From: Druceiella hillmani
Lineage: Eukaryota > Arthropoda > Insecta > Lepidoptera > Hepialidae
Reading direction: 5' to 3'
Length of the DNA stretch: 64,000 nucleotides
Assembly (NCBI GenBank): GCA_039881145.1
Contig: JAYKKI010000039.1
Span: forward strand, 20,888,001 to 20,952,000
Part shown: positions 1 through 64,000 of the stretch, one piece after another
Numbering within the stretch: position 1 is the first letter of the stretch
How the letters are laid out: every line of letters begins with the position of its first letter
The notes under the pieces: generated by a model
Databases searched by the model: none
Seen by the model: the letters and a program-made list of their open reading frames with translations, nothing else
Told to the model about the DNA's origin: nothing
Translations under genes and position numbers: made by a program

Positions 1-669
1 ATATCTTAACAAATTGCATTGTAAATAATGTTTTAAACATTGCAAATAAGAAAAGCTTGCTATCTCCTGCGTAGGCATGAGATAGTGAGTCCTTCTCTTA
101 CTGATTTCTCTTTGTATCTTGCTTATAACAAGAACCACCGGTAGACAATTTGTTATAGTGCTGATATTGCTGGTTTTATTATTATCAGTACTTTTATGCC
201 TTTGCTATTTCACAATTTTGCTAACTGCTATCAAGGAAAGTACTTGTGCACGTTGCTTGTTATTCGCGAGTGACATGGAATTATTTAGTGATTAGAAATA
301 TGTTACATCATGAGATTCTGCAGCATGGAGCTGTTGTGTTAAGTTTGGTATTACTCAGTGAATATAGAGAAAAGGATGTTCAAAGACGATCAAATTCATA
401 ATAAGTAATATTAAGCGTATTTGATGTGTTTGTTTTATTCATTGGTATATTTATTACAGAAAATAGTTTAGAAGTTACCCATAAAGAGCTTGATTGCCGA
501 CCTGCCACAGATGAAGTCAAAGGCTTTCTTCACTGTTAATTTTAAATTTACTAATCAACAACTAGTGCTGAAATTGTTAATTCATTGCAATCCAATTGAA
601 ATTGCAGTTAACAGTACACAGTGCGGCCAACTGTGAAGTATTGACTAATGTTTATATTATTTTTTACAG
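1..669. other. Left-edge stretch, no gene recognised
   Basis: Lies upstream of the first visible exon (exon 2) of the GR gene at 670-2656, so it is probably part of that gene's first intron. The expected exon 1 end (F-E-F-Q followed by GT) was not found here. Around 478-530 and 522-635 there are short open stretches in different frames that look slightly protein-like but contain stops; I could not assign them. Confidence 0.4.
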
Positions 670-2656
670 ATGTTTTTCTTTTTATCTATTTGCATTTTCT
701 CTGTATTAGCGTCTATTAATGACATGTTTGTGGCAATTAAGACCGATGTAAGTACATAACTTTTTTAATTATACTGATGTACCGATAAAGTAGTTGTTAT
801 TTATGAAGCAAATAATTACGCACGCATCACACACTTAGCAATATTGTGTGCAACAAGCAATATTACGAAAATATCATTTTAGTTCACAAGTTTTTCTGAA
901 TTAGTTCAAATGCACAACAACTTATATCATTCCTGTATCGTGCATTTGAATTCAGATGTTTTTTGTTTTTTTTGTTTGCATTTGAATTCAAATTTTGTTT
1001 TGTTCTCTATACGTAGTACGACACTATTTACACAATCTAGACACTCCTAGGGAAATGACATTGTAACTTACTTTTTGGTAGTTTTGTGTTGTAACAATAT
1101 TCTTGTTGTTGTCATATCTGTAAGAGGCTTGTAGAAAAGCCAATAGTTGTTGAGAAATATGAAAATTTAGTCTTTTTCCAATGTGTCAAGATTTTATCTC
1201 GTTCTTTCATAAAATTGCAAAATTGTCATTTTCTTTCTATAAAGTGTTGATATTAGATTACTCATTTATGATAATTTTAAATATATTTGTAGATTTCTAT
1301 AATTTTTAATAAATTTTTTTTCAATATAATTTTCAGTTATTTACTTTTTATCAGTACTACATTCCAATGTGGACGTTTTATCTGCTCATTTTACTGATAT
1401 TGATCTGTATGTCCAGTGAACAGACTCGAAATGAAGTACAAAATGCTAAATATTTGTTAGTAAAAATCAAGTGTGTTATCTCCAAGGGTGAGTGATATTA
1501 AGACTTTTTACCTTATTATTGTTCAGTATTTTTACATAATATTCACTTCATTCATATTATCAATGTGAAGTTTGCTTTTAATTTGGTATAATTGCATATT
1601 ACTTAAATTGTTTCATAATTTCATTTAAATATCACACCACAATGCTATATATTGCAAAAATTCATTCTGATGGAATATATAATGTAGTTGTTTATTGATG
1701 TGGAAATTTGGAGAATATTATCCAAAATATTCTTGTTGTGAGCATGATAAAATTAGCATCTATACATAAAACAAAATTGAATATTTGGCCTGTCTGTACA
1801 TTTAAGATATTATCATAAACATTTTTTAAAGCTATGTACCTTTAAATGAAAGTAACGGAGCCTAAAAAATATAATTTTTAGAATTTGCCTGTATTTGTGT
1901 TTGTCTGTTTGTTTGAAGACACTAACTTAAAAACTACTTGCTCAATTCTGATAGTTTTTTTCAAAAACCTAGAGGCTGACTTGAAATAATATTTAGTTTT
2001 TATTATATCATATATTATTATTCAGTCAGAAGATATGTGAACTTAACAATTTAAGCAAAGGAGAGCCTAGATACTCAGCACACTGTAATTAACCAAATAC
2101 ATCAATTGAGTGGCACTAAGTGTACTTTAAATTACACCATGCAATTTTCCACTCAGACAACATGGGTGTGTTCAAAATGAAAGTGTGGAATGGTGCAGAA
2201 AGGGTAGGTACTTGAATAAACAGACAAACACACGAGGATAAACTAATACTAAATACAGACAAACACACGAGGATAGACGTCGTTTTTGTAATCATTTCGA
2301 AAATAATGAATTGTATAAAGCCAGTTTTGAAATGTATGTGTCAAAATTTAGTTAAAATTTCATTTAAAAAATTTTATGATTTAAAAAATCTGTTAAATAT
2401 ATATAGCCTGTTTTACAAAACAAATTTCAATAAGAAATTAATGCAACGTATTATATTTTATTTAAAGCTATTTATATTTTTTTTGAAAGGTCAACGACAT
2501 CTAGTATCGAACAACCTGCAAATACTAGACTGCAGTGGTATGGGTGACCTGTCTGCTTGCAATTTGTTCACCATCAAGGCATCGCTACTGCTTAGTTTTA
2601 CTGGTTTACTGACCCAATATGCTATTGTGTACATACAGTTATATGAATTAATGTAA
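670..2656 (+). CDS. Gustatory receptor, exons 2-4 (5' end outside window)
   Basis: Three exons fit the shared GR architecture. Exon 2 is 670-747 (26 codons, acceptor TTTTTTACAG, donor GTAAGT). Exon 3 is 1337-1487 (50 codons plus one base, acceptor ATTTTCAG, donor GTGAGT). Exon 4 is 2490-2656, phase 1, ending in TAA. Exon 3 carries the last-but-one hydrophobic helix (W-T-F-Y-L-L-I-L-L-I) followed by a charged loop. Exon 4 ends with the C-terminal helix K-A-S-L-L-L-S-F-T-G-L-L and the degenerate GR signature T-Q-Y-A-I-V-Y-I-Q-L. No frameshift or stop is seen in the three exons. Exon 1, which carries the N-terminus and first transmembrane helices, must lie left of the window or be lost: in the relatives the first intron is only about 80-115 bp, yet no exon 1 end is visible in the 669 bp here. 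Introns are 589 and 1002 bp. The gene may be functional or 5'-truncated. Confidence 0.7.
2217..2276 (+). repeat. Short direct repeat in GR intron 3
   Basis: The 21-nt block beginning ACAGACAAACACACGAGGAT occurs twice with a period of about 37 bp. It lies in the last intron of the GR gene at 670-2656. Confidence 0.6.
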
Positions 2657-3504
2657 CAATGGAATTGATAAGTATGTTTGTTTACAAAAAATTTAAATTT
2701 TATATAAATCTACATAATATATTACTTACAGATGACTCTAATTGTCGGTTTATTTGAACTTTAAAAATGCTAGTTATATGTTGACATTATGAATGAATTA
2801 GAATTAGATTTTAATAATTAAGGTCAAAAATCGTTGAAATAAATTAGATTTTTTAAATAGTTTCAAAGTATGTAAAACAAATGTTTTTCCATATCTAGTA
2901 CACTACTTTAACAATAAAATGAAAATGTATGCCACTTACATTAAAACTTGTTTTATTTTTGCGCAAAAGACAAAAAATATTTGTATTAAAACTATTTACA
3001 TTAATAAATCTAATTTAGTAACATCAACTTGATTACACATGAAAATTAGCATTTATTTTTGTAGTACAAAGTATAAGTAGTTTGTGCAAAGTATTAAATA
3101 AACTCTGTTTATTTTCCAAAATCACTGAATGGGTAATTATACTTGGTTAGAGGAGGCAATAAAGAGAGATTGTACGTACTGTAAATAGTATTTTGTTAGA
3201 GCAACATACTATATTGTTAGAGCAACATTTACAATTCGTACAATATATTGTAATAGATTGTACGTATTGTAAATGTTGCTCTAACAATATAGCCACATAA
3301 AAAAATTAAAAAAAAGAAATTTTATTAAAATGCTGTGTTTAAAAAACTGATTTTATCAATATATAGGTAACTTTAGAAAATGAGGTTAGTTTTTGTTAAA
3401 ATATGTTTGTAGCATCGTTTCTAATTTCGTAATATTATATTTAAAATACCTGTACGTAAATAAATGTACATAAGTAAGTGTATCATCTAAACTAGATTGC
3501 TAAT
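2657..3504. other. Intergenic, AT-rich
   Basis: 3' flank of the first GR gene. AATAAA hexamers occur, for example near 2837, but no specific polyadenylation site can be chosen. The only structured element is the hairpin at 3210-3291. Confidence 0.5.
3210..3291. repeat. Near-perfect 35-bp-arm hairpin
   Basis: The left arm 3210-3244 is the reverse complement of 3257-3291 with one mismatch and a 12-nt loop. Part of the left arm (TTGTTAGAGCAACAT) is also directly repeated just upstream at about 3193-3208. Confidence 0.85.
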
Positions 3505-3826
3505 AAACTTAAACTTTTTATTTTAATAAAAAACTAATTAAGTTTTCACTAGAAGTCGCAACTAGGTGGCGCTGAATCACTTTGCAGAAATAGGGAAAAA
3601 TTTTTGAAGGATTTTTTTTTTCCTCAATTATAGTGCCAATTCCGAAGTGAATTTTGGAATAAGTTAAGTACAATCATTTTCATATTTATCCCTCATATAC
3701 TGTTTCTTATAATTATATCTTGATTAGTAATACAAACAATATAGATAATCAAAAACTCAAAATTCACATTTCTAAAAAATAAGTAATTATTCATACATTA
3801 TATATTATAGCCAAAAGCCACTACGA

Positions 3827-4540
3827 CTAGCCAGGGTAAACCACCTCAACCCAGCTAATCGGTAATGGCTGCATGCTTCCACTTTCATCTAAAATATAGA
3901 TTACATGAATATACATTACCTTTGGTAAAATGTAATAGCCTTTCACTGGATCAATATCACTTGAAGTAATAACACAAATTATACTCAAGAATATTTCCGT
4001 CTCCTGTACTATGAATAATGACCGCAATTAATTGATATTACATCAATTAATTGAAGTCATTATTCGTTTTTGTCTGTACTCCAAAAACTTCTCCCAATTC
4101 AAACCTAAACATATATATGACAAATTTTTTTCAATCGTCTCTTCATATCTGAACAGCTTCTCAATCAATAAGAATTATTCATAAAGAACATTTAACGTTG
4201 ATGGGATTCTAGAAATATATTTATGCCACTATATTTCTACTTTACTGCCTACATCTTCTCTCTTTCAATTCACCTTAAAATCATATTGAATTCTTAATAT
4301 CTTTTTCATAGTTCCAATTCTGATTTAAATATTTATCAGCATGTGACTTCGAATTGTATTTCGAATACCAGAATACTCTCCCGATGTCTCAACATGGAAT
4401 TCTGCAGCAAATCTTTCAATGTTCATACAATTAGACTATGGAATTATGTCGATTCAACTATACATACCGCCTGTAGCGGCTGGTATGACTACTTTTAAAC
4501 CTATTGGTATATCGACTTTAACATTATCTTGGATAAATAT
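3827..4540 (-). pseudogene. Degenerate minus-strand sequence conserved in both duplicate copies, possibly a chemoreceptor relic
   Basis: On the minus strand this block gives scattered protein-like pieces. They include a 66-codon ORF at 3827-4027 and, around 4080-4290, a segment whose peptide L-G-L-N-W-E-K-F-L-E-Y resembles L-A-L-N-W-E-V-F-L-K-Y from the paired copy (minus strand of 61273-61455). Stops and frame changes break it in both copies. The spacing and hydrophobic pieces recall an insect odorant or gustatory receptor, but I cannot place any family motif with certainty. It lies head-to-head with the GR copy at 4765-5284. Confidence 0.25.
4013..4065. repeat. 24-bp-arm hairpin
   Basis: 4013-4036 pairs with 4042-4065 with two mismatches and a 5-nt loop. 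The core is CAATTAATTGAT. Confidence 0.8.
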
Positions 4541-4564
4541 GATAACAAATTTATTAATTCGATA

Positions 4565-4724
4565 AGGATTAAATGATAATGTAAAAAATATTTCCTTATA
4601 AGTATGAAGGATTAAATGATAATGTAAAAAATATTTCCTTATAAGTATGAAGGATTAAATGATAATGTAAAAAATATTTCCTTATAAGTATGAAGGATTA
4701 AATGATAATGTAAAAAATATTTCC
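4565..4724 (+). repeat. 43-bp tandem repeat, about 3.7 copies
   Basis: The unit starts AGGATTAAATGATAATGTAA and repeats exactly at 4565, 4608, 4651 and 4694, the last copy ending near 4724. Copies look essentially identical, so the array is recent. It sits where about 1 kb, including GR exon 1, is missing relative to the duplicate at 61790-62850. Confidence 0.95.
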
Positions 4725-4764
4725 GTAATAATGAAATAATATTATATTAAATTCAAAAAGGAAA

Positions 4765-5284
4765 ATTTTAGCGAACATATTGATTATAGTAAACAAGATA
4801 TGCATTACACTCAATAAAATGCTTAATTGACAGGTAAGCTGTAAAACATTGAAATAAATTAGGAATCAAGCGATTTTTGTTATCATACTTAGTTAATTAA
4901 TTTCTACTTCAAGTACTTCAGCTTGTAGTTTCTACATTTCTTTCATCTGTTGGCTGTATTCAACTGCTGCTGAACTTGTATTTGCGTGATGTAAGTAATT
5001 GTGATATTAGATCTTGAGTGACTTCTCCATACAATTGTATATTTAATTAAGAATTAATATTTACCAGTAGCACAATAAAGCAGAATGTAGATTATGTACA
5101 ATATATTACTACTATTCAAACAACATTTCAGCAATTGTGGCCATTAGAAATAATTAGCTTTATTTTATGGGTGACAAGTTATATAGCTGTCTTATTATTT
5201 GTCTGTACGTCAGTGAGATGTCGGTTCTAGAATTTTGTAAATTGAAAATAACCATCACAAAACTAAGACTTTCACCCCAAGTGT
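4765..5284 (+). pseudogene. Gustatory receptor pseudogene (paralogue of the gene at 62143)
   Basis: Remnant of a GR gene most like the one at 62143-63362. Only the last roughly 70 bp of exon 1 survive (about 4765-4833), with a 1-nt insertion before the donor and in-frame stops. Exon 2 (4913-4990) is open with a normal GT donor, but its acceptor base corresponding to the intron's final G is A (4911-4912 read AA). A new AG one base downstream would delete one exon base. Exon 3 (5132-5284) is 153 bp instead of 154: one base is lost near V-C-T, shifting the frame before the segment V-L-E-F-C-K-L-K-I-T-I-T-K. No last exon was found up to 7 kb. Non-functional by several independent lesions. Confidence 0.8.
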
Positions 5285-7226
5285 GTAAGTATCTATTAAC
5301 ATACCTTCAAGACATTAATTATATAGCGTACCAATAGCACCACCTGGTATCCTTTGTACGCAGATGGCGTTATTACGGTTCAAATCGACAATTAATATGA
5401 ACGAAATCTAATTTCCTCACTAATTGAGCAATTTGATCTAACATATGAATGTGTAAATATGTATCGTCTGGCATTCATTCTTATTCAAACAAAGGAACCA
5501 TTTGTGCTGACATTTGGGAGAATAGTTTTTTTTCACTTTTTACAGGTGTGCGAAGACTACGACTTGTGATTGTTATTTTCCATAAGATATATAGCAATTA
5601 TTTTTAATTCACCTCTTTCCAAATAATAATAAGATATGACCACATGATAACTATCTCATATCATGTTATATGATTTGGAATAAATCAGCTTTCGTACAAT
5701 CTATGACTATATATTTAGGCAATCTAACTGCATAAATCTATTTATAATTAACCATGTGTAATACAATAGAAGCTAAACTTATTCTGATTAGCGTCTAAAT
5801 AATATTTATTTTCTGATCACTTATTATTGTGAACCATTTAAACTGGCATTTTGCATACAAATCAAATTGCGATTTTCAACAATCGACTGCATAAATAAAA
5901 CAGCAATTGTAGCAAAGCACGGTCTGTGTTCTAGTAGATCTTAAAACTAAATATATTGAGGGATGAAATAATTTCAAGTTACATTCTATTCATAATTACC
6001 AAAGCTATCTAATGGTTCTGTAGTAAGTTTGCAATGGCCTATTTGTCACTCATTATGAACAAATCAGCCAGCACAGGGGGAATTAGAGTTTGTTGTATCT
6101 AATATTCTAAGACAAGATGAGTGGCATATTTTAGCTGCTTCTACATGATAATATACAGGGTCAGTAACATAACTACTTGCTTATAAAGCATCAGTTCCAC
6201 TTACTGTCACATACTTGTTAAATGAATAAACTCTTCTAATTTTATCATTAAAAATAAATGAACAACCGAATATCCAGTTTATGTCAATAAAATATTGACT
6301 ACGGTGGAAATAAGAGAAAAGTAAAGCGTACACAATATAACGTAAATTAACTTCTCCCTGTGGCGTCACTCACATATATTCTTTCATTTTCGTGATGGGT
6401 CTTTTCTCCAATAATAATGTTTTCACCTCAAAGTATCCTTAACTGGGATAAAACTGTTTACTCTATAAATTTTTTTTAATTTTAGGATGAATCACTGAAA
6501 TTTTTTTAACTCTTTGTAAATCCGTTCTAAACCTGCGCACTTGAGTCCTAGTAATTAAATTTCAAATTTCTCAAGAAATTTAAACCGTTTAAGAAACACT
6601 TAATGTATATTTTAATCATTGTTTCCGTAAAAATTTATTTCAAATTGGTTTGATAGTTTTTACTTGATTGTCTTGTTTGATAGTTTTTATTTGATAGTTT
6701 TTACTCTATTAATTACAGAAATACAACTAACCTAAATCTGTTTAACAATCATATTTATATATACTGAAAACAGGCCAGTGAACATATTTACGGGCAACTT
6801 ATTATCAAAGACAGATTTTAGACATACTTTATAAAGCATGTCTTAAATTTCGTTTGATATATCTGTTTACAGAAATAGATTTTGTATCGATTATGGTTAT
6901 TGTGGATATTCCAATCCTTATCAAAAATTTATTTAGACAAATTTAATAATTTATTCTCCTAATTGAATTTATACTATTCAACAACACATTATGTAAAGAA
7001 AAAGGTAACAATGATACATTATAATTATTTTTTATTACATAATTTTAAATAATTTATGGAATGATTTGGTTTACATTTTACAGTAAACAAACTGAAATGC
7101 AAATGAGAAACAATAAAAATATGTACATAACATTTAAAGTAAGCACATAATAAACAAGGAGCCAAGTAAACAGCACTATATAATTTTTGCCAAAAATTGA
7201 TAACAAATTTAATTGTAATTTTTAAG
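5285..7226. other. Flank of GR pseudogene; no gene
   Basis: 5285-6080 is homologous to the sequence after exon 3 of the 62143 gene, that is, decayed intron. From about 6080 to 7226 nothing is recognised. A 62-codon minus-strand ORF at 6181-6369 has no family features and is probably chance. Confidence 0.5.
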
Positions 7227-10200
7227 TTAAGACAGATCATCGACATTAAGGAATTGAATTAGAACAATAGAATAATTCATAATCAAACCCAGAAAATGGA
7301 GCAGCAATGAAGCTCTCAGGTTGAAAGACTTAAATATTTTGAACTGGCCCAGGTTGCCTGCTTCTATCATGTTTTTAATAAGCTTCATGTGACGTCGTAC
7401 AATGAATGCTGGAAAAAGCAAATGGTATAAGTTTATATTAAGGTATTGTTTTAATGAATTGAGGAAATAGTTTCTCCATTATGATGTTACGTTTACAATT
7501 AAACGTTAAATAAAAGGGAAACTGGTCTATATTCATAAAAAACTAGCAATGATAACCAGCTTTGTCCTGAATCAAAAACAGTACTTGTGAAAATATAGAG
7601 CTAATGACGCTTTTACGAAAGTATAAACTAAAATATTAGAAATTAAAAATAGTTAAATAATTCATGAAATTACATGCTATTTACAAAAAAATTATATTCT
7701 GAAGTATTGGTTTATGAACATAGAGATAGGTGCTGCATACACATAAATAGACATAAACCAATGTAATTATAATTTATGTTTTTGTATGCTAATACTTTAT
7801 TTGCTGTTACAAACTGGATGATTTCCTAAAGTTTAGTGAGCGATAAAAGCTGTGAGGATTGAAATACAGTTTGACAGATATAATGTAATACATATGTACT
7901 CATAAATGAGTGTGTCATCAAGTTTTAAAATGAGTTCATTATGTAGGAACAGTTCTTTGAGAGTATGATAAATTAACAACAGTCAACTTGTGAGTATCTT
8001 GGTCAGTTGAGAGTAGGAATAGATTTATGGCACACATCAGAGTTAGAGTGTATCTAACGTAATTAAGTTATGGCCTTTTTTTTATTTTGTAAATATAGAT
8101 AAGTATGAAGTAAATAATTTAGTCAGTTGTCGATATATAGCATCTCTGCAGAGAACATAGTCCGAGCAGAAAAGAGGACAGAGTTTTAAGATAAATTATG
8201 TAACCGTGCACATTTCAAATACTATTGTTGGCCATCTTGTAACTTGGTACTTTTGTCAGTCCAATTAAATTTAAAAGTGTAAGCCAATCAACATTAATTA
8301 AGGTGTTCAACATATTTTATTATATTGATTATACATATACTTCCTAATTATAAGGAAGAATTTGATTTTTGATCTTATGTTGTGTACCGGATAATTATTT
8401 TGTAAATTAATGAAAATGTATTTACATAATAATAATTCAATACTTTTGCAATAAAAGTATTAGGTTGGTACTAAAATATGTGTTAGAAAAAGAGAGAATG
8501 ATTACCAAAGAGGCACTGAGAGAATGACCATTCATGTCAATAACATGAGACGAAAAGTTATTTTTAACATAACTTTTTAATCCATGTTAAAGACACAAAT
8601 ATAATCAATACTGTAGGAAATGGTTTCAGTGTAATCGTGATGTAGCCAATACACAAGTCATTTCACACAAGGTTGGTACTAAAATATGTATTAGAAAAAG
8701 AGAGAATGATTACCGAAGTGGCACTGTGAGAATGACCATTGGTATCAATAACATGAGACGAAAAGATATTTTCAATGAAACTTTTTGAACCCATGTTAAA
8801 ATTATAAACATTATCAATGCTGTAGGAAATGGTTTCATGTGTAATCATGATGTACCCAATACACAAGTCATTGCACACATGGTTGGTACTAAAATATGTA
8901 TTAGAAAAAGAGAGAATGAGTACCAAAGAGGCACTGTGAGAATGACCATTCAATATCAAGAATATTAGATGTAGAGGTATTTTTAACAAAACTTTTTGAA
9001 TTAATGTTAAAGACACAAACATAATCAGTACTGTGCAAAATGGTTTCATGTGTAATCATGATGTAGTCAATATATGAGTCATTTCACACAAGGTTGGTAC
9101 TAAAATATATATTAGAAAAAGAGAGAATGATTACCAAAGAGGCACTGTGAGAATGACCATTCAATATTAAGAATATTAAATATAAAGGTATTTTTAAAAA
9201 AAACTTTTTGAATTAATGTTAAAAACACAAACATAATCAATACTGTTGGAAATGGTTTCACGTGTAATTATGACGTAGCCAATACACAAATAATTTTTCA
9301 AATTCACACAAAACCTAATATGTTAACCTGAGCATTAGACGTGGGTATTCTGGTCATATTATAGGAAAATATGCATTTGCTGCAAACTAAAATATAGATG
9401 ACAGTGGAAAATAAACTGGAGGAATTAAAATGTACTCATTTAATGGAAAATTTGGTTGTGGCAGTCTCTGAAAGACCAAATCTTAATTTATGAACATCGA
9501 CTGGATTTGACAACAAAATTTTTTCTACAAAATAGAAAAAATTCAAAACAAAGAATTTCAAATGACTTTTTCATTATTAATTATCCTACATGACATATAT
9601 GACAGAACACGATGTATAGAAACCAAAGCAATGGTGTAAATACTCTCAGAGTTGCTTTTGTAATAAAAACTACAGATCACAATCAAAACATAGGCTGTGT
9701 TTTTAGAAATTTCACAGTTTGGATTTAAAAATTGTATCATCATTTAGAATACCCTTTGGCAACAAATTTTAGAGTCAGTGATAAGTTATACCATTTTGCT
9801 CTTGTGTCTCATGTTTGTCTTATGTCTTAAAATGTATAAATTATATTACCTGTAATTTTTTCTTTTCATTTTGTGGTTTGATATTGCACCATAGATACTC
9901 ATCAACTTCTCCAGAAGTGTCTAATTGAAGTCTAATTGACTGTTCTGTGATATCGCTACTTTTGTTGCAGCTAATTGCTTTTAATCTTATATTTAATTTC
10001 CTTTTTTATAATTTATATTAAAATGTTTTCTGTGTCATCATTTTCTTTATTTGATATTTTACAATAAATAAATTTTTAAAATAAATATATTTTCAAATTT
10101 GATTAATAAAGTTTAAAAATGCTTCAAGCACTTATTCATTATTATTAATATAAATTCTAGATTTTAGTCAACATGTATAAGTTTCAAGATATATTTTAAA

Positions 10201-13200
10201 ATTTTTACATTTTTACAGCTTAGTAACTTCAATTTGTGTGATGGTTCCTAGATAAAACTGCTAACAATTACTGCTACACTGATATGCAAGGTATATAATC
10301 TTGCAAATAGAATCAATTGACATTTGAGTTGTCAGTTCATTCAATTAAAGACAGACATTTTCTTTTGCAAAAGAATAAGTTTGGGAGGAAAAGGCAAATA
10401 AACTGCCAAACTATTAGACGAACTAACTATTTATTATTAATATTAAGTCATTGGAAAATATGAAAAATGCCTTATGGGCGACATTCTACCATGAATCGTC
10501 AATGGAAGAATAACCTCACCATTTTTATTGTCCGCCTGGAGAAGAAAGTGTGATTGGCAGAAAGCAAAAGCCGAAAGGACATTAAATGAATACAAAAACA
10601 AAGCTGCTTTACCTGAAATTGTACTAGAGGCAATAAAACTCATCTATGCATCATTGAGTCACGAAAAATTACTTGAAAAGTGCTTAGGTGGATTTATACA
10701 AAACGTTAATGAATGCCTCAGTTCGAAAAGTTAGAAGATTGCACCCAAATATACTCTAGGTGGTCGGAGAACAGCAGGAGAAATAGCTACCAATGTTGTA
10801 GTATGTACTTTTAATCATGGGGCAGAGAGTATATTAAGAATAGAAAGATTAATTGCAATAACAATTGGATTTGAGGGGTACCACTATTGTCTCGGAGAAA
10901 ATTCCGAACCGGCTAAAACACACGCGAATCAATGCTACCAAACAACAAAAGAGGCCAGAATAGCTCGTCAACTCAAAAAAAAAACAAAAAGAATTAATTA
11001 CCAACAAGGAAGGCATACAATATGGAGCCGGAATGGGAGATTAAACATAAGTTACAAAACAAATTAAAAAATTCATAGTTTTTGCTTTAGCGGTGCGCAA
11101 CTTCGAGCAAAACGCATTTTTCTCAAAACTACTTTTTCTGACACGGTAGACATGATAACTCACACAGTTTTTAATATTCTTTGATGCAATTTTCTTTAAA
11201 ATATTCTAAATCGTTTTCTCTATAGTATATCGAGCCGGATTTTTGATATTTTGGTTTGAAAATTGTATAAAAATAATTAAAGTGTAAAATTTATGATTCC
11301 AGACGCATACTTTTTTTAAACTGCCATTAATTGCTAAATTTTTCGAAATTCGCAATTCCAGCTCGACATGCTATAACTACAATTTTATTTTACAAGAATT
11401 GTGCAGATCAATCAATATTTGGAGCAAGTTTTTTTTCTTAGTTCTGTGGATCACGTGGTTTTTTATATTGTAATTTTTTTAAAAATAAAGTGTAATAACA
11501 TTTTATATAAAGTTTTAATACAATAAACAAAGTTTACTATTCATTTTTATTAATTTTTATTTCTATTGTGTGTTAGGGCTTGCGTCCGTGCGTGCCTGCG
11601 TACGTGCGTGAGTGTGTGCGTGTGTGTGTGTGTATGTGTGTGTGTGTGTGTAGGTGTGTTTTTGTGTGTCTGTTTGTGTGTGTGTTTATATAAGTATACA
11701 TAAGTACATTACATATAATATAATAATAAAATTATACCGAATGCCCTCTTCATGGCACATGGACAATGATATTCTATCAAATATTAAATCAATGTTTATC
11801 ATTATAGCTTTGACAATTTTATACATACTTAGTATATTGTGGGTAAATTAAATGTTAAGAGATTGTTAGATTCCAGAAAATTTATTTTTGATTTTGCATA
11901 TAAAATGATGGTCAAAAGATCATTTCCTAATATTGGAAAGATGGAATATATGAATATGTCATGCATATAAATATAAATATTGATAACAATTATACAAATA
12001 AAATTATATTCTTTAATATATTATTATATTAGAGTACAATTCTTAACTCAACAAAGACGATTATTATAACACACAATCACCACAACATTCACATTGGAAT
12101 GAATTAACTACCCAACCCAGTAGAGCTAGAACACTCAGTTCGATTGCTAAGGGTGTTGGGCAATTGAAATCCTCGAATGTTAGAGGCTATTGTCAGATGC
12201 AAACGCTAAGAAACAATTGATCTAATTTCACACAATCACTAAAATGCTATTTAATGTAACTGTAATGCAGTTTCATGGAAATTCAGGTAAAAGATTCTTC
12301 TGGGTGACTCCGCCCCTTAGCCTCCGATCCTGTAAAATTATATCAAAATATATAACCCACGTTGCTCTCTTAGTTTTAAGTTAAGTTAATGACAGATTAT
12401 TGATGATTTAGATAATCATATATGACAATACATTTATTGATAATTTGTCAGTCTGTGCTTGGTCAGAATGCTATGTTACTCGTTTTCGACACAAAACTTT
12501 ACTCCATTATGATTTTGTATACATTACAACATCAATTTTCAAGTTATGTTATCAGATAAAATAATTATTGGATTCAAAAAAGGGAAGCTGGCCTCCGTCT
12601 GTGAAATATTTAGATACTAATGTGTAATTTAAAATATTATTAAGTCTGTAAGTATTAATTTTATATAAACGTAGTGCTGTCATTAAAAATAGCCATTTGT
12701 AAATTGGTAAATAAAAATTGTTCACTTACGTAATTCGTCATCGACTTGCATTGACATTAAATGAGATTTTGTTGTTTCTATCTGCATGTACATATTCTCA
12801 CACGTGAGACACATTGTCACCAACGATATAATGTCGTGGAACGGCCTTGACATACCAATGATGTAAAGTAACACATCTTCTCTCCGAAATATTGTCTTTA
12901 TTGATGAATATGGGATAAAAAGAATATTATTTGACATATGAGTGTACATTCAGTCAAAATTGATTTCATAACTTTGTGGGCAATATTTTTGGGCAGACAT
13001 TTATCAAGCCTACTGCAGCTTACTTACAAATATTTATTATAAGTAAGCTGCAGTAGACTACAATACTATATGATATACAATACTATATACTGATATACGA
13101 TACTATTATTAATTACAAAATTTTAGCCAAATACATTATGGAAATTAAAGTCTATCCCTTCATCATATATTAAAGGATTACTTAGTCTATTTGTTTTTAA

Positions 13201-14985
13201 CTTTTTATGATGAAATCCAATATTTTTTTTGATGGTCACAGGCTACAAAACTCTATAATGTTATTGACACGCATGTAGCAATAAGTCAAAAAATATTCAT
13301 CAGATGATGAAAAAACCACAAACCACCTAAATCAATTACTTTAATTTAGGTAATACCAATGTAATTAAATGATACATTAAACTATTGTAGCAATTAATTT
13401 TTTCCAAAAAAATTTCAAATCAAGATTAATCATAGTCACATTTTATAATGGTACTGGTGCAGAAGGTATAATTATTAATGTATGAAGTAGAGCAGTAGAA
13501 TAATCTTCTAAATTAAAAACAAAGGGAAAGTAAGAATGAAAAGGAATATATAAAAGACAATATACCACAATGATATGAACAGCAAAACAGGTGACGTGTC
13601 TCAACTAGACCCATCAGTAGCAGTCCATTCACCAAAAGCGAGTGTAATAATAAAAAAATGTTAAATAAAATTAATGTAACCCGAATTTACTCACTACTGG
13701 GTGTAAACCTCTTTGCTTGAGTTTGTCCTGGGTTTCTTTCATTCATGAAAAATTTTTAATATTTTTCAATAATTACACAAAATTGTTTTAAAATGCTTTA
13801 CTAATATCTCAAATTTTCCTCAAAGGTTTATTTTTTATTGTAGGGAGAATTCGCTAGTTTACAAAAAAAAGATTTTAGTCGTAAATCCTGTTTTCCGTAT
13901 GACCATTATTGCTTAATTTTTATGGCTTTGTAGTTTATTAAACTTTAATTGCAAGTTAGTCCATATGTGTTTGTAGTATATATGCGTTGATAATACTCAC
14001 GTTATACTTTAAATTTTGAAGAATTGTACATATGCCAAAGAGAATGCCAGAAAACATCAAAGTGAGTGACATGAATAACTGAAAAATAAAGTTAAAATTA
14101 GTTCATAACAATAATTGGTATGGTATTTTTAAAAGCGTTTAGTCAAAGTTAAAATTTAATTTTAAAGCTTTAAGTAAAACATTCAATACAAACCTGAAAT
14201 TCAAACATTTTGTTTAAATAGGGGCACAGTTCTTCCAAACGAATGTAGAATTGGGATAGATGATGAATGGAATTTTTATTTAGAGGCAATGCAAATGTAA
14301 AATGATTGTTTGAATTGGGATTATGTTGTGGACTCCCAAATATGGCATCGACAGATGTGACGATGTTTCTTTTAGTTTTGTGTTCAAAGAAAATATTCAA
14401 CATTTCCACACGTTTTGTTGTACTAAATAAAATCAAACAGAATAGTATTATTTCTAGATCAAAAATAATAACAGCAATAATATTGCACACAGTATAAATG
14501 ACTGAGCTTGGACCAAATTCTATACTTCCAGCTACTAGATCAATACTGGCATAGAGACTGTAATACGGCATGAGAAGGCCAATAACTATGAGGTTTCTAC
14601 ATTTATCCTTTCTCAACAAATTTCTTCTATGCTCTGATGTGAAAAGATAATCTACTTCTTGAATTTTCAGAATCAACCCTTCAAATACATTTCTGTCAAA
14701 AGTTATTTCAATCAAAAATAGATACAGGGAATAAATTATGTGAAGTGCCGCAAATACAATGTAGATGTAGGCATGAGTTGAAGTCAAATTGCTATTGGTA
14801 AATGTCAAAATGCCAACAATAACTGGTAGTACGATCAATGTTCCCATTATTGACAAACTGTATAATTTTTGACACCACAATGGAAACCTGGTGGGAACTC
14901 GGTTAACAGTTCTTCTGCACACACCAAACACTCGCTGATACACTAAAATAGGCCAAAGTGTATCTTCAATAAATTCTCTACTCAT
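7227..14985 (-). CDS. Gustatory receptor, complete four-exon gene
   Basis: GR proteins are seven-helix ligand-gated cation channels of chemosensory neurons, with the N-terminus inside the cell. Exons on the minus strand are: 1, 14985-14194 (264 codons, ATG to F-E-F-Q, donor GTTTGT); 2, 14078-14001 (26 codons); 3, 12895-12730 (acceptor inferred from frame; donor GTAAGT); 4, 7408-7227 (acceptor TTTTTCCAG, stop TAA). Joined, they give 1218 bp, 405 residues, no stop. Predicted helices in exon 1 lie near residues 42-63, 72-93, 131-152 and 162-188; exons 2, 3 and 4 each carry one more. Exon 4 holds the C-terminal signature as N-Y-S-I-V-L-I-Q-F, with N for the usual T, followed by a 7-residue tail. 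The 5.3-kb last intron contains a tandem array and a Mutator-like relic. The first 28 codons and the promoter were copied by the inverted duplication to 24333-24417. This is the only GR here with all exons and no visible lesion. The exon 3 start is the least certain boundary. Confidence 0.8.
7409..8199. other. Last intron of the complete GR gene, 3' part
   Basis: No coding or repeat structure recognised. The polypyrimidine tract and acceptor for exon 4 (minus strand) sit at its left end. Confidence 0.4.
8200..8462 (+). mobile_element. Relic of the repeat family also at 26290-26520
   Basis: The sequence beginning around 8210, with GGCCATCTTGTAACTTGGTA, aligns with 26310-26520 (GGCCATCTTGTAACTTGATA). 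It runs directly into the tandem array at 8463, whose units align with the next part of the same element (26520-26720). No intact ORF. Confidence 0.55.
8463..9300 (+). repeat. Tandem array of four 208-211 bp units derived from a transposon fragment
   Basis: Units begin with GGTTGGTACTAAAATATGTG-like sequence at 8463, 8671, 8881 and 9092. Each unit aligns with 26500-26720: the unit end around ATGGTTTCA...GATGTAGCCAATACACAAGTCA matches 26670-26710, where the plus strand still encodes an H-D-E-A-D-T motif. The array is thus an amplified, no longer coding piece of that element. Units differ from each other by scattered substitutions and small indels. ORFs on the minus strand here are by-products of the repetition. 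Confidence 0.85.
9301..10380. other. Intronic, nothing recognised
   Basis: Within the 5.3-kb last intron of the complete GR gene. A 61-codon minus-strand ORF at 9558-9743 shows no family features. Confidence 0.4.
10381..11044 (+). mobile_element. Mutator-like transposase-derived gene relic
   Basis: Read with frame changes, the plus strand carries in order landmarks of a family common in arthropod genomes and often annotated as Mutator-like or uncharacterised: L-G-G-K-G-K at about 10381, a W-Q-K-A-K-A motif near 10551, K-A-A-L-P-E-I-V, then L-L-E-K-C-L-G-G-F near 10669, then N-V-N-E-C, then I-A-T-N-V-V-V-C-T-F near 10786, and a terminal Y-G-A-G-M-G-D followed by TAA at 11042-11044. Only 10528-10734 is one open frame; a stop follows S-S-K-S and frameshifts occur before it and near 10978, where there is an A-run. 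It sits inside the last intron of the minus-strand GR, in the opposite orientation. Family assignment is from memory of the motif string. Confidence 0.6.
11570..11695. repeat. GT-rich microsatellite
   Basis: Degenerate (GT)n and (GTGC)n tract. It produces the spurious plus-strand ORF at 11654-11851. Confidence 0.9.
11696..12729. other. Intronic; GC-richer block of unknown origin at about 12060-12340
   Basis: Between exons 3 and 4 of the complete GR gene. The block around 12060-12340 is less AT-rich than its surroundings (for example GGGTGTTGGGCAATTGAAAT) and looks like an old dispersed repeat, but I cannot classify it. Confidence 0.35.
13010..13056. repeat. Perfect 17-bp-arm hairpin in GR intron
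   Basis: 13010-13026 is the exact reverse complement of 13040-13056, with a 13-nt loop. It lies just upstream (gene sense) of exon 3 of the complete GR gene, in intron 2. Confidence 0.9.
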
Positions 14986-15071
14986 ATTGATTCTTGTAAA
15001 ATATTTATGTTCTAACTAAATTCCAGCACAACTTTTTTATTGAGCGGTCGAGAAACAAGTGACGCTTTGCT

Positions 15072-15081
15072 CTTTAAATAT
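15072..15081 (-). promoter_or_regulatory. Candidate TATA-like element of the complete GR gene
   Basis: Reads ATATTTAAAG on the minus strand, about 90 bp upstream of the ATG. The surrounding block (TTTAAAGAGCAAA, then GCGTCA) is shared with the upstream of the inverted stub (ACATTTAAAGAGC near 24240), and more weakly with the relic at 54.5 kb. In the stub the first T of the TATTTAAA is C. Positional and comparative evidence only. Confidence 0.35.
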
Positions 15082-17396
15082 CTTTTGAATTAACATCCAT
15101 TGTTATTTTATCACCATCCATTGTGGAATCTATGGAGTGCTTAATAAGCTTAGTGCTTAATAACAAAACATGACATCGATTGTGTTTACTTTGGAAATGT
15201 ACCAATCCTTCGATCTAGAACTTTTTATATTTTAGTCACAAAAATATTTGTAATTTCATTTATGCTCTTGACAGTGGGAAAATAATGAAAATTACCTAAT
15301 GTAAATATTTTAATACTAAATGGCTTTTTAATCTTGTGACGTACATCATGTTATAAATTATCGTTATTTTTTGGCATAAATAGGAACAAATTACACTCTT
15401 CATTTTTTTTTGTTAGTCAACCACAAAAAATAATAAAAAAAGAAAGGAAATTATTACAAAATTAAAACAACACAAAACAGCATCACCCTAAACAAAATCC
15501 ACCACTACATTTTCAAAGTTTTTTATTCAGGCAAATTTTAATATGGCATTTCTAGCACAATGTGTAGCTTTTCCATTAACATGCAGGTATCTTGCAGCAT
15601 TAGTGTGTCAGTCGCCAGGCAGGAAAGTGCTCAAATGTCTTGTCTTTCATTACAAGGGGAAACCATTTTCATTTTAATCACGGCATGTGCAAAGAATTTT
15701 AAATTCTACAATTTTAGGTATTTCTGTATTTTTTTTAATTTTCTGACTCTTCCATATAGCCAGTTGACCAATTGCCATTATCTGATCTTCCCTACAGCCA
15801 GTTGGCCAATATTAAGCAGATGGTAAAAATTTCACAAATATCAATTTTTTGTTTTCACATGCTGATCATAGTTATTCTCTATCTGGGACAATCCACCTTT
15901 ATAAACTTTTTTTATCTTCCCACTCTGACTCGTTCACTAGAACTTAAATTAAGTCTAGGTTATGCTTCTATTCCAAATATATTTCAAAACCCGACTTAAA
16001 CACTCGATGGCACCAAAGGGTAAGCAGTGTATATCACCACTTATGCCATTTGTTTGGTGCTGCAGTAGAATGTTGCAAGTCTTGGTAACAGACTTTTGTT
16101 TGTCTATGAACAGCACTTCGCTTTCAAGCATACCTTGGTACTTCTTTTCTTAGTATTTCCTAATTTGGCTAAGAACTATTCCATATCTCATTTGAACAAG
16201 ACCTCCTTCAGCATGATCTGAAATAAAGTCTGAAAATATCGCAACAAAACAAATTTTGAACCAGTTTCTCACACAAAGCATCAAGGTTGCTACCTAATGC
16301 GTTTCTGTTGTATTGGTATATCAGCTTTTTTGTTCACTCTTCAATGATTAAAACAAATTATCACTGCTAGTTTATGTTCCAGCACAGGAGGCCACCATAT
16401 AAATTGTGACACATAATGCATTGAATGCAATGTACGATTAAGTTCTGTTTACACCCTCCCAATTAAAATTCTTGCATAGGTAAAGTATATACCACAACAT
16501 GTCGACAGCCATATGTGTGGTACTACTTCTCAATTTGCCATATTGTACAAATTTTTTCTGTTGCGCTTCTGGAATTTGTAATATTTTTTATCTGAAGAAA
16601 AGTTTATTGAAGATGATAATATTAAGACGATTCAAAAGAAACAAATGTTTCACAATCAACTTAAATTACCAATTATTCACCATAACTACATGTTTTAAAC
16701 TACAGTTCAGGGATATACATTCTCATGTTAAACTATGTGAAAAAATATTCATGTGCCATTGCCCATTATTCAAATACTCCAATATCTTTTAAAGTAAGGC
16801 AATATATCAAATCCATAGGAATAAACAGAATTTAGTAATATGTAGAAAAGTTTAAAGCAAGAACAAAATCAACAAGCATATCGCACGCGCTCTTCTGAAT
16901 ATTGAACTTTTAGATAATTATTTGCATTTTCATTGCAATCCAAACAATTGATATCTTACGAACTTTGAGTTCAGCAAGGAAATGAGAACTCAAAATAACT
17001 GAAATGGCTGACTAATTAAAAGAACTGCCCACCAAGATGCAGTGTCATGTAATGTGTTAGCTACTAGTATTATTGATTATATTGTTACAAGACAGCAATA
17101 TTAATTAAAATAATTTTTTTTACCATTTACAATTTCGAATCTGTAATGAATGTTTCAAGTTGTGCACAGAGCAGTATTAGAAGAACATTGAAGTAACAAT
17201 TCATTATTTGATTACACATTAAAATTGATCAAAGTGGTGTTTCAATTCGTGCTCAATTTATAATGATGATTATCTAGTATCTCGACACCACTATTGCTGA
17301 TGTAGATTTTTTAATTAGATGTTTTAGAATGATATTTTAAATTTAATTTTTAGAATGATGATTGTTTATCTGAACTGCGATGTGAGGAACGATTAA

Positions 17397-17445
17397 GATG
17401 ATCATTCGCTTGTGTTGTCTGAAACAACACAAGCAAATGATCATC
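17397..17445. repeat. 22-bp-arm hairpin within the inverted duplication
   Basis: 17397-17418 pairs with 17424-17445 with one mismatch and a 5-nt loop. The equivalent site in the right arm (about 21265-21315) shows a worn version, so the hairpin predates the large duplication. Confidence 0.85.
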
Positions 17446-19007
17446 TTCAAGATGATGATCCAATGTCATAACAGTACTATCCAGACTGGATTATGATACT
17501 TTGTTGAATATCTCAAGTAAATAAATTGTTTTTAGTTTCAGTTTACTCTATTAGTGTCCATAAGCCTTCCTCTAAATTGATATCAACTAGAACTGGTCTC
17601 GTAGAACTGGTCTAGTCTGCTTGAGTTCATGTTTATCTCTATGCCTTGTTTTGGGCTAGCTTTTTCCCATTACATGAGGTCGGTTTTCATAATCATGTGG
17701 CTCTAGGTACCTTGCAGGTACATGATCTACTATCTTCATATCTCTCTAGACATTTATCACCAAATGATTTAAAGACTTCCTCTCCGGCTAATGAAAAGAT
17801 TATTAGCCATAGAAAGGCACTCTTCATAATATAATCTTTTTTTTTTATTAATGAACCATATTAGTTTAGTAATCAGATTTCCTCATGGTACAATGAAACT
17901 ATTTTGTATAGATTCCAGTGGCAGAACTAGCCAAAAATTTCATCAAGTACGTAACTAATTCAAAGCATTTTCCGAGAATAAAAATAGCAAAAATAACTGA
18001 ATTGCCCTTTTACATCAAACTGATTATATTTTTAATTGGATTTTCAAGCAAATTGAAATTGCAAAAAAATCTGAAATAAATCTTATGTAATTGGTAAAAA
18101 TTGACCCTAGTAGATCTAAGATGAGGTTGAGTGCAGCTGTCAAATGTAAATAATGCACCATTTTATTGCTCTGAAACATGTAAACTATACAAAACTGACT
18201 AGTTCTAGATTTGTTACATTGTTTATTTTTGCCATATAACCGTTTGTTTAGCTTATACTGTTGGAAATGCCGTTTTATCTAATTTAAAGTGATATACAAT
18301 GTTTTTTTGGTTTACGAAATATGCAAATAAACAAAACGAGTAATTGTGAAACTTTCTAAATTATTGCATTTGGTGGTTTTCTTAGTTATATACATAGCAT
18401 TGCATTTAGTTACAATAGCCTCTTTTGATTGTTAAGTTCAACTGTCATATTTTTTGGACTAACTTGAGATGATTCTCCAATAGGGGTAGATAAATTGTAA
18501 TTTTCATTAGATTTCTTTTTATATTTACATTTATTTTTTTGTCATTTTTATAGTAATACAAAAATTGTATCTTATTAAACTTTTTCATTTGTAAGCATTT
18601 TTTCTTATAAAAACGCGGCACTATTTTACATATTTAATTTTTTTTGAAACTCATAAATACATAAGTATGGCACAAATATTTCAACAATGTTATATCTACA
18701 TTTCTTCTCTGTCTAAGTAAAAAATTTCTTTATAGTCAAATAGCAAATTTCGGAGTTAAGAATTATTTAATGGAAATGACGTAAAACCTGGCCTTTTGTG
18801 AACTCACATGCTCAAAGGATTAATTGAGGTCTCTATATTGTGTTTACTTACTTGAACATTTCATGTACATGGGTCTAAAGTGTAGAAATTATAACAGTGC
18901 AGCAGACAGGGACAAATAGTATCCCGAAAAGGAGACAGATGGAATTTTTTTAAATGGGATATGATGCCTCCTTCCATCACAATATTTAGCAGTTGCAAAA
19001 AATGTAG

Positions 19008-19283
19008 CTTTTCAAATGTATATTTTGTTACAGAGTGTGAATACTGTAGGTTTAATAGATGTCATTTAGCAGGATCTTAAAGAGGATTCTTTTGAATTCA
19101 AGCTGAAAGAAAAAAGATATAAAAAATGCCCTGTTCCCAGTTTACCAGGTTTTAAATAAAGATCTAACTTCTCAGCAATTATGCTGTTTATAGCGTCTTC
19201 TAAAAACAAATACATTCTTTATACGGTACAGTCTATGAGACATTATTTATATTGAAGTGTGAGCTGTTGTTGTCAAGAGTAAA
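19008..19283. other. Spacer between the arms of the inverted duplication
   Basis: About 276 bp not shared by the arms. No ORF or transposon terminus recognised. Confidence 0.6.
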
Positions 19284-22261
19284 TCTACATTTTTTGTAGC
19301 TACTAAATATTATATTGGGGAGAGGCATGATATCCCCTTTCAATAAATTCCATATGTCTCCTTTTCAGGATTCAGTATACGAAGGGCAAAAATGAATAAC
19401 TTCTATAATTCCTTCTAATGTCTATTTGTCTCTCTGTCCCTGTCTGTTGCACCATTGTAGTTTCTACAGTTTAGACCCGTATAAATTAAATGTTCAAGTA
19501 AATAAACACTTCATATAGAGACCTTCATTAATCCTTTGAACATTTGAGGTCACACACGATCAAACCGCATCTGTCAGCTTTTATTTCACTTCCGTTAAAT
19601 AGTGTTTAACTCCGAAATTTGCTATTTGATTATAAAGAAATTTTTTACTTAGACAGAGAAGAAATGTAGATACAAAATAGTTAAGTATTTATGAGTTTAA
19701 AAAAAATTTAAATACATAAAAAAGTTCCTCGTTTTTGTAAAAAAATGCTTATAAATGAAAAAGTATTCATAAGATATAATTTTTTGTATTACTATAAAAA
19801 TGACAAAAAACTAAATGTAAATATAAAAAAAAGAATCAAATGAAAACTCTAACTTATCTATCCCTATTGGAGAATCATCTCAAATTAGTACAAAAAATTA
19901 AGCAGTTGAACGCGACAATCAAAAGAGGCTATTCTAACTAAATGCAATGCTTTGTATGTAACTAATAAAACCACCAAATGCAATAATTTAGAAATAGTGG
20001 AAAAAATGAAAGTCTCGCAATTACTCATTTTGTTTATTTGCATATGTCATAAACCAAAAAAAACATTATATATCGCTTTAAATTAGGTAAATTATATGTA
20101 TATTACAAATTGTATATGTATATTACAATAAACAATGTAACAAATCTAGAACTAGTTGATTTTGTATGGTTTACGTGTTTCAGAGCAATAAAATGGTGCA
20201 TTATTTACATTTGATAGCAGCACTCAACCTCACCTTAGATCTACTGTGGTCAGTTGTTATCAATTACGTAATTTTTATTTCATATTTTTTACAATTTCAA
20301 TTTGTTTGAAAGCCAATATAAACATATAATTGGTTTGATAAAATATGGCAATACAGTTATTTTTGCTATTTTCATTGCACGAGTGGGTTACAGTATAATT
20401 GATTCGTTTATAGACTTCACTTTTAAATTTTTAACACTTTCTAGAAAAATGCATTGAATTAGTTACATGCGTGCTGAAATTTTTGGATAGTCTACCACTG
20501 GAATGTATGCAAGATAATTTTGTTGTGTGCGATTCGTATCAATTCACTTATTTTGCTGTTTACATTATCTTAAGGAAATCTGTTTACTAATTTAATATGG
20601 TTCATTCACGAAAAGACAAGATGATTACATTATGAAGAATGCCTTTCCATGCTAATAAAAAGAGCAGAAGAGGAAGTCTTTAAACCATTTGGTTGATGAA
20701 TGTCCAGAGAGACATGAAAATAGTTGACTGTGTTTCTGCAAGGTACCTGGTGCCGCATGATTAGGAAAACTGACCTCATATAATGGGAAAAAGATAGGTC
20801 GAAAAAAAGGCAAACAGATGAACATGAACTCAGAAAGACCAACAGATGTATGACAGATACCGCACAAGTATTTAAAGAATGAACAATAGAGTGAGAATTT
20901 CCAAGAATGGAATGTAATAAAACACCTGAATACCTTATTCATAGGTCAAGTTTGTTTTGGTACTCTATGTTGCAGGCGAGACTAAATCCCAACATCACAT
21001 AAAGAAAGTACATATTCCATATTGGAGGGAAATAGCGTGCACAAACGGGAACATTTTATTATACAACATGACAAGAGATAATTTTTGAAATAAAGGTAAA
21101 TATTGAATATAAAGGTCTACATATTGAGAAGTTCTAGTTGATATAAATTTAGACGAAGGCTTATGGACCCTAGTGGTGTAAACTGATACTAAAAACAATT
21201 TATTCACTTGAGACATTCAACAAAGCTACATAGTATACTGTTATGACATTGGATCATCATCTTAAAGATGATCATTTGCTTATGTTGTTTTCGACAATAC
21301 CATTGAATGATCATCTTAATCGTTCCTCACATCATAGTTCAGTTAAACAATCATCATTATAAAAATCAAATATCATTATAAAAACATCTGATTAAAAAAT
21401 CGACATCAGCAATAGGGTTATTGAGATATTAGATAATTATCATCATAAATTGAGCACAAAATGAAATGCCACTTTGACCCATTCTAATGTGTAATCAAAT
21501 AATGAATTGTTATTTCAATGTTCTTCTAATACTGCTCTGTACACAACTCGAAACATTCATTACAGAATGTGAAGCTGTTAGAGATATATCTAAATTGATA
21601 AAAAAATTATGTTAATTAATATCACTGTCTTGTAACTATATTATCAATTACAATAGTATCTAACATATTGCACGACACTGCACCTTGGTGGGCAGTTCTT
21701 TAGAGTAGTCAGCCATTTCAGTCATTTTGAGTTTTCATTTCCTTGCTGAACTCAATATACATAAGATATCAATTGTTTGGATTGCAATGAAAATGTAAAG
21801 AAATCTTAATTACCTAAAAGTTCCATATCTCCATTATATTTCAGTGGAGCGCGTGCAATATACTCATTGATTTTGTTTTTTTTTAAAACTTTCCACATAT
21901 TACTGAATTCTGTTTATTCCTAAGGATTTGATTTATTGTTTTAGGTTAAAAGACATTGAATTATTTGAATAACAGGTTATGACATGTGAACATTTTGTAC
22001 TTTAAGTCACTTCACTTGGGTAAATAAATTTAGTGCTAATAAATAATATTAAAAACACAGCCGTAGAAAGTACAAATCTATAAAAGGGGTAATTTTTTCA
22101 CATTTATACATTAATTTTGTATGAAGTTAATATTCAATATAGCATCAAATTTTCATTCAAAACCCATTTAAATAAATTCTTGTTGAGATATTAATGAGGT
22201 AAAGCAGCACCTACTTTATTTGGCTTATGAGTAAACCTTTGGATGGGCAAAACACTAAATG

Positions 22262-22503
22262 AACATATTCGGGTGGGCATTTTATAAAAATTCTTTATCT
22301 TTACAAATTGCCCACCTGATTTTATAAAAATTCTTTATCTTTACAAATTGCCACCTGCCACACGTCGTCATACAAAGAAACCTAGGTCATGGTAAAGAAT
22401 TTAAATAAAGTAGAAATAATACTACATCGTGCAGTTTCATTTCATTTTGAATAAATTTAAATTATGATCAATTTCCACAAAATTAGCGCCAAATATATTC
22501 AAT
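22262..22503 (+). repeat. Dispersed repeat related to the 60.7-kb MITE, with a local 40-bp duplication
   Basis: Shares with 60800-60962 the string around ACAAATTGCC...AAACCTA...AAATAAAGTNGAAATAATA, continuing to GCCAAATATATTCAAT. Inside it, the stretch ATTTTATAAAAATTCTTTAT through the following CACCTG occurs twice in tandem (about 22279-22352). It belongs to an insertion present only in the right arm of the inverted duplication. Confidence 0.6.
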
Positions 22504-24332
22504 ATGTACAAAATAGTTTATTTCATTGAGCAATTCATTTGTATTGAAAATATTAACAGAAGTTATCTTTTACTTAAGAACTTTATTTTCATTCCTGGCT
22601 CCCAAATGGATAAAAGCAATTCACAGCCCTATTTCATTCAATTTCCCTTACTAAAAAGTTCAGAGTCCAAAGAAATTTTTTTTCTTTAGCCTTTAATATG
22701 ATTATTTACTACTTTATATAAAAAACTTGAGATTACAAAAAGACATTTTATTTTGCTAAAAAACCAATAACAAACATGAAAATGTAAAGCTCTGAGCTGA
22801 AGTTTGAAATATGTGGTGGATACTTAGTAATTTAAGTTGATTGTGAAACATTCGTTTCTTTTGAATCGTCTTAATATTACCATCTTCAATTAACTTCTAT
22901 TCAAATGAAAAAACTAATACAAATTCCAGAAGTTCAACAGAAAGAGTTTCTACGATGTGACAAATTAAGAAGTGGTTACACACATATGGCTGTCGTCATG
23001 TTGTGGTGTATACCTTACCTATACAAGAATTTTAATGGGGTGGGTGTAAACAGAACTTAATCCTACATTGCATTCAATGCATTATGTGTCACAATTTATA
23101 TGGTGGCCTACTGTGAATAGATCTTAGCCACATAATTGTAAATCCAAGGACACAGCTGTTTACATAAAATTAGGAAATTCTAAAAAAAATGCCGAGGTAT
23201 ACCTAAAAGCAAAGTGCTGTCGGTAGACAAACAAAAGTCTGTTTCCAAAATTTGCAACATTCTACTGCGGCAACAAACAAATGCCATAAGTGGTGCTACA
23301 CACTGCTTACACTTTGGTTCCATCGAGTGTTTACGTCCGGTTTTGAAATATATTTGGAATCGAAGCATAGAAAAATTTATAAAAGTGGATTGCCCCAAAT
23401 AGAGAATATACTATAATCAGCATATGGCGAAGATGGATTAATTAAATTAGTTCCTGGAAAATATAAAATTAAAAGGAAAACAAAATATTGATATTTGTGA
23501 AATTTTTACCACCTGCTTAATATTGCCATCGACAATTGGTCAACTGGCTATACTATCAACTGGCCAAAAAATAAAAAAAACAGAAATACCGAAAGTTTAC
23601 GGATTTCAAATTGAAACTTGAAATTCTTTGCACAAACAACCAAATAAAAATGAAAATAATTTCCCCTCTTAATGAAAGACAAGATATTTGAGCACTTTCC
23701 TCCCTGGCGACTGATACACCAATACTGCAGGATACCTATGTTAATGGAAAAGCTACACATGGTGCTACAAATGCCACATGAAAATTTTGCATGAATAAAG
23801 AGAACATTCACTTTGAAAATGTAATGAGGGATGGATTTTGTTAAGGTGATGCTGTTTTGTGTTGGTTTAATTTTCTGTTAACTTCCTTTGTTTTGTATTA
23901 TTTTCTGTCATGTACAAACAAAAAAAAATTAAGAGTGTAATTTGTCCCTATTTATATTAAAAAGTAATGATAATTTATGATGTGATATATGGCACAAGAT
24001 AAAAAAAATAATTTATTATTAAAAAATTTACATTAGATATTTTTCATTATTTTCCCACTGTCAAGAGCACAAATGAAATTACAAATATTTTTGTGACTAA
24101 AATATAAAAATTCTAGATCGAAGAATTGATAACTTTCCCTGGTAAACATAATTGATATCAAGTTTTGTTGCCTATTAAGCCGTCTATAGATTTTACGAGG
24201 TGATAAAATAATAATGGATAATGGATTTCAAAAGACATTTAAAGAGCAAAACGTCAAACGTTACAAAACAACGCTCAATAAAAGACTCGTGCTGTAATTT
24301 AGTTAGAACGTAAATATTTTACAAGAATCAAT

Positions 24333-24417
24333 ATGAGTAGAGAATCAATTGAAGATACACTTTGGCCTATTTTAGTGCAGCAACGAGTGTTTGGTGTATG
24401 CAGAAAAACTGTTAACC
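24333..24417 (+). pseudogene. Truncated 5' stub of the complete GR gene
   Basis: Starts with ATG and encodes the same N-terminus as the gene at 7227-14985 for 28 codons (M-S-R-E-S-I-E-D-T-L-W-P-I-L), differing at a few residues (S for F at 5, Q for Y at 16, K for R at 25). Homology to GR then stops at the edge of the inverted duplication and the frame runs into unrelated sequence. The upstream region is the duplicated GR promoter, in head-to-head orientation to the original. It cannot encode a receptor. Confidence 0.85.
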
Positions 24418-25748
24418 AATTTGAAGCATTGATCGATTGGTGCCGAATGCTACAACACGTACGTTTCGCCCGAACGTGCGGCGTGCACTAAAATGAAGTT
24501 AGCCACAAATCCGGCAGCTATCAAGGAACTCGACTTCACAGGATTTACCTGCATAAAAATATTTACGAAAATGTGTTTTGTCGGTCTCACAGACCAACGC
24601 GCGAGTATAGGAAGGTTAAGATCGGATACGCTAATTGAGCTGCCATTTTAAAAGAAATATAAATGGCAATAATGGAGCCGTATGTACATAGAGGATACTT
24701 ATAGATATCAATGATTATACCAGCTTTGGCAATTCTACAAAGAAAAGATTCACAATAGTTAATTCTTTACTAAGTTTTGTTATTACCTATACGGAATGTA
24801 GCCTTGAACGTTACATAAAACAATTGTAAAAATCTGTTTTCATACAAAATCGTAATTGATAATTATACATCGGTTTTGGAACATACGATAAATTAAAGGT
24901 ATACTGAATTTTTATTTTATTTTGGCCACAATTCTTTTGTTTTACCAATAAAATATTGTAACCTACCTAACCTATTGTACCCTAAAAATATTGTAAAACA
25001 TAAATTTTTTTCTCTTAAACATGTGTTTAGTAATATTATAATAGAACATTCTACCTGACATGATATATTTACTACTACAATGACATGATATATTTTATAA
25101 TTAGTTTAATTAAAAATAAATGCAGTGATTATTCTATAATTAGCATAACAAATAACAGCTGAATGTATTTGGGAAAAACAAAGTTCCAGCTACAAATTTG
25201 GTAATTCATCTGACAAATCATGAACAGTGTAAGCCATTTTTTCCACTATTATTATTTCACAAACCACGAAAATAGCCAAAAAGTTAAGTAAAGAGCCTAA
25301 AGAGCCTTACAACCTCTTTACTATACTATTAAATTAAAATAATATTCAAATTAATTTAACGGTAATCATTTTAAAAAAATTGAGGCTTAATTATTAAGCT
25401 ATAAGTATTTTTTCATGTTGTTATTATACCTGGTAATATTTAATTGTGTAATACTTCATTCATAAAAATTGTATTAACCGAATGTTTTGTATGCACGTCT
25501 TATTTTTTGAACAGATTGCGATCCCCTTTAATAATAAACCGACCCCCAGGCTGAGTAAGAACGGTGTAAACTATAGGTGTTTGAGCATATTATATTAGTT
25601 TATTACCTGTGTTTATAAACAACAATCAAACGCCACATTTTTAATGTATTGTGTCATTTTTAAATTTACATTATTATTCAATGCAATTCGATTTTATGGA
25701 GTTTAGTGTTTGTTTTTGATAATTTACATTGTTTTGATAACTGTTATA
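24418..25748. other. Outside the inverted duplication; no gene recognised
   Basis: 24420-24620 is richer in CpG and GC than its surroundings (for example CGTACGTTTCGCCCGAACGT), suggesting a younger inserted sequence, but no terminus or coding motif was identified. The rest is AT-rich and featureless. Confidence 0.4.
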
Positions 25749-26261
25749 ATGTCTACTGTGTGCTATACCAATTCGGAATATTATGACATGCTGATGTGTT
25801 TAGGTGCATGCGATTACAATGGTCGCCAGGCGAGTATAAGGTATTTGGTTATTTATACAAATCACGCCAGAAAGCCAAATTAACGGACCATCGCAAGATT
25901 GACTAGACGGGTTCATAGTACTGAGCAGGTAACACCCTCATTTTATAGAGGATGCTCACGCTCAATTGGGAGAAGATGTCACGTGGCTGAAGATACTATC
26001 TTCAATGCATTAACCAAAGATCCTACTGGTAGCACAGATTCAACAGCCATGTCTCTTAGCTTATTGAAAACGCTTATCGGAGATACGCTCAAAGAAGATG
26101 GAGAACATCCGTTTCACTATCGTGCTGAACAACAATTGCCCGAAGACAATTTCACCCATCGTCGTACTTTTTGTCAGTGGCTCATTCGTACAAATGATGA
26201 TTCACTATCATTTGTTCAACGTATTTCATATTTGTCGACAGAGGATAGAGTTTCAAGCTAA
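25749..26261 (+). mobile_element. Mariner-superfamily transposase N-terminal fragment (DUF4817-like)
   Basis: One frame from ATG at 25749 to TAA at 26259-26261 with a single in-frame stop before 25899. It shows the family's start (Y-T-N-S-E-Y-Y-D-M-L-M), then a helix-turn-helix-like stretch, and near 26112 the motif H-P-F-H-Y-R-A-E-Q-Q-L followed by F-C-Q-W-L, which matches the H-Y-x-x-V-Q-x-L ... F-C-x-W of this transposase group. The DDE catalytic domain is missing: the frame ends where the first catalytic Asp would be expected. A dead, 3'-truncated copy. Confidence 0.6.
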
Positions 26262-26289
26262 ATTTTACTATAATTTATATCCATTACTA

Positions 26290-26874
26290 AGCACATTTCA
26301 AACACTTTTGTCGGCCATCTTGTAACTTGATACTTTCGTCAGTTCAACTAAATCGGAGCTAATTACAATTTTCAACATATTTTATTTTATATTACTATAT
26401 TTATTTTCTATTCATAAAAGAGATATATGTTTTTATTTTTATGTTGTGAATTAGATAAATATGTTGTTAATTAATAATATAATAAGTGAGTAATGATTCA
26501 ATATTTTTTTAGAAAAATGAAACAAAAAATGGAATAATTGTTAAAGATGCACTGGGAAAATAAATATTTAATATCAATAAGAAAAGATGAAAAAGTATTA
26601 TTAACAAGAGTTGATTAATTTTTTTTTAACACAGTTAAAGAAAGCAACAACCATTAATACTATAGACAATGGTTTCAAATGTATTCATGATGAAGCCGAT
26701 ACACAAGTCGCTTGTCACCTATACAAAATTTACTTGGAATATAATGTGCTAATCCTAGCATCAAACACCGCTACCCTGTTTCATATTATTGTAAAATTTG
26801 CAAGTACTGCAAATAAAAATGTAGATGGCATAAGATTCCTTTCACTATTTGAGACAGTGTTTCCCAACCGGTAG
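26290..26874 (+). mobile_element. Transposon-related relic with an E-A-D-T motif
   Basis: 26611-26874 encodes a short peptide with G-F-K-C-I-H-D-E-A-D-T-Q-V followed by V-L-I-L-A-S-N-T-A. This resembles the E-E-A-D-T-R ... V-x-T-x-D-T-D-V stretch seen in many uncharacterised repetitive insect proteins. 26290-26720 is the single-copy counterpart of the relic and tandem array at 8200-9300. No complete ORF. Confidence 0.45.
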
Positions 26875-27218
26875 CCTGTAGACCACTAGAGGTCTGTGAG
26901 AACTAAATTAGTTAAATTTGCTGCTGAAATGCCGCTTTAATTTATATTTTAATGTAAGTAGGAGACATGTGGGGGCGGGAGGCCAGGGAAGGGTGCAGTG
27001 GTCATGGCATCATATAACTAGAAGCAAAAGGAAGTTTCAGGATATAATCTGAGGTTAAGGCTGTCATCTGACATACACAGTGCAAATCTTATGGCACAGT
27101 TTAAGTACATATTTGGTTTTGCTGTGATTCCTTTTTAATAAAGGGATTTGACATTCAAAGAGTCCTTCAAATTAGTTTTAGTTTGAAATAAGATAGTTTC
27201 AGAAATGAATTTTGATTA
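26853..27218. mobile_element. Possible hAT-type terminus and adjacent GC-richer relic
   Basis: CAGTGTTTCCCAACCGGTAG at 26853 resembles the terminal repeat of hAT-family elements (CAGTGNTTCCCAACC), and the following sequence (ACCACTAGAGGTCTGTGAG) fits such an element's subterminal region. No matching opposite end was found, and the Tc1/mariner element starts immediately to the right. Confidence 0.35.
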
Positions 27219-27220
27219 TA

Positions 27221-28395
27221 TACAGGTTGTCCAGTGGCAGATTTCAAAGTTTGAACAAACATAGTTTCTGAAGGCGCGGGAGGCGTCGTTAGAAGCGCAA
27301 GTGGTGCGGATGTTTTAGTAGCCATGGAACAGTGGAGTGGAGAGCACTGCGCTTTTGCCGTCGAGGCGTACATTTTGAGTGGATTTTCACTGTCTGTAGC
27401 ACGCCGTCGATTTAATAATCGATACAGTATTCGTCGATTACGTGATGGACCATCGATCAACCTCATTCAGTCATGGGTAGCAAGGTTCAAAGCTACAGGA
27501 TCAACATTAAATAGGCCCAGGCCAGGACCTACACCATTGGTAGCCACGGATGAAAATGTCGAGCATGTTATGGTTTCTGTCGTTGAAAATCCCCGTTTAT
27601 CACTGCATACACGTTCATCGATATTGGGAATTCTGAAATCAATTATAAAAGTAATAATACAGAAAAAGCTCAAGTTCCATCCATATAAAATTCAAACTGT
27701 TCAAGATTTACACGATTCTGACTTTGAATTAAGAAAAACTTACACGGAGGTGATGTTGTTGAGATTTCGTACTGCTACCCGGATGGGCAACATATTCTTT
27801 AGTGACGAAGCTCACTTCCACATTGGATGTCCACAACCCAAGACAAATGCATCAAGAGCCTTTATATAAGTCTGAAGTAACAGTCTGGTGTGCCATGGCT
27901 GCATCTGCAATCATAGGGTCTTATTTCTTTGAAAATCAACGTGGCCAAACTGTAACTGTGAATTCGGAGCTCACACTGCTAATGTGTCCATGAATGCAGT
28001 GCGGCAGTTATTTCCAGAAAAAAACATATCCCGAAATGGTGGCTGGTACTGTACCGTGGCCACCTAGGTCACCCGATTTAAGCCCATGTGACTTTTTCTT
28101 ATGGGGATACTTAAAATCCGTTGTTTACAAAACAAATCCGAGCACTGTGACACAACTTAAAGAAAATATTCAAGCCGAAGTCAGTAGGATACCCCAGTGG
28201 CTCTGCAAACGCGTTTTTGAAAACATGCATGCTAGACTCGAAGAGTATGTCAGACTCGATGGCCGCCATTTGGAAAACGTGGTTTTTAAAAAATGAAATC
28301 CCCATTTGTTGTTATAAAGTTAAAATAAACCTACTTTGTATTAGAGGTGTAGTTTTTTTTTTACAATTTTTCAAACATTGAAATCTGCCACTGTA
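27221..28395 (+). mobile_element. Tc1/mariner-superfamily transposon, internally deleted
   Basis: Terminal inverted repeats: CAGTGGCAGATTTCAAAGTT near 27232 against the reverse complement of the right end at about 28366-28393, with TA at the outer edges (27221-27222 and 28394-28395). The left end has about 8 extra bases, so the right end is probably clipped. The transposase starts at 27324 (M-E-Q-W-S-G-E-H) with the helix-turn-helix region, then F-H-P-Y-K-I-Q, the first catalytic Asp in F-S-D-E-A-H-F-H (about 27805), a frameshift, T-V-W-C-A-M, and the third acidic motif R-S-P-D-L-S-P-C-D-F-F-L-W-G (about 28065). The stretch expected to hold the second catalytic Asp (Q-Q-D-G-A-T-A) is deleted: T-V-N-S-E at about 27967 joins directly to H-T-A-N-V-S. 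The element ends with G-R-H-L-E-N-V-V-F-K-K and TGA at 28294-28296. Not autonomous. Confidence 0.85.
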
Positions 28396-28701
28396 TTTGT
28401 TTTAATATCAGAGAAAGGTGTCAAAAGAAAAAAAATATGACAAGAAACTTTGAAGAACCAGTATATTAAATTCAGTAAATTTCCATCAAAAGTAAAGGAG
28501 TAATATAACAAATGTGTTATACATGCCACCATTCTCTGAAGAAACAATCCATCTTAATTTATGAGATATCGAAATAGATAGAGCAATCATTAAACTACAC
28601 ATGATAGGAGAAACACTCTATATGATAGCTATCGAAGCGAAAAAGGAATTCCAAAGAATACCTTCATGAAATGACTCGGTAAAAGTTTGAATTAAAATTA
28701 T
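28396..28701. other. Unclassified sequence between transposon and GR pseudogene
   Basis: Contains protein-like pieces on the plus strand (for example A-I-I-K-L-H-M-I-G-E near 28590) interrupted by stops, suggesting another transposon relic. It replaces the first part of GR exon 1 expected here. Confidence 0.3.
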
Positions 28702-29970
28702 ATGTACTGTGTATTATATCTTTATTATACACAGTATATATATCTTTATTTTTATTCTGGTCTTCATAAGGACATAATAATCAATGTGTATTTTTTCCAA
28801 AATCTTATTAACATTATGCATTTTAACTGCGAAATGTTTTTATTTTGTACACTCAGTTATAACATAAAAAAACGCATAGAGCTTGTTAATTCATTTTTTA
28901 ACCGCATTAAATTTTTTGATCACACTTCACAATATGATTTGAATTATCAATTTTCTATTTCACCTCTTAAAAAGAAAACAATTTTCAAGTTGTCAGATTT
29001 CTTTGTAAATTGATGGATTTATGCCAGGTTCTGAATAAAACCTTTAAGTTTCAAGTAAGACATTGGATACTTTTGAAAGCATTTTTATTGTTTTTATATT
29101 TATTTATTATATGTAATTAAACATTTGTATTCTTTTCAGATATTTATACATTTGTTGATAGTTTTTACTAAAACAATGATATGTATACAACAAATCCTCG
29201 AGTGCATAAAATATAAAGTAAGTGAAAATGTTTTAAAAATTATACAAATAATTCAGGAAGGCCATTTAACTTTATTTCTAGGAATAGTTTAAGATTACAA
29301 TGTTAAAGAAATACGGTGTGATTCTAGGTTTATGGGGGTTTAGAAATGTATGAAATATTGTGGTCATTACACTTCTTGGTGGTGTTGATTGCTGTATGCG
29401 CTGTAGGCGAGAAGCTGTACTTGCAGGTGGAAAAAACTAAATCACATTTTGTGGAAATCATGACTGACAAAAGATATCGTAAGTTCTTAAGACAATTATC
29501 ATGTATTTAAATAATAACATAAATAATTTGGTTTTATAATAATGTGCTTATAATAAAAATATAATATAATTATTAAATGCATCTGAACACACATTTGGTC
29601 AAATTAATCCACCATCAATTATCTGATTTTTTCTCAAAATTTTACATTGTCTGCTAATTAAGTAAACAGTTAATCGATAACAATGTTCGAAAATAAAGTA
29701 ATTTATAGTAATTTAAAATAAGTTAATCTTTAATGCAAAAATTTATTTGTAATTAAATAACCACAAGCACGTATTTATAAATATTTCATAATTTTCACAG
29801 CTGCTGAAACCAGAAGGCAGCTAGAGTTAGCACGGGATCTCCTGCAGTGGAGCAAGATGGGTCAATTGATTGTGTTCCACATGTATGATATACGCATATC
29901 ACTGTTACTCAGTTTTCTAGGACTTACGACATGCATTATTGTTACTATTGAGTTTATAAATTTTGCATAA
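28702..29970 (+). pseudogene. Gustatory receptor pseudogene, 5'-truncated with frameshift
   Basis: Exon 1 survives only from about the fourth helix onward (C-E-M-F-L-F-C, I-K-K-R-I-E-L-V-N-S-F-F, matching residues 180-200 of the complete GR). It is frameshifted by one base near 29010: after L-S-D-F-F-V-N the frame hits TGA, while the next frame gives L-M-D-L-C-Q-V-L-N-K-T-F-K-F-Q to the donor at 29054. Exons 2 (29140-29217), 3 (29328-29478) and 4 (29801-29970) are open with good splice sites and phases 0, 0, 1. Exon 3 contains V-E-K-T-K-S-H-F-V-E-I-M, close to the complete gene's E-T-T-K-S-H-L-M-S-M, so the two are near relatives. Exon 4 ends with L-L-L-S-F-L-G and I-I-V-T-I-E-F, where E replaces the signature Q. 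The lost N-terminus and frameshift make it non-functional. Confidence 0.8.
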
Positions 29971-32692
29971 ACTTTTATTAAGTAACTTAGAACCTGGCTA
30001 ATAGTTTTAATATAATATGTAAATTCTTGCATCGACTTTACGATTCATATGTTTATAATATATACTGTTTATAATATTATTGTATAGTTAAAAGATCAAA
30101 ACATCTTTTCATTGTAAATGACTTATGTTTGTTTTATTTAATTTATTAGGGATTGATTATGAAATTCCCAAAATGGAGTATTGAATATTTATCTACTTTT
30201 AACCATCATATTTTCTTTGAACATTATTTTCATAACACTGTATTTAATCGGTAATATAAAAAGTTATTTTTTTTTTTGTTTGGTTGTCCGATATTTTGAA
30301 TTAAAGAATACTGTTAATTTTTAAAACCAGCTGTCGTTATTACATAAACTTGTGAACATTTTCTTAAAAAAGAACCTGTAGAAAGTCCACCTGCATTTTA
30401 GGGGAACCTAAACAGATTTCCATTTGCATTTTCCACTAATTCTTTTGGTACACCTCTTATGCAAATTAGAAGGAAATGCAAAGGGAAATATGTTTATGGT
30501 TGAGTATTCATCTAAACGATGAAAGTCAATGAAGAACAAATACAGCATCTCTTATTTATTATGATAAACTGCTTCTATGCTATTAATTTATGAAATAAAT
30601 CCATCATTTTAATTTTTTTCTAGTAGCTTATTTATTTTTATGGTACAGCTATACTATGAAGAAATAATATTAAAATTTTTAAAAATCAGGATCAATATTT
30701 TATCAAAATTATGTACTAGTACCATTTGCATGTCAATATTTTGTTAAGATTGCAAAAATTTTCTAAATTTTTTTAGCATTCAATAAAACATTCACCTTAT
30801 TAAACATCTAAACGTATAATTTAATACCATCTCCTCTACAGATATGACACACACCAGATACTGAGTTTCTCCTGCTATACACTAGAATGTTACTACAGTA
30901 ACTTTATACTATACTTATGAAATAATAGAGGCAAAACTAATTTTAGTCTTCAGAATTTATATTAATTAGATTATTTGCAGCTTATTGCTTACTAACCACT
31001 TTCCCAAATATGAGATGTGGCACTCTATTGGAGAATATGTTGTTCGATTTTGTTATCGATGTTCTCTTGTGTTTAAAATTCATGATTGTGGAATTAGCAT
31101 TGTTTCTGTATCATTCAATAGTTATACAGCATGTATTTCAATGACAAAGCTTCTTGGGTGTAACTTGGATATAAAAAGCCTTAAAATAAATATTGCACAT
31201 TTGGTGCTGCAAAATTAAATTATTTTTTCCTTATATCCTTGCCTCTACTATAGTGCAAACTAATGTTATCATACATAACATTAGTTTGCACTGTTTTAGA
31301 AGTGGAAGAAGTTTTCATTGATAATCCAGGTAGGCTGGATTATTAATTGGTTTTACATTGCAAATTTACATAAACTTCAAGAGAATGAGTTATTTCATTA
31401 TAATTTATTGACTGAAAGGAGGAAAACAGATCTCAGGTGACCGAAGTTTGGTCTTGTAAATTGTTTGTCATCATAAAGCAAGAATTAAAAGTTTCGAAGG
31501 ATTACAAAATACATTTAGAGAAATTAAACTTATAAATTTATAAGTTGAATAAGACATGAAAAACCCATGCCAATGACCTGAAAACCATCTTATACTATAA
31601 TATAATTGAATATAGCCTCAAGTATTACCAGGTGGTCCTAATTAATTTCATGAAGGCTTGATAAATATAATTTGGCAATTCAATAACACTTCTACTAACT
31701 ATTGATAGCTATTTTCTTTGAAATTTAAAGATAACTTTACCATTTCCTTCCCCAACAATCTACTGACAGGAAAAATTTAATAAAATATAAATTTTATTTT
31801 AGGATGTTGTAATTTATCAATCTTATCAATATAAAAGTAAAAGTTGATTGTACAGACAGACTTTACAATTTTGTTAAATTAGTTAGACAAGGTGGCGATA
31901 AACATGAATGCATAAATGCTTTGTAGCATCTTGTATATGCAAAGGAGAGAAGTGGAAGCAACAGATGCCAAGTGGACCGTAGTTTCGGAGACTCGAGCCC
32001 AAATTAAATTATTCTAAAAATGTTTAAACCAATTTAGAATTATTCTTTAAATTATTCTAAACAAAGTTATGTTATATATATTAGGTTTCATTATTAAATT
32101 TATTAAGACAAAGTGAAGGTTACTTCTTCAAAACTCCCTTACTTCTTCTGCTCTTCTTTATAGATGGCTACCTTTCTATATGTTTTTAAGCTAACTTTTT
32201 CCAAAAAACAGATAGACTGACAGAAATTACAATTTTATTATATTACTTAGATAATTAAATTAAAATAGTTTAGTAAAACTTTATTGAAAGTAATAAAGAA
32301 GTGCATATTCATAAAAGAAACACAGAGTTTTAGGATTAAGTAAGTAGTTATTAGAAATATATAAAATTTACAAATCATGGAAAAAAAATTGAATTTCGAT
32401 TGCTGTAAAGTGTATAATTTCATATTAATTTTTTCTGGAAAATATATTTTTCAACTCTGCATTACAATTGTTGTTTCATAATGTAGCTACAGAAGTGACC
32501 TTTCTTTCGGATTCACTTTAGTATCCATTAACACCACTAGATATATACCCACTGTTTATGGATGTTTTAGGTATACAGTTGGTTCACAGGTAATTGAAAA
32601 AAGCAATCTCTTACAATACTTAATTTCTTGTTAACTTAATTACATGTATATTTTAATCACAAAAATTATTTCGACATGAAATCCAATAAATG
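29971..32692. other. Intergenic, nothing recognised apart from a hairpin
   Basis: AT-rich. A 77-codon ORF at 30985-31218 shows no recognisable domain. 32493-32589 is a 32-codon open stretch ending CAG|GTAATT; it could be a decayed exon but matches no GR exon. Confidence 0.4.
31252..31292. repeat. Perfect 18-bp-arm hairpin
   Basis: 31252-31269 is the exact reverse complement of 31275-31292 with a 5-nt loop. Confidence 0.9.
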
Positions 32693-32828
32693 CCTGTGTA
32701 CTTGGTTGTAACTGGCATTCCATTAGTCTCCTGTGTATTTATTTTTTGTTTTATTTGTCAAAAAGTTAAACAATGCCTTCTTGAAGCACGAACTTTGGCT
32801 TTAAAATTAGCACTCTTCAAAAAATTAC
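32693..32828 (+). pseudogene. Possible isolated GR exon 3
   Basis: An open stretch encodes a hydrophobic helix (V-S-C-V-F-I-F-C-F-I-C) followed by a charged loop (Q-K-V-K-Q-C-L-L-E-A-R-T-L) and ends TTAC|GTAAGT in phase 1, exactly as exon 3 of the complete GR. No acceptor AG lies at the expected place and no neighbouring exons 1, 2 or 4 were found, so it is probably an orphan relic. Confidence 0.4.
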
Positions 32829-33518
32829 GTAAGTAACAATGACTATAAATAGTACGTAAATAGTGTAATTGGACCTATTGCCACGGATTACATTCTCTCT
32901 CTCATAGACAATAACGATCATATGAGAAGGGGCCACATTTGCATGTAAAAAGTGTGATGCAGGTGTTTCAACACTCACACTAAATCAGAAACTTCTTGAG
33001 AAGTAATAAAATGATTAATTAAAGTTACATGGTAAACATTTAACCTTAACTAACTGTTCATTGAAGTTGAACCGTGATCATTTTACATTAAGCAATTTAA
33101 AAAATGTGGAGAGGACAGATTGAATATAAAGTTGAACACAGTTGTATTGAGTTACAAAGTTAGAAATTAAGTATAGAATGAATATTAATATTCCCTCAGC
33201 TGGTAAACGATAGAAAGACTATATCTTTCCGTTTTATCACAGTTCTCGAATTGGGTATTATGAATCTACTACATCTAGTATTTTCATAGTAACCAATATA
33301 AATTATTATTGTGCTTTAAAAGCTAATGATCCTTAATATTGACTAAATCTTACTTATCAACATTGGAGATATATCAATGACTATTAGCCAGCCAGTATAT
33401 TTTATATACTAATAGCCATAGCCATCAGATATGTATACATTTTATCGCATATAGCATCTCTTGCAAACCATACTCATTAATAAAACCTTGTTCTTCAACA
33501 CAGGATATGTATACATAA

Positions 33519-34916
33519 CTAGCAAACCTGGCGAACTCCGTTTCACCACCAGATGGCTTCGTTTTTTGTAACATTTCGTTTGGGGATTAGAAGATGAAGA
33601 AAAAATTTTTTTTTTTTATATTTGAAAAGGAAAAATTTTATTTCCTTTCACAACAGTAATGATTGCACCAATGAACCATGCAAATGATATATTTGTCCTT
33701 GTATCTGTAATTGTAAACAATCATTTGTTGAACAATACGGTGTGACTTCTGATCGTGTGATGGTGTAGTGTGTGGTGTATGTGTAGTTGTTATGTGTTGC
33801 AATTGATTGTGTTGGTGTGATTGATTGGTGTGAGTGATTGGTTGTGTGTGTTGTATCTTTTACCTTGCAAGTCGGCATGAAGCCGCCTTCTCGAATGATA
33901 TTAGCTCCAAAGGAAGTCATGCGAAAGCAGTTATTGTATTCAAGGATGCGTTGAAGAAAATGGTTGGAATCAGGATCACTTCCATCGAACAATGGTTTCA
34001 GTGGCTGTGGTGGTGTAAGTAATGGATCCAGTTTGACTTTTCCACTTGCGCAGTACAATCCAGCCGTTTCTCTTTTGAACTTTAACGCATAGCAATTATA
34101 TAGTATATAATTGTCATCATCACTGTAGTTCGCAGTGGGATCATATTGGAATGCCAAGCGATTGTATGATGCCAATGATCTTCGTGTGCTCACGCGTTGT
34201 CTCAATCGGGCATTTTCTCTTATTATATTTTGTCTTTCTTCGCTTAAGTTCTGTGAATACACTTGTTGCTGGCTTGCATGTCTTGTGCGGCAGCCGATGT
34301 TCGCTCGTCGTCCTCTAGGCATTTTGGACTATGGACAGACTGGTGAATTTAACCTCAAATGCACAATCCACATAATTTACACAGTTCAACTTACCACCTT
34401 AAGGACAAATGCCTGCTGTTGAAATTGACTAAAAATTTGCACAATACGCGTGATTGTTTTGATGGTTTCCAATTGAACTATTAGGAAACGAATAACTTTA
34501 ACCTCAATTTCACAATTTCACAGTGAACACAATACCGATTTTAAGTTAGCGTTTGAAAGAATGTGCGCATAATAAATGTCACATGAAATTAACTGAGCAG
34601 AGTACAATGAGTAGCTGTCAAACAATGTATCACGCACCGGCGCCACCTACTTAAAATACTGGCGCCATCTGCTCCACAACCATGCAAAACCATATTGGTT
34701 TGTAGTACATGCTATGTAGCAGAGATGGCGCTGTATGTGAAAAATGATTTTCCCTGTTTTCCTGCTTTTCTGTTGAAATTTTTCCTGAATTTTGTTTGCT
34801 ATAAACCTCACGGAGCCTGAGACCTTTCTAACGAATGCAAAACCGTGGAAATCGGTTTGTGCGTTCTGGAGTTATAGCATCAGGAAGGAAAACCCGACTT
34901 ATTTTTATATTATAGA
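33519..34916 (-). mobile_element. Helitron derivative with both termini
   Basis: The 5' end on the minus strand is TC at 34916 (TCTATAATATAAAAATAAGT, followed by the CGGGTTTTCC block typical of insect Helitrons). The 3' end is CTAG at 33522-33519. Flanking bases are A before the 5' end and T after the 3' end, the expected A|T target. Subterminal repeats with GGCGCCA-type sequence lie near 34640-34735. At 1398 bp it is far below an autonomous Helitron and encodes only the N-terminal part of the Rep/helicase protein (33648-34322). Confidence 0.75.
33648..34322 (-). CDS. Helitron Rep/helicase N-terminal fragment
   Basis: 224 codons. It starts M-P-R-G-R-R-A-N-I-G, followed by an arginine-rich region (E-R-Q-N-I-I-R-E-N-A-R-L), then the family's conserved core: A-F-Q-Y-D-P near residue 58, N-C-Y-A-L-K-F near 74, the cysteine-containing G-L-Y-C-A-S-G-K-V-K-L, D-P-D-S-N-H-F-L-Q-R-I-L, N-N-C-F-R-M-T-S-F-G-A, and I-Q-G-Q-I-Y-H-L-H-G-S-L at the end. 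Rep (rolling-circle nuclease) and helicase domains are absent. Between M-P-T-C-K and I-Q-G-Q-I-Y-H, normally contiguous in the family as I recall it, lie 53 extra Thr/His/Ser-rich codons (33863-33705) bounded by GT and AG, with TTACAG at the 3' end. The block is a phase-0 intron candidate whose length is a multiple of three and which lacks stops. The protein stops shortly after S-L-L-L, where the rest of the element is deleted. Confidence 0.75.
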   Translation of the reverse strand: MPRGRRANIGCRTRHASQQQVYSQNLSEERQNIIRENARLRQRVSTRRSLASYNRLAFQYDPTANYSDDDNYILYNCYALKFKRETAGLYCASGKVKLDPLLTPPQPLKPLFDGSDPDSNHFLQRILEYNNCFRMTSFGANIIREGGFMPTCKVKDTTHTTNHSHQSITPTQSIATHNNYTYTTHYTITRSEVTPYCSTNDCLQLQIQGQIYHLHGSLVQSLLL

Positions 34917-35102
34917 TTACTCATCAACATCTTACATGGATACATACCTATTCATGTATACAGAACTATTCATTCATTATACATATAATTGTATACATGA
35001 TGATTGCTTACAGTCAGTCAGACTGCTTACAGCAGATATTGTTGAGTAAACTGATCTCATTAACATTGGATATATGTATGTCTGTTGGATATAGTCATCC
35101 AG
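34917..35102. other. Intergenic
   Basis: AT-rich flank of the Helitron; no structure recognised. Confidence 0.4.
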
Positions 35103-35163
35103 TGCAAAAGGTTTAGTTAACTAGCAAGATTTATTATCTTGCTAGTTAACTAAACCTTTTGCA
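35103..35163. repeat. Perfect 27-bp-arm hairpin
   Basis: 35103-35129 is the exact reverse complement of 35137-35163 with a 7-nt loop. Confidence 0.95.
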
Positions 35164-35308
35164 TTAACAACACAAAAAGTATACATAACTATTGCATATA
35201 GTGCTATATCTATTGAATATAGTCAGTACATATTATTGACTAAACTTTGCTCATCAAAGTTAGATATTAATACATAACCCTTACATACAATAAGTCTTAC
35301 GTATATTT

Positions 35309-35351
35309 TTGCTTACTTGATAACCATCTTTGCTTACTTGATAACCATCTT
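35309..35351 (+). repeat. Exact 21-bp tandem duplication
   Basis: TGCTTACTTGATAACCATCT plus T occurs twice in a row. Confidence 0.9.
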
Positions 35352-35354
35352 GAG

Positions 35355-35535
35355 TTTTTATTATATCATGCAAATTTTATTAAAGAAGGGTGAAAATTTA
35401 TATAAAACTGAAATTTCATTATATAATATGGAAATTTTATTATAACACGGTAATGTTGTTTTAAGAATGAAATTTATTATATCATTTTTAAATTTTATTA
35501 TAACGCTGGACATAACATTTTTATTATAACGATTT
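35355..35535 (+). repeat. Imperfect AT-rich repeat, period about 25-30 bp
   Basis: Several degenerate units containing AAATTT followed by ATTATAA-like strings (for example GGAAATTTTATTATAACACG and TTAAATTTTATTATAACGCT). Unit boundaries are blurred by divergence. Confidence 0.5.
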
Positions 35536-38048
35536 GTCTTTTGTCACTATATCTCGACAAGTGATGCTGTTTTTACTGCTGAATTGTGGTGGTTATTAAT
35601 TTTTTTGTTGTAGGTTTTAGTGTTTGATCATGAGCACGGAAGCTCCAGTGTCTGCAGAAGTTCAGAGTTTACACTTTAGTGTAGCAAAAAAAACCTGAGC
35701 TTTCCTGATTTCTAAAATTATCATAATGAAAACTTACTATGGTTTTTACTTGCATTTTATGCTTACATGATCAAACTAGTAACAATAAAATCTCTCTTGA
35801 AATTTGTTTTTGTATCCTTTTCTTTTGATATGTTGGCTTGCTGCAAAAGGTGTTATGTCGCTATCGCTCAATGTGACAACTTGTAAAATTCTTGGTTTTG
35901 CTGAATAAGTGCTTATTTTAACTTTTACTTTTACTGAATATTGCTTATTGTTGTTTTATATTATTTGTTTCTCTTATTTTTCAGCTTTGAGCAGGAAATA
36001 TGTGAAAATATTCCATATACTCTAGTATTTTGTTATAAATTTCCATTAAAATTAGTTTCAATAATTTACATCTACAATTTAAAGATGTAAAGAAACCTAA
36101 CCTTACTTTATGCATATCCCAACATACATATGGCCAGTTTTCATGTATTTACAGTATACATAGGCATAGCACATGTTTACAACAAATTAACTTACATTTT
36201 ATTATTTTAAGTAGCTGGGAATTTTCTTTTTAAAAAATTATTTTCTTTCTCGGCTTTGCAGCTGTTAAATGGATTGAATACAAGTAACTCATAAATTTAT
36301 TGATAATCTCCATTTCTAAGAAGTATGTTACGTAAGGCATATAGCTATGAATATTTGTATGTATTTATAATTATAACAATGTCCCTTTGAAAAAAATTAA
36401 AATAATTGGTAAATTATATGAAGCATCTTGTCACCGAATGGAAATATTGACAAAATTTTTAAAATTTTTAATGATTCACGACTGAGCAGTTATTGTCAAG
36501 ATATAGCCCAGGAGTACTTTTAGTTGTAATGTAACTAACTAACTGAGGATCATACCTTGCAAAAACAATTAATTTTAATAAATTGAATAACAGAGGCAAA
36601 TAATATGTCTCAAACATTCCTCCTAAGATATGGCACTCCCCAACAGTTACACTTAAAAGAGTGAAAGAATCTTAATTATATCTATGACAGGGGTTAGCGG
36701 TCAACACGAACAATCCAGGGCTTTGATTTGGATTTTTCCCAAATTTTCATATTCAGTCTTTGTTCAGACATTTAACTATGACATATGATGTTAGTTGGTG
36801 ATGCTGAAGCTTCAGGGCAAGTTCACAACCAGTTCCAAAACCAGACTTTTTCCGCTTTATTGGAACGTGTTATGTGGTAACATTGTCCTTGGTTTAGAGT
36901 TTTTATAGATAAATCTCAAATTAAAGGATACATCTTTAAGCAGACCAAATAAAAAATTATACATGTATAGATACAGGTCTGGGTATAAATCTAGATCTAA
37001 ATGCAAATAAAATCAATAGCATCTCTAATAGCTATTCAGACAGATTTTGAGACAAAAACAGTTTTGACCAAAATGACAAGGTTACAAAGTTCATTGTGGA
37101 TTTTGGATTAAACAATATAGATTGAAACCTAAACCTTTATTTGAAAAGATCAAAAAGGGAATAATACCAAACCCAATAATAAATTTTCTGTCAGCACTAC
37201 TGCTACAGTTTTTGTTTCTTAATTTGATGTTGCACACACTTCCAGGCACGTCCGTTCATCAGTTTGTGATTAGATCATAAAATAGAGCCCAGTACTATTT
37301 GCCTTAGCATTGAAATCTGAATACCTTACATGCTATGTCATAATCTCTAATTTATCAAACACTCTTGCCCATTTGTCTTTTGAACATTGTTTTGTTTTCA
37401 GTGTATCTTTATTTAAAAAAGCTGCCTATTTAGAGAGCCATGAACGTTTTACTAAATAAAAGACAAACAGAAATCCCACAGAATTTTTAGCATTATGGTG
37501 TTAGTAATGAAGACATTTTAATAGATATTGTGTTAATGTAAAAACAAACCACATTTTAAGGCAATTTCTGGGAGTTTTTATTTTAAAGTATATCTCTACA
37601 TACCACATCCATCCCACTGGAATATTTCAAATACAGAGTGCATTACATACTGTATTAAATACAGTGTGTATATCCTGGTTGTGAATATAAATATGCAACA
37701 AACTCCTAACTATTTATTCACATATGGTCTAATACGGTAGATAATTTCTGAAGCAGTAAATTTAGATTAAATACTGATTATGGATGTGTGGATAAATACA
37801 CATTGCACAATAAAATTATTTTTGGTTCCACACAATTTGACATAAATATGTGTATTAAACGTTTGATAAAAAATTCACCCCTATATTTGTAAGGCTTTGC
37901 ATACTGAATATAAGGATAAATAAAAGGTAAGTTAGCTTTAACCTCTTCAATTAGAGTCAATTTTCAAATTGCAATAATACAATATTATATACCATAATAA
38001 AACTAGCAAAATGCAATCTGAAGAGAGCAAAAGCTGTAAATTTGTTTA
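35536..38048. other. Intergenic, nothing recognised
   Basis: No ORF with family features, no repeat termini and no splice-supported exon set. Confidence 0.4.
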
Positions 38049-38230
38049 TTTAACCTAGGTCTATTGATAATTCATTCTTTAATTTTCCAAGATATTTTAA
38101 TTCTCTTTACAATATAATATTATATTAATCTTAAGTAATTTAACCTAGGTCTATTGATAATTCATTCTTTAATTTTTCAAGATATTTTAATTCTCTTTAC
38201 AATATGATATTATATTAATCTCAAGTAAAA
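38049..38230 (+). repeat. Tandem duplication, 90-bp unit, two copies
   Basis: TAACCTAGGTCTATTGATAA begins each copy at 38051 and 38141. The copies differ at only a few positions, so this is a recent event. Confidence 0.95.
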
Positions 38231-38681
38231 TGGGTGAAGTATAATAAAAGAGCATGATATTACATAAATTGACAAAATTATTTGCAACATTTTGAAAACT
38301 GTTCAAAAATAATATAATAATATAAAATAAATTGTTAAGAAAAGTTCAAGAACAATGAAAAAGTAGAATTAAAACTTTTCAGCTGAGAGCTGAAGACATA
38401 GGAGTAACCACGAACATGACGAAAACAGAAAAAAGTTGAAGAAGGTTTTAATTTTATTAGTTAAATAGCCGTTATTGTCTTATTTATCAAAAATTTAAAC
38501 TAAAAGACTTAAACAAATTCTCCATATATATTCGCTTTCGAGAAAGTTTAGGTTAATGACATTAGAGAAATGCAAGTAATTATTTAAAATTGACTTGCAA
38601 GGATCATTCTACTCTGTCAAATAAAAGACAACAGTGTACCATTGGAGTAGACAAGTTTGAGAAATTCTTGTCTATAGACAA

Positions 38682-38682
<1 letters not shown>
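38231..38682. other. Intergenic
   Basis: Nothing recognised. Confidence 0.4.
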
Positions 38683-38876
<194 letters not shown>

Positions 38877-39628
38877 ACAAGAGAAGTTTTTATAATGTAC
38901 CTTGGAGCCTGTAGACATCTGATAAGGTTTTGATTAAATCCATTAGACATAAAACCATGAATTAATGCATTAACTGAAATATTGGCAATATTCCTCAAAT
39001 GTTGCTAATAGAGTTTGATGCTAATATTAAAATAAATGATGGATGATGGAATCAAGGATGTTTCTTCAACTGAGTGTGAGTATTTCTCAAAAAAGTATTA
39101 CAAATGCACTTTTCATGTAACCTAGACATTTAGAACAAAGAAGCCTTCTAAGGCTCAAGAAGACATTTCAGGAGAGCCTTTACCCAAAAAAAGTACTTAC
39201 TGTACATTTTGCCTCTCCAAAATTATACAAAAGGCCAGCAAAAGTGATACGTAGAGAGCATAATATCAACTTATGCCATAGCTATTTGTAGTAATTTTTT
39301 TTATGTAATGTGGTTTTTATTACCTACTTTATGAAATAAACGATTAATGTTAAGATTATTTTATTTGTTATGAAAATCAAAAAAAGTTTAATTAGATGAT
39401 TTTTATTACTAATTGTTTTAATTATAAATAACATCTCATACCAGTGTATATACTGTGTATATTGTTTTATTTAACAATAGGTAAAATATAATAATTATTA
39501 GATCTTTTCACATCATAATATTTCATAAAACATGTCAATAATGTTCATAAGGTGTGTTCGCATCATTTTTATGCATGATTATCTTTTGTGTAAAAGTAAA
39601 TATGATTACCTTTCCAGGTTTAAGTTTG
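38877..39628. other. Intergenic
   Basis: Nothing recognised. Confidence 0.4.
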
Positions 39629-39706
39629 TTAATTTAACATAATACGATATTTATCTTCAAGATCGGTCAGTGGAATAAAATCATCAGCTAATGTTGGAGG
39701 AATATT
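39629..39706 (-). CDS. Possible short terminal exon of unknown protein
   Basis: On the minus strand an acceptor-like TTTTAACAG is followed by 25 open codons (N-I-P-P-T-L-A-D-D-F-I-P-L-T) ending in TAA. The composition is protein-like, with acidic and proline residues unlike the AT-rich background. I recognise no family, and no convincing partner exon was found upstream up to 41 kb. It may be a chance ORF or a relic. Confidence 0.2.
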   Translation of the reverse strand, partial: NIPPTLADDFIPLTDLEDKYRIMLN

Positions 39707-42700
39707 CTGTTAAAATAGATATGTCATATTTAATTTAATTTCTTTGAAATCAATACCACGTTATTAATACCTTGTCATATTCGAACTTTTCATAATTTTA
39801 TACATAGATCAAACTTGCGTTTGTGTTGCAATAAAATGTAGAAATAAAATTATTGTGAGATATTAGCAACAAAGGATAATATTATTTCATCTTGAAAATA
39901 ATGGTATAAGACAATGAACATCCGTGCTTAATTGAAAAGTATGATTTTACGATGCTTATAAAGATGTTATCCTTGTAGAAAGTTGGAAGTTGCACTTACA
40001 TAGCTATTAAAATTTTTGTGTAATATGATATAAGAGCTCCAATCTTGGTAAAATCAATGATGTATGAGCGATTGTGTTAAACTGGAAAGAAATATCTCTT
40101 ATACTGGTTTGTACAACAGTTCAAGCTATTTAAACTTCCCAGTTTACCGGTTGTGTCCCAAGTTTAAATTTGAACAAGATGTTCATATTGAAATTCATAC
40201 ACCAAATTGTTTTCTAATTAATCTGATTATAATTTCACTAAATACTTTATAAATTTACTGCAGCGAGTTATTAATGCACCTTTGGAGATTTAACGTGGTG
40301 TGACAGAAATGATAGCCACAGCTAGACGAATGTTACGTATTTCAGCCAAATGGGGTTTATCACAAGAAAATGTTATAATGGCACATAGTTTTTTTTTAAA
40401 GTTCATGCAAATATTAACATTACTTTTGCTGCAAAATATATTACCTGGCATTCTTTCACTGGCATATAAATATTGTATATTTCTCAAAAATACTTTGATT
40501 TACTTACATTTAGCTCAAGTTAGTATTTATTGCTTAAATATAGGACGTAGGAGATGTTAAAGTGAAATCATGATTTACTACGTAATTAAGTTTTTGAAAC
40601 AGCCTGGTTACAAAATTAGTCTAAAAATAAAAAATTTCACCATGCAGCAGATCCTTATTTTTAATAAAATAAAATAAAATCTAGATTTGTGTTCCATTCA
40701 ATGAAGGAAATATCTGTGAAAAGATATGATATTTTGTTTAAGAATTAAAATCTCCTGGCAGACAGACAGACAACTGGACGGCCAGGCAACGTTGTTACAA
40801 TAGAATTAATTCGGTCTATAGAGAATCTGAAAAAAGTAAATCTCAAAAACTAATTATTTAAGAAACGAGGACAGGATTATCGTACTGTCTATAAAACAAG
40901 CTGCCCTTTAATTTCCAGCTATTCGCTTTAGCCGTAATGCTTTGGCTAGGACGGTGTACGTCAAGGTAAAATTCTGTCTTCATTCATCTTCTGCATGTAT
41001 ATAATACAGACATTATTTACACACTGGTGAAAGATAAATCTAAATATATCCAATGCTATTTCATATTTCATTGAATATGACGATTCCGTTTAATCAGTCA
41101 ATGATCTTGAAAATTTGGTCTTTTGATGAATTCTAGCATGTTCCAAATTATCGTGATTTCTAGTTAGTAGCTTGCTTTGAAATTTATATGCTGGACTTCC
41201 TTTTTACAAAATATTTGTCTATTAAACAAAGAAAATATGGGCTGTCAATGCTTTAATGTCAGTTAATTTCGATCATCAAACTCCTAAAAAAATATTTTTT
41301 TAAAATTTTTGGAAGTTCAAATCGATCAAAAACTAAATTTGAATGTCGTGAAACACTTTCACTGACTTTCGCTTGGTAATGGAGATGTATGCTATTCAAT
41401 TCTTATTTCAGATCATCCAAATATGTATTAAATAGCTTTAATTAAAACTTTTTCACTTTAACTCGCATATCTACAGTCTTACCACATTAATACCTCGGAT
41501 TGGATCCTGAAAGCTTCTATTTACTCTTAACATCAAACATATCATTCTATATATGTTAATATAAGGTGTAGAAAGGTTATGGAACAATTTACATTGTGTA
41601 ATACAAAGAGCTCTGTCAATAAACTACCATATATTGTACACAAAGTTGTGACATTCCTGTATTTATATGGGCATTATCTTTCCTTTCCTTTTTACCTTGG
41701 CATTATCTCTCCATTTCTTCTTATGACCAGTGTAATAGTGGTAATTGATTTCACTTGAGCATTTGTTCAGAAAAAAATTTATGAATGAATATACCATGTA
41801 GATTATTATTCTGCACATATAATTCATACTTATATTCATTATTAAAATCACTATACTTGATTTTAATACAAACAATGTGCAATTATATGGAGCGGTAATA
41901 ATTTTTCACATGTTTCTATATGATTTGTAAATGGATTGAAGTAATAAAAATATCTCACAAGAATATAGCGTAAAAATTAGAAAAAATACCAATATCATAA
42001 TGGGATAAAGTCAAATATAGTTTTCACAACAGTCTAATTGTCGTAAAAATAAGTTATCAATTTCCTTGACATACATAGAATTAAATTGATAAGCCAATTA
42101 TATATAATAGGGCTATTAATCACTTCCTAACAGCAGTCAATTTGTCTCCATTTAGAAGTCTGTTGTTAGGTGCTAAGTCTTTAAGTAGCGAGGTTGTTTG
42201 ATCATATTTAACTTGTTTATGAACAATATATCAAGTGGTGTTAGAAGTAAAATAATTGCTTCTTGCGTATTATAAACTTATATCACTTTCATAACATATA
42301 TTTTTTGCATTTAAATATGTAAATTTTACATGACATTCAAACTTTCATCGGTTTAAAATTCTTTCATTAAACTGACATATGTAATTTGTGTCACTTCTAA
42401 ATAATGTATCGACCCATAATTTTATTTGCCTTGAAAATCAACAACCATTAATAAACAAACCAAAATCAATGTGTGCAAGGTAGAATAGAACTATAGAATA
42501 CAATGAAAATGTATTGAACAAAACCATTAAGCCTTGATAAATAATGTGTGATAAATGTATCAGGGACATTGTCAATCAGCGGGTGAGGAGGGCAGGATGA
42601 TAGATGGAGGATAGCAAATTTGAACCATGATAACCACAATTTGTCAAATTTTAATTGTTTTACACTAGAAAAAATAAAATATTATTTAAACATAATCATT

Positions 42701-42714
42701 TTTGGGTTTTTCAA
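39707..42714. other. Intergenic, nothing firmly recognised
   Basis: A plus-strand ORF at 40300-40560 encodes 86 residues with two hydrophobic stretches; I could not match it to GR exon 1 or another family. The segment around 40750-40960 (CAGACAGACAGACAACTGGA) is GC-richer and may be an old transposon 3' end. Confidence 0.35.
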
Positions 42715-43190
42715 ATTTTCAACCATTTTATTATTAAAATTCTCTACATTATGTTGCGTAATGTTTCTATGAACATTCACATTCACAATTCTTAGCCAGG
42801 TTTTGATTCATCTCATTCTGCTAAAGGATCGCTTAATTTTAATTTTGTTGGGTTTATCTTGCCACAATTGTTGCCAAAGTTCCATTTCATTTTTTATTTT
42901 AGGTAAGTTTTCATTTTCTATTTTTGGTAAGTAATGTAAACTTTTGTGAGATTTTTTATGAAGATGGTTTGCATGCATGCGAGGTATAATTTACTTACTG
43001 CAAAGGATGGGGTGTTTTTTTCAGTAAAACATGCTTCATGAGAAGTAATAATAGAGTCCAAATATGAAATTATGAAAGACTTTTTCCAGAATTCAGAAGG
43101 GCTTCCCGCTGAATAGTTGTTTCTATGTTTTTGTCTCTCGATAATGCATGGCACTAGTGTTATCTCCTCCTGCAATTTAATTTTTCATCT
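42715..43190 (-). mobile_element. hAT-family transposase C-terminal relic
   Basis: The minus-strand frame at 43175-42918 contains R-Q-K-H-R-N-N-Y-S-A-G-S-P-S-E-F followed by S-F-I-I-S-Y-L-D-S-I-I-T-S. This resembles the region R-Q-x-x-R-x-N ... I-P-x-L-D of hAT transposase-like proteins, such as those annotated as 52 kDa repressor-like. Further along, in other frames, R-S-F-S-R-M-R, a stop, then I-K-T-W-L-R (about 42840-42790) match the E-R-S-F-S-x-L-R-R-I-K-T-W-L-R dimerisation motif, followed by N-V-H-R-N-I. Stops and frameshifts make it dead; no termini were identified. Confidence 0.6.
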
Positions 43191-43903
43191 TCAGGATCAT
43201 CATGGTGACTTTTGGGCAACTAAAATCTCTTTCAAATAAAATCGGCCATTAAGACATAAAAGTATTACAAAAAAAATATGTACAAATAAAATTGAAAAAA
43301 AAATTGGCACAGGTTTAAGTAAAAAAAATACTTTGTAAGTTCTTAAACATAAACTATGAATTCTTTGGATAGCTGGCCACCATCACCAATCACTTATTAT
43401 GCTGGTGTAAGTAAACTTAATTAATGATAAAATTCAGATTATTATCAATAATGACCAGCCCCGTAAATGAATAATCGCAACCTGGTATGTAATCGCAACC
43501 TTAAATTGTAATGTAAAACTATGTATATAATGGTTAATATTAAATTATGCAGCCCAGATATTAGCCATAGGTATTATCCAATTGTACAAATTTCATTGGA
43601 AATTTGAATATAGTGTAATTGAATTGATTATATTGTATGTACTTACAATGGAATACTTTTTCGATTATCTGATGTGAAAATATAGTCTCTTTTATCAAAC
43701 TGATTATTAATACCAATTATTGTTTTGACATCAATTATTCATATGCATCTGTGTATTTCATTGCGTCACTGAAAGAAAAATAAACTAGATCTGGTTTTAA
43801 TAATAATGATTTTCCGTTCATGGGGAATTTCTTGTTGTAAATTTGTTACACTGTGTCATTAGAAATTCAATTGGTCCCGTCATAAACAAATAACCATTTA
43901 AAA
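43191..43903. other. Upstream of GR pseudogene, nothing recognised
   Basis: AT-rich; the promoter of the decayed GR at 43904 would be here, but no element is evident. Confidence 0.35.
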
Positions 43904-45560
43904 ATGCCTAAATGCAATATTTTCGCAATTAATAAGAATATTCAGAATATAACCTTCGAAAATACTCTCTTGCCTATATTGAGAATCCAATTTGTATTTG
44001 ATGTATTCAAAAAGATCACACGTGTTTCAAAATTTCTATCTAAAATTAAATTACTGTATAGTTTCATAAATATTTGTTTTCTTCACTTACTTCAAATAAA
44101 GTGTTATGGCTCTGAATACTACACAAAGTTTCCTATTCTTTATCTCATTCATTTTTTTCAAAGCACATACGTGTCTTATCTAATGTGCCTTGCCATATTT
44201 TGTCATTAAATTAATTAATTCTTCTTGTTGATGAGCCAATTTCTCTTTGAACCAATCTATAGACGGGAAATGATTTTGGCAGACAAAATATGTAATAAAA
44301 TTACAATTGTTTCAGCAATGGTGTCCATTTGCTTTTACAAAATTTGAAATATCTTTTTAAGCCAGGCAATCTTACCCAAAATGGAATTATTGACCGAATG
44401 TTCCTTGATCAGTTTCATGTCTACAATTGTTTATTATTTGGAAATAGTCCTTTTTTGTTTACTTATTTCTAGTATTAAAAGACGTATAAGACTGATAAAA
44501 TTATTTCTAGAGAAGATGAGTCTAACGAATGGCTTTCTCATTGAATACATTTTCGGCAATCACCAGTATGTAAAAACACACCTAAAATTTTTTAATAATT
44601 AATTTAATGTACCTTTAAAGCAGAAAAGTGTTTATGACTTGGTGGACTACTTTATTCGATTGATGCAGATCTGGAAATGTTTTAATAAAATATTTCAGAT
44701 TCAGGTTTTGAAAGTTTTTGACTGTGTTTACTTTCAATATAAATTTAATTTGATACTAGTTTGATATATCTTTTTAATTTTAGGTATTGTTTACATTAAT
44801 CTTCACATTTACAGCGTCAATCACTAGCGCTTTTATTTCATTGAATTTTTTAAAATACACTGTAAGTATAATTTACATATATTTTTTTGTAAATATATTT
44901 AATAGTCTATTAACACTTTCAATGATGTAGAAAATTAACTATGCAAAGGCATTCATCAAATATAATTCGTTTTTTTTAAATTGCAGAATGATGAAACAAA
45001 AACAATTTTATATATTATGTATTGGCCAATATTTTTTATAATGTGTTTGACTATTATGTGCATTTTATGTGAGAACACATTCCTTGAAGTAAAAGGCATT
45101 ACAATTTGCTTGACAAGATTATGCGCTAATGACCAAATTTGTAAGTATTTTAACAAACGAAATTTTGGCTGTCAAGTCTAGTGTAATCTGACAACAAAAT
45201 AAAACTATTAAAGAATGTCATAACTTTATGCATATTTAATAGCTGCAGAACTTAATTTTACTCCTTCAAAAATTTCCCAACCAGAACTAAGATGCATTTC
45301 TCTTAGTAACTATTTATTTTTAGACTGATGAATCCGCTGAAAATTTAAGAACTCAGTGTAATGTAAATAATATTAAACATGTTTTTTACTTACAGCTTCT
45401 GATATTCGCAGACATCTCTCGTTAATACTAACTTTTATAGAAACGAGCAAGTTGGGTTAGTTCAATGTCCTCCAAATATTTGAATTTCGTCTTTCTCTCC
45501 TTCTTTCCTTTTTAGGATCATGTATTTCATGTGATTGTCACAATACAATTTATAAATTAA
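43904..45560 (+). pseudogene. Gustatory receptor pseudogene, four exons retained, six lesions
   Basis: Exon 1 (43904-44704, 267 codons) stays in one frame from ATG to F-Q-I-Q at the donor but has four stops: TAA at 44207 and 44216, TGA at 44345, TAA at 44600. In-frame pieces after the stops still match GR, for example V-Y-Y-L-E-I-V-L-F-C and D-L-V-D-Y-F-I-R-L-M-Q-I. Exon 2 is 44784-44861 and exon 3 is 44987-45140; both are open. Exon 4 (45396-45560) has TAG at 45458, where relatives encode Q in L-G-Q-F, and an extra base near 45530. Skipping it gives V-I-V-T-I-Q-F-I-N and TAA, the GR signature. Phases are 0, 0, 1. Decay by substitutions with all exons still in place suggests loss well after duplication. 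Stop-codon readthrough has been reported for some insect chemoreceptors, but four stops plus a frameshift argue against function. Confidence 0.88.
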
Positions 45561-48500
45561 TATGGATAAATTATAAATTTGCATCAAGAGATGCAAATTT
45601 ATACAAATATACCAACAACATAATTTCATGTGAAAATTGCAATGAAATTCTAAAACCTCGGATACCTATTATTATGTTCAGTAAATTTACAATTGACAAA
45701 TAAAAGGGGTGGGAAGGCCAGTACATTATGCACCTAAATTCAAAGTTTATTTTTTCACAAACAAATTTGAAAATGAGAAATGATAAATGTAACTACAATT
45801 TTATTTTAGTAGATAAATACTATATATAATTGATAAATACTAATACTACTCGCAATTTTATTTAGTTTAAAATTAAATTGGAAAAACCGTTTAATTACTT
45901 TGTATGATAAACTCCATTTAATTTATATGTTAAACTCCAGTAATATTATTTTTAACAAATTATATCACGAGTGATGCTTGTGATTAATCAAAATATGGTT
46001 CTGTGTAAGTTTTATTTCAATTAAAGTAAGGTCAGTGAAAAGTCTATTTTACTGAAGTGCACTTGTTAAGGAAAAATGTTATTTCATGTTTCTTACAATA
46101 ATTTACATTTTATTATAATAATAAATATAATTACTAAAATTTTTATTATTAATTTTCATTGTTATACGCATTCCAGAGTTACTAAAAATATCTCTCACCA
46201 CACTACTTTAATAATTGGTGATGATTATTTTTGTTCTCTCTAATAATTTTATACTTTTTCAATGAGTGTTAAATACTTCTTAGATTATTCAGTCTAATGG
46301 AGATGTTGTTAGGAAATAAAAAGGAATCTAGCGCAATCATGTGCAAATTGAATAAAAACAGTAAGTTGATTAGAAACGTACAGCTCACATGTTTCTCGTA
46401 AAAGTAAACACATAAATTTATATTAAGTACACTGTATTGTTTATGTTTCCTTTATATTTTAGGATATATTTATTTCAGTATGCCAACATTAAAAAAGTTA
46501 ACATGAAAAACATTTTTTAACTAGATTTCTTCAATATTCTTGATTAGAACGATCTCTTCGTGACATCCAAGACTTATCAACCTTTACATTGTGATCTCAC
46601 CATCCTAAGTGTCTATCTTTAATTATCAGGATATTGATATAACTATCTACAAAATATCAATATATCCGTACGTTACTTACATTAATAATTCTAACTTTCA
46701 AGGGGACTTTTATTTTAGGATAAGGCAGCAATTCTCTAGAACTACAAACACTTCATATAGTTACACCAATTAATTGTATCAAAATTGACAATAAATTTTA
46801 CGCCCCAGATAACAATTTTTTTACTCAGTGTTATTTAAAATGGTTCGCCCATAAATGTACTTCGATACTCTGATTGGGGACACATTAAAATATTTCATTT
46901 TATAACTAGGAGTTGCTATAGAAGTGAAGATATATTATCTAATGGAGTATAAAATACCAAAATATAAATTATTTTTGTACGCGTTTGTGTAGGTACAACA
47001 TGAGACCTAATAGCTGAACCACAAAAGGGATATAGATGAAATTTATTATTTGAATGTTTTTCATAAATATCTCCAGAAAAATTTTTATTTTTTGTTACTG
47101 CAAAGTTTTGGCAAGGAAAATATCTACCTCACAAAATATACACAAAAGGTAGTGTACCGCATAAAGTGTACACAAACTACTCTGACAACTAAACGGCTAC
47201 CTGGTGAACTTCTTCTTTTTTCACCAAATAGATGTTTCCTCCTCCATGCAAAAGACTTCTCTTACTGAATTAGAATATATTACTAATGGTCTGATATTTC
47301 CATATGCCAACGCTACCATTTTTGGTAACTTATACACTATTTAAACAGAGAAGTTTCGATTGCAATACGTGCCACTTTGTGTGTCACAGACATCTTTTAA
47401 TTTAGCCATACATTCTTACATCATAGCATAATAATTATCTAATCTAATCCTACATACTCCTCTTCCTTCAGAGAAATTACTTAATTATTACTAGATCAGT
47501 CTCGTCAAAATGTAGTTTGTGTTTCATGCAAATGTTTGAATTCTTAATTTCAATAAAATAGACAGATGGGTTTTTCATGAGAGCACAATTTATATTTCTA
47601 GACCATGATTCATTTTTTTAATAAAGTTGATATGAAATGATGCTGAAAATATGATGAAATGATATGAAATGATGCACATTTTCAAGAGTCACACAAGGAA
47701 GTGAATGGAATTGAGGAGAAAATTGGCTCCCTAACTTAATGAATTCAATAAATGTTTCACGAAGAAACAAACCAAAATTCAAATTTAACTTACCTATCAG
47801 TCTGAGAAGTGAGCAGAGTAATTAGAAGCAAATAGCGATGTGTAACAATATGCGGCAATGCTAAAAAGTATTATATGTGTGGAAAATAAGGACTGGATAT
47901 GAATTTTCTAACTGCTGTTAGATTTCAAGCAGCCGAAGAATTGGTAAATAAAATCAATGATGTCAATGCTTTAATTGCAATATTATAATCATTAATCATA
48001 GACACTGAAATAAGGCCAGAAACTCTATATAATATTATGGTTCTTCGATAAAGTTGTAGTAGAGCTTTTACTGTTTATAATATTTCTAAATCCGAAGTGA
48101 AAAAATATTTTTCAAAATTAAGTAAAATTTTGGAAATTGAAGGAATCCGTACCAATACTGACATAATCGAGACTTTTAGGACAACATTCACTTTACTTTT
48201 CAAATGAATAATTGCATGTTCTATTCTATTACTGGACACTTCCTCCCTTAATCAGTCCAAAGACTGTCAACTTATACATTTACTCCCACTATTAATTTTG
48301 GACAAAGAGTTTCTTGTTGATTCCTCACAATCTGGATTCAATGTATACCTCCACAGCAGTGCAAGTAATAAGTCATATTTCCAAAACATTTAGACAGAAT
48401 GAAGTTTACAGCTATGCTACATCCCATTCCGTTACTTTGAGGTAAATTTTGCAGAAAGGCACCTATTACGGAGATCTCGACTTTTGAATATCATTGCAAT

Positions 48501-48960
48501 TTCATCGTATCTCTATCGATCATGGCCCCATACGCTATATCCACAATACCTTCTAAAGCTTATATATTTTATTTTTATTGGTTTATTTCACATGGAAATA
48601 AAGAGACAAAAACAATTATTTAGTTTCATTCTGGGCAAAATATATAATGACGTTGCAACATTAAGATATTATTCTAAATTGAGTATTTTATTTTATACAC
48701 ATAATTGGAGCAGTCTAAATTATGTTATCATCATAAATTTAAATTGGTTAAAATAACATTGGTAACAAAATGAGAGTAATAATTTAAATCAAAAGTTAAA
48801 AAGGTTAAAAATAATCCTACTAAAAATAGAAAGACATAAAATGGTAACAATATTAAATAACATAAATGGTAACAATAATTAAATTAACATTGAGTAATTG
48901 ATTACCGTCAAATGATTGACCCTTAAATAAAATTCCATAAATGGACAACTTGTATTTGTA
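45561..48960. other. Intergenic, nothing recognised
   Basis: Short ORFs at 47050-47268 and 48484-48756 have no family features. No transposon ends seen. Confidence 0.4.
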
Positions 48961-49014
48961 TGACAAAGTAGATAATGACACGATGTTCCATTGTGTCATT
49001 ATCTACTTTTGTCA
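48961..49014. repeat. 21/22-bp-arm hairpin
   Basis: 48961-48981 pairs with 48993-49014 with a single-base indel and an 11-nt loop. It lies inside a 102-codon minus-strand ORF that I consider chance. Confidence 0.85.
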
Positions 49015-49980
49015 CAATCATTACAAAGGCTGCATTAGTACGAGTGGTGGTAAGGTAAAAGTGTACAGAGCTGCGGGTTGATCTCACCAGCACATGAAAC
49101 TGTAGTTGGCTTACAATGTCTGAATAAATGTATCGATCATTACAAATGATGTGTAGCACTGTAGCTCTGAATTCAATATGTCTGCCATGCAGCATGCTGT
49201 TTAAGCAGCAAAATTGCTTAAGCTTAGTCAATTTTAGGTGTGCTGAGTGAATATTTCAATATGCATACATTTCGTCTTTGCTCTCTCTCAATCATGTTAA
49301 AACATATAGTATAGCAAGAAATCTAGACTGCAACATCATATTCAAGTCGAGATCCAGTAAGAGCTGAATAAATGATATGATACCTTTTCATGTTATTGAA
49401 GGGTTTGACAGTGCTCAACACGAAACACAGCAAGGCATACCCATTGGAAACCACATTTCTCATTTGATCGGAGTTAAATTTGGGTTAGATTAAAATCTGG
49501 GTTACATTCGTATATGGACAAAATTTATCCAAGTTGTCACAAAATGCAGCATTTCATAATTTAAAAAAATTTGCTAAAATTCATCTTAAAACAAAGCTAC
49601 ACAAATGATGGTGCATTGTGGAACACAACTTTTAAAAAAAAAAAGAAACATCAGGAATGTTCTTTTGTCACAAAAAAATTAAAGGTTCACCGGCTCAGAT
49701 AATTCAAAGATGAAATGCCATAAAGCCAAGTCCCTCATCTGGTATGGGAAAATGATCAGGAACCAAACTTTCAATAAACAGAGAAATCATCCACATCTTT
49801 AGGAAAAGAAAACTGTGCAAGAAAAATGTGCAGGAAATGCCATTAAAAAATGTATATCAAAAACTATTTGGTCTCTTTGTAATGTAGTAGTTATTGCAGT
49901 AAAAGAAAATAAATACTTTCACATAATTTTTCTAACATGTTTTGTATACTTCTCTAAGTAAATACTTGGTTAATATTATT
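49015..49980. other. Intergenic
   Basis: 49000-49250 is slightly GC-richer; nothing classified. Confidence 0.35.
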
Positions 49981-50051
49981 TCTTTTAGTTAATGCATATA
50001 ATTTTTAATATAACCTTATATAATTTTTAATTATATGCATTAACTAAAAGA
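49981..50051. repeat. Perfect 23-bp-arm hairpin
   Basis: 49981-50003 is the exact reverse complement of 50029-50051. The 25-nt loop contains a short direct repeat of part of the arm (TATAATTTTTAAT). Confidence 0.9.
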
Positions 50052-52639
50052 AAACATTTTTGTATGTATCTGTTGTTTTGATGAAGGTTTTGACATGTAT
50101 GAAGGTTTGCTATTTAGGGTACAAACAATGACTTTATTCGAAGACATTGCTAGTGTTCGATCTATATTGTTATTAAGTGGATAGTGGGACCAAGAATGTA
50201 TAAGTCTGGGCAGCAATTGATTTATTTATGTTAATTGGATAGTCATAAAATTAATTATAATAACACAACTTTACCAACCATTATGTAAATGAATGTAGTA
50301 CACTTGTATTAACATACTAAGGACAAAGTGTTCATATAAATAAAAGGCCATTATTAGATTTTAATAACTTTAAATTGTAATGTTTTATAAAAACATTTTA
50401 TAATGTTTCTACAAAATTTATTTTTCTGACTATCCAGGTCACAGTGGTATTGAAACAATTTTTGACTCAAGCCAAAATAAATGAAATTGACATTATTTTT
50501 TTTGACTTTTAACATTGAGATTATTTACAAAGTTCCAACTAGTTTTGTTTTGCATATCTCAATCCACAATTTTATTTCCCTTGGGCTCACATTAATCTAG
50601 ATTTGTTTATTTAAGGCTGCTAATTATGAAAATGAAAAAATGAGAATACAATATATTATTTAAAAATTACTCAAATTACATATTCCACTTTAATGAAAGA
50701 ATTGTAAATTGATAATAACCTTGGGAGATATTTTTATCCTTGCAACCCTTTAAGTAATCATAAAGAATTAATGAATTAAATGTTCTTCTACCTAATCATG
50801 CAATTGTGAGTAATCGACTGTTACTACATGGATAAGGTAAGGGATATTTTAGCATGAGCATAATGACCTAACCAGTCACAATAAAATAAGTTTTTTGATA
50901 AATTGTGATATTGATAAATGCTCAAGATGATATTATATATTGTAAGAGTAACATCTTAAGGAAACGAAAGCTAAGATTGGGATATTTGGGGAGAATGCTT
51001 TGCATTTAATTTTTTAAAAATTAATATTTATAGAAATATGTTATATTAAAGAATCAGCAAGCTTTCAGAATCTAAACTGACGTCACGAGTTAAAACTGCA
51101 AATTTTAAGCTGCTGTTGAGAGTGGGAAAGTTTCTTATGTCTACTTAATACTTTATGGAATGGATAGGAAATATCAAAAGTTGCACTCGTCACATAAATC
51201 TGATTTGTAGAGTCACAGTCTATTTTCAGAAACAATATTATCGAAAGGTAAAAACTGACATGATTTTATTTATTTAGGCATTTCCAAGTAAGAAATAGAT
51301 TATCTAATTACCAAGCAAAAGCAGTAAAAGCATTTGATAGCATACAAATTTAGTTTTGATCAAAGGGAAAAATGTTTTTAACCATTCTTTTTGTTAAAGA
51401 TCAATAACTAGCATTACGTACAAGATGTTAAGAGCTCATATTTTAATTGATTATGAGATCAATGTCTTATAACAATTGAACATAAATAAACACCGTGTTG
51501 TTTCGATAAAGTTTTAGAAAATTTAGTGTCCAAATTTTGTAGCAAGCATCTGCATTTCAATGAGGCAAGCAAGATTTATGTATCATCTGTAAATAAATAA
51601 TGTTTGTATTTATACATGGAGAAAATGGACAAATACAGAATTTTTTCTTCCCAAATAATTTCGTTCAAAGCAATATGTTTGCTATGGTGTGGTACAGTGT
51701 GTAGTAGCAGCTCTGTCTAACATAAACTGCAGTGCTGATAATTGTCTTTTTCTCTCTAGAGAGTTTTCTGCTCCAATCTTTTTCTCTGCTGCTTCTTAAC
51801 TGTGAAATAACTTAGAATGATTATTTGTTTGTTTCATTATATTTACTTCAAAACTATTACAGCTGTAAAAAATTGGCTATGTCATCTCAGAGTTTATCAT
51901 TTTTACAAAATTGGAAGAAGATTTTAAATTAGCTTCGTGGTTTGCGAAATGATATCTCTGGCAAATTTATTAGTTCATGTTATCAATTACATTATTGTAG
52001 ACAATTAGGTTCAGTTCACAGAATAACAAATACTGTAGCATAACAAATACTGTACGCAGCCTTTTTTCACAAAAAACAGTTTAGCTGTTTTAATTCAATA
52101 TATGCCTAAAGCCTTATTTTGGACCTGACTACAAATCTATACAGATAGCCCAAGAATACGATATAGTGCCCGAAACTGAAGCAAGTGCTTACAGATTTCT
52201 CAAAATATATAAAATATGAATGGCAGATGCATTGCAATATTTTTTAAGTAATGTTATGTAATGTAACACCATATAAGTTTATTTGGTTCTATTTTTGAGG
52301 GGGCTGAACGGTAAAAATTTGTTACTGAAATCCCTTGGGGTCTTTTTCTAAAAATGCAATAATAAGTGTGCTAAACTTTTACAATATATATTGTATGAAA
52401 ATAGTCAGTATTATTTTGGTTTTTCATTTGTTTCTTGAACTATCCAATATTAATTTAATTTATATATACAATATTGCATTCTGTTTGTGTTGACTTTCTA
52501 AGTAATTATGATTATAATGTTACACTGCATAGAGAAACAAAATTTTCATAGAATAATTTTTTTGCAAATTTTGTATTAAAATAATAAAAAAATCTAGTTT
52601 CCAACAAAAATTGAATAATGTTTAATGATAATATGATAA
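50052..52639. other. Intergenic, nothing recognised
   Basis: AT-rich without ORFs or repeat structure of note. Confidence 0.4.
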
Positions 52640-53800
52640 TTATAAAGTATCAACCTTCAAACGTGATGTGTCAAAATTTGAACTCAATCAGTCCATTAGT
52701 TTACAAGTTACTATGGTTCAAGTGGTGCTACTTGTGCCATTTTCAAATTAATTAAAAAATCTGAATATCATGTGCTGATAAAGCATTGCTTCCTGATGGG
52801 AAAAAAGTATTTGTGTAATAAGTGTTACGGTTCTGTTCTGTTAGAAATAATAGTCGTAGAGATATAAATGTTGCTGAATGTTCTGGCCATCCAAATTTGG
52901 TAGTGGTCCCGGAAAACATAAAAAAGTCCTTTAAAATCATTTTGGCTGATCATAAAGTGAAGTAGCATGAGATAGCAGAGGAGTTGAAGATATTAGAAGG
53001 TAATATATTCACCTTTTTGCAAGGACATTTGTCGATGAGAAAACCGTGTTCAAAGTGATTGGTTTGTTTGCTTACATTCTACCAAAAAGAATAGTGCATC
53101 AACGATTCAAAGAGTTGTTTGCAACTGGACAACAGGAGTTTTTGCGTCAATATGTGACAATGGATGAAACATGGATTCACTACTTCACTCCAGAAGTGTG
53201 CTGTGAACAGCAGCAGGTGAAAGACGTCCAAAACAACGAAATCTGCAAACATCAGCGGGCAAGGTTTTGGCTTCTGTATTTTTGGATGTACAAGGTATTT
53301 TGCTTATCTGTTATTACTACGATTACTTTGAGAAAGGAGAACCATCAATAGTGAATTTTATATAGCATTATTTGTACGTTTAAAGCAAGAAATTGTGGAA
53401 AACCGACTACATTTAAATGAAAAGGAAAAAAGTGCTCTTTCAACAAGACAATGCACTGTGTCACAAGTCATTCGCAACAATGGCCAAACTATATGAACTG
53501 GGTTTTGAATTGCTTTTCCATCTGCTATGCTCTCTACATTTGACCCTCAGTGAATACTGCTTGTTTACAGACCTCAAAAGAATACTTCACAGAAAGTGAT
53601 TTGGACCAAATAAGGATTTAGAGTTATTGCAGAAACAGGCATATTTAAAGGCCAAAGAAAAAAAGGCATTGCATTATTAAAAAAGTGTTGGAATCAATGT
53701 ACCAACCTAGAGGGAGACAATGTTGATGAATAAGGTCAAATTTTGTCTAAAAGTTGTTGTTTTATTACTTAGGCTCGGGACTTATTCAGTGGTGTTTTAG
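52640..53800 (+). mobile_element. Mariner transposon relic
   Basis: With frame changes the plus strand spells a mariner transposase from about 52768 (V-L-I-K-H-C-F-L) to the stop at 53731-53733 (C-T-N-L-E-G-D-N-V-D-E). Landmarks: H-P-N-L-V-V near 52890, K-I-I-L-A-D-H-K-V-K, G-H-L-S-M-R-K, then F-L-R-Q-Y-V-T-M-D-E-T-W-I-H-Y near 53150 with the first catalytic Asp, F-Q-Q-D-N-A-L-C-H near 53440 with the second, and L-T-L-S-E-Y-C-L-F near 53548, where the family's third acidic residue (L-A-P-S-D-Y) reads E. Many stops and frameshifts. The termini are approximate; the right edge abuts GR-derived sequence. Confidence 0.75.
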
Positions 53801-53829
53801 TGGCACAGATCTAACAAACAAATTTATAA

Positions 53830-54480
53830 TTGAGATAATAATGAGTAGAATTGTAATTTAGGAGCAATACAAAAAGTAAAATGATTGTTGGAATGGGGAT
53901 TATGCTGAAAACTCCCAAATATGGCATAGACAGGTGTGACCATGTTTTGTATATTTTTAAATTTTAAGAAGACATTTAAGGTTTCAACATGTTTCATTAT
54001 ACTAGATAATATTAAACAAAACGATATTATTTCTAAATTAAAAGTAATTTTAGCTGTAGTAGTAAAACGAGCCCAAAATAAATTGTTTTTATCATGTTTT
54101 GTTGCCCCGTCGTTACATTGAAAGTGACTTCAAGAATATGATAGTGTATAGGGAGACGAATAACAATGAAGTTTCGGGATTTATCCTGTATCAAAACATT
54201 TCTTCTAAGCTCGAATTTGGATAGATAATCAACTTTATGACTTCTCAGAATCAAAAGATATATCAATCAATAATATGCATAGAGCACGGCTCATCTGAAG
54301 TGTACTAAACACCAGCCAGATGACACAATCACACATGACCAAAAAAGTCACACATAGCACTATCAACACTCCCATAATTAAAAAGCTATGCAACTTTCGA
54401 CACCATTATTTAAAGTGGGAACTCGGTTGACAGTTTTTCTATAAAAGCTAAATACTTACGTACTTAATACACTAAAATTT
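53830..54480 (-). pseudogene. Gustatory receptor pseudogene, exon 1 relic
   Basis: Minus strand aligns with exon 1 of the complete GR at 14985: the string F-N-L-E-I-I-S-F-C-L-I-L-S-S matches F-D-L-E-I-I-L-F-C-L-I-L-F-S, and A-I-F-G-S-F-Q-H-N-P matches A-I-F-G-S-P-Q-H-N-P. Upstream, R-S-H-K-V-D-Y-L-S and R-R-N-V-L-I-Q-D-K match the loop around residues 108-128. Frameshifts separate the pieces, and about 35 bp around the start codon are missing (the match breaks at AAAGTCA, about 54485). The 3' end of exon 1 and exons 2-4 are absent; a mariner relic borders the break. The promoter region (54490-54660) is still recognisable. Confidence 0.75.
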
Positions 54481-54489
54481 TCCAAAGTC

Positions 54490-54660
54490 ATGCAAAATGT
54501 TTGTGTTCAAACTGAATTGTAGCATGAATGTGTTATTTTCTGGTTCACAAACAAGTAACGCTTAGCTTACTAATTAAATGTATTTCGAGTAAACATCCAT
54601 TAGTTTATCACCTTGTGGAATCTGCTGAGTGTTTAACACGAGCTACAAAATATAATATTG
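54490..54660 (-). promoter_or_regulatory. Decayed copy of the complete GR gene's upstream region
   Basis: Aligns with 15010-15180 (for example AAACAAGTAACGCTTAGCTT with AAACAAGTGACGCTTTGCTC, and AACATCCATTAG with AACATCCATTGT). With the stub upstream (about 24150-24332) this gives three copies of one GR promoter in the window. Confidence 0.5.
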
Positions 54661-56660
54661 ACCTTTATGACATTTGAATTTTATTTAGTTCTATCTACAC
54701 TTTTCCCATTAATAATTATTGCTAAAGCAAACACCAGGTTATCAGTACCAAAACGTCAATTAAATTATCCAGGTGTCCAATGTCACCATGTATTTTGAAC
54801 ATCTATTTGAGGATTTGGATATTGAACTTTGCAAAGTACAAAAAGTGTTTAGTACATAGATTTTAAAATTTGTTTATTACAGATTTTTTAGCAAAGTAAA
54901 GCTTTCTTTTACATATTGTATCAACAGTGATGTGATGAACAAAATGAGGAAATATTTCTTTTAAATCTTCTAGGTAAGTAGATTGAATCAAAGTAGTGTT
55001 GCAATGTATGTAAATCTGACATGGCATACTTAATTATTTCAGTTACAGTTTTATCCCATGTCCCAATATTAACTTGATGGACTAGGAAAAAAAGAAATTC
55101 TTAAATCTAAAATAAATTCTGATAAAATAATTGATTATATGTACAGATGTAACAAACGACATATCACATGGGGATTCTGTGAATCGAACTGAATAGAAAA
55201 TGTTTTGAAATTTAAAAAAATTCTCACTTATGAAACAATAGCAGCCAAATTTCTAATTTCAACAAGAAAAATTTAAAAAAAAAACACTCTTCAAATATAC
55301 TCATTTTGATGCATAAAACTATCCGTATGATTATTAGATATGTTTTTTGTTATACATGTACATGTGTATACGATGCGTTACAAAGAATTTATCTATTATT
55401 GACACAATTGATTCTATGTTTCAAGTGGGTAAACAATTTTATGAAATTATATGAAGATTGTCAGCATTTCTGAAAAAAAATTAACAAAAAAATTCATTTT
55501 TCTTACAGAACTACTCTTCAAATGTACTCAGGCTGATGCACCAAATTATCTTTATAAATAATAGACACAGTATTTGTATTACTTGATCATAAACACTTTT
55601 TTTACTAGTTCTATATATATTCAGTGGATTATATCGCTTCATGCAGGTATTAGCAACAGAAAACAAACTATCAAGCATTTCAAATATCCTTTATTGCTGC
55701 TTAATTGATGAAACAGGAGCCACTTATAGGCTTAAGACAGTACTGCTCCGTGACCTGGTTAGAATGCTTCAAACATAATCAAATTAACATTAAAATGTTG
55801 ACAAAGAGAGATTGACTTATAAGATAAACAACTCAATTAAATTGTAAATCCGAATGTCCTTAAACGATTCAGATTGCAACAGCAAAAGTTATAAAAAACT
55901 GCTGCATCTATGAGGTAAAATCAATGACAAAAATGGAAAGTATATCTACCATACTCGTTACAATTTCAACAACTTTAGGATATCACATGTTTCTATTGGA
56001 GGACAAAATTGATTTCATAGTTTCTATTGCATAATTTTCGGTAAGGGCGAAAAGCCTTGAAATGGTGCTGATACGTACCCTAAGGTATATTCTCATTTAT
56101 TTGTTAAAGTAAATTAACATCTATTTAAAATAATTCAAGCAATAATGGTTTCTGAAAAATACATTAATAATTATCGGTTTGCTACCCGACAATTCATTTC
56201 CACAAAATACTTATTATATTTCCATTTCATATATGATCCAAAGTGTTTATCTGCCATACTAAATAAAATTATAACCGTTTGAACACTATATAGGAAATTA
56301 AATAAAATATTTCACTCTCTCGTACACCTATTACAAAAACTTTAAACAATTTATCACTTTAAAAATGTTAGCACTTTAAAATGTTTCTTACATTTTAATT
56401 ATCTTAGAATATATCTAAGTATATTATATATTTCCTACAAGTATCGTATCATATATCTATACCTACAAGTATCGTATCATATATGTACAAGTAGTCCTCA
56501 AATTATATGTAGAACATCTAAATTGTCACAATAACTGTTCTGAATGCATTAGAAATTAATCTTAAATTGTGAATCGATAAATGCTCAAAGTTCTGTAAAT
56601 AATTTATGCTAAACTAAAAATTGTGGAACTATTCTGAAGACACATTTAAGTGATGACACA
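54661..56660. other. Intergenic; minor local repeats
   Basis: Stretches near 55270-55320 and 55490-55545 share CTCTTCAAATNTACTC-like sequence followed by TGATGCA. CCTACAAGTATCGTATCATA occurs twice at about 56434-56485. No gene. Confidence 0.45.
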
Positions 56661-56727
56661 TTTAAGTGAAACCAAACATACATTCAGTCGGCGCGGCACA
56701 CCATGCAAGAGATAAAATATACCACCT

Positions 56728-56744
56728 ATGTATATATATATAAA

Positions 56745-56816
<72 letters not shown>

Positions 56817-56837
56817 CATACATGTATATGTATATGG
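56728..56837. repeat. (TA)n microsatellite
   Basis: About 110 bp of TATATA with a few CA/TG interruptions; it generates spurious ORFs on both strands. Confidence 0.95.
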
Positions 56838-56960
56838 ACTTACATAAATGTATACTCTTACCAATTATCAAAATATTACTTAATAAATATAGTTGAAAGT
56901 ATAAAAAGCAATAAATTACACTTATTTTAAGGAAAAGCGGTTTTAAAGAATTTGATGATG

Positions 56961-57217
56961 AACCGATGAGGCCTCCTCCTCATCGGTTTTGCATATAATG
57001 CAAAATTATTCAGTGAAACATAAAAGTTTTACCTATCATTTTAATATACATGTTTATAACAAAAACTCGTGTAATTGTGGTTGCAACCATGTTAAGGTTT
57101 TCTTGTTTTCCCTGTTTAATTTATTTTAATATTTATATAGTTACTAATCTCAAACATATAAACAAGAAAATAAAAAAAAATACTACTCTCTAAAGAGTGG
57201 TATTTTTTTATTTTCTT
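56961..57217. repeat. Two local hairpins
   Basis: AACCGATGAGG (56961-56971) pairs perfectly with 56978-56988. AAGAAAATAAAAAAA-type sequence at 57165-57190 pairs with 57194-57217 (ACTCT/AGAGT at the loop), with a small A-run length difference. Confidence 0.75.
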
Positions 57218-58084
57218 ACAATAAATGAAATGTCAGTAATTTGGCATTTCATTTTAATTGAGGAAAAACAATGTTTCAATTATACAGTTCACAGATATCT
57301 ATGTCACGGCACAATTCTCAGGTTTTGAATCAGAAAATGGATCCGAAGTAGTAGTGTTATTAAAAAATATTGACGTAGAGCAAATTTAACTATTAGCTAT
57401 CTGTTTTTATAAGATAATGTCTCACAAACAAGTTTTTTATAATGTAACGTAAAGTAAATAAGAACACGTATTTTTATTTATTTTACATTATATGTGATGC
57501 CTTTATCTAATCACACAGTTTTTTTTTAAATCGGTATGTAAATTTACTTATAATATCAATTACATTGGACCTTGTCAACAACAGGAAAAATGGTGCCACT
57601 CACTGCTGTTTGGTGCCCATTTTCTTACACAAGCGAACCACCATTTTTCATATTGGTTTTTTTAGATCGGGAATGAGCTTTCATAGTTTAATCATCATTG
57701 TGACCATGGATGGTGCCCACCACAATTTTTACTTACTGACCAGCACTGGTCAGACTTCGCTTATTATCTATAAAATTATGATGCAATGAGTGATTTTTAT
57801 AGCACATAGTGTGATGAAATTTATGTATTTTGTGTCACAATTTCATGTACATTAATGTGATAAAAATTGTATTTTTTGTTAAATCTTAATATTACATTTC
57901 ATCAACTCTGCCTGTATTGAAATCGGTAATACTGGCGGTTCATAAAGCTCAGACAAAGGAGGAGGGCTAACTACTTGCCATGGTACAAAAAAATGTTTGA
58001 TTCCAAAGACTACCATAGAAAATGGATCCAGACAGACCGCAACAATGTTTAAATGATGCTTGATACTACCTGCGAATTGAAACA
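57218..58084. other. Intergenic; possible LINE leader at its right end
   Basis: A 74-codon ORF at 57565-57789 shows no family. 57900-58084 may belong to the LINE but could not be confirmed. Confidence 0.35.
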
Positions 58085-59826
58085 TGAAATATGCAATTAA
58101 TGTTTCAAATTGGAAGAATGGAAGAAGTTGGTAAACAGCTTTTGAAATATAAATGAGATCTAATCGCACTTCAAGAAATTAGAAGACAAGGCAAGGACTA
58201 CATCGACAAGGATAACTACTCTATGTATTATAGCAGGGCAGACAAACAAGGAAGCTATGGCACTGACTTCATTATCAGTAAAAATCTCACAAACTGTGTA
58301 TTAAAATTTGAACCAATCAGCGACAGACTTTGCGAGCTACGCATATGAAAGCTATACAACAACACATTTATCTATGCATTTGTCCCCACAGAAGAAGCGT
58401 CAGAAGATACAAAAGAGCAATTTTATGTAGACCTACATAATGTACACAACAAATGCCAAAATATGAAGTCTTAATAAGAATACTACAGTCAGGAAAGAAA
58501 ATATCCATGCAGATTTGATTGGAAGACACTCACTCTATGAGAAAGTTAGGAAAATGGAGAAAAGCTGTGCCACTGTGCTGCTGTGAAAAATTTATTTCTA
58601 GGTGGAACTAAATTTCCACAGAAGGAAGTACACAAGGGTACATGGCAGAAACCTTTTCAACCAGATTGACCACATCTTAATCTTTAAATAGAGAATGTCG
58701 AATATACTTGATGTGAGAGCATATAGAGGAGCAAATAATTACTCAAATCACTATTTAGTTATCATCACCCTAAAAACCTGCAAACGAAACTGAAAACCAA
58801 CTAAAACCTAAGAACAAAACCTGCCATTCTTAAGACGTGAGTGAGGAACATTCCAAGAGTGAACAAACTAAAAAGTAGTGACTGGAATGCTCTACAGATG
58901 AGAAATGATGCAGATACTCTGTAAAAAATTGCCTACGAATGATGTCGAAAAGAACTGGAAAATGATTACGCAGGGTCATGGAATTTGTTAGAAATAGTAC
59001 AGGGGAAAGAAAATGGAGCAAAAAGGTGAAATGGTTGGACGGAGAAATATAAAAAAAATGTGAGTAGAAAAAACAGAAGCGAGATTGAAGTACTTGCAGA
59101 GAGAAAATAAGAAGATAAAGAGCTATATAAAATGCAGAGGGATAGATGCAGAAAAATATATAAAGTAAAGAAAAGAACAACGGAATTAATAAGATAAGAG
59201 AGTTGGAGGATTTAATAGAAATTACACAACATCTTTCTATGTGGGTAAAAACAACTTACAAAAATGAATTTCAGCCTAGAACTAGCACATTCCGAGATAA
59301 GACAGGTAATGTTCACATTCAAAATTAGATGTGGTAAAGCAATGGCATGAGCACTTCAACAATCTCCTTAAAGCATAGAAGACACTTAACATTCTGTCCC
59401 AGTCATAACATGGTGGCAGAACTCCTTAAGAAGAGTGAACCCATTCTTGAAGACCGAATACATCTGCTTATTTATAAAATCTGGGAAGACAAGCAAATGC
59501 TCAAAAACTGGTACTCCGCAATCATCATATTTGTATTCAATAAAGGAGAGAAAACTGTGTGGTAACTACAAAGGCCTCTCTGTACTTTCAGCTTCCTATA
59601 AAATTCTCTTTGGAGTTATATCTAGGAGACTAAAAGGGTGTGCTGAGAAATTCTGGAGGAGTACCACTGCAGCTTTAGACCTAACTGCTCTATCACAGTT
59701 CAGATCTACCTACTGCGCTAAAAGCTAGAAAAAACTTAAGAGTCCTCCGCCACTTCAAGCAGACATTTGATAGTATTAACCGCACACAAATTCTTTTCAA
59801 TATGATGGTGCTTGGCAATAATAAAT
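58085..59826 (+). mobile_element. Non-LTR retrotransposon (LINE) relic with endonuclease and reverse transcriptase remnants
   Basis: The plus strand, with frame changes, gives the apurinic-endonuclease start (I-G-R-M-E-E-V, D-L-I-A-L-Q-E-I-R near 58165), Y-S-R-A-D-K-Q-G-S-Y-G-T-D-F near 58230, an E-N core F-E-P-I-S-D-R-L-C-E-L-R-I near 58310, and a D-V-R-A-Y-R-G-A-N-like stretch near 58705. The reverse transcriptase follows: I-W-E-D-K-Q-M-L-K-N-W near 59480, a frameshift near 59555, then C-G-N-Y-K-G-L-S-V-L-S (motif 1-2 region) and F-K-Q-T-F-D-S-I-N-R near 59756, which is motif A with its catalytic Asp. The sequence loses similarity after about 59826, before the Y-x-D-D motif. It resembles endonuclease-reverse transcriptases often misannotated as craniofacial development protein 2. 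Dead and 3'-truncated. Confidence 0.8.
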
Positions 59827-60359
59827 ATTCATCGTTTGGTTTTAATAAAAAATATTCTCAAACATTTGTATTAGCTCCCTGCCAGCATATAGTTTAGCTC
59901 ATTAAAAATATGTAATGTAAATATTATTATGATAATAATTGTGTTTAAAGTGTGCAGAAGTTACAAACATGCGCTAAACAGTTTTAAGTTTCATATGAAT
60001 GGAATTTCTGTATTAAATATAATTTGATGTAATTGTGTAGGAGTATTGGCAAAAGAAAACTGCATTAGAACACATTCGCCATGATGAAGACACCTTCATG
60101 AAACTTTATTATTTTATTTCTTTAAATTTTTCTTGGAGAAATGGCACATTTGATATTACATTTTAGTGCATTCGTTGACCAAAATCCACATTAACATATA
60201 TTTTTCCTCGTTTGACAACGTTAGATATTTGCAAGTGTAGGTAGACTGTCTATATTCTTTCTTTTTATGTTTTGCATTGATTCCTGGGTAATGTAAAACA
60301 AAATTAACTGCTAATCAAGTGTTGTTATATAAAGAGATGATGCTGCGTTAATTGCACAG
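59827..60359. other. Intergenic
   Basis: Nothing recognised between the LINE relic and the duplicated block. Confidence 0.4.
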
Positions 60360-60704
60360 TAGAATTAAACTTTATTGAAAAAACAATTAAATTTCTACTA
60401 GAATTTAACTAAATGAAGCTGTGTTATTTCACAGAAATAAGGAAATTAATTTCATAAAATTTCCTTCCCAAATCAAACTGCAATTCAATAGTTGCATTTG
60501 TCCCTCACATACTATTTGTCATTATCGTATATTCTTTAACTATATAGATATTATAGATAATTAAAAACTCTACAAAATTTGCCTTTTCGACTGGTGTCTG
60601 CCATCAGAAAATTTTTTTTTATTTATTGACTATATGAGAACTCTTGTCCAGCTATTTGATGTTTTCATACCAATAGATACAAGTAAATGAAACTACTTGA
60701 CGCA

Positions 60705-60880
60705 GTATTATTTCTACTTTGTTTAAAATCTTAACCACAACCTGGGTTTCGTTGTATGACAACATCTTCAGGTGGGCAATTTATAAAGATGGTTTGCTTT
60801 ACAAATTGCCTATCTGAAGATGTTGTAATACAACAAAACCTATGTGTGGTTAAGATTTTAAATAAAGTGGAAATAATAAT
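60705..60880. mobile_element. Palindromic MITE-like element
   Basis: Two 78-bp arms (60705-60782 and 60803-60880) are inverted repeats at roughly 85% identity by my alignment, with a 20-nt loop. It is absent from the equivalent place in copy A of the duplication. The right half plus flank (to about 60962) matches 22262-22503, so the family is dispersed and probably larger than the palindrome. Confidence 0.75.
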
Positions 60881-61272
60881 ACATCTTGTAATTTCATTTA
60901 GTTGTCAATAAAAATTAAGTGATAATGAGTTTCTAGAAAATTAATGCCAAATATATTCAATCAATTGAATGCCTTGAATGCAGCTCCTAATTTGATCGAT
61001 CAGTAGACCGAGCAGCAGCATTTTGTTTCGTATAGTTCATTAATATAGTTATTATAATCATGAAATACTAATCTAAGAGTAAAATATTTCTGGTCATGCA
61101 CAAATTTTACATAGCTAATTCACACCAGCTGATTCACAATGGGTTGATGGTTCCATTTTAATCTATAGTGAAATATTGTATATAAACCTTAATAATTGAG
61201 AAATATCTCACTTGAAGTAATTGATGGAATATGCCCTGAAATAGTCGCAACAGTATAGGATAAATTATGCTC

Positions 61273-61700
61273 TCAGGTGATTGAAGTTATACTGTTTTGT
61301 AAATATTTCAAAAATACTTCCCAATTCAATGCCAAACTCATATGCGCTATACTCTGGTAAACTGCAATACCATACATTTTACATTGGAAATGCTTCTCAA
61401 TGAATAGTCTCAGGAAATATATTCCTGCCCCACTTCCTACATCTTGCAATTTCATTTAATCTTATGATCATATCATGCTCTTAATATCTGGTAATTACCT
61501 CGTAGATTCGATACCGATATAAACATTTACCAGCACATGACTTTCGAATTGCTTTTTCAAATATTCAAATATTCTCCCAATGTCTTACATGCAACATAAT
61601 TCAGCAATAAATCTTTCAGTATGAATCCAATTAGATTAGGAATGGAGTTGACTTAAGTGTAAATACTGTGCCCAACGATTAGTGTAATTACTCAAATAAC
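61273..61700 (-). pseudogene. Degenerate minus-strand sequence paired with 3827-4540
   Basis: Contains a 60-codon open frame (61273-61455) with A-H-M-S-L-A-L-N-W-E-V-F-L-K-Y, similar to the paired copy. Upstream on the minus strand, L-L-L-N-Y-V-A-C-K-T-L-G-E-Y-L aligns in position with F-A-A-E-F-H-V-E-T-S-G-E-Y-S of copy A. Possibly an old odorant or gustatory receptor on the opposite strand; not proven. Confidence 0.25.
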
Positions 61701-62142
61701 TATTGGTGTAATTACTTCAATATTATCTCTGATAATACTAAACTGAATATGCCAAGAGATTTATTGAATAAATAAACCAGTTGGTAAATTTGTATCTATA
61801 ATAAATGGCTCTTTACAGCTATTGAATAGCTTGATTTTAAAATATGTTATCTCAATTAAGTTATGATAAAAGTAAAAACAAAAACTTAGAACTTCACAAT
61901 ATTCACAAATTACAAGGTCATACATAACTTTTACAAATGACCTAGCATTGTACTAAAAATACTTTCAGACAAAACGGATCAAATCAATAATCAATAAATA
62001 CTTTAATAAAGGAAGGTAAATTGTTTTATTCATTTTGCCAGAGGAGACCAAGTCATTTAATTAACTAAATGGGTTACATTATCGAAAAGGGTTTTCATTG
62101 TCTGTTGGTATTTAGTATAAGGAACAGTCAATTCAGTTAAAA

Positions 62143-63362
62143 ATGTCGTATTATAGTTTAAAGGAATCGATACACTTTCTAGTTGCATTACAGTCAATTC
62201 TTGGTGTCAACCGAATTTCACACCAATTAGAAGAACAAACAACATTAATAAAAATAATTTTCAAGAAAATTTATAGTTTGACATTAAGTTTTCTCATTAT
62301 TTTGGGTATCGGTACAAGCATATGGTCTCAACAAATCTCCTCATTTACTGAAAAAAATTTAGTGAAATGGCTTCTGCAAATATGTAACTGTATAAACTTC
62401 ATATTTGTTTTATCAATTGATATATTTTGGCAAAAAAATTTGTTTGCTGATTGTTTACGAAGATTTGATGTCATTTCCGTTTATTACAGTATTTTGTTTA
62501 GAATGAAATGCTATAAGAAATTAAAAATCATGACACTATTGGGTATATTTATTATATTAACAAGTCAATCAGTGCCTTTCATTGTTGTCAGTCTAAAAAG
62601 TCTGGGTCTTTTCTCCATAATCAATTATTTCGGTGTAAATATTAACAGATTGAAACTGCTTCTAATGTGCATACTTACATATACCATTATTCAAATGTTA
62701 AAAGCAGTGAATGATTATTTAAATCGTATGAATAAAGACATGTTTTGTAATAATACAGAGTATATAGTGTTACCCAGAGTGTCAGAATGGAATGAATTAT
62801 ACGGAAATAGTCATTTTGATGTTTCAAGTAATCCTATATGTATATCATTATTGCCAAACATATTGATTACAGTAAATGAAATATGCAGTGTACTCAATAA
62901 AATGTTTGAATTGCAGGTACAGTAAAATAGGTTGAAATAATTAGGGTATTTAAGAATATTTTATTCATATCAATTTAATCTAAATGATTTCTACTTCAGG
63001 TATTTCAACTTGTAGTGTCAACATTTCTTTTGTCTGTTGACGGTATTCAACTGGAATTGGACTTGTATATGCGTGATATAAGTAATGGTGATTTTATAGA
63101 TACTGTTGTAATTTTGAACTTGTATATTTAATTAAACATTAACATTTAAAAGCGAAGGAAATATAGAAGACATTTGAATATATTGCTACTAATTAAATAA
63201 CATTTTAGCAACTATGGTCGCTAGAAACGATTAAATTTATTCTTTGGCTAACAATACGCGTTGCTGTCTTAATAACTGTCTGCACCTTCAGTGAGAAGTT
63301 GGTTCTGGAATTTCGCAAACTGAGAATAACCATATCAAAACTGAGAATTTCGCCTCAAATGT
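62143..63362 (+). CDS. Gustatory receptor, exons 1-3 (last exon beyond window), with altered splice donor
   Basis: Exon 1 is 62143-62916 (258 codons, ATG to F-E-L-Q, donor GTACAG). Predicted helices lie near residues 44-62, 76-97, 127-150 and 157-190. Exon 2 is 63000-63077 (26 codons, acceptor CTACTTCAG). Exon 3 is 63209-63362 (51 codons plus one base, acceptor CATTTTAG, donor GTAAGT), with the hydrophobic stretch L-T-I-R-V-A-V-L-I-T-V-C and the loop containing L-E-F-R-K-L-R-I-T. No stop or frameshift in any exon. The base pair after exon 2 is AT (63078-63079, ATAAGT) where every other copy, including the dead paralogue at 4991, has GT. The nearest alternative GT donors (63082-63083 and 63088-63089) would add 4 or 10 bases and shift the frame. 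Exon 4 is not visible before 64000. The gene is either newly disabled, or the A is a variant or assembly error. Confidence 0.8.
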
Positions 63363-64000
63363 GTAAGTATTTATTCATTGTCCTTCAAGACATTAATTTT
63401 ACATTGTGCTAATAGCATCACCTAGTTATTATTTGAACACTAAACTTTATATATAACATGTGAATGTGAAAGTGTTGGTTTTCCTTTTAATATTCATTCT
63501 CCTCTCAAACAATCAAATTATTTTAGCTTATGTTTTGTGGAAAAGTTGTGTTTCATTTTTCAATATCAGTATTCACATAAAGTCTGAGACTTGTGATTGT
63601 GATGCTTCATTTGAATAAATAACAAATATTTTTTTACCCTTTTCCGAAAATGATAACATCAAACCATATGAGACTTTGTTCACAAGATAAGCATTTAATA
63701 TGATTTGATATAATTTGAATACAATGGGACACTCATTATGAACAAATCAGCCAGTGCAGGTGAAATTAAATAATGTTTCAAAGTCTATTAATTCTGAGGG
63801 GCACATTTGACTTTGAAAATGTGCAAAAAGGCTCCTGTAGCTAATTGCTAATGTGTCAAGAATCCTATTTATTATTATGTACACTTTAAATGTATAGAAA
63901 GAAAATTAAATATTAGCTTTATCAGATATTTAATTTCAACAATAACGGGAAAGAAAAGGAGAGTAATATATTTCGAAACAAATGCGCAATATTGTAGCTT
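63363..64000. other. Start of the last GR intron, running off the window
   Basis: 63363-63780 is homologous to 5285-6080. No exon 4 signature found. Confidence 0.5.

What the first reader, a model, noticed from the sequence alone, without database searches (positions are those of the whole stretch)
14901..24417. Large head-to-head inverted duplication cut inside a gustatory-receptor coding exon
Two arms of 4.1 and 5.1 kb, separated by about 276 bp, are reverse-complement homologues. Their outer edge lies exactly after codon 28 of the intact GR, leaving a promoter plus an 85-bp coding stub facing away on the other strand. Arms have diverged and the right arm gained about 1 kb of insertions, so it is not a recent assembly palindrome. 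The stub could give antisense-capable or hairpin transcripts of the GR 5' region. Long inverted repeats near a chemoreceptor promoter are a possible route to small-RNA control, but that part is speculation.
Basis: partly seen in the sequence, partly recalled or inferred. Interest (0 to 1): 0.75.

Follow-up and report, generated by a model that had tools for sequence, protein, structure and literature searches.

The report
Taste-receptor gene pair, one copy broken
Two insect taste-receptor genes sit back to back on near-mirror-image DNA; the same pair occurs elsewhere in this genome with both first coding exons intact, so the strange half-gene here looks like a later breakage beside a jumping gene, an ordinary event in a very large receptor family.

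Summary
The structure is real. Inverted arms 14902-19007 and 19284-24416, with a 276-bp spacer, are 84.8% identical over 3776 aligned columns. The left arm starts in exon 1 of an intact 405-aa gustatory receptor, minus strand (Pfam 7tm_7, E 1.1e-9). The right arm ends after codon 28 of a second copy.

The whole-genome search changes the reading. Two places on contig C24 carry both arms head to head, and there the right-hand receptor exon covers residues 1-264 without a stop. So this is a head-to-head receptor pair found at three loci, broken in this copy.

The break lies about 10 bp from a 193-bp end of a piggyBac transposon with 5 private differences in 193 (2.6%), against about 8.6% per arm, so the transposon came after the arms diverged. 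One deletion joining codon 28 to the transposon is the simplest account (inferred).

The small-RNA idea has no support: both start regions point outward, same sense, and no RNA data were available. The setting is a large receptor expansion (145 exon-1 matches scored, a lower bound). Interest is low.

The parts
7227..14985 (-). Intact gustatory receptor gene (GR_A), predicted exons 14985-14194, 14078-14001, 12895-12730, 7408-7227; 405 aa
   Evidence: Splice model built by hand with matching phases; Pfam 7tm_7 PF08395 E 1.1e-9, 38.5 bits against cut-off 26.6, residues 12-398
14902..19007 (-). Left inverted arm: first 28 codons of GR_A plus 4.0 kb upstream
   Evidence: pieces matched at 92-97% in two places on C24 (which lack window 15299-16084) and at 82-96% at C64:1963436-1965743
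19008..19283 (.). 276-bp spacer at the centre of the inverted repeat
   Evidence: No homology between its halves above shuffles; its left part up to 19111 is also present in the C24 copy L042, where the fetched piece ends
19284..24416 (+). Right inverted arm: 5' flank and first 28 codons of the second receptor
   Evidence: outer 1251 bp matched over its whole length at two places on C24, 91% and 90%
24333..24488 (+). Stub of the second receptor: 28 homologous codons, ORF of 52 aa ending in foreign sequence
   Evidence: no Pfam match
24412..24426 (.). Junction: TTAA at 24412-24415, then about 10 nt before the transposon fragment
   Evidence: 6.4% of window positions have a TTAA starting 2-6 nt before them
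24427..24619 (.). Terminal 193 bp of a piggyBac-type DNA transposon (copy L031 is 2413 bp long, TTAA at both ends)
   Evidence: 34 other places at 95-99%, 40 of 824 candidates scored; transposase domain PF13843 E 2.2e-39 in copy L027; copies and ends
24679..25300 (.). Part of an older dispersed repeat right of the transposon fragment
   Evidence: Pieces at 72-85% at 5 other places

Best explanation
This is a head-to-head (divergently oriented) pair of gustatory receptor genes with homologous 5' flanks, which appear as a long inverted repeat. The paired unit is old and also occurs at two places on contig C24 (shown by positions and partial sequence). In this copy the left receptor is intact (shown by sequence, splice model untested). 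The right receptor has been reduced to 28 codons after the unit existed, beside a young piggyBac end (shown), most simply by one deletion running from codon 28 into a transposon inserted downstream (inferred). The pair belongs to a very large receptor family changing by gene birth and death. The stub is probably a pseudogene relic with no regulatory role (inferred). The confidence is for the core: an old pair, broken later.
For: The two best outside matches of the right arm lie beside left-arm copies. C24 unit 1: left arm 2349923-2351746, right arm 2356794-2358037. C24 unit 2: left arm 4567845-4565669, right arm 4562614-4561376. Exon 1 (residues 1-264, no stops) is found for both genes of both C24 units, head to head with 8.0 and 6.4 kb between starts. 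Locus L040 crosses the middle of unit 1: left-arm sequence, then right-arm sequence (window 19750-20230) at 94.6%. The sequence about 10 bp past the break is the end of a piggyBac element found at 34 other places; against eight other copies it has 5 private differences in 193, P = 0.0006 under the arms' per-branch divergence of 0.086. The rest of the right gene was not found in the window or in the 130 kb of flank searched, which holds 5 kb of N.
Against: The break lies at a TTAA, the piggyBac target, which would suit direct insertion into the exon; but no receptor sequence was found after the far TTAA at 24617-24620. Only exon 1 was tested in the C24 right-hand genes, from positions without the letters. 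A third close left-arm copy (C64:1963436-1965743) has no right arm or divergent receptor listed beside it, though both lists are capped. The C24 left arms lack window 15299-16084, and unit 1 lacks the centre 18634-19749. The age comparison uses 193 bp. Whether the two arms are sister copies is unresolved: over about 313 bp the left arm is closer to four single copies on C24 and C64 (0.90-0.91) than to the right arm (0.858), while a rooted tree joins the left arm's family and the right arm with support of only 59.
Confidence: 0.85

Rival explanations
1. Variant of the best explanation: piggyBac inserted directly at the TTAA in codons 27-28 of the right-hand receptor, and the rest of the gene and most of the element were lost afterwards.
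For: The break lies at TTAA 24412-24415, and a second TTAA at 24617-24620 ends the fragment. The TTAA is shared by both arms and the seven other family copies aligned, but not by the two outgroup paralogues.
Against: Needs at least two deletions, one starting exactly at the far TTAA. TTAA is frequent here: 6.4% of positions have one as close.
Confidence: 0.25
2. One reading: one inverted duplication whose outer breakpoint fell inside the exon, creating the stub at the time of duplication.
For: Homology stops abruptly after codon 28.
Against: Two other loci with the unit have the complete exon at the same place; the sequence at the break is much younger than the arms.
Confidence: 0.05
3. The locus makes a hairpin RNA or antisense stub RNA that silences receptors through small RNAs.
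For: A long inverted repeat with 24 exact runs of 21 nt or more between the arms.
Against: Both receptor start regions point outward and are same-sense; most of the arms is upstream non-coding DNA; only 84 coding nt are shared; none of the 20 frames of 60 aa or more in the arms is kept open in both; no Rfam match at the gathering threshold in the window, and one match at E 0.8, below its cut-off, in 14000-25000.
Confidence: 0.03
4. Assembly artefact: an allele or collapsed copy joined in inverted orientation.
For: Palindromes are error-prone in assemblies (general knowledge).
Against: 84.8% identity with 52 indel blocks; the window has no N; the same arrangement is assembled at two places on C24.
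Confidence: 0.02
5. On the origin of the pair (compatible with the best explanation): it arose by bringing two already separate receptor copies together rather than by a local inverted duplication.
For: Over about 313 bp next to the start codon the left arm is closer to four single copies on C24 and C64 (0.90-0.91) than to the right arm (0.858).
Against: The homologous flank extends over 4 kb on both sides up to a short spacer, as expected of a local inverted duplication; tree support either way is weak.
Confidence: 0.3

Closest known systems
Inverted duplication of sugar-receptor GR clusters in red palm weevil (PMC8308034; passages read)
   Same: Insect GR genes duplicated in inverted orientation
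   Different: There two clusters lie about 24 Mb apart with >95% identity in exons and introns and under 50% between genes; here one head-to-head pair shares 4 kb of 5' flank at 85%
GR family expansion in Spodoptera with transposons near the clusters (PMC9339325; parts of the abstract and passages read)
   Same: Birth-and-death expansion of GR genes in transposon-rich surroundings
   Different: There SINEs are enriched near clusters; here a piggyBac end marks one broken gene
Duplications that capture a gene's 5' end and promoter in Drosophila yakuba (PMC5460883; passages read)
   Same: A gene start left next to foreign sequence, which could in principle yield a new transcript
   Different: Those are tandem duplication products; here the 5' end is a relic of a gene whose exon 1 is complete elsewhere; transcription unknown
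Hairpin RNA (hpRNA) loci of Drosophila (PMC10317233, PMC10292708; passages read)
   Same: Long inverted repeat with similarity to a gene
   Different: The passages describe hpRNA transcripts yielding Dcr-2-dependent siRNAs; here the start regions point out of the repeat and no RNA evidence exists

Membership tests
Insect gustatory receptor (7tm_7, PF08395) | Match to the family profile over most of its length | tested here: met
   E 1.1e-9, 38.5 bits against 26.6, profile 3-366 of 370
Insect gustatory receptor (7tm_7, PF08395) | C-terminal TYhhhhhQF-like motif in the last exon (motif recalled) | tested here: inconclusive
   Last exon has NYSIVLIQF: NY in place of TY
Insect gustatory receptor (7tm_7, PF08395) | Taste ligand response and expression in gustatory neurons | not testable with these tools
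   No expression or ligand data
Drosophila-type hairpin RNA (hpRNA) locus | Long inverted repeat | tested here: met
Drosophila-type hairpin RNA (hpRNA) locus | One primary transcript through both arms | not testable with these tools
   No RNA-seq; the anatomy (outward start regions) speaks against it
Drosophila-type hairpin RNA (hpRNA) locus | Dicer-2-dependent siRNAs | not testable with these tools
   No small-RNA data
piggyBac transposon (24427-24619) | TTAA-flanked ends and DDE_Tnp_1_7 transposase in longer copies of the same family | tested here: met
   Eight copies fetched, about 2.4 kb (L033 with an internal gap); ends printed for seven of eight, with TTAA and similar terminal repeats; PF13843 E 2.2e-39 in one copy. 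The window holds one end only, so it is a fragment
Local inverted (head-to-head) gene duplication | Both arms are each other's closest relatives | tested here: inconclusive
   Identity favours the left arm with other copies; the tree favours left with right, support 59

The most novel reading that the evidence does not exclude
Head-to-head receptor pairs sharing a long mirror-image 5' region are a recurrent module that spreads as a unit and keeps two receptors under one regulatory region. Three loci carry this unit, a second older inverted pair lies about 60-74 kb to the left, and three other divergent exon-1 pairs lie 8-11 kb apart on C24 and C64.
Probability: 0.08. Interest if true: 0.5.

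Novelty: new member of a known kind. Interest (0 to 1): 0.22.

Why it matters
It shows how an odd-looking half gene in one window is resolved once sibling copies are seen: an old paired unit, copied, then broken in one place beside a young transposon. The wider setting, one receptor subfamily with at least 145 scored exon-1 matches in a 2.59-Gb genome (species not identified; insect by its receptor family), would suit a study of how receptor families grow and decay, but the mechanism seen here is ordinary.

Tried and rejected
Nothing relevant came from protein searches of public sequences or of solved structures, or from Rfam at the gathering threshold. Single-exon Pfam scans missed the receptor; the spliced model was needed.

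Considered and dropped: (1) that the 53.8-54.5 kb receptor relic is the missing remainder of the stub gene; it overlaps stub codons 19-28, so it is a separate copy. (2) That the receptor continues beyond 24417 in diverged form; not above shuffles. (3) That the arms hide a conserved protein: of 20 frames of 60 aa or more, 15 meet stops in the other arm, and the 5 without stops differ in length by a number not divisible by three or are largely absent there; of ten frames scanned (nine from the arms, one the stub frame) one gave a Pfam match, far below its cut-off. (4) That even divergence shows neutrality: identity along the arms is uneven (chi2 78.0, 0 of 2000 shuffles as high), weaker away from gaps (98 of 2000); conserved blocks are not excluded. 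(5) That head-to-head order is favoured: of 18 neighbouring exon-1 pairs under 20 kb, 7 are divergent, 8 same-strand and 3 convergent, no clear bias; short exon-1 distances favour divergent pairs anyway because gene bodies lie outside. (6) My own earlier reading that K2P 0.172 dates a local inversion was withdrawn.
Full report
OBSERVATION. Self-comparison of the window shows inverted blocks pairing 14901-18914 with 24417-19435. A global alignment gives arms 14902-19007 and 19284-24416 with a 276-bp spacer. Over 3776 gap-free columns identity is 84.8% (327 transitions, 248 transversions; K2P 0.172). There are 31 blocks (1356 bp) present only in the right arm and 21 blocks (330 bp) present only in the left. 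Both ends are sharp. The structure is far beyond chance (E-values of 0 for the three largest blocks).

THE INTACT GENE. On the minus strand, exons 14985-14194, 14078-14001, 12895-12730 and 7408-7227 join in phase into a 405-aa protein. The spliced protein matches Pfam 7tm_7 over residues 12-398, E 1.1e-9, 38.5 bits against a cut-off of 26.6. The splice model is mine and untested by RNA. The last intron is about 5.3 kb and holds a four-copy 211-bp tandem repeat at 8462-9296.

THE STUB. ATG at 24333, plus strand. 84 nt (28 codons) are homologous to GR_A with 77 identical; five codons differ, three of them in the amino acid. The frame runs 52 residues to a stop at 24489. Its identity is not unusual: 13% of 516 non-coding 84-column windows reach it. 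A transcript from the stub's start region would run rightwards and be the same sense as GR_A mRNA, and GR_A's runs leftwards, so neither crosses the inverted repeat. This follows directly from the anatomy and is the main argument against the antisense or hairpin reading.

WHAT LIES AT THE BREAK. A genome-wide search with 24418-25300 found 45 matches (40 of 824 candidates scored). The 193-bp part 24427-24619 occurs at 34 other places at 95-99%. In eight other copies fetched the homology runs on for about 2.4 kb (L033 with an internal gap); copy L031 is 2413 bp with TTAA at both ends and similar terminal repeats. Copy L027 (the same place as L031) encodes a DDE_Tnp_1_7 (piggyBac) transposase domain, E 2.2e-39. 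The window thus has one end of such an element. Against the eight copies it has 5 private differences in 193 columns; the other copies have 0-5. Under the arms' per-branch divergence of 0.086 five or fewer would be expected with P = 0.0006. The element therefore came after the arms had diverged. The receptor homology stops at TTAACC (TTAA 24412-24415), but a TTAA this near occurs at 6.4% of positions. No receptor sequence was found after the far TTAA.

SIBLING COPIES. The left-arm query 14986-17600 gave 101 matches (40 of 589 candidates scored) on C24, C64, C36, C65, C107 and C39. Several are closer to the left arm than the window's right arm is: C24:2350231 97%, C24:4565669 96%, C64:1963436 92%, against 76-87% for the right arm. 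The right-arm query 23167-24417 (42 matches, 40 of 740 candidates scored) found its two best outside matches at C24:2356794-2358037 (91%) and C24:4561376-4562614 (90%), beside the two C24 left-arm copies. Locus L040 crosses the middle of the first unit, passing from left-arm sequence to window 19750-20230 at 94.6%, without 18634-19749. L042 keeps the centre up to window 19111, where the fetched piece ends. Both C24 left arms lack window 15299-16084. The third close left-arm copy, on C64, has no right arm or divergent receptor listed beside it in these capped lists.

RECEPTOR EXONS IN THE SIBLINGS. The GR_A exon-1 search scored 145 matches of 4098 candidates (the window's own included), all at 61% identity or more; 133 of 145 have no stop, a figure biased to good copies because the best candidates are scored. 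In C24 unit 1 GR(-) 2349131-2349922 faces away from GR(+) 2357953-2358744. In C24 unit 2 GR(-) 4560669-4561460 faces away from GR(+) 4567846-4568637. These four cover residues 1-264 without stops. Only exon 1, and only by position, was examined for the right-hand genes.

ORDER OF EVENTS. Arms diverged (about 15%), then the unit was copied between C39 and C24 (left arms 92-98%, right arms 90-95% by region), then the transposon arrived and the right gene was truncated in the window copy. The simplest last step is one deletion from codon 28 into the transposon (inferred). A direct insertion into the exon followed by further loss is the main rival.

POLARITY OF INDELS. Sequence matching window 22445-22772 is present at 81% in the C24 left arm L042, between positions matching 16730 and 16729, and sequence matching 22321-23115 is present in L043. 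At least that much of the right arm's extra DNA was therefore lost by the window's left arm, not gained by the right.

ARE THE ARMS SISTERS? Unresolved. Over about 313 bp next to the start codon, left against right is 0.858 and left against single copies L043-L046 is 0.90-0.91. A tree rooted with two older paralogues puts right with left at support 59. The tree used 11 sequences of about 320 bp.

CONTEXT. The window lies near the end of a 20.98-Mb contig in a 2.586-Gb, 181-contig assembly. Other receptor pieces in the window lie at about 2.5, 4.8-5.3, 28.8-30.0, 38.0 (weak), 43.9-45.5, 53.8-54.5, 56.0 (weak) and 62.1-63.4 kb, several with stops. About 60-74 kb to the left a second, older head-to-head inverted pair exists: 70.6% over 1338 bp around exon 1 and 67% over 879 bp upstream. 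One of its genes has an open exon 1, and the other lacks the ATG and has a stop. So an inverted pair with one decayed member occurs twice in the stretch read.

LITERATURE. Inverted duplication of GR clusters is described in red palm weevil (PMC8308034, passages). GR expansion near transposons is described in Spodoptera (PMC9339325, parts of the abstract and passages). Captured 5' ends producing new transcripts are described in Drosophila yakuba (PMC5460883, passages). The hpRNA passages read (PMC10317233, PMC10292708) identify those loci by their transcripts and Dcr-2-dependent siRNAs, which could not be tested here. Passages of PMC2667405 and PMC6380325 added nothing used here. Six paper searches were made; I make no claim that this locus is absent from print.

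VERDICT. The cut in the exon is secondary and the small-RNA role is unsupported. This is a new member of a known kind, interest 0.22.

Noticed in passing
window 17395-17447 (and 21265-21317 in the right arm): A 25-bp hairpin with a very short loop (minus strand of 17380-17490: -43.8 kcal/mol, z -7.0), weaker in the right arm (z -2.8 and -2.9); no Rfam family reached its gathering score. Its similarity between arms may be simple inheritance.
   Followed up: partly
window 27232-28393: Element with 27-bp inverted ends, 93% complementary, and a helix-turn-helix DUF4817 match in its ORF; looks mariner-like (label recalled).
   Followed up: partly
window 28786-29961: Receptor relic on the plus strand with pieces matching GR_A residues 163-400 and a frame change near 29005; no 5' part found.
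   Followed up: partly
L020 and L019, about 60-74 kb left of the window start: A second, older head-to-head inverted receptor pair, one member decayed.
   Followed up: partly
G000 contigs C24, C64, C36, C4, C39, C65, C107, C1, C69: Very large expansion of one receptor subfamily: 145 exon-1 matches scored of 4098 candidates, 77 of them on C24 and 35 on C64.
   Followed up: partly
L010 and L013, about 15.5 kb right of the window end: A 5-kb run of N near the contig end: a scaffold gap or a withheld stretch.
   Followed up: no
window 8462-9296: Four-copy tandem repeat with a 211-bp unit inside the last intron of GR_A; similar sequence at 26291-26830.
   Followed up: no
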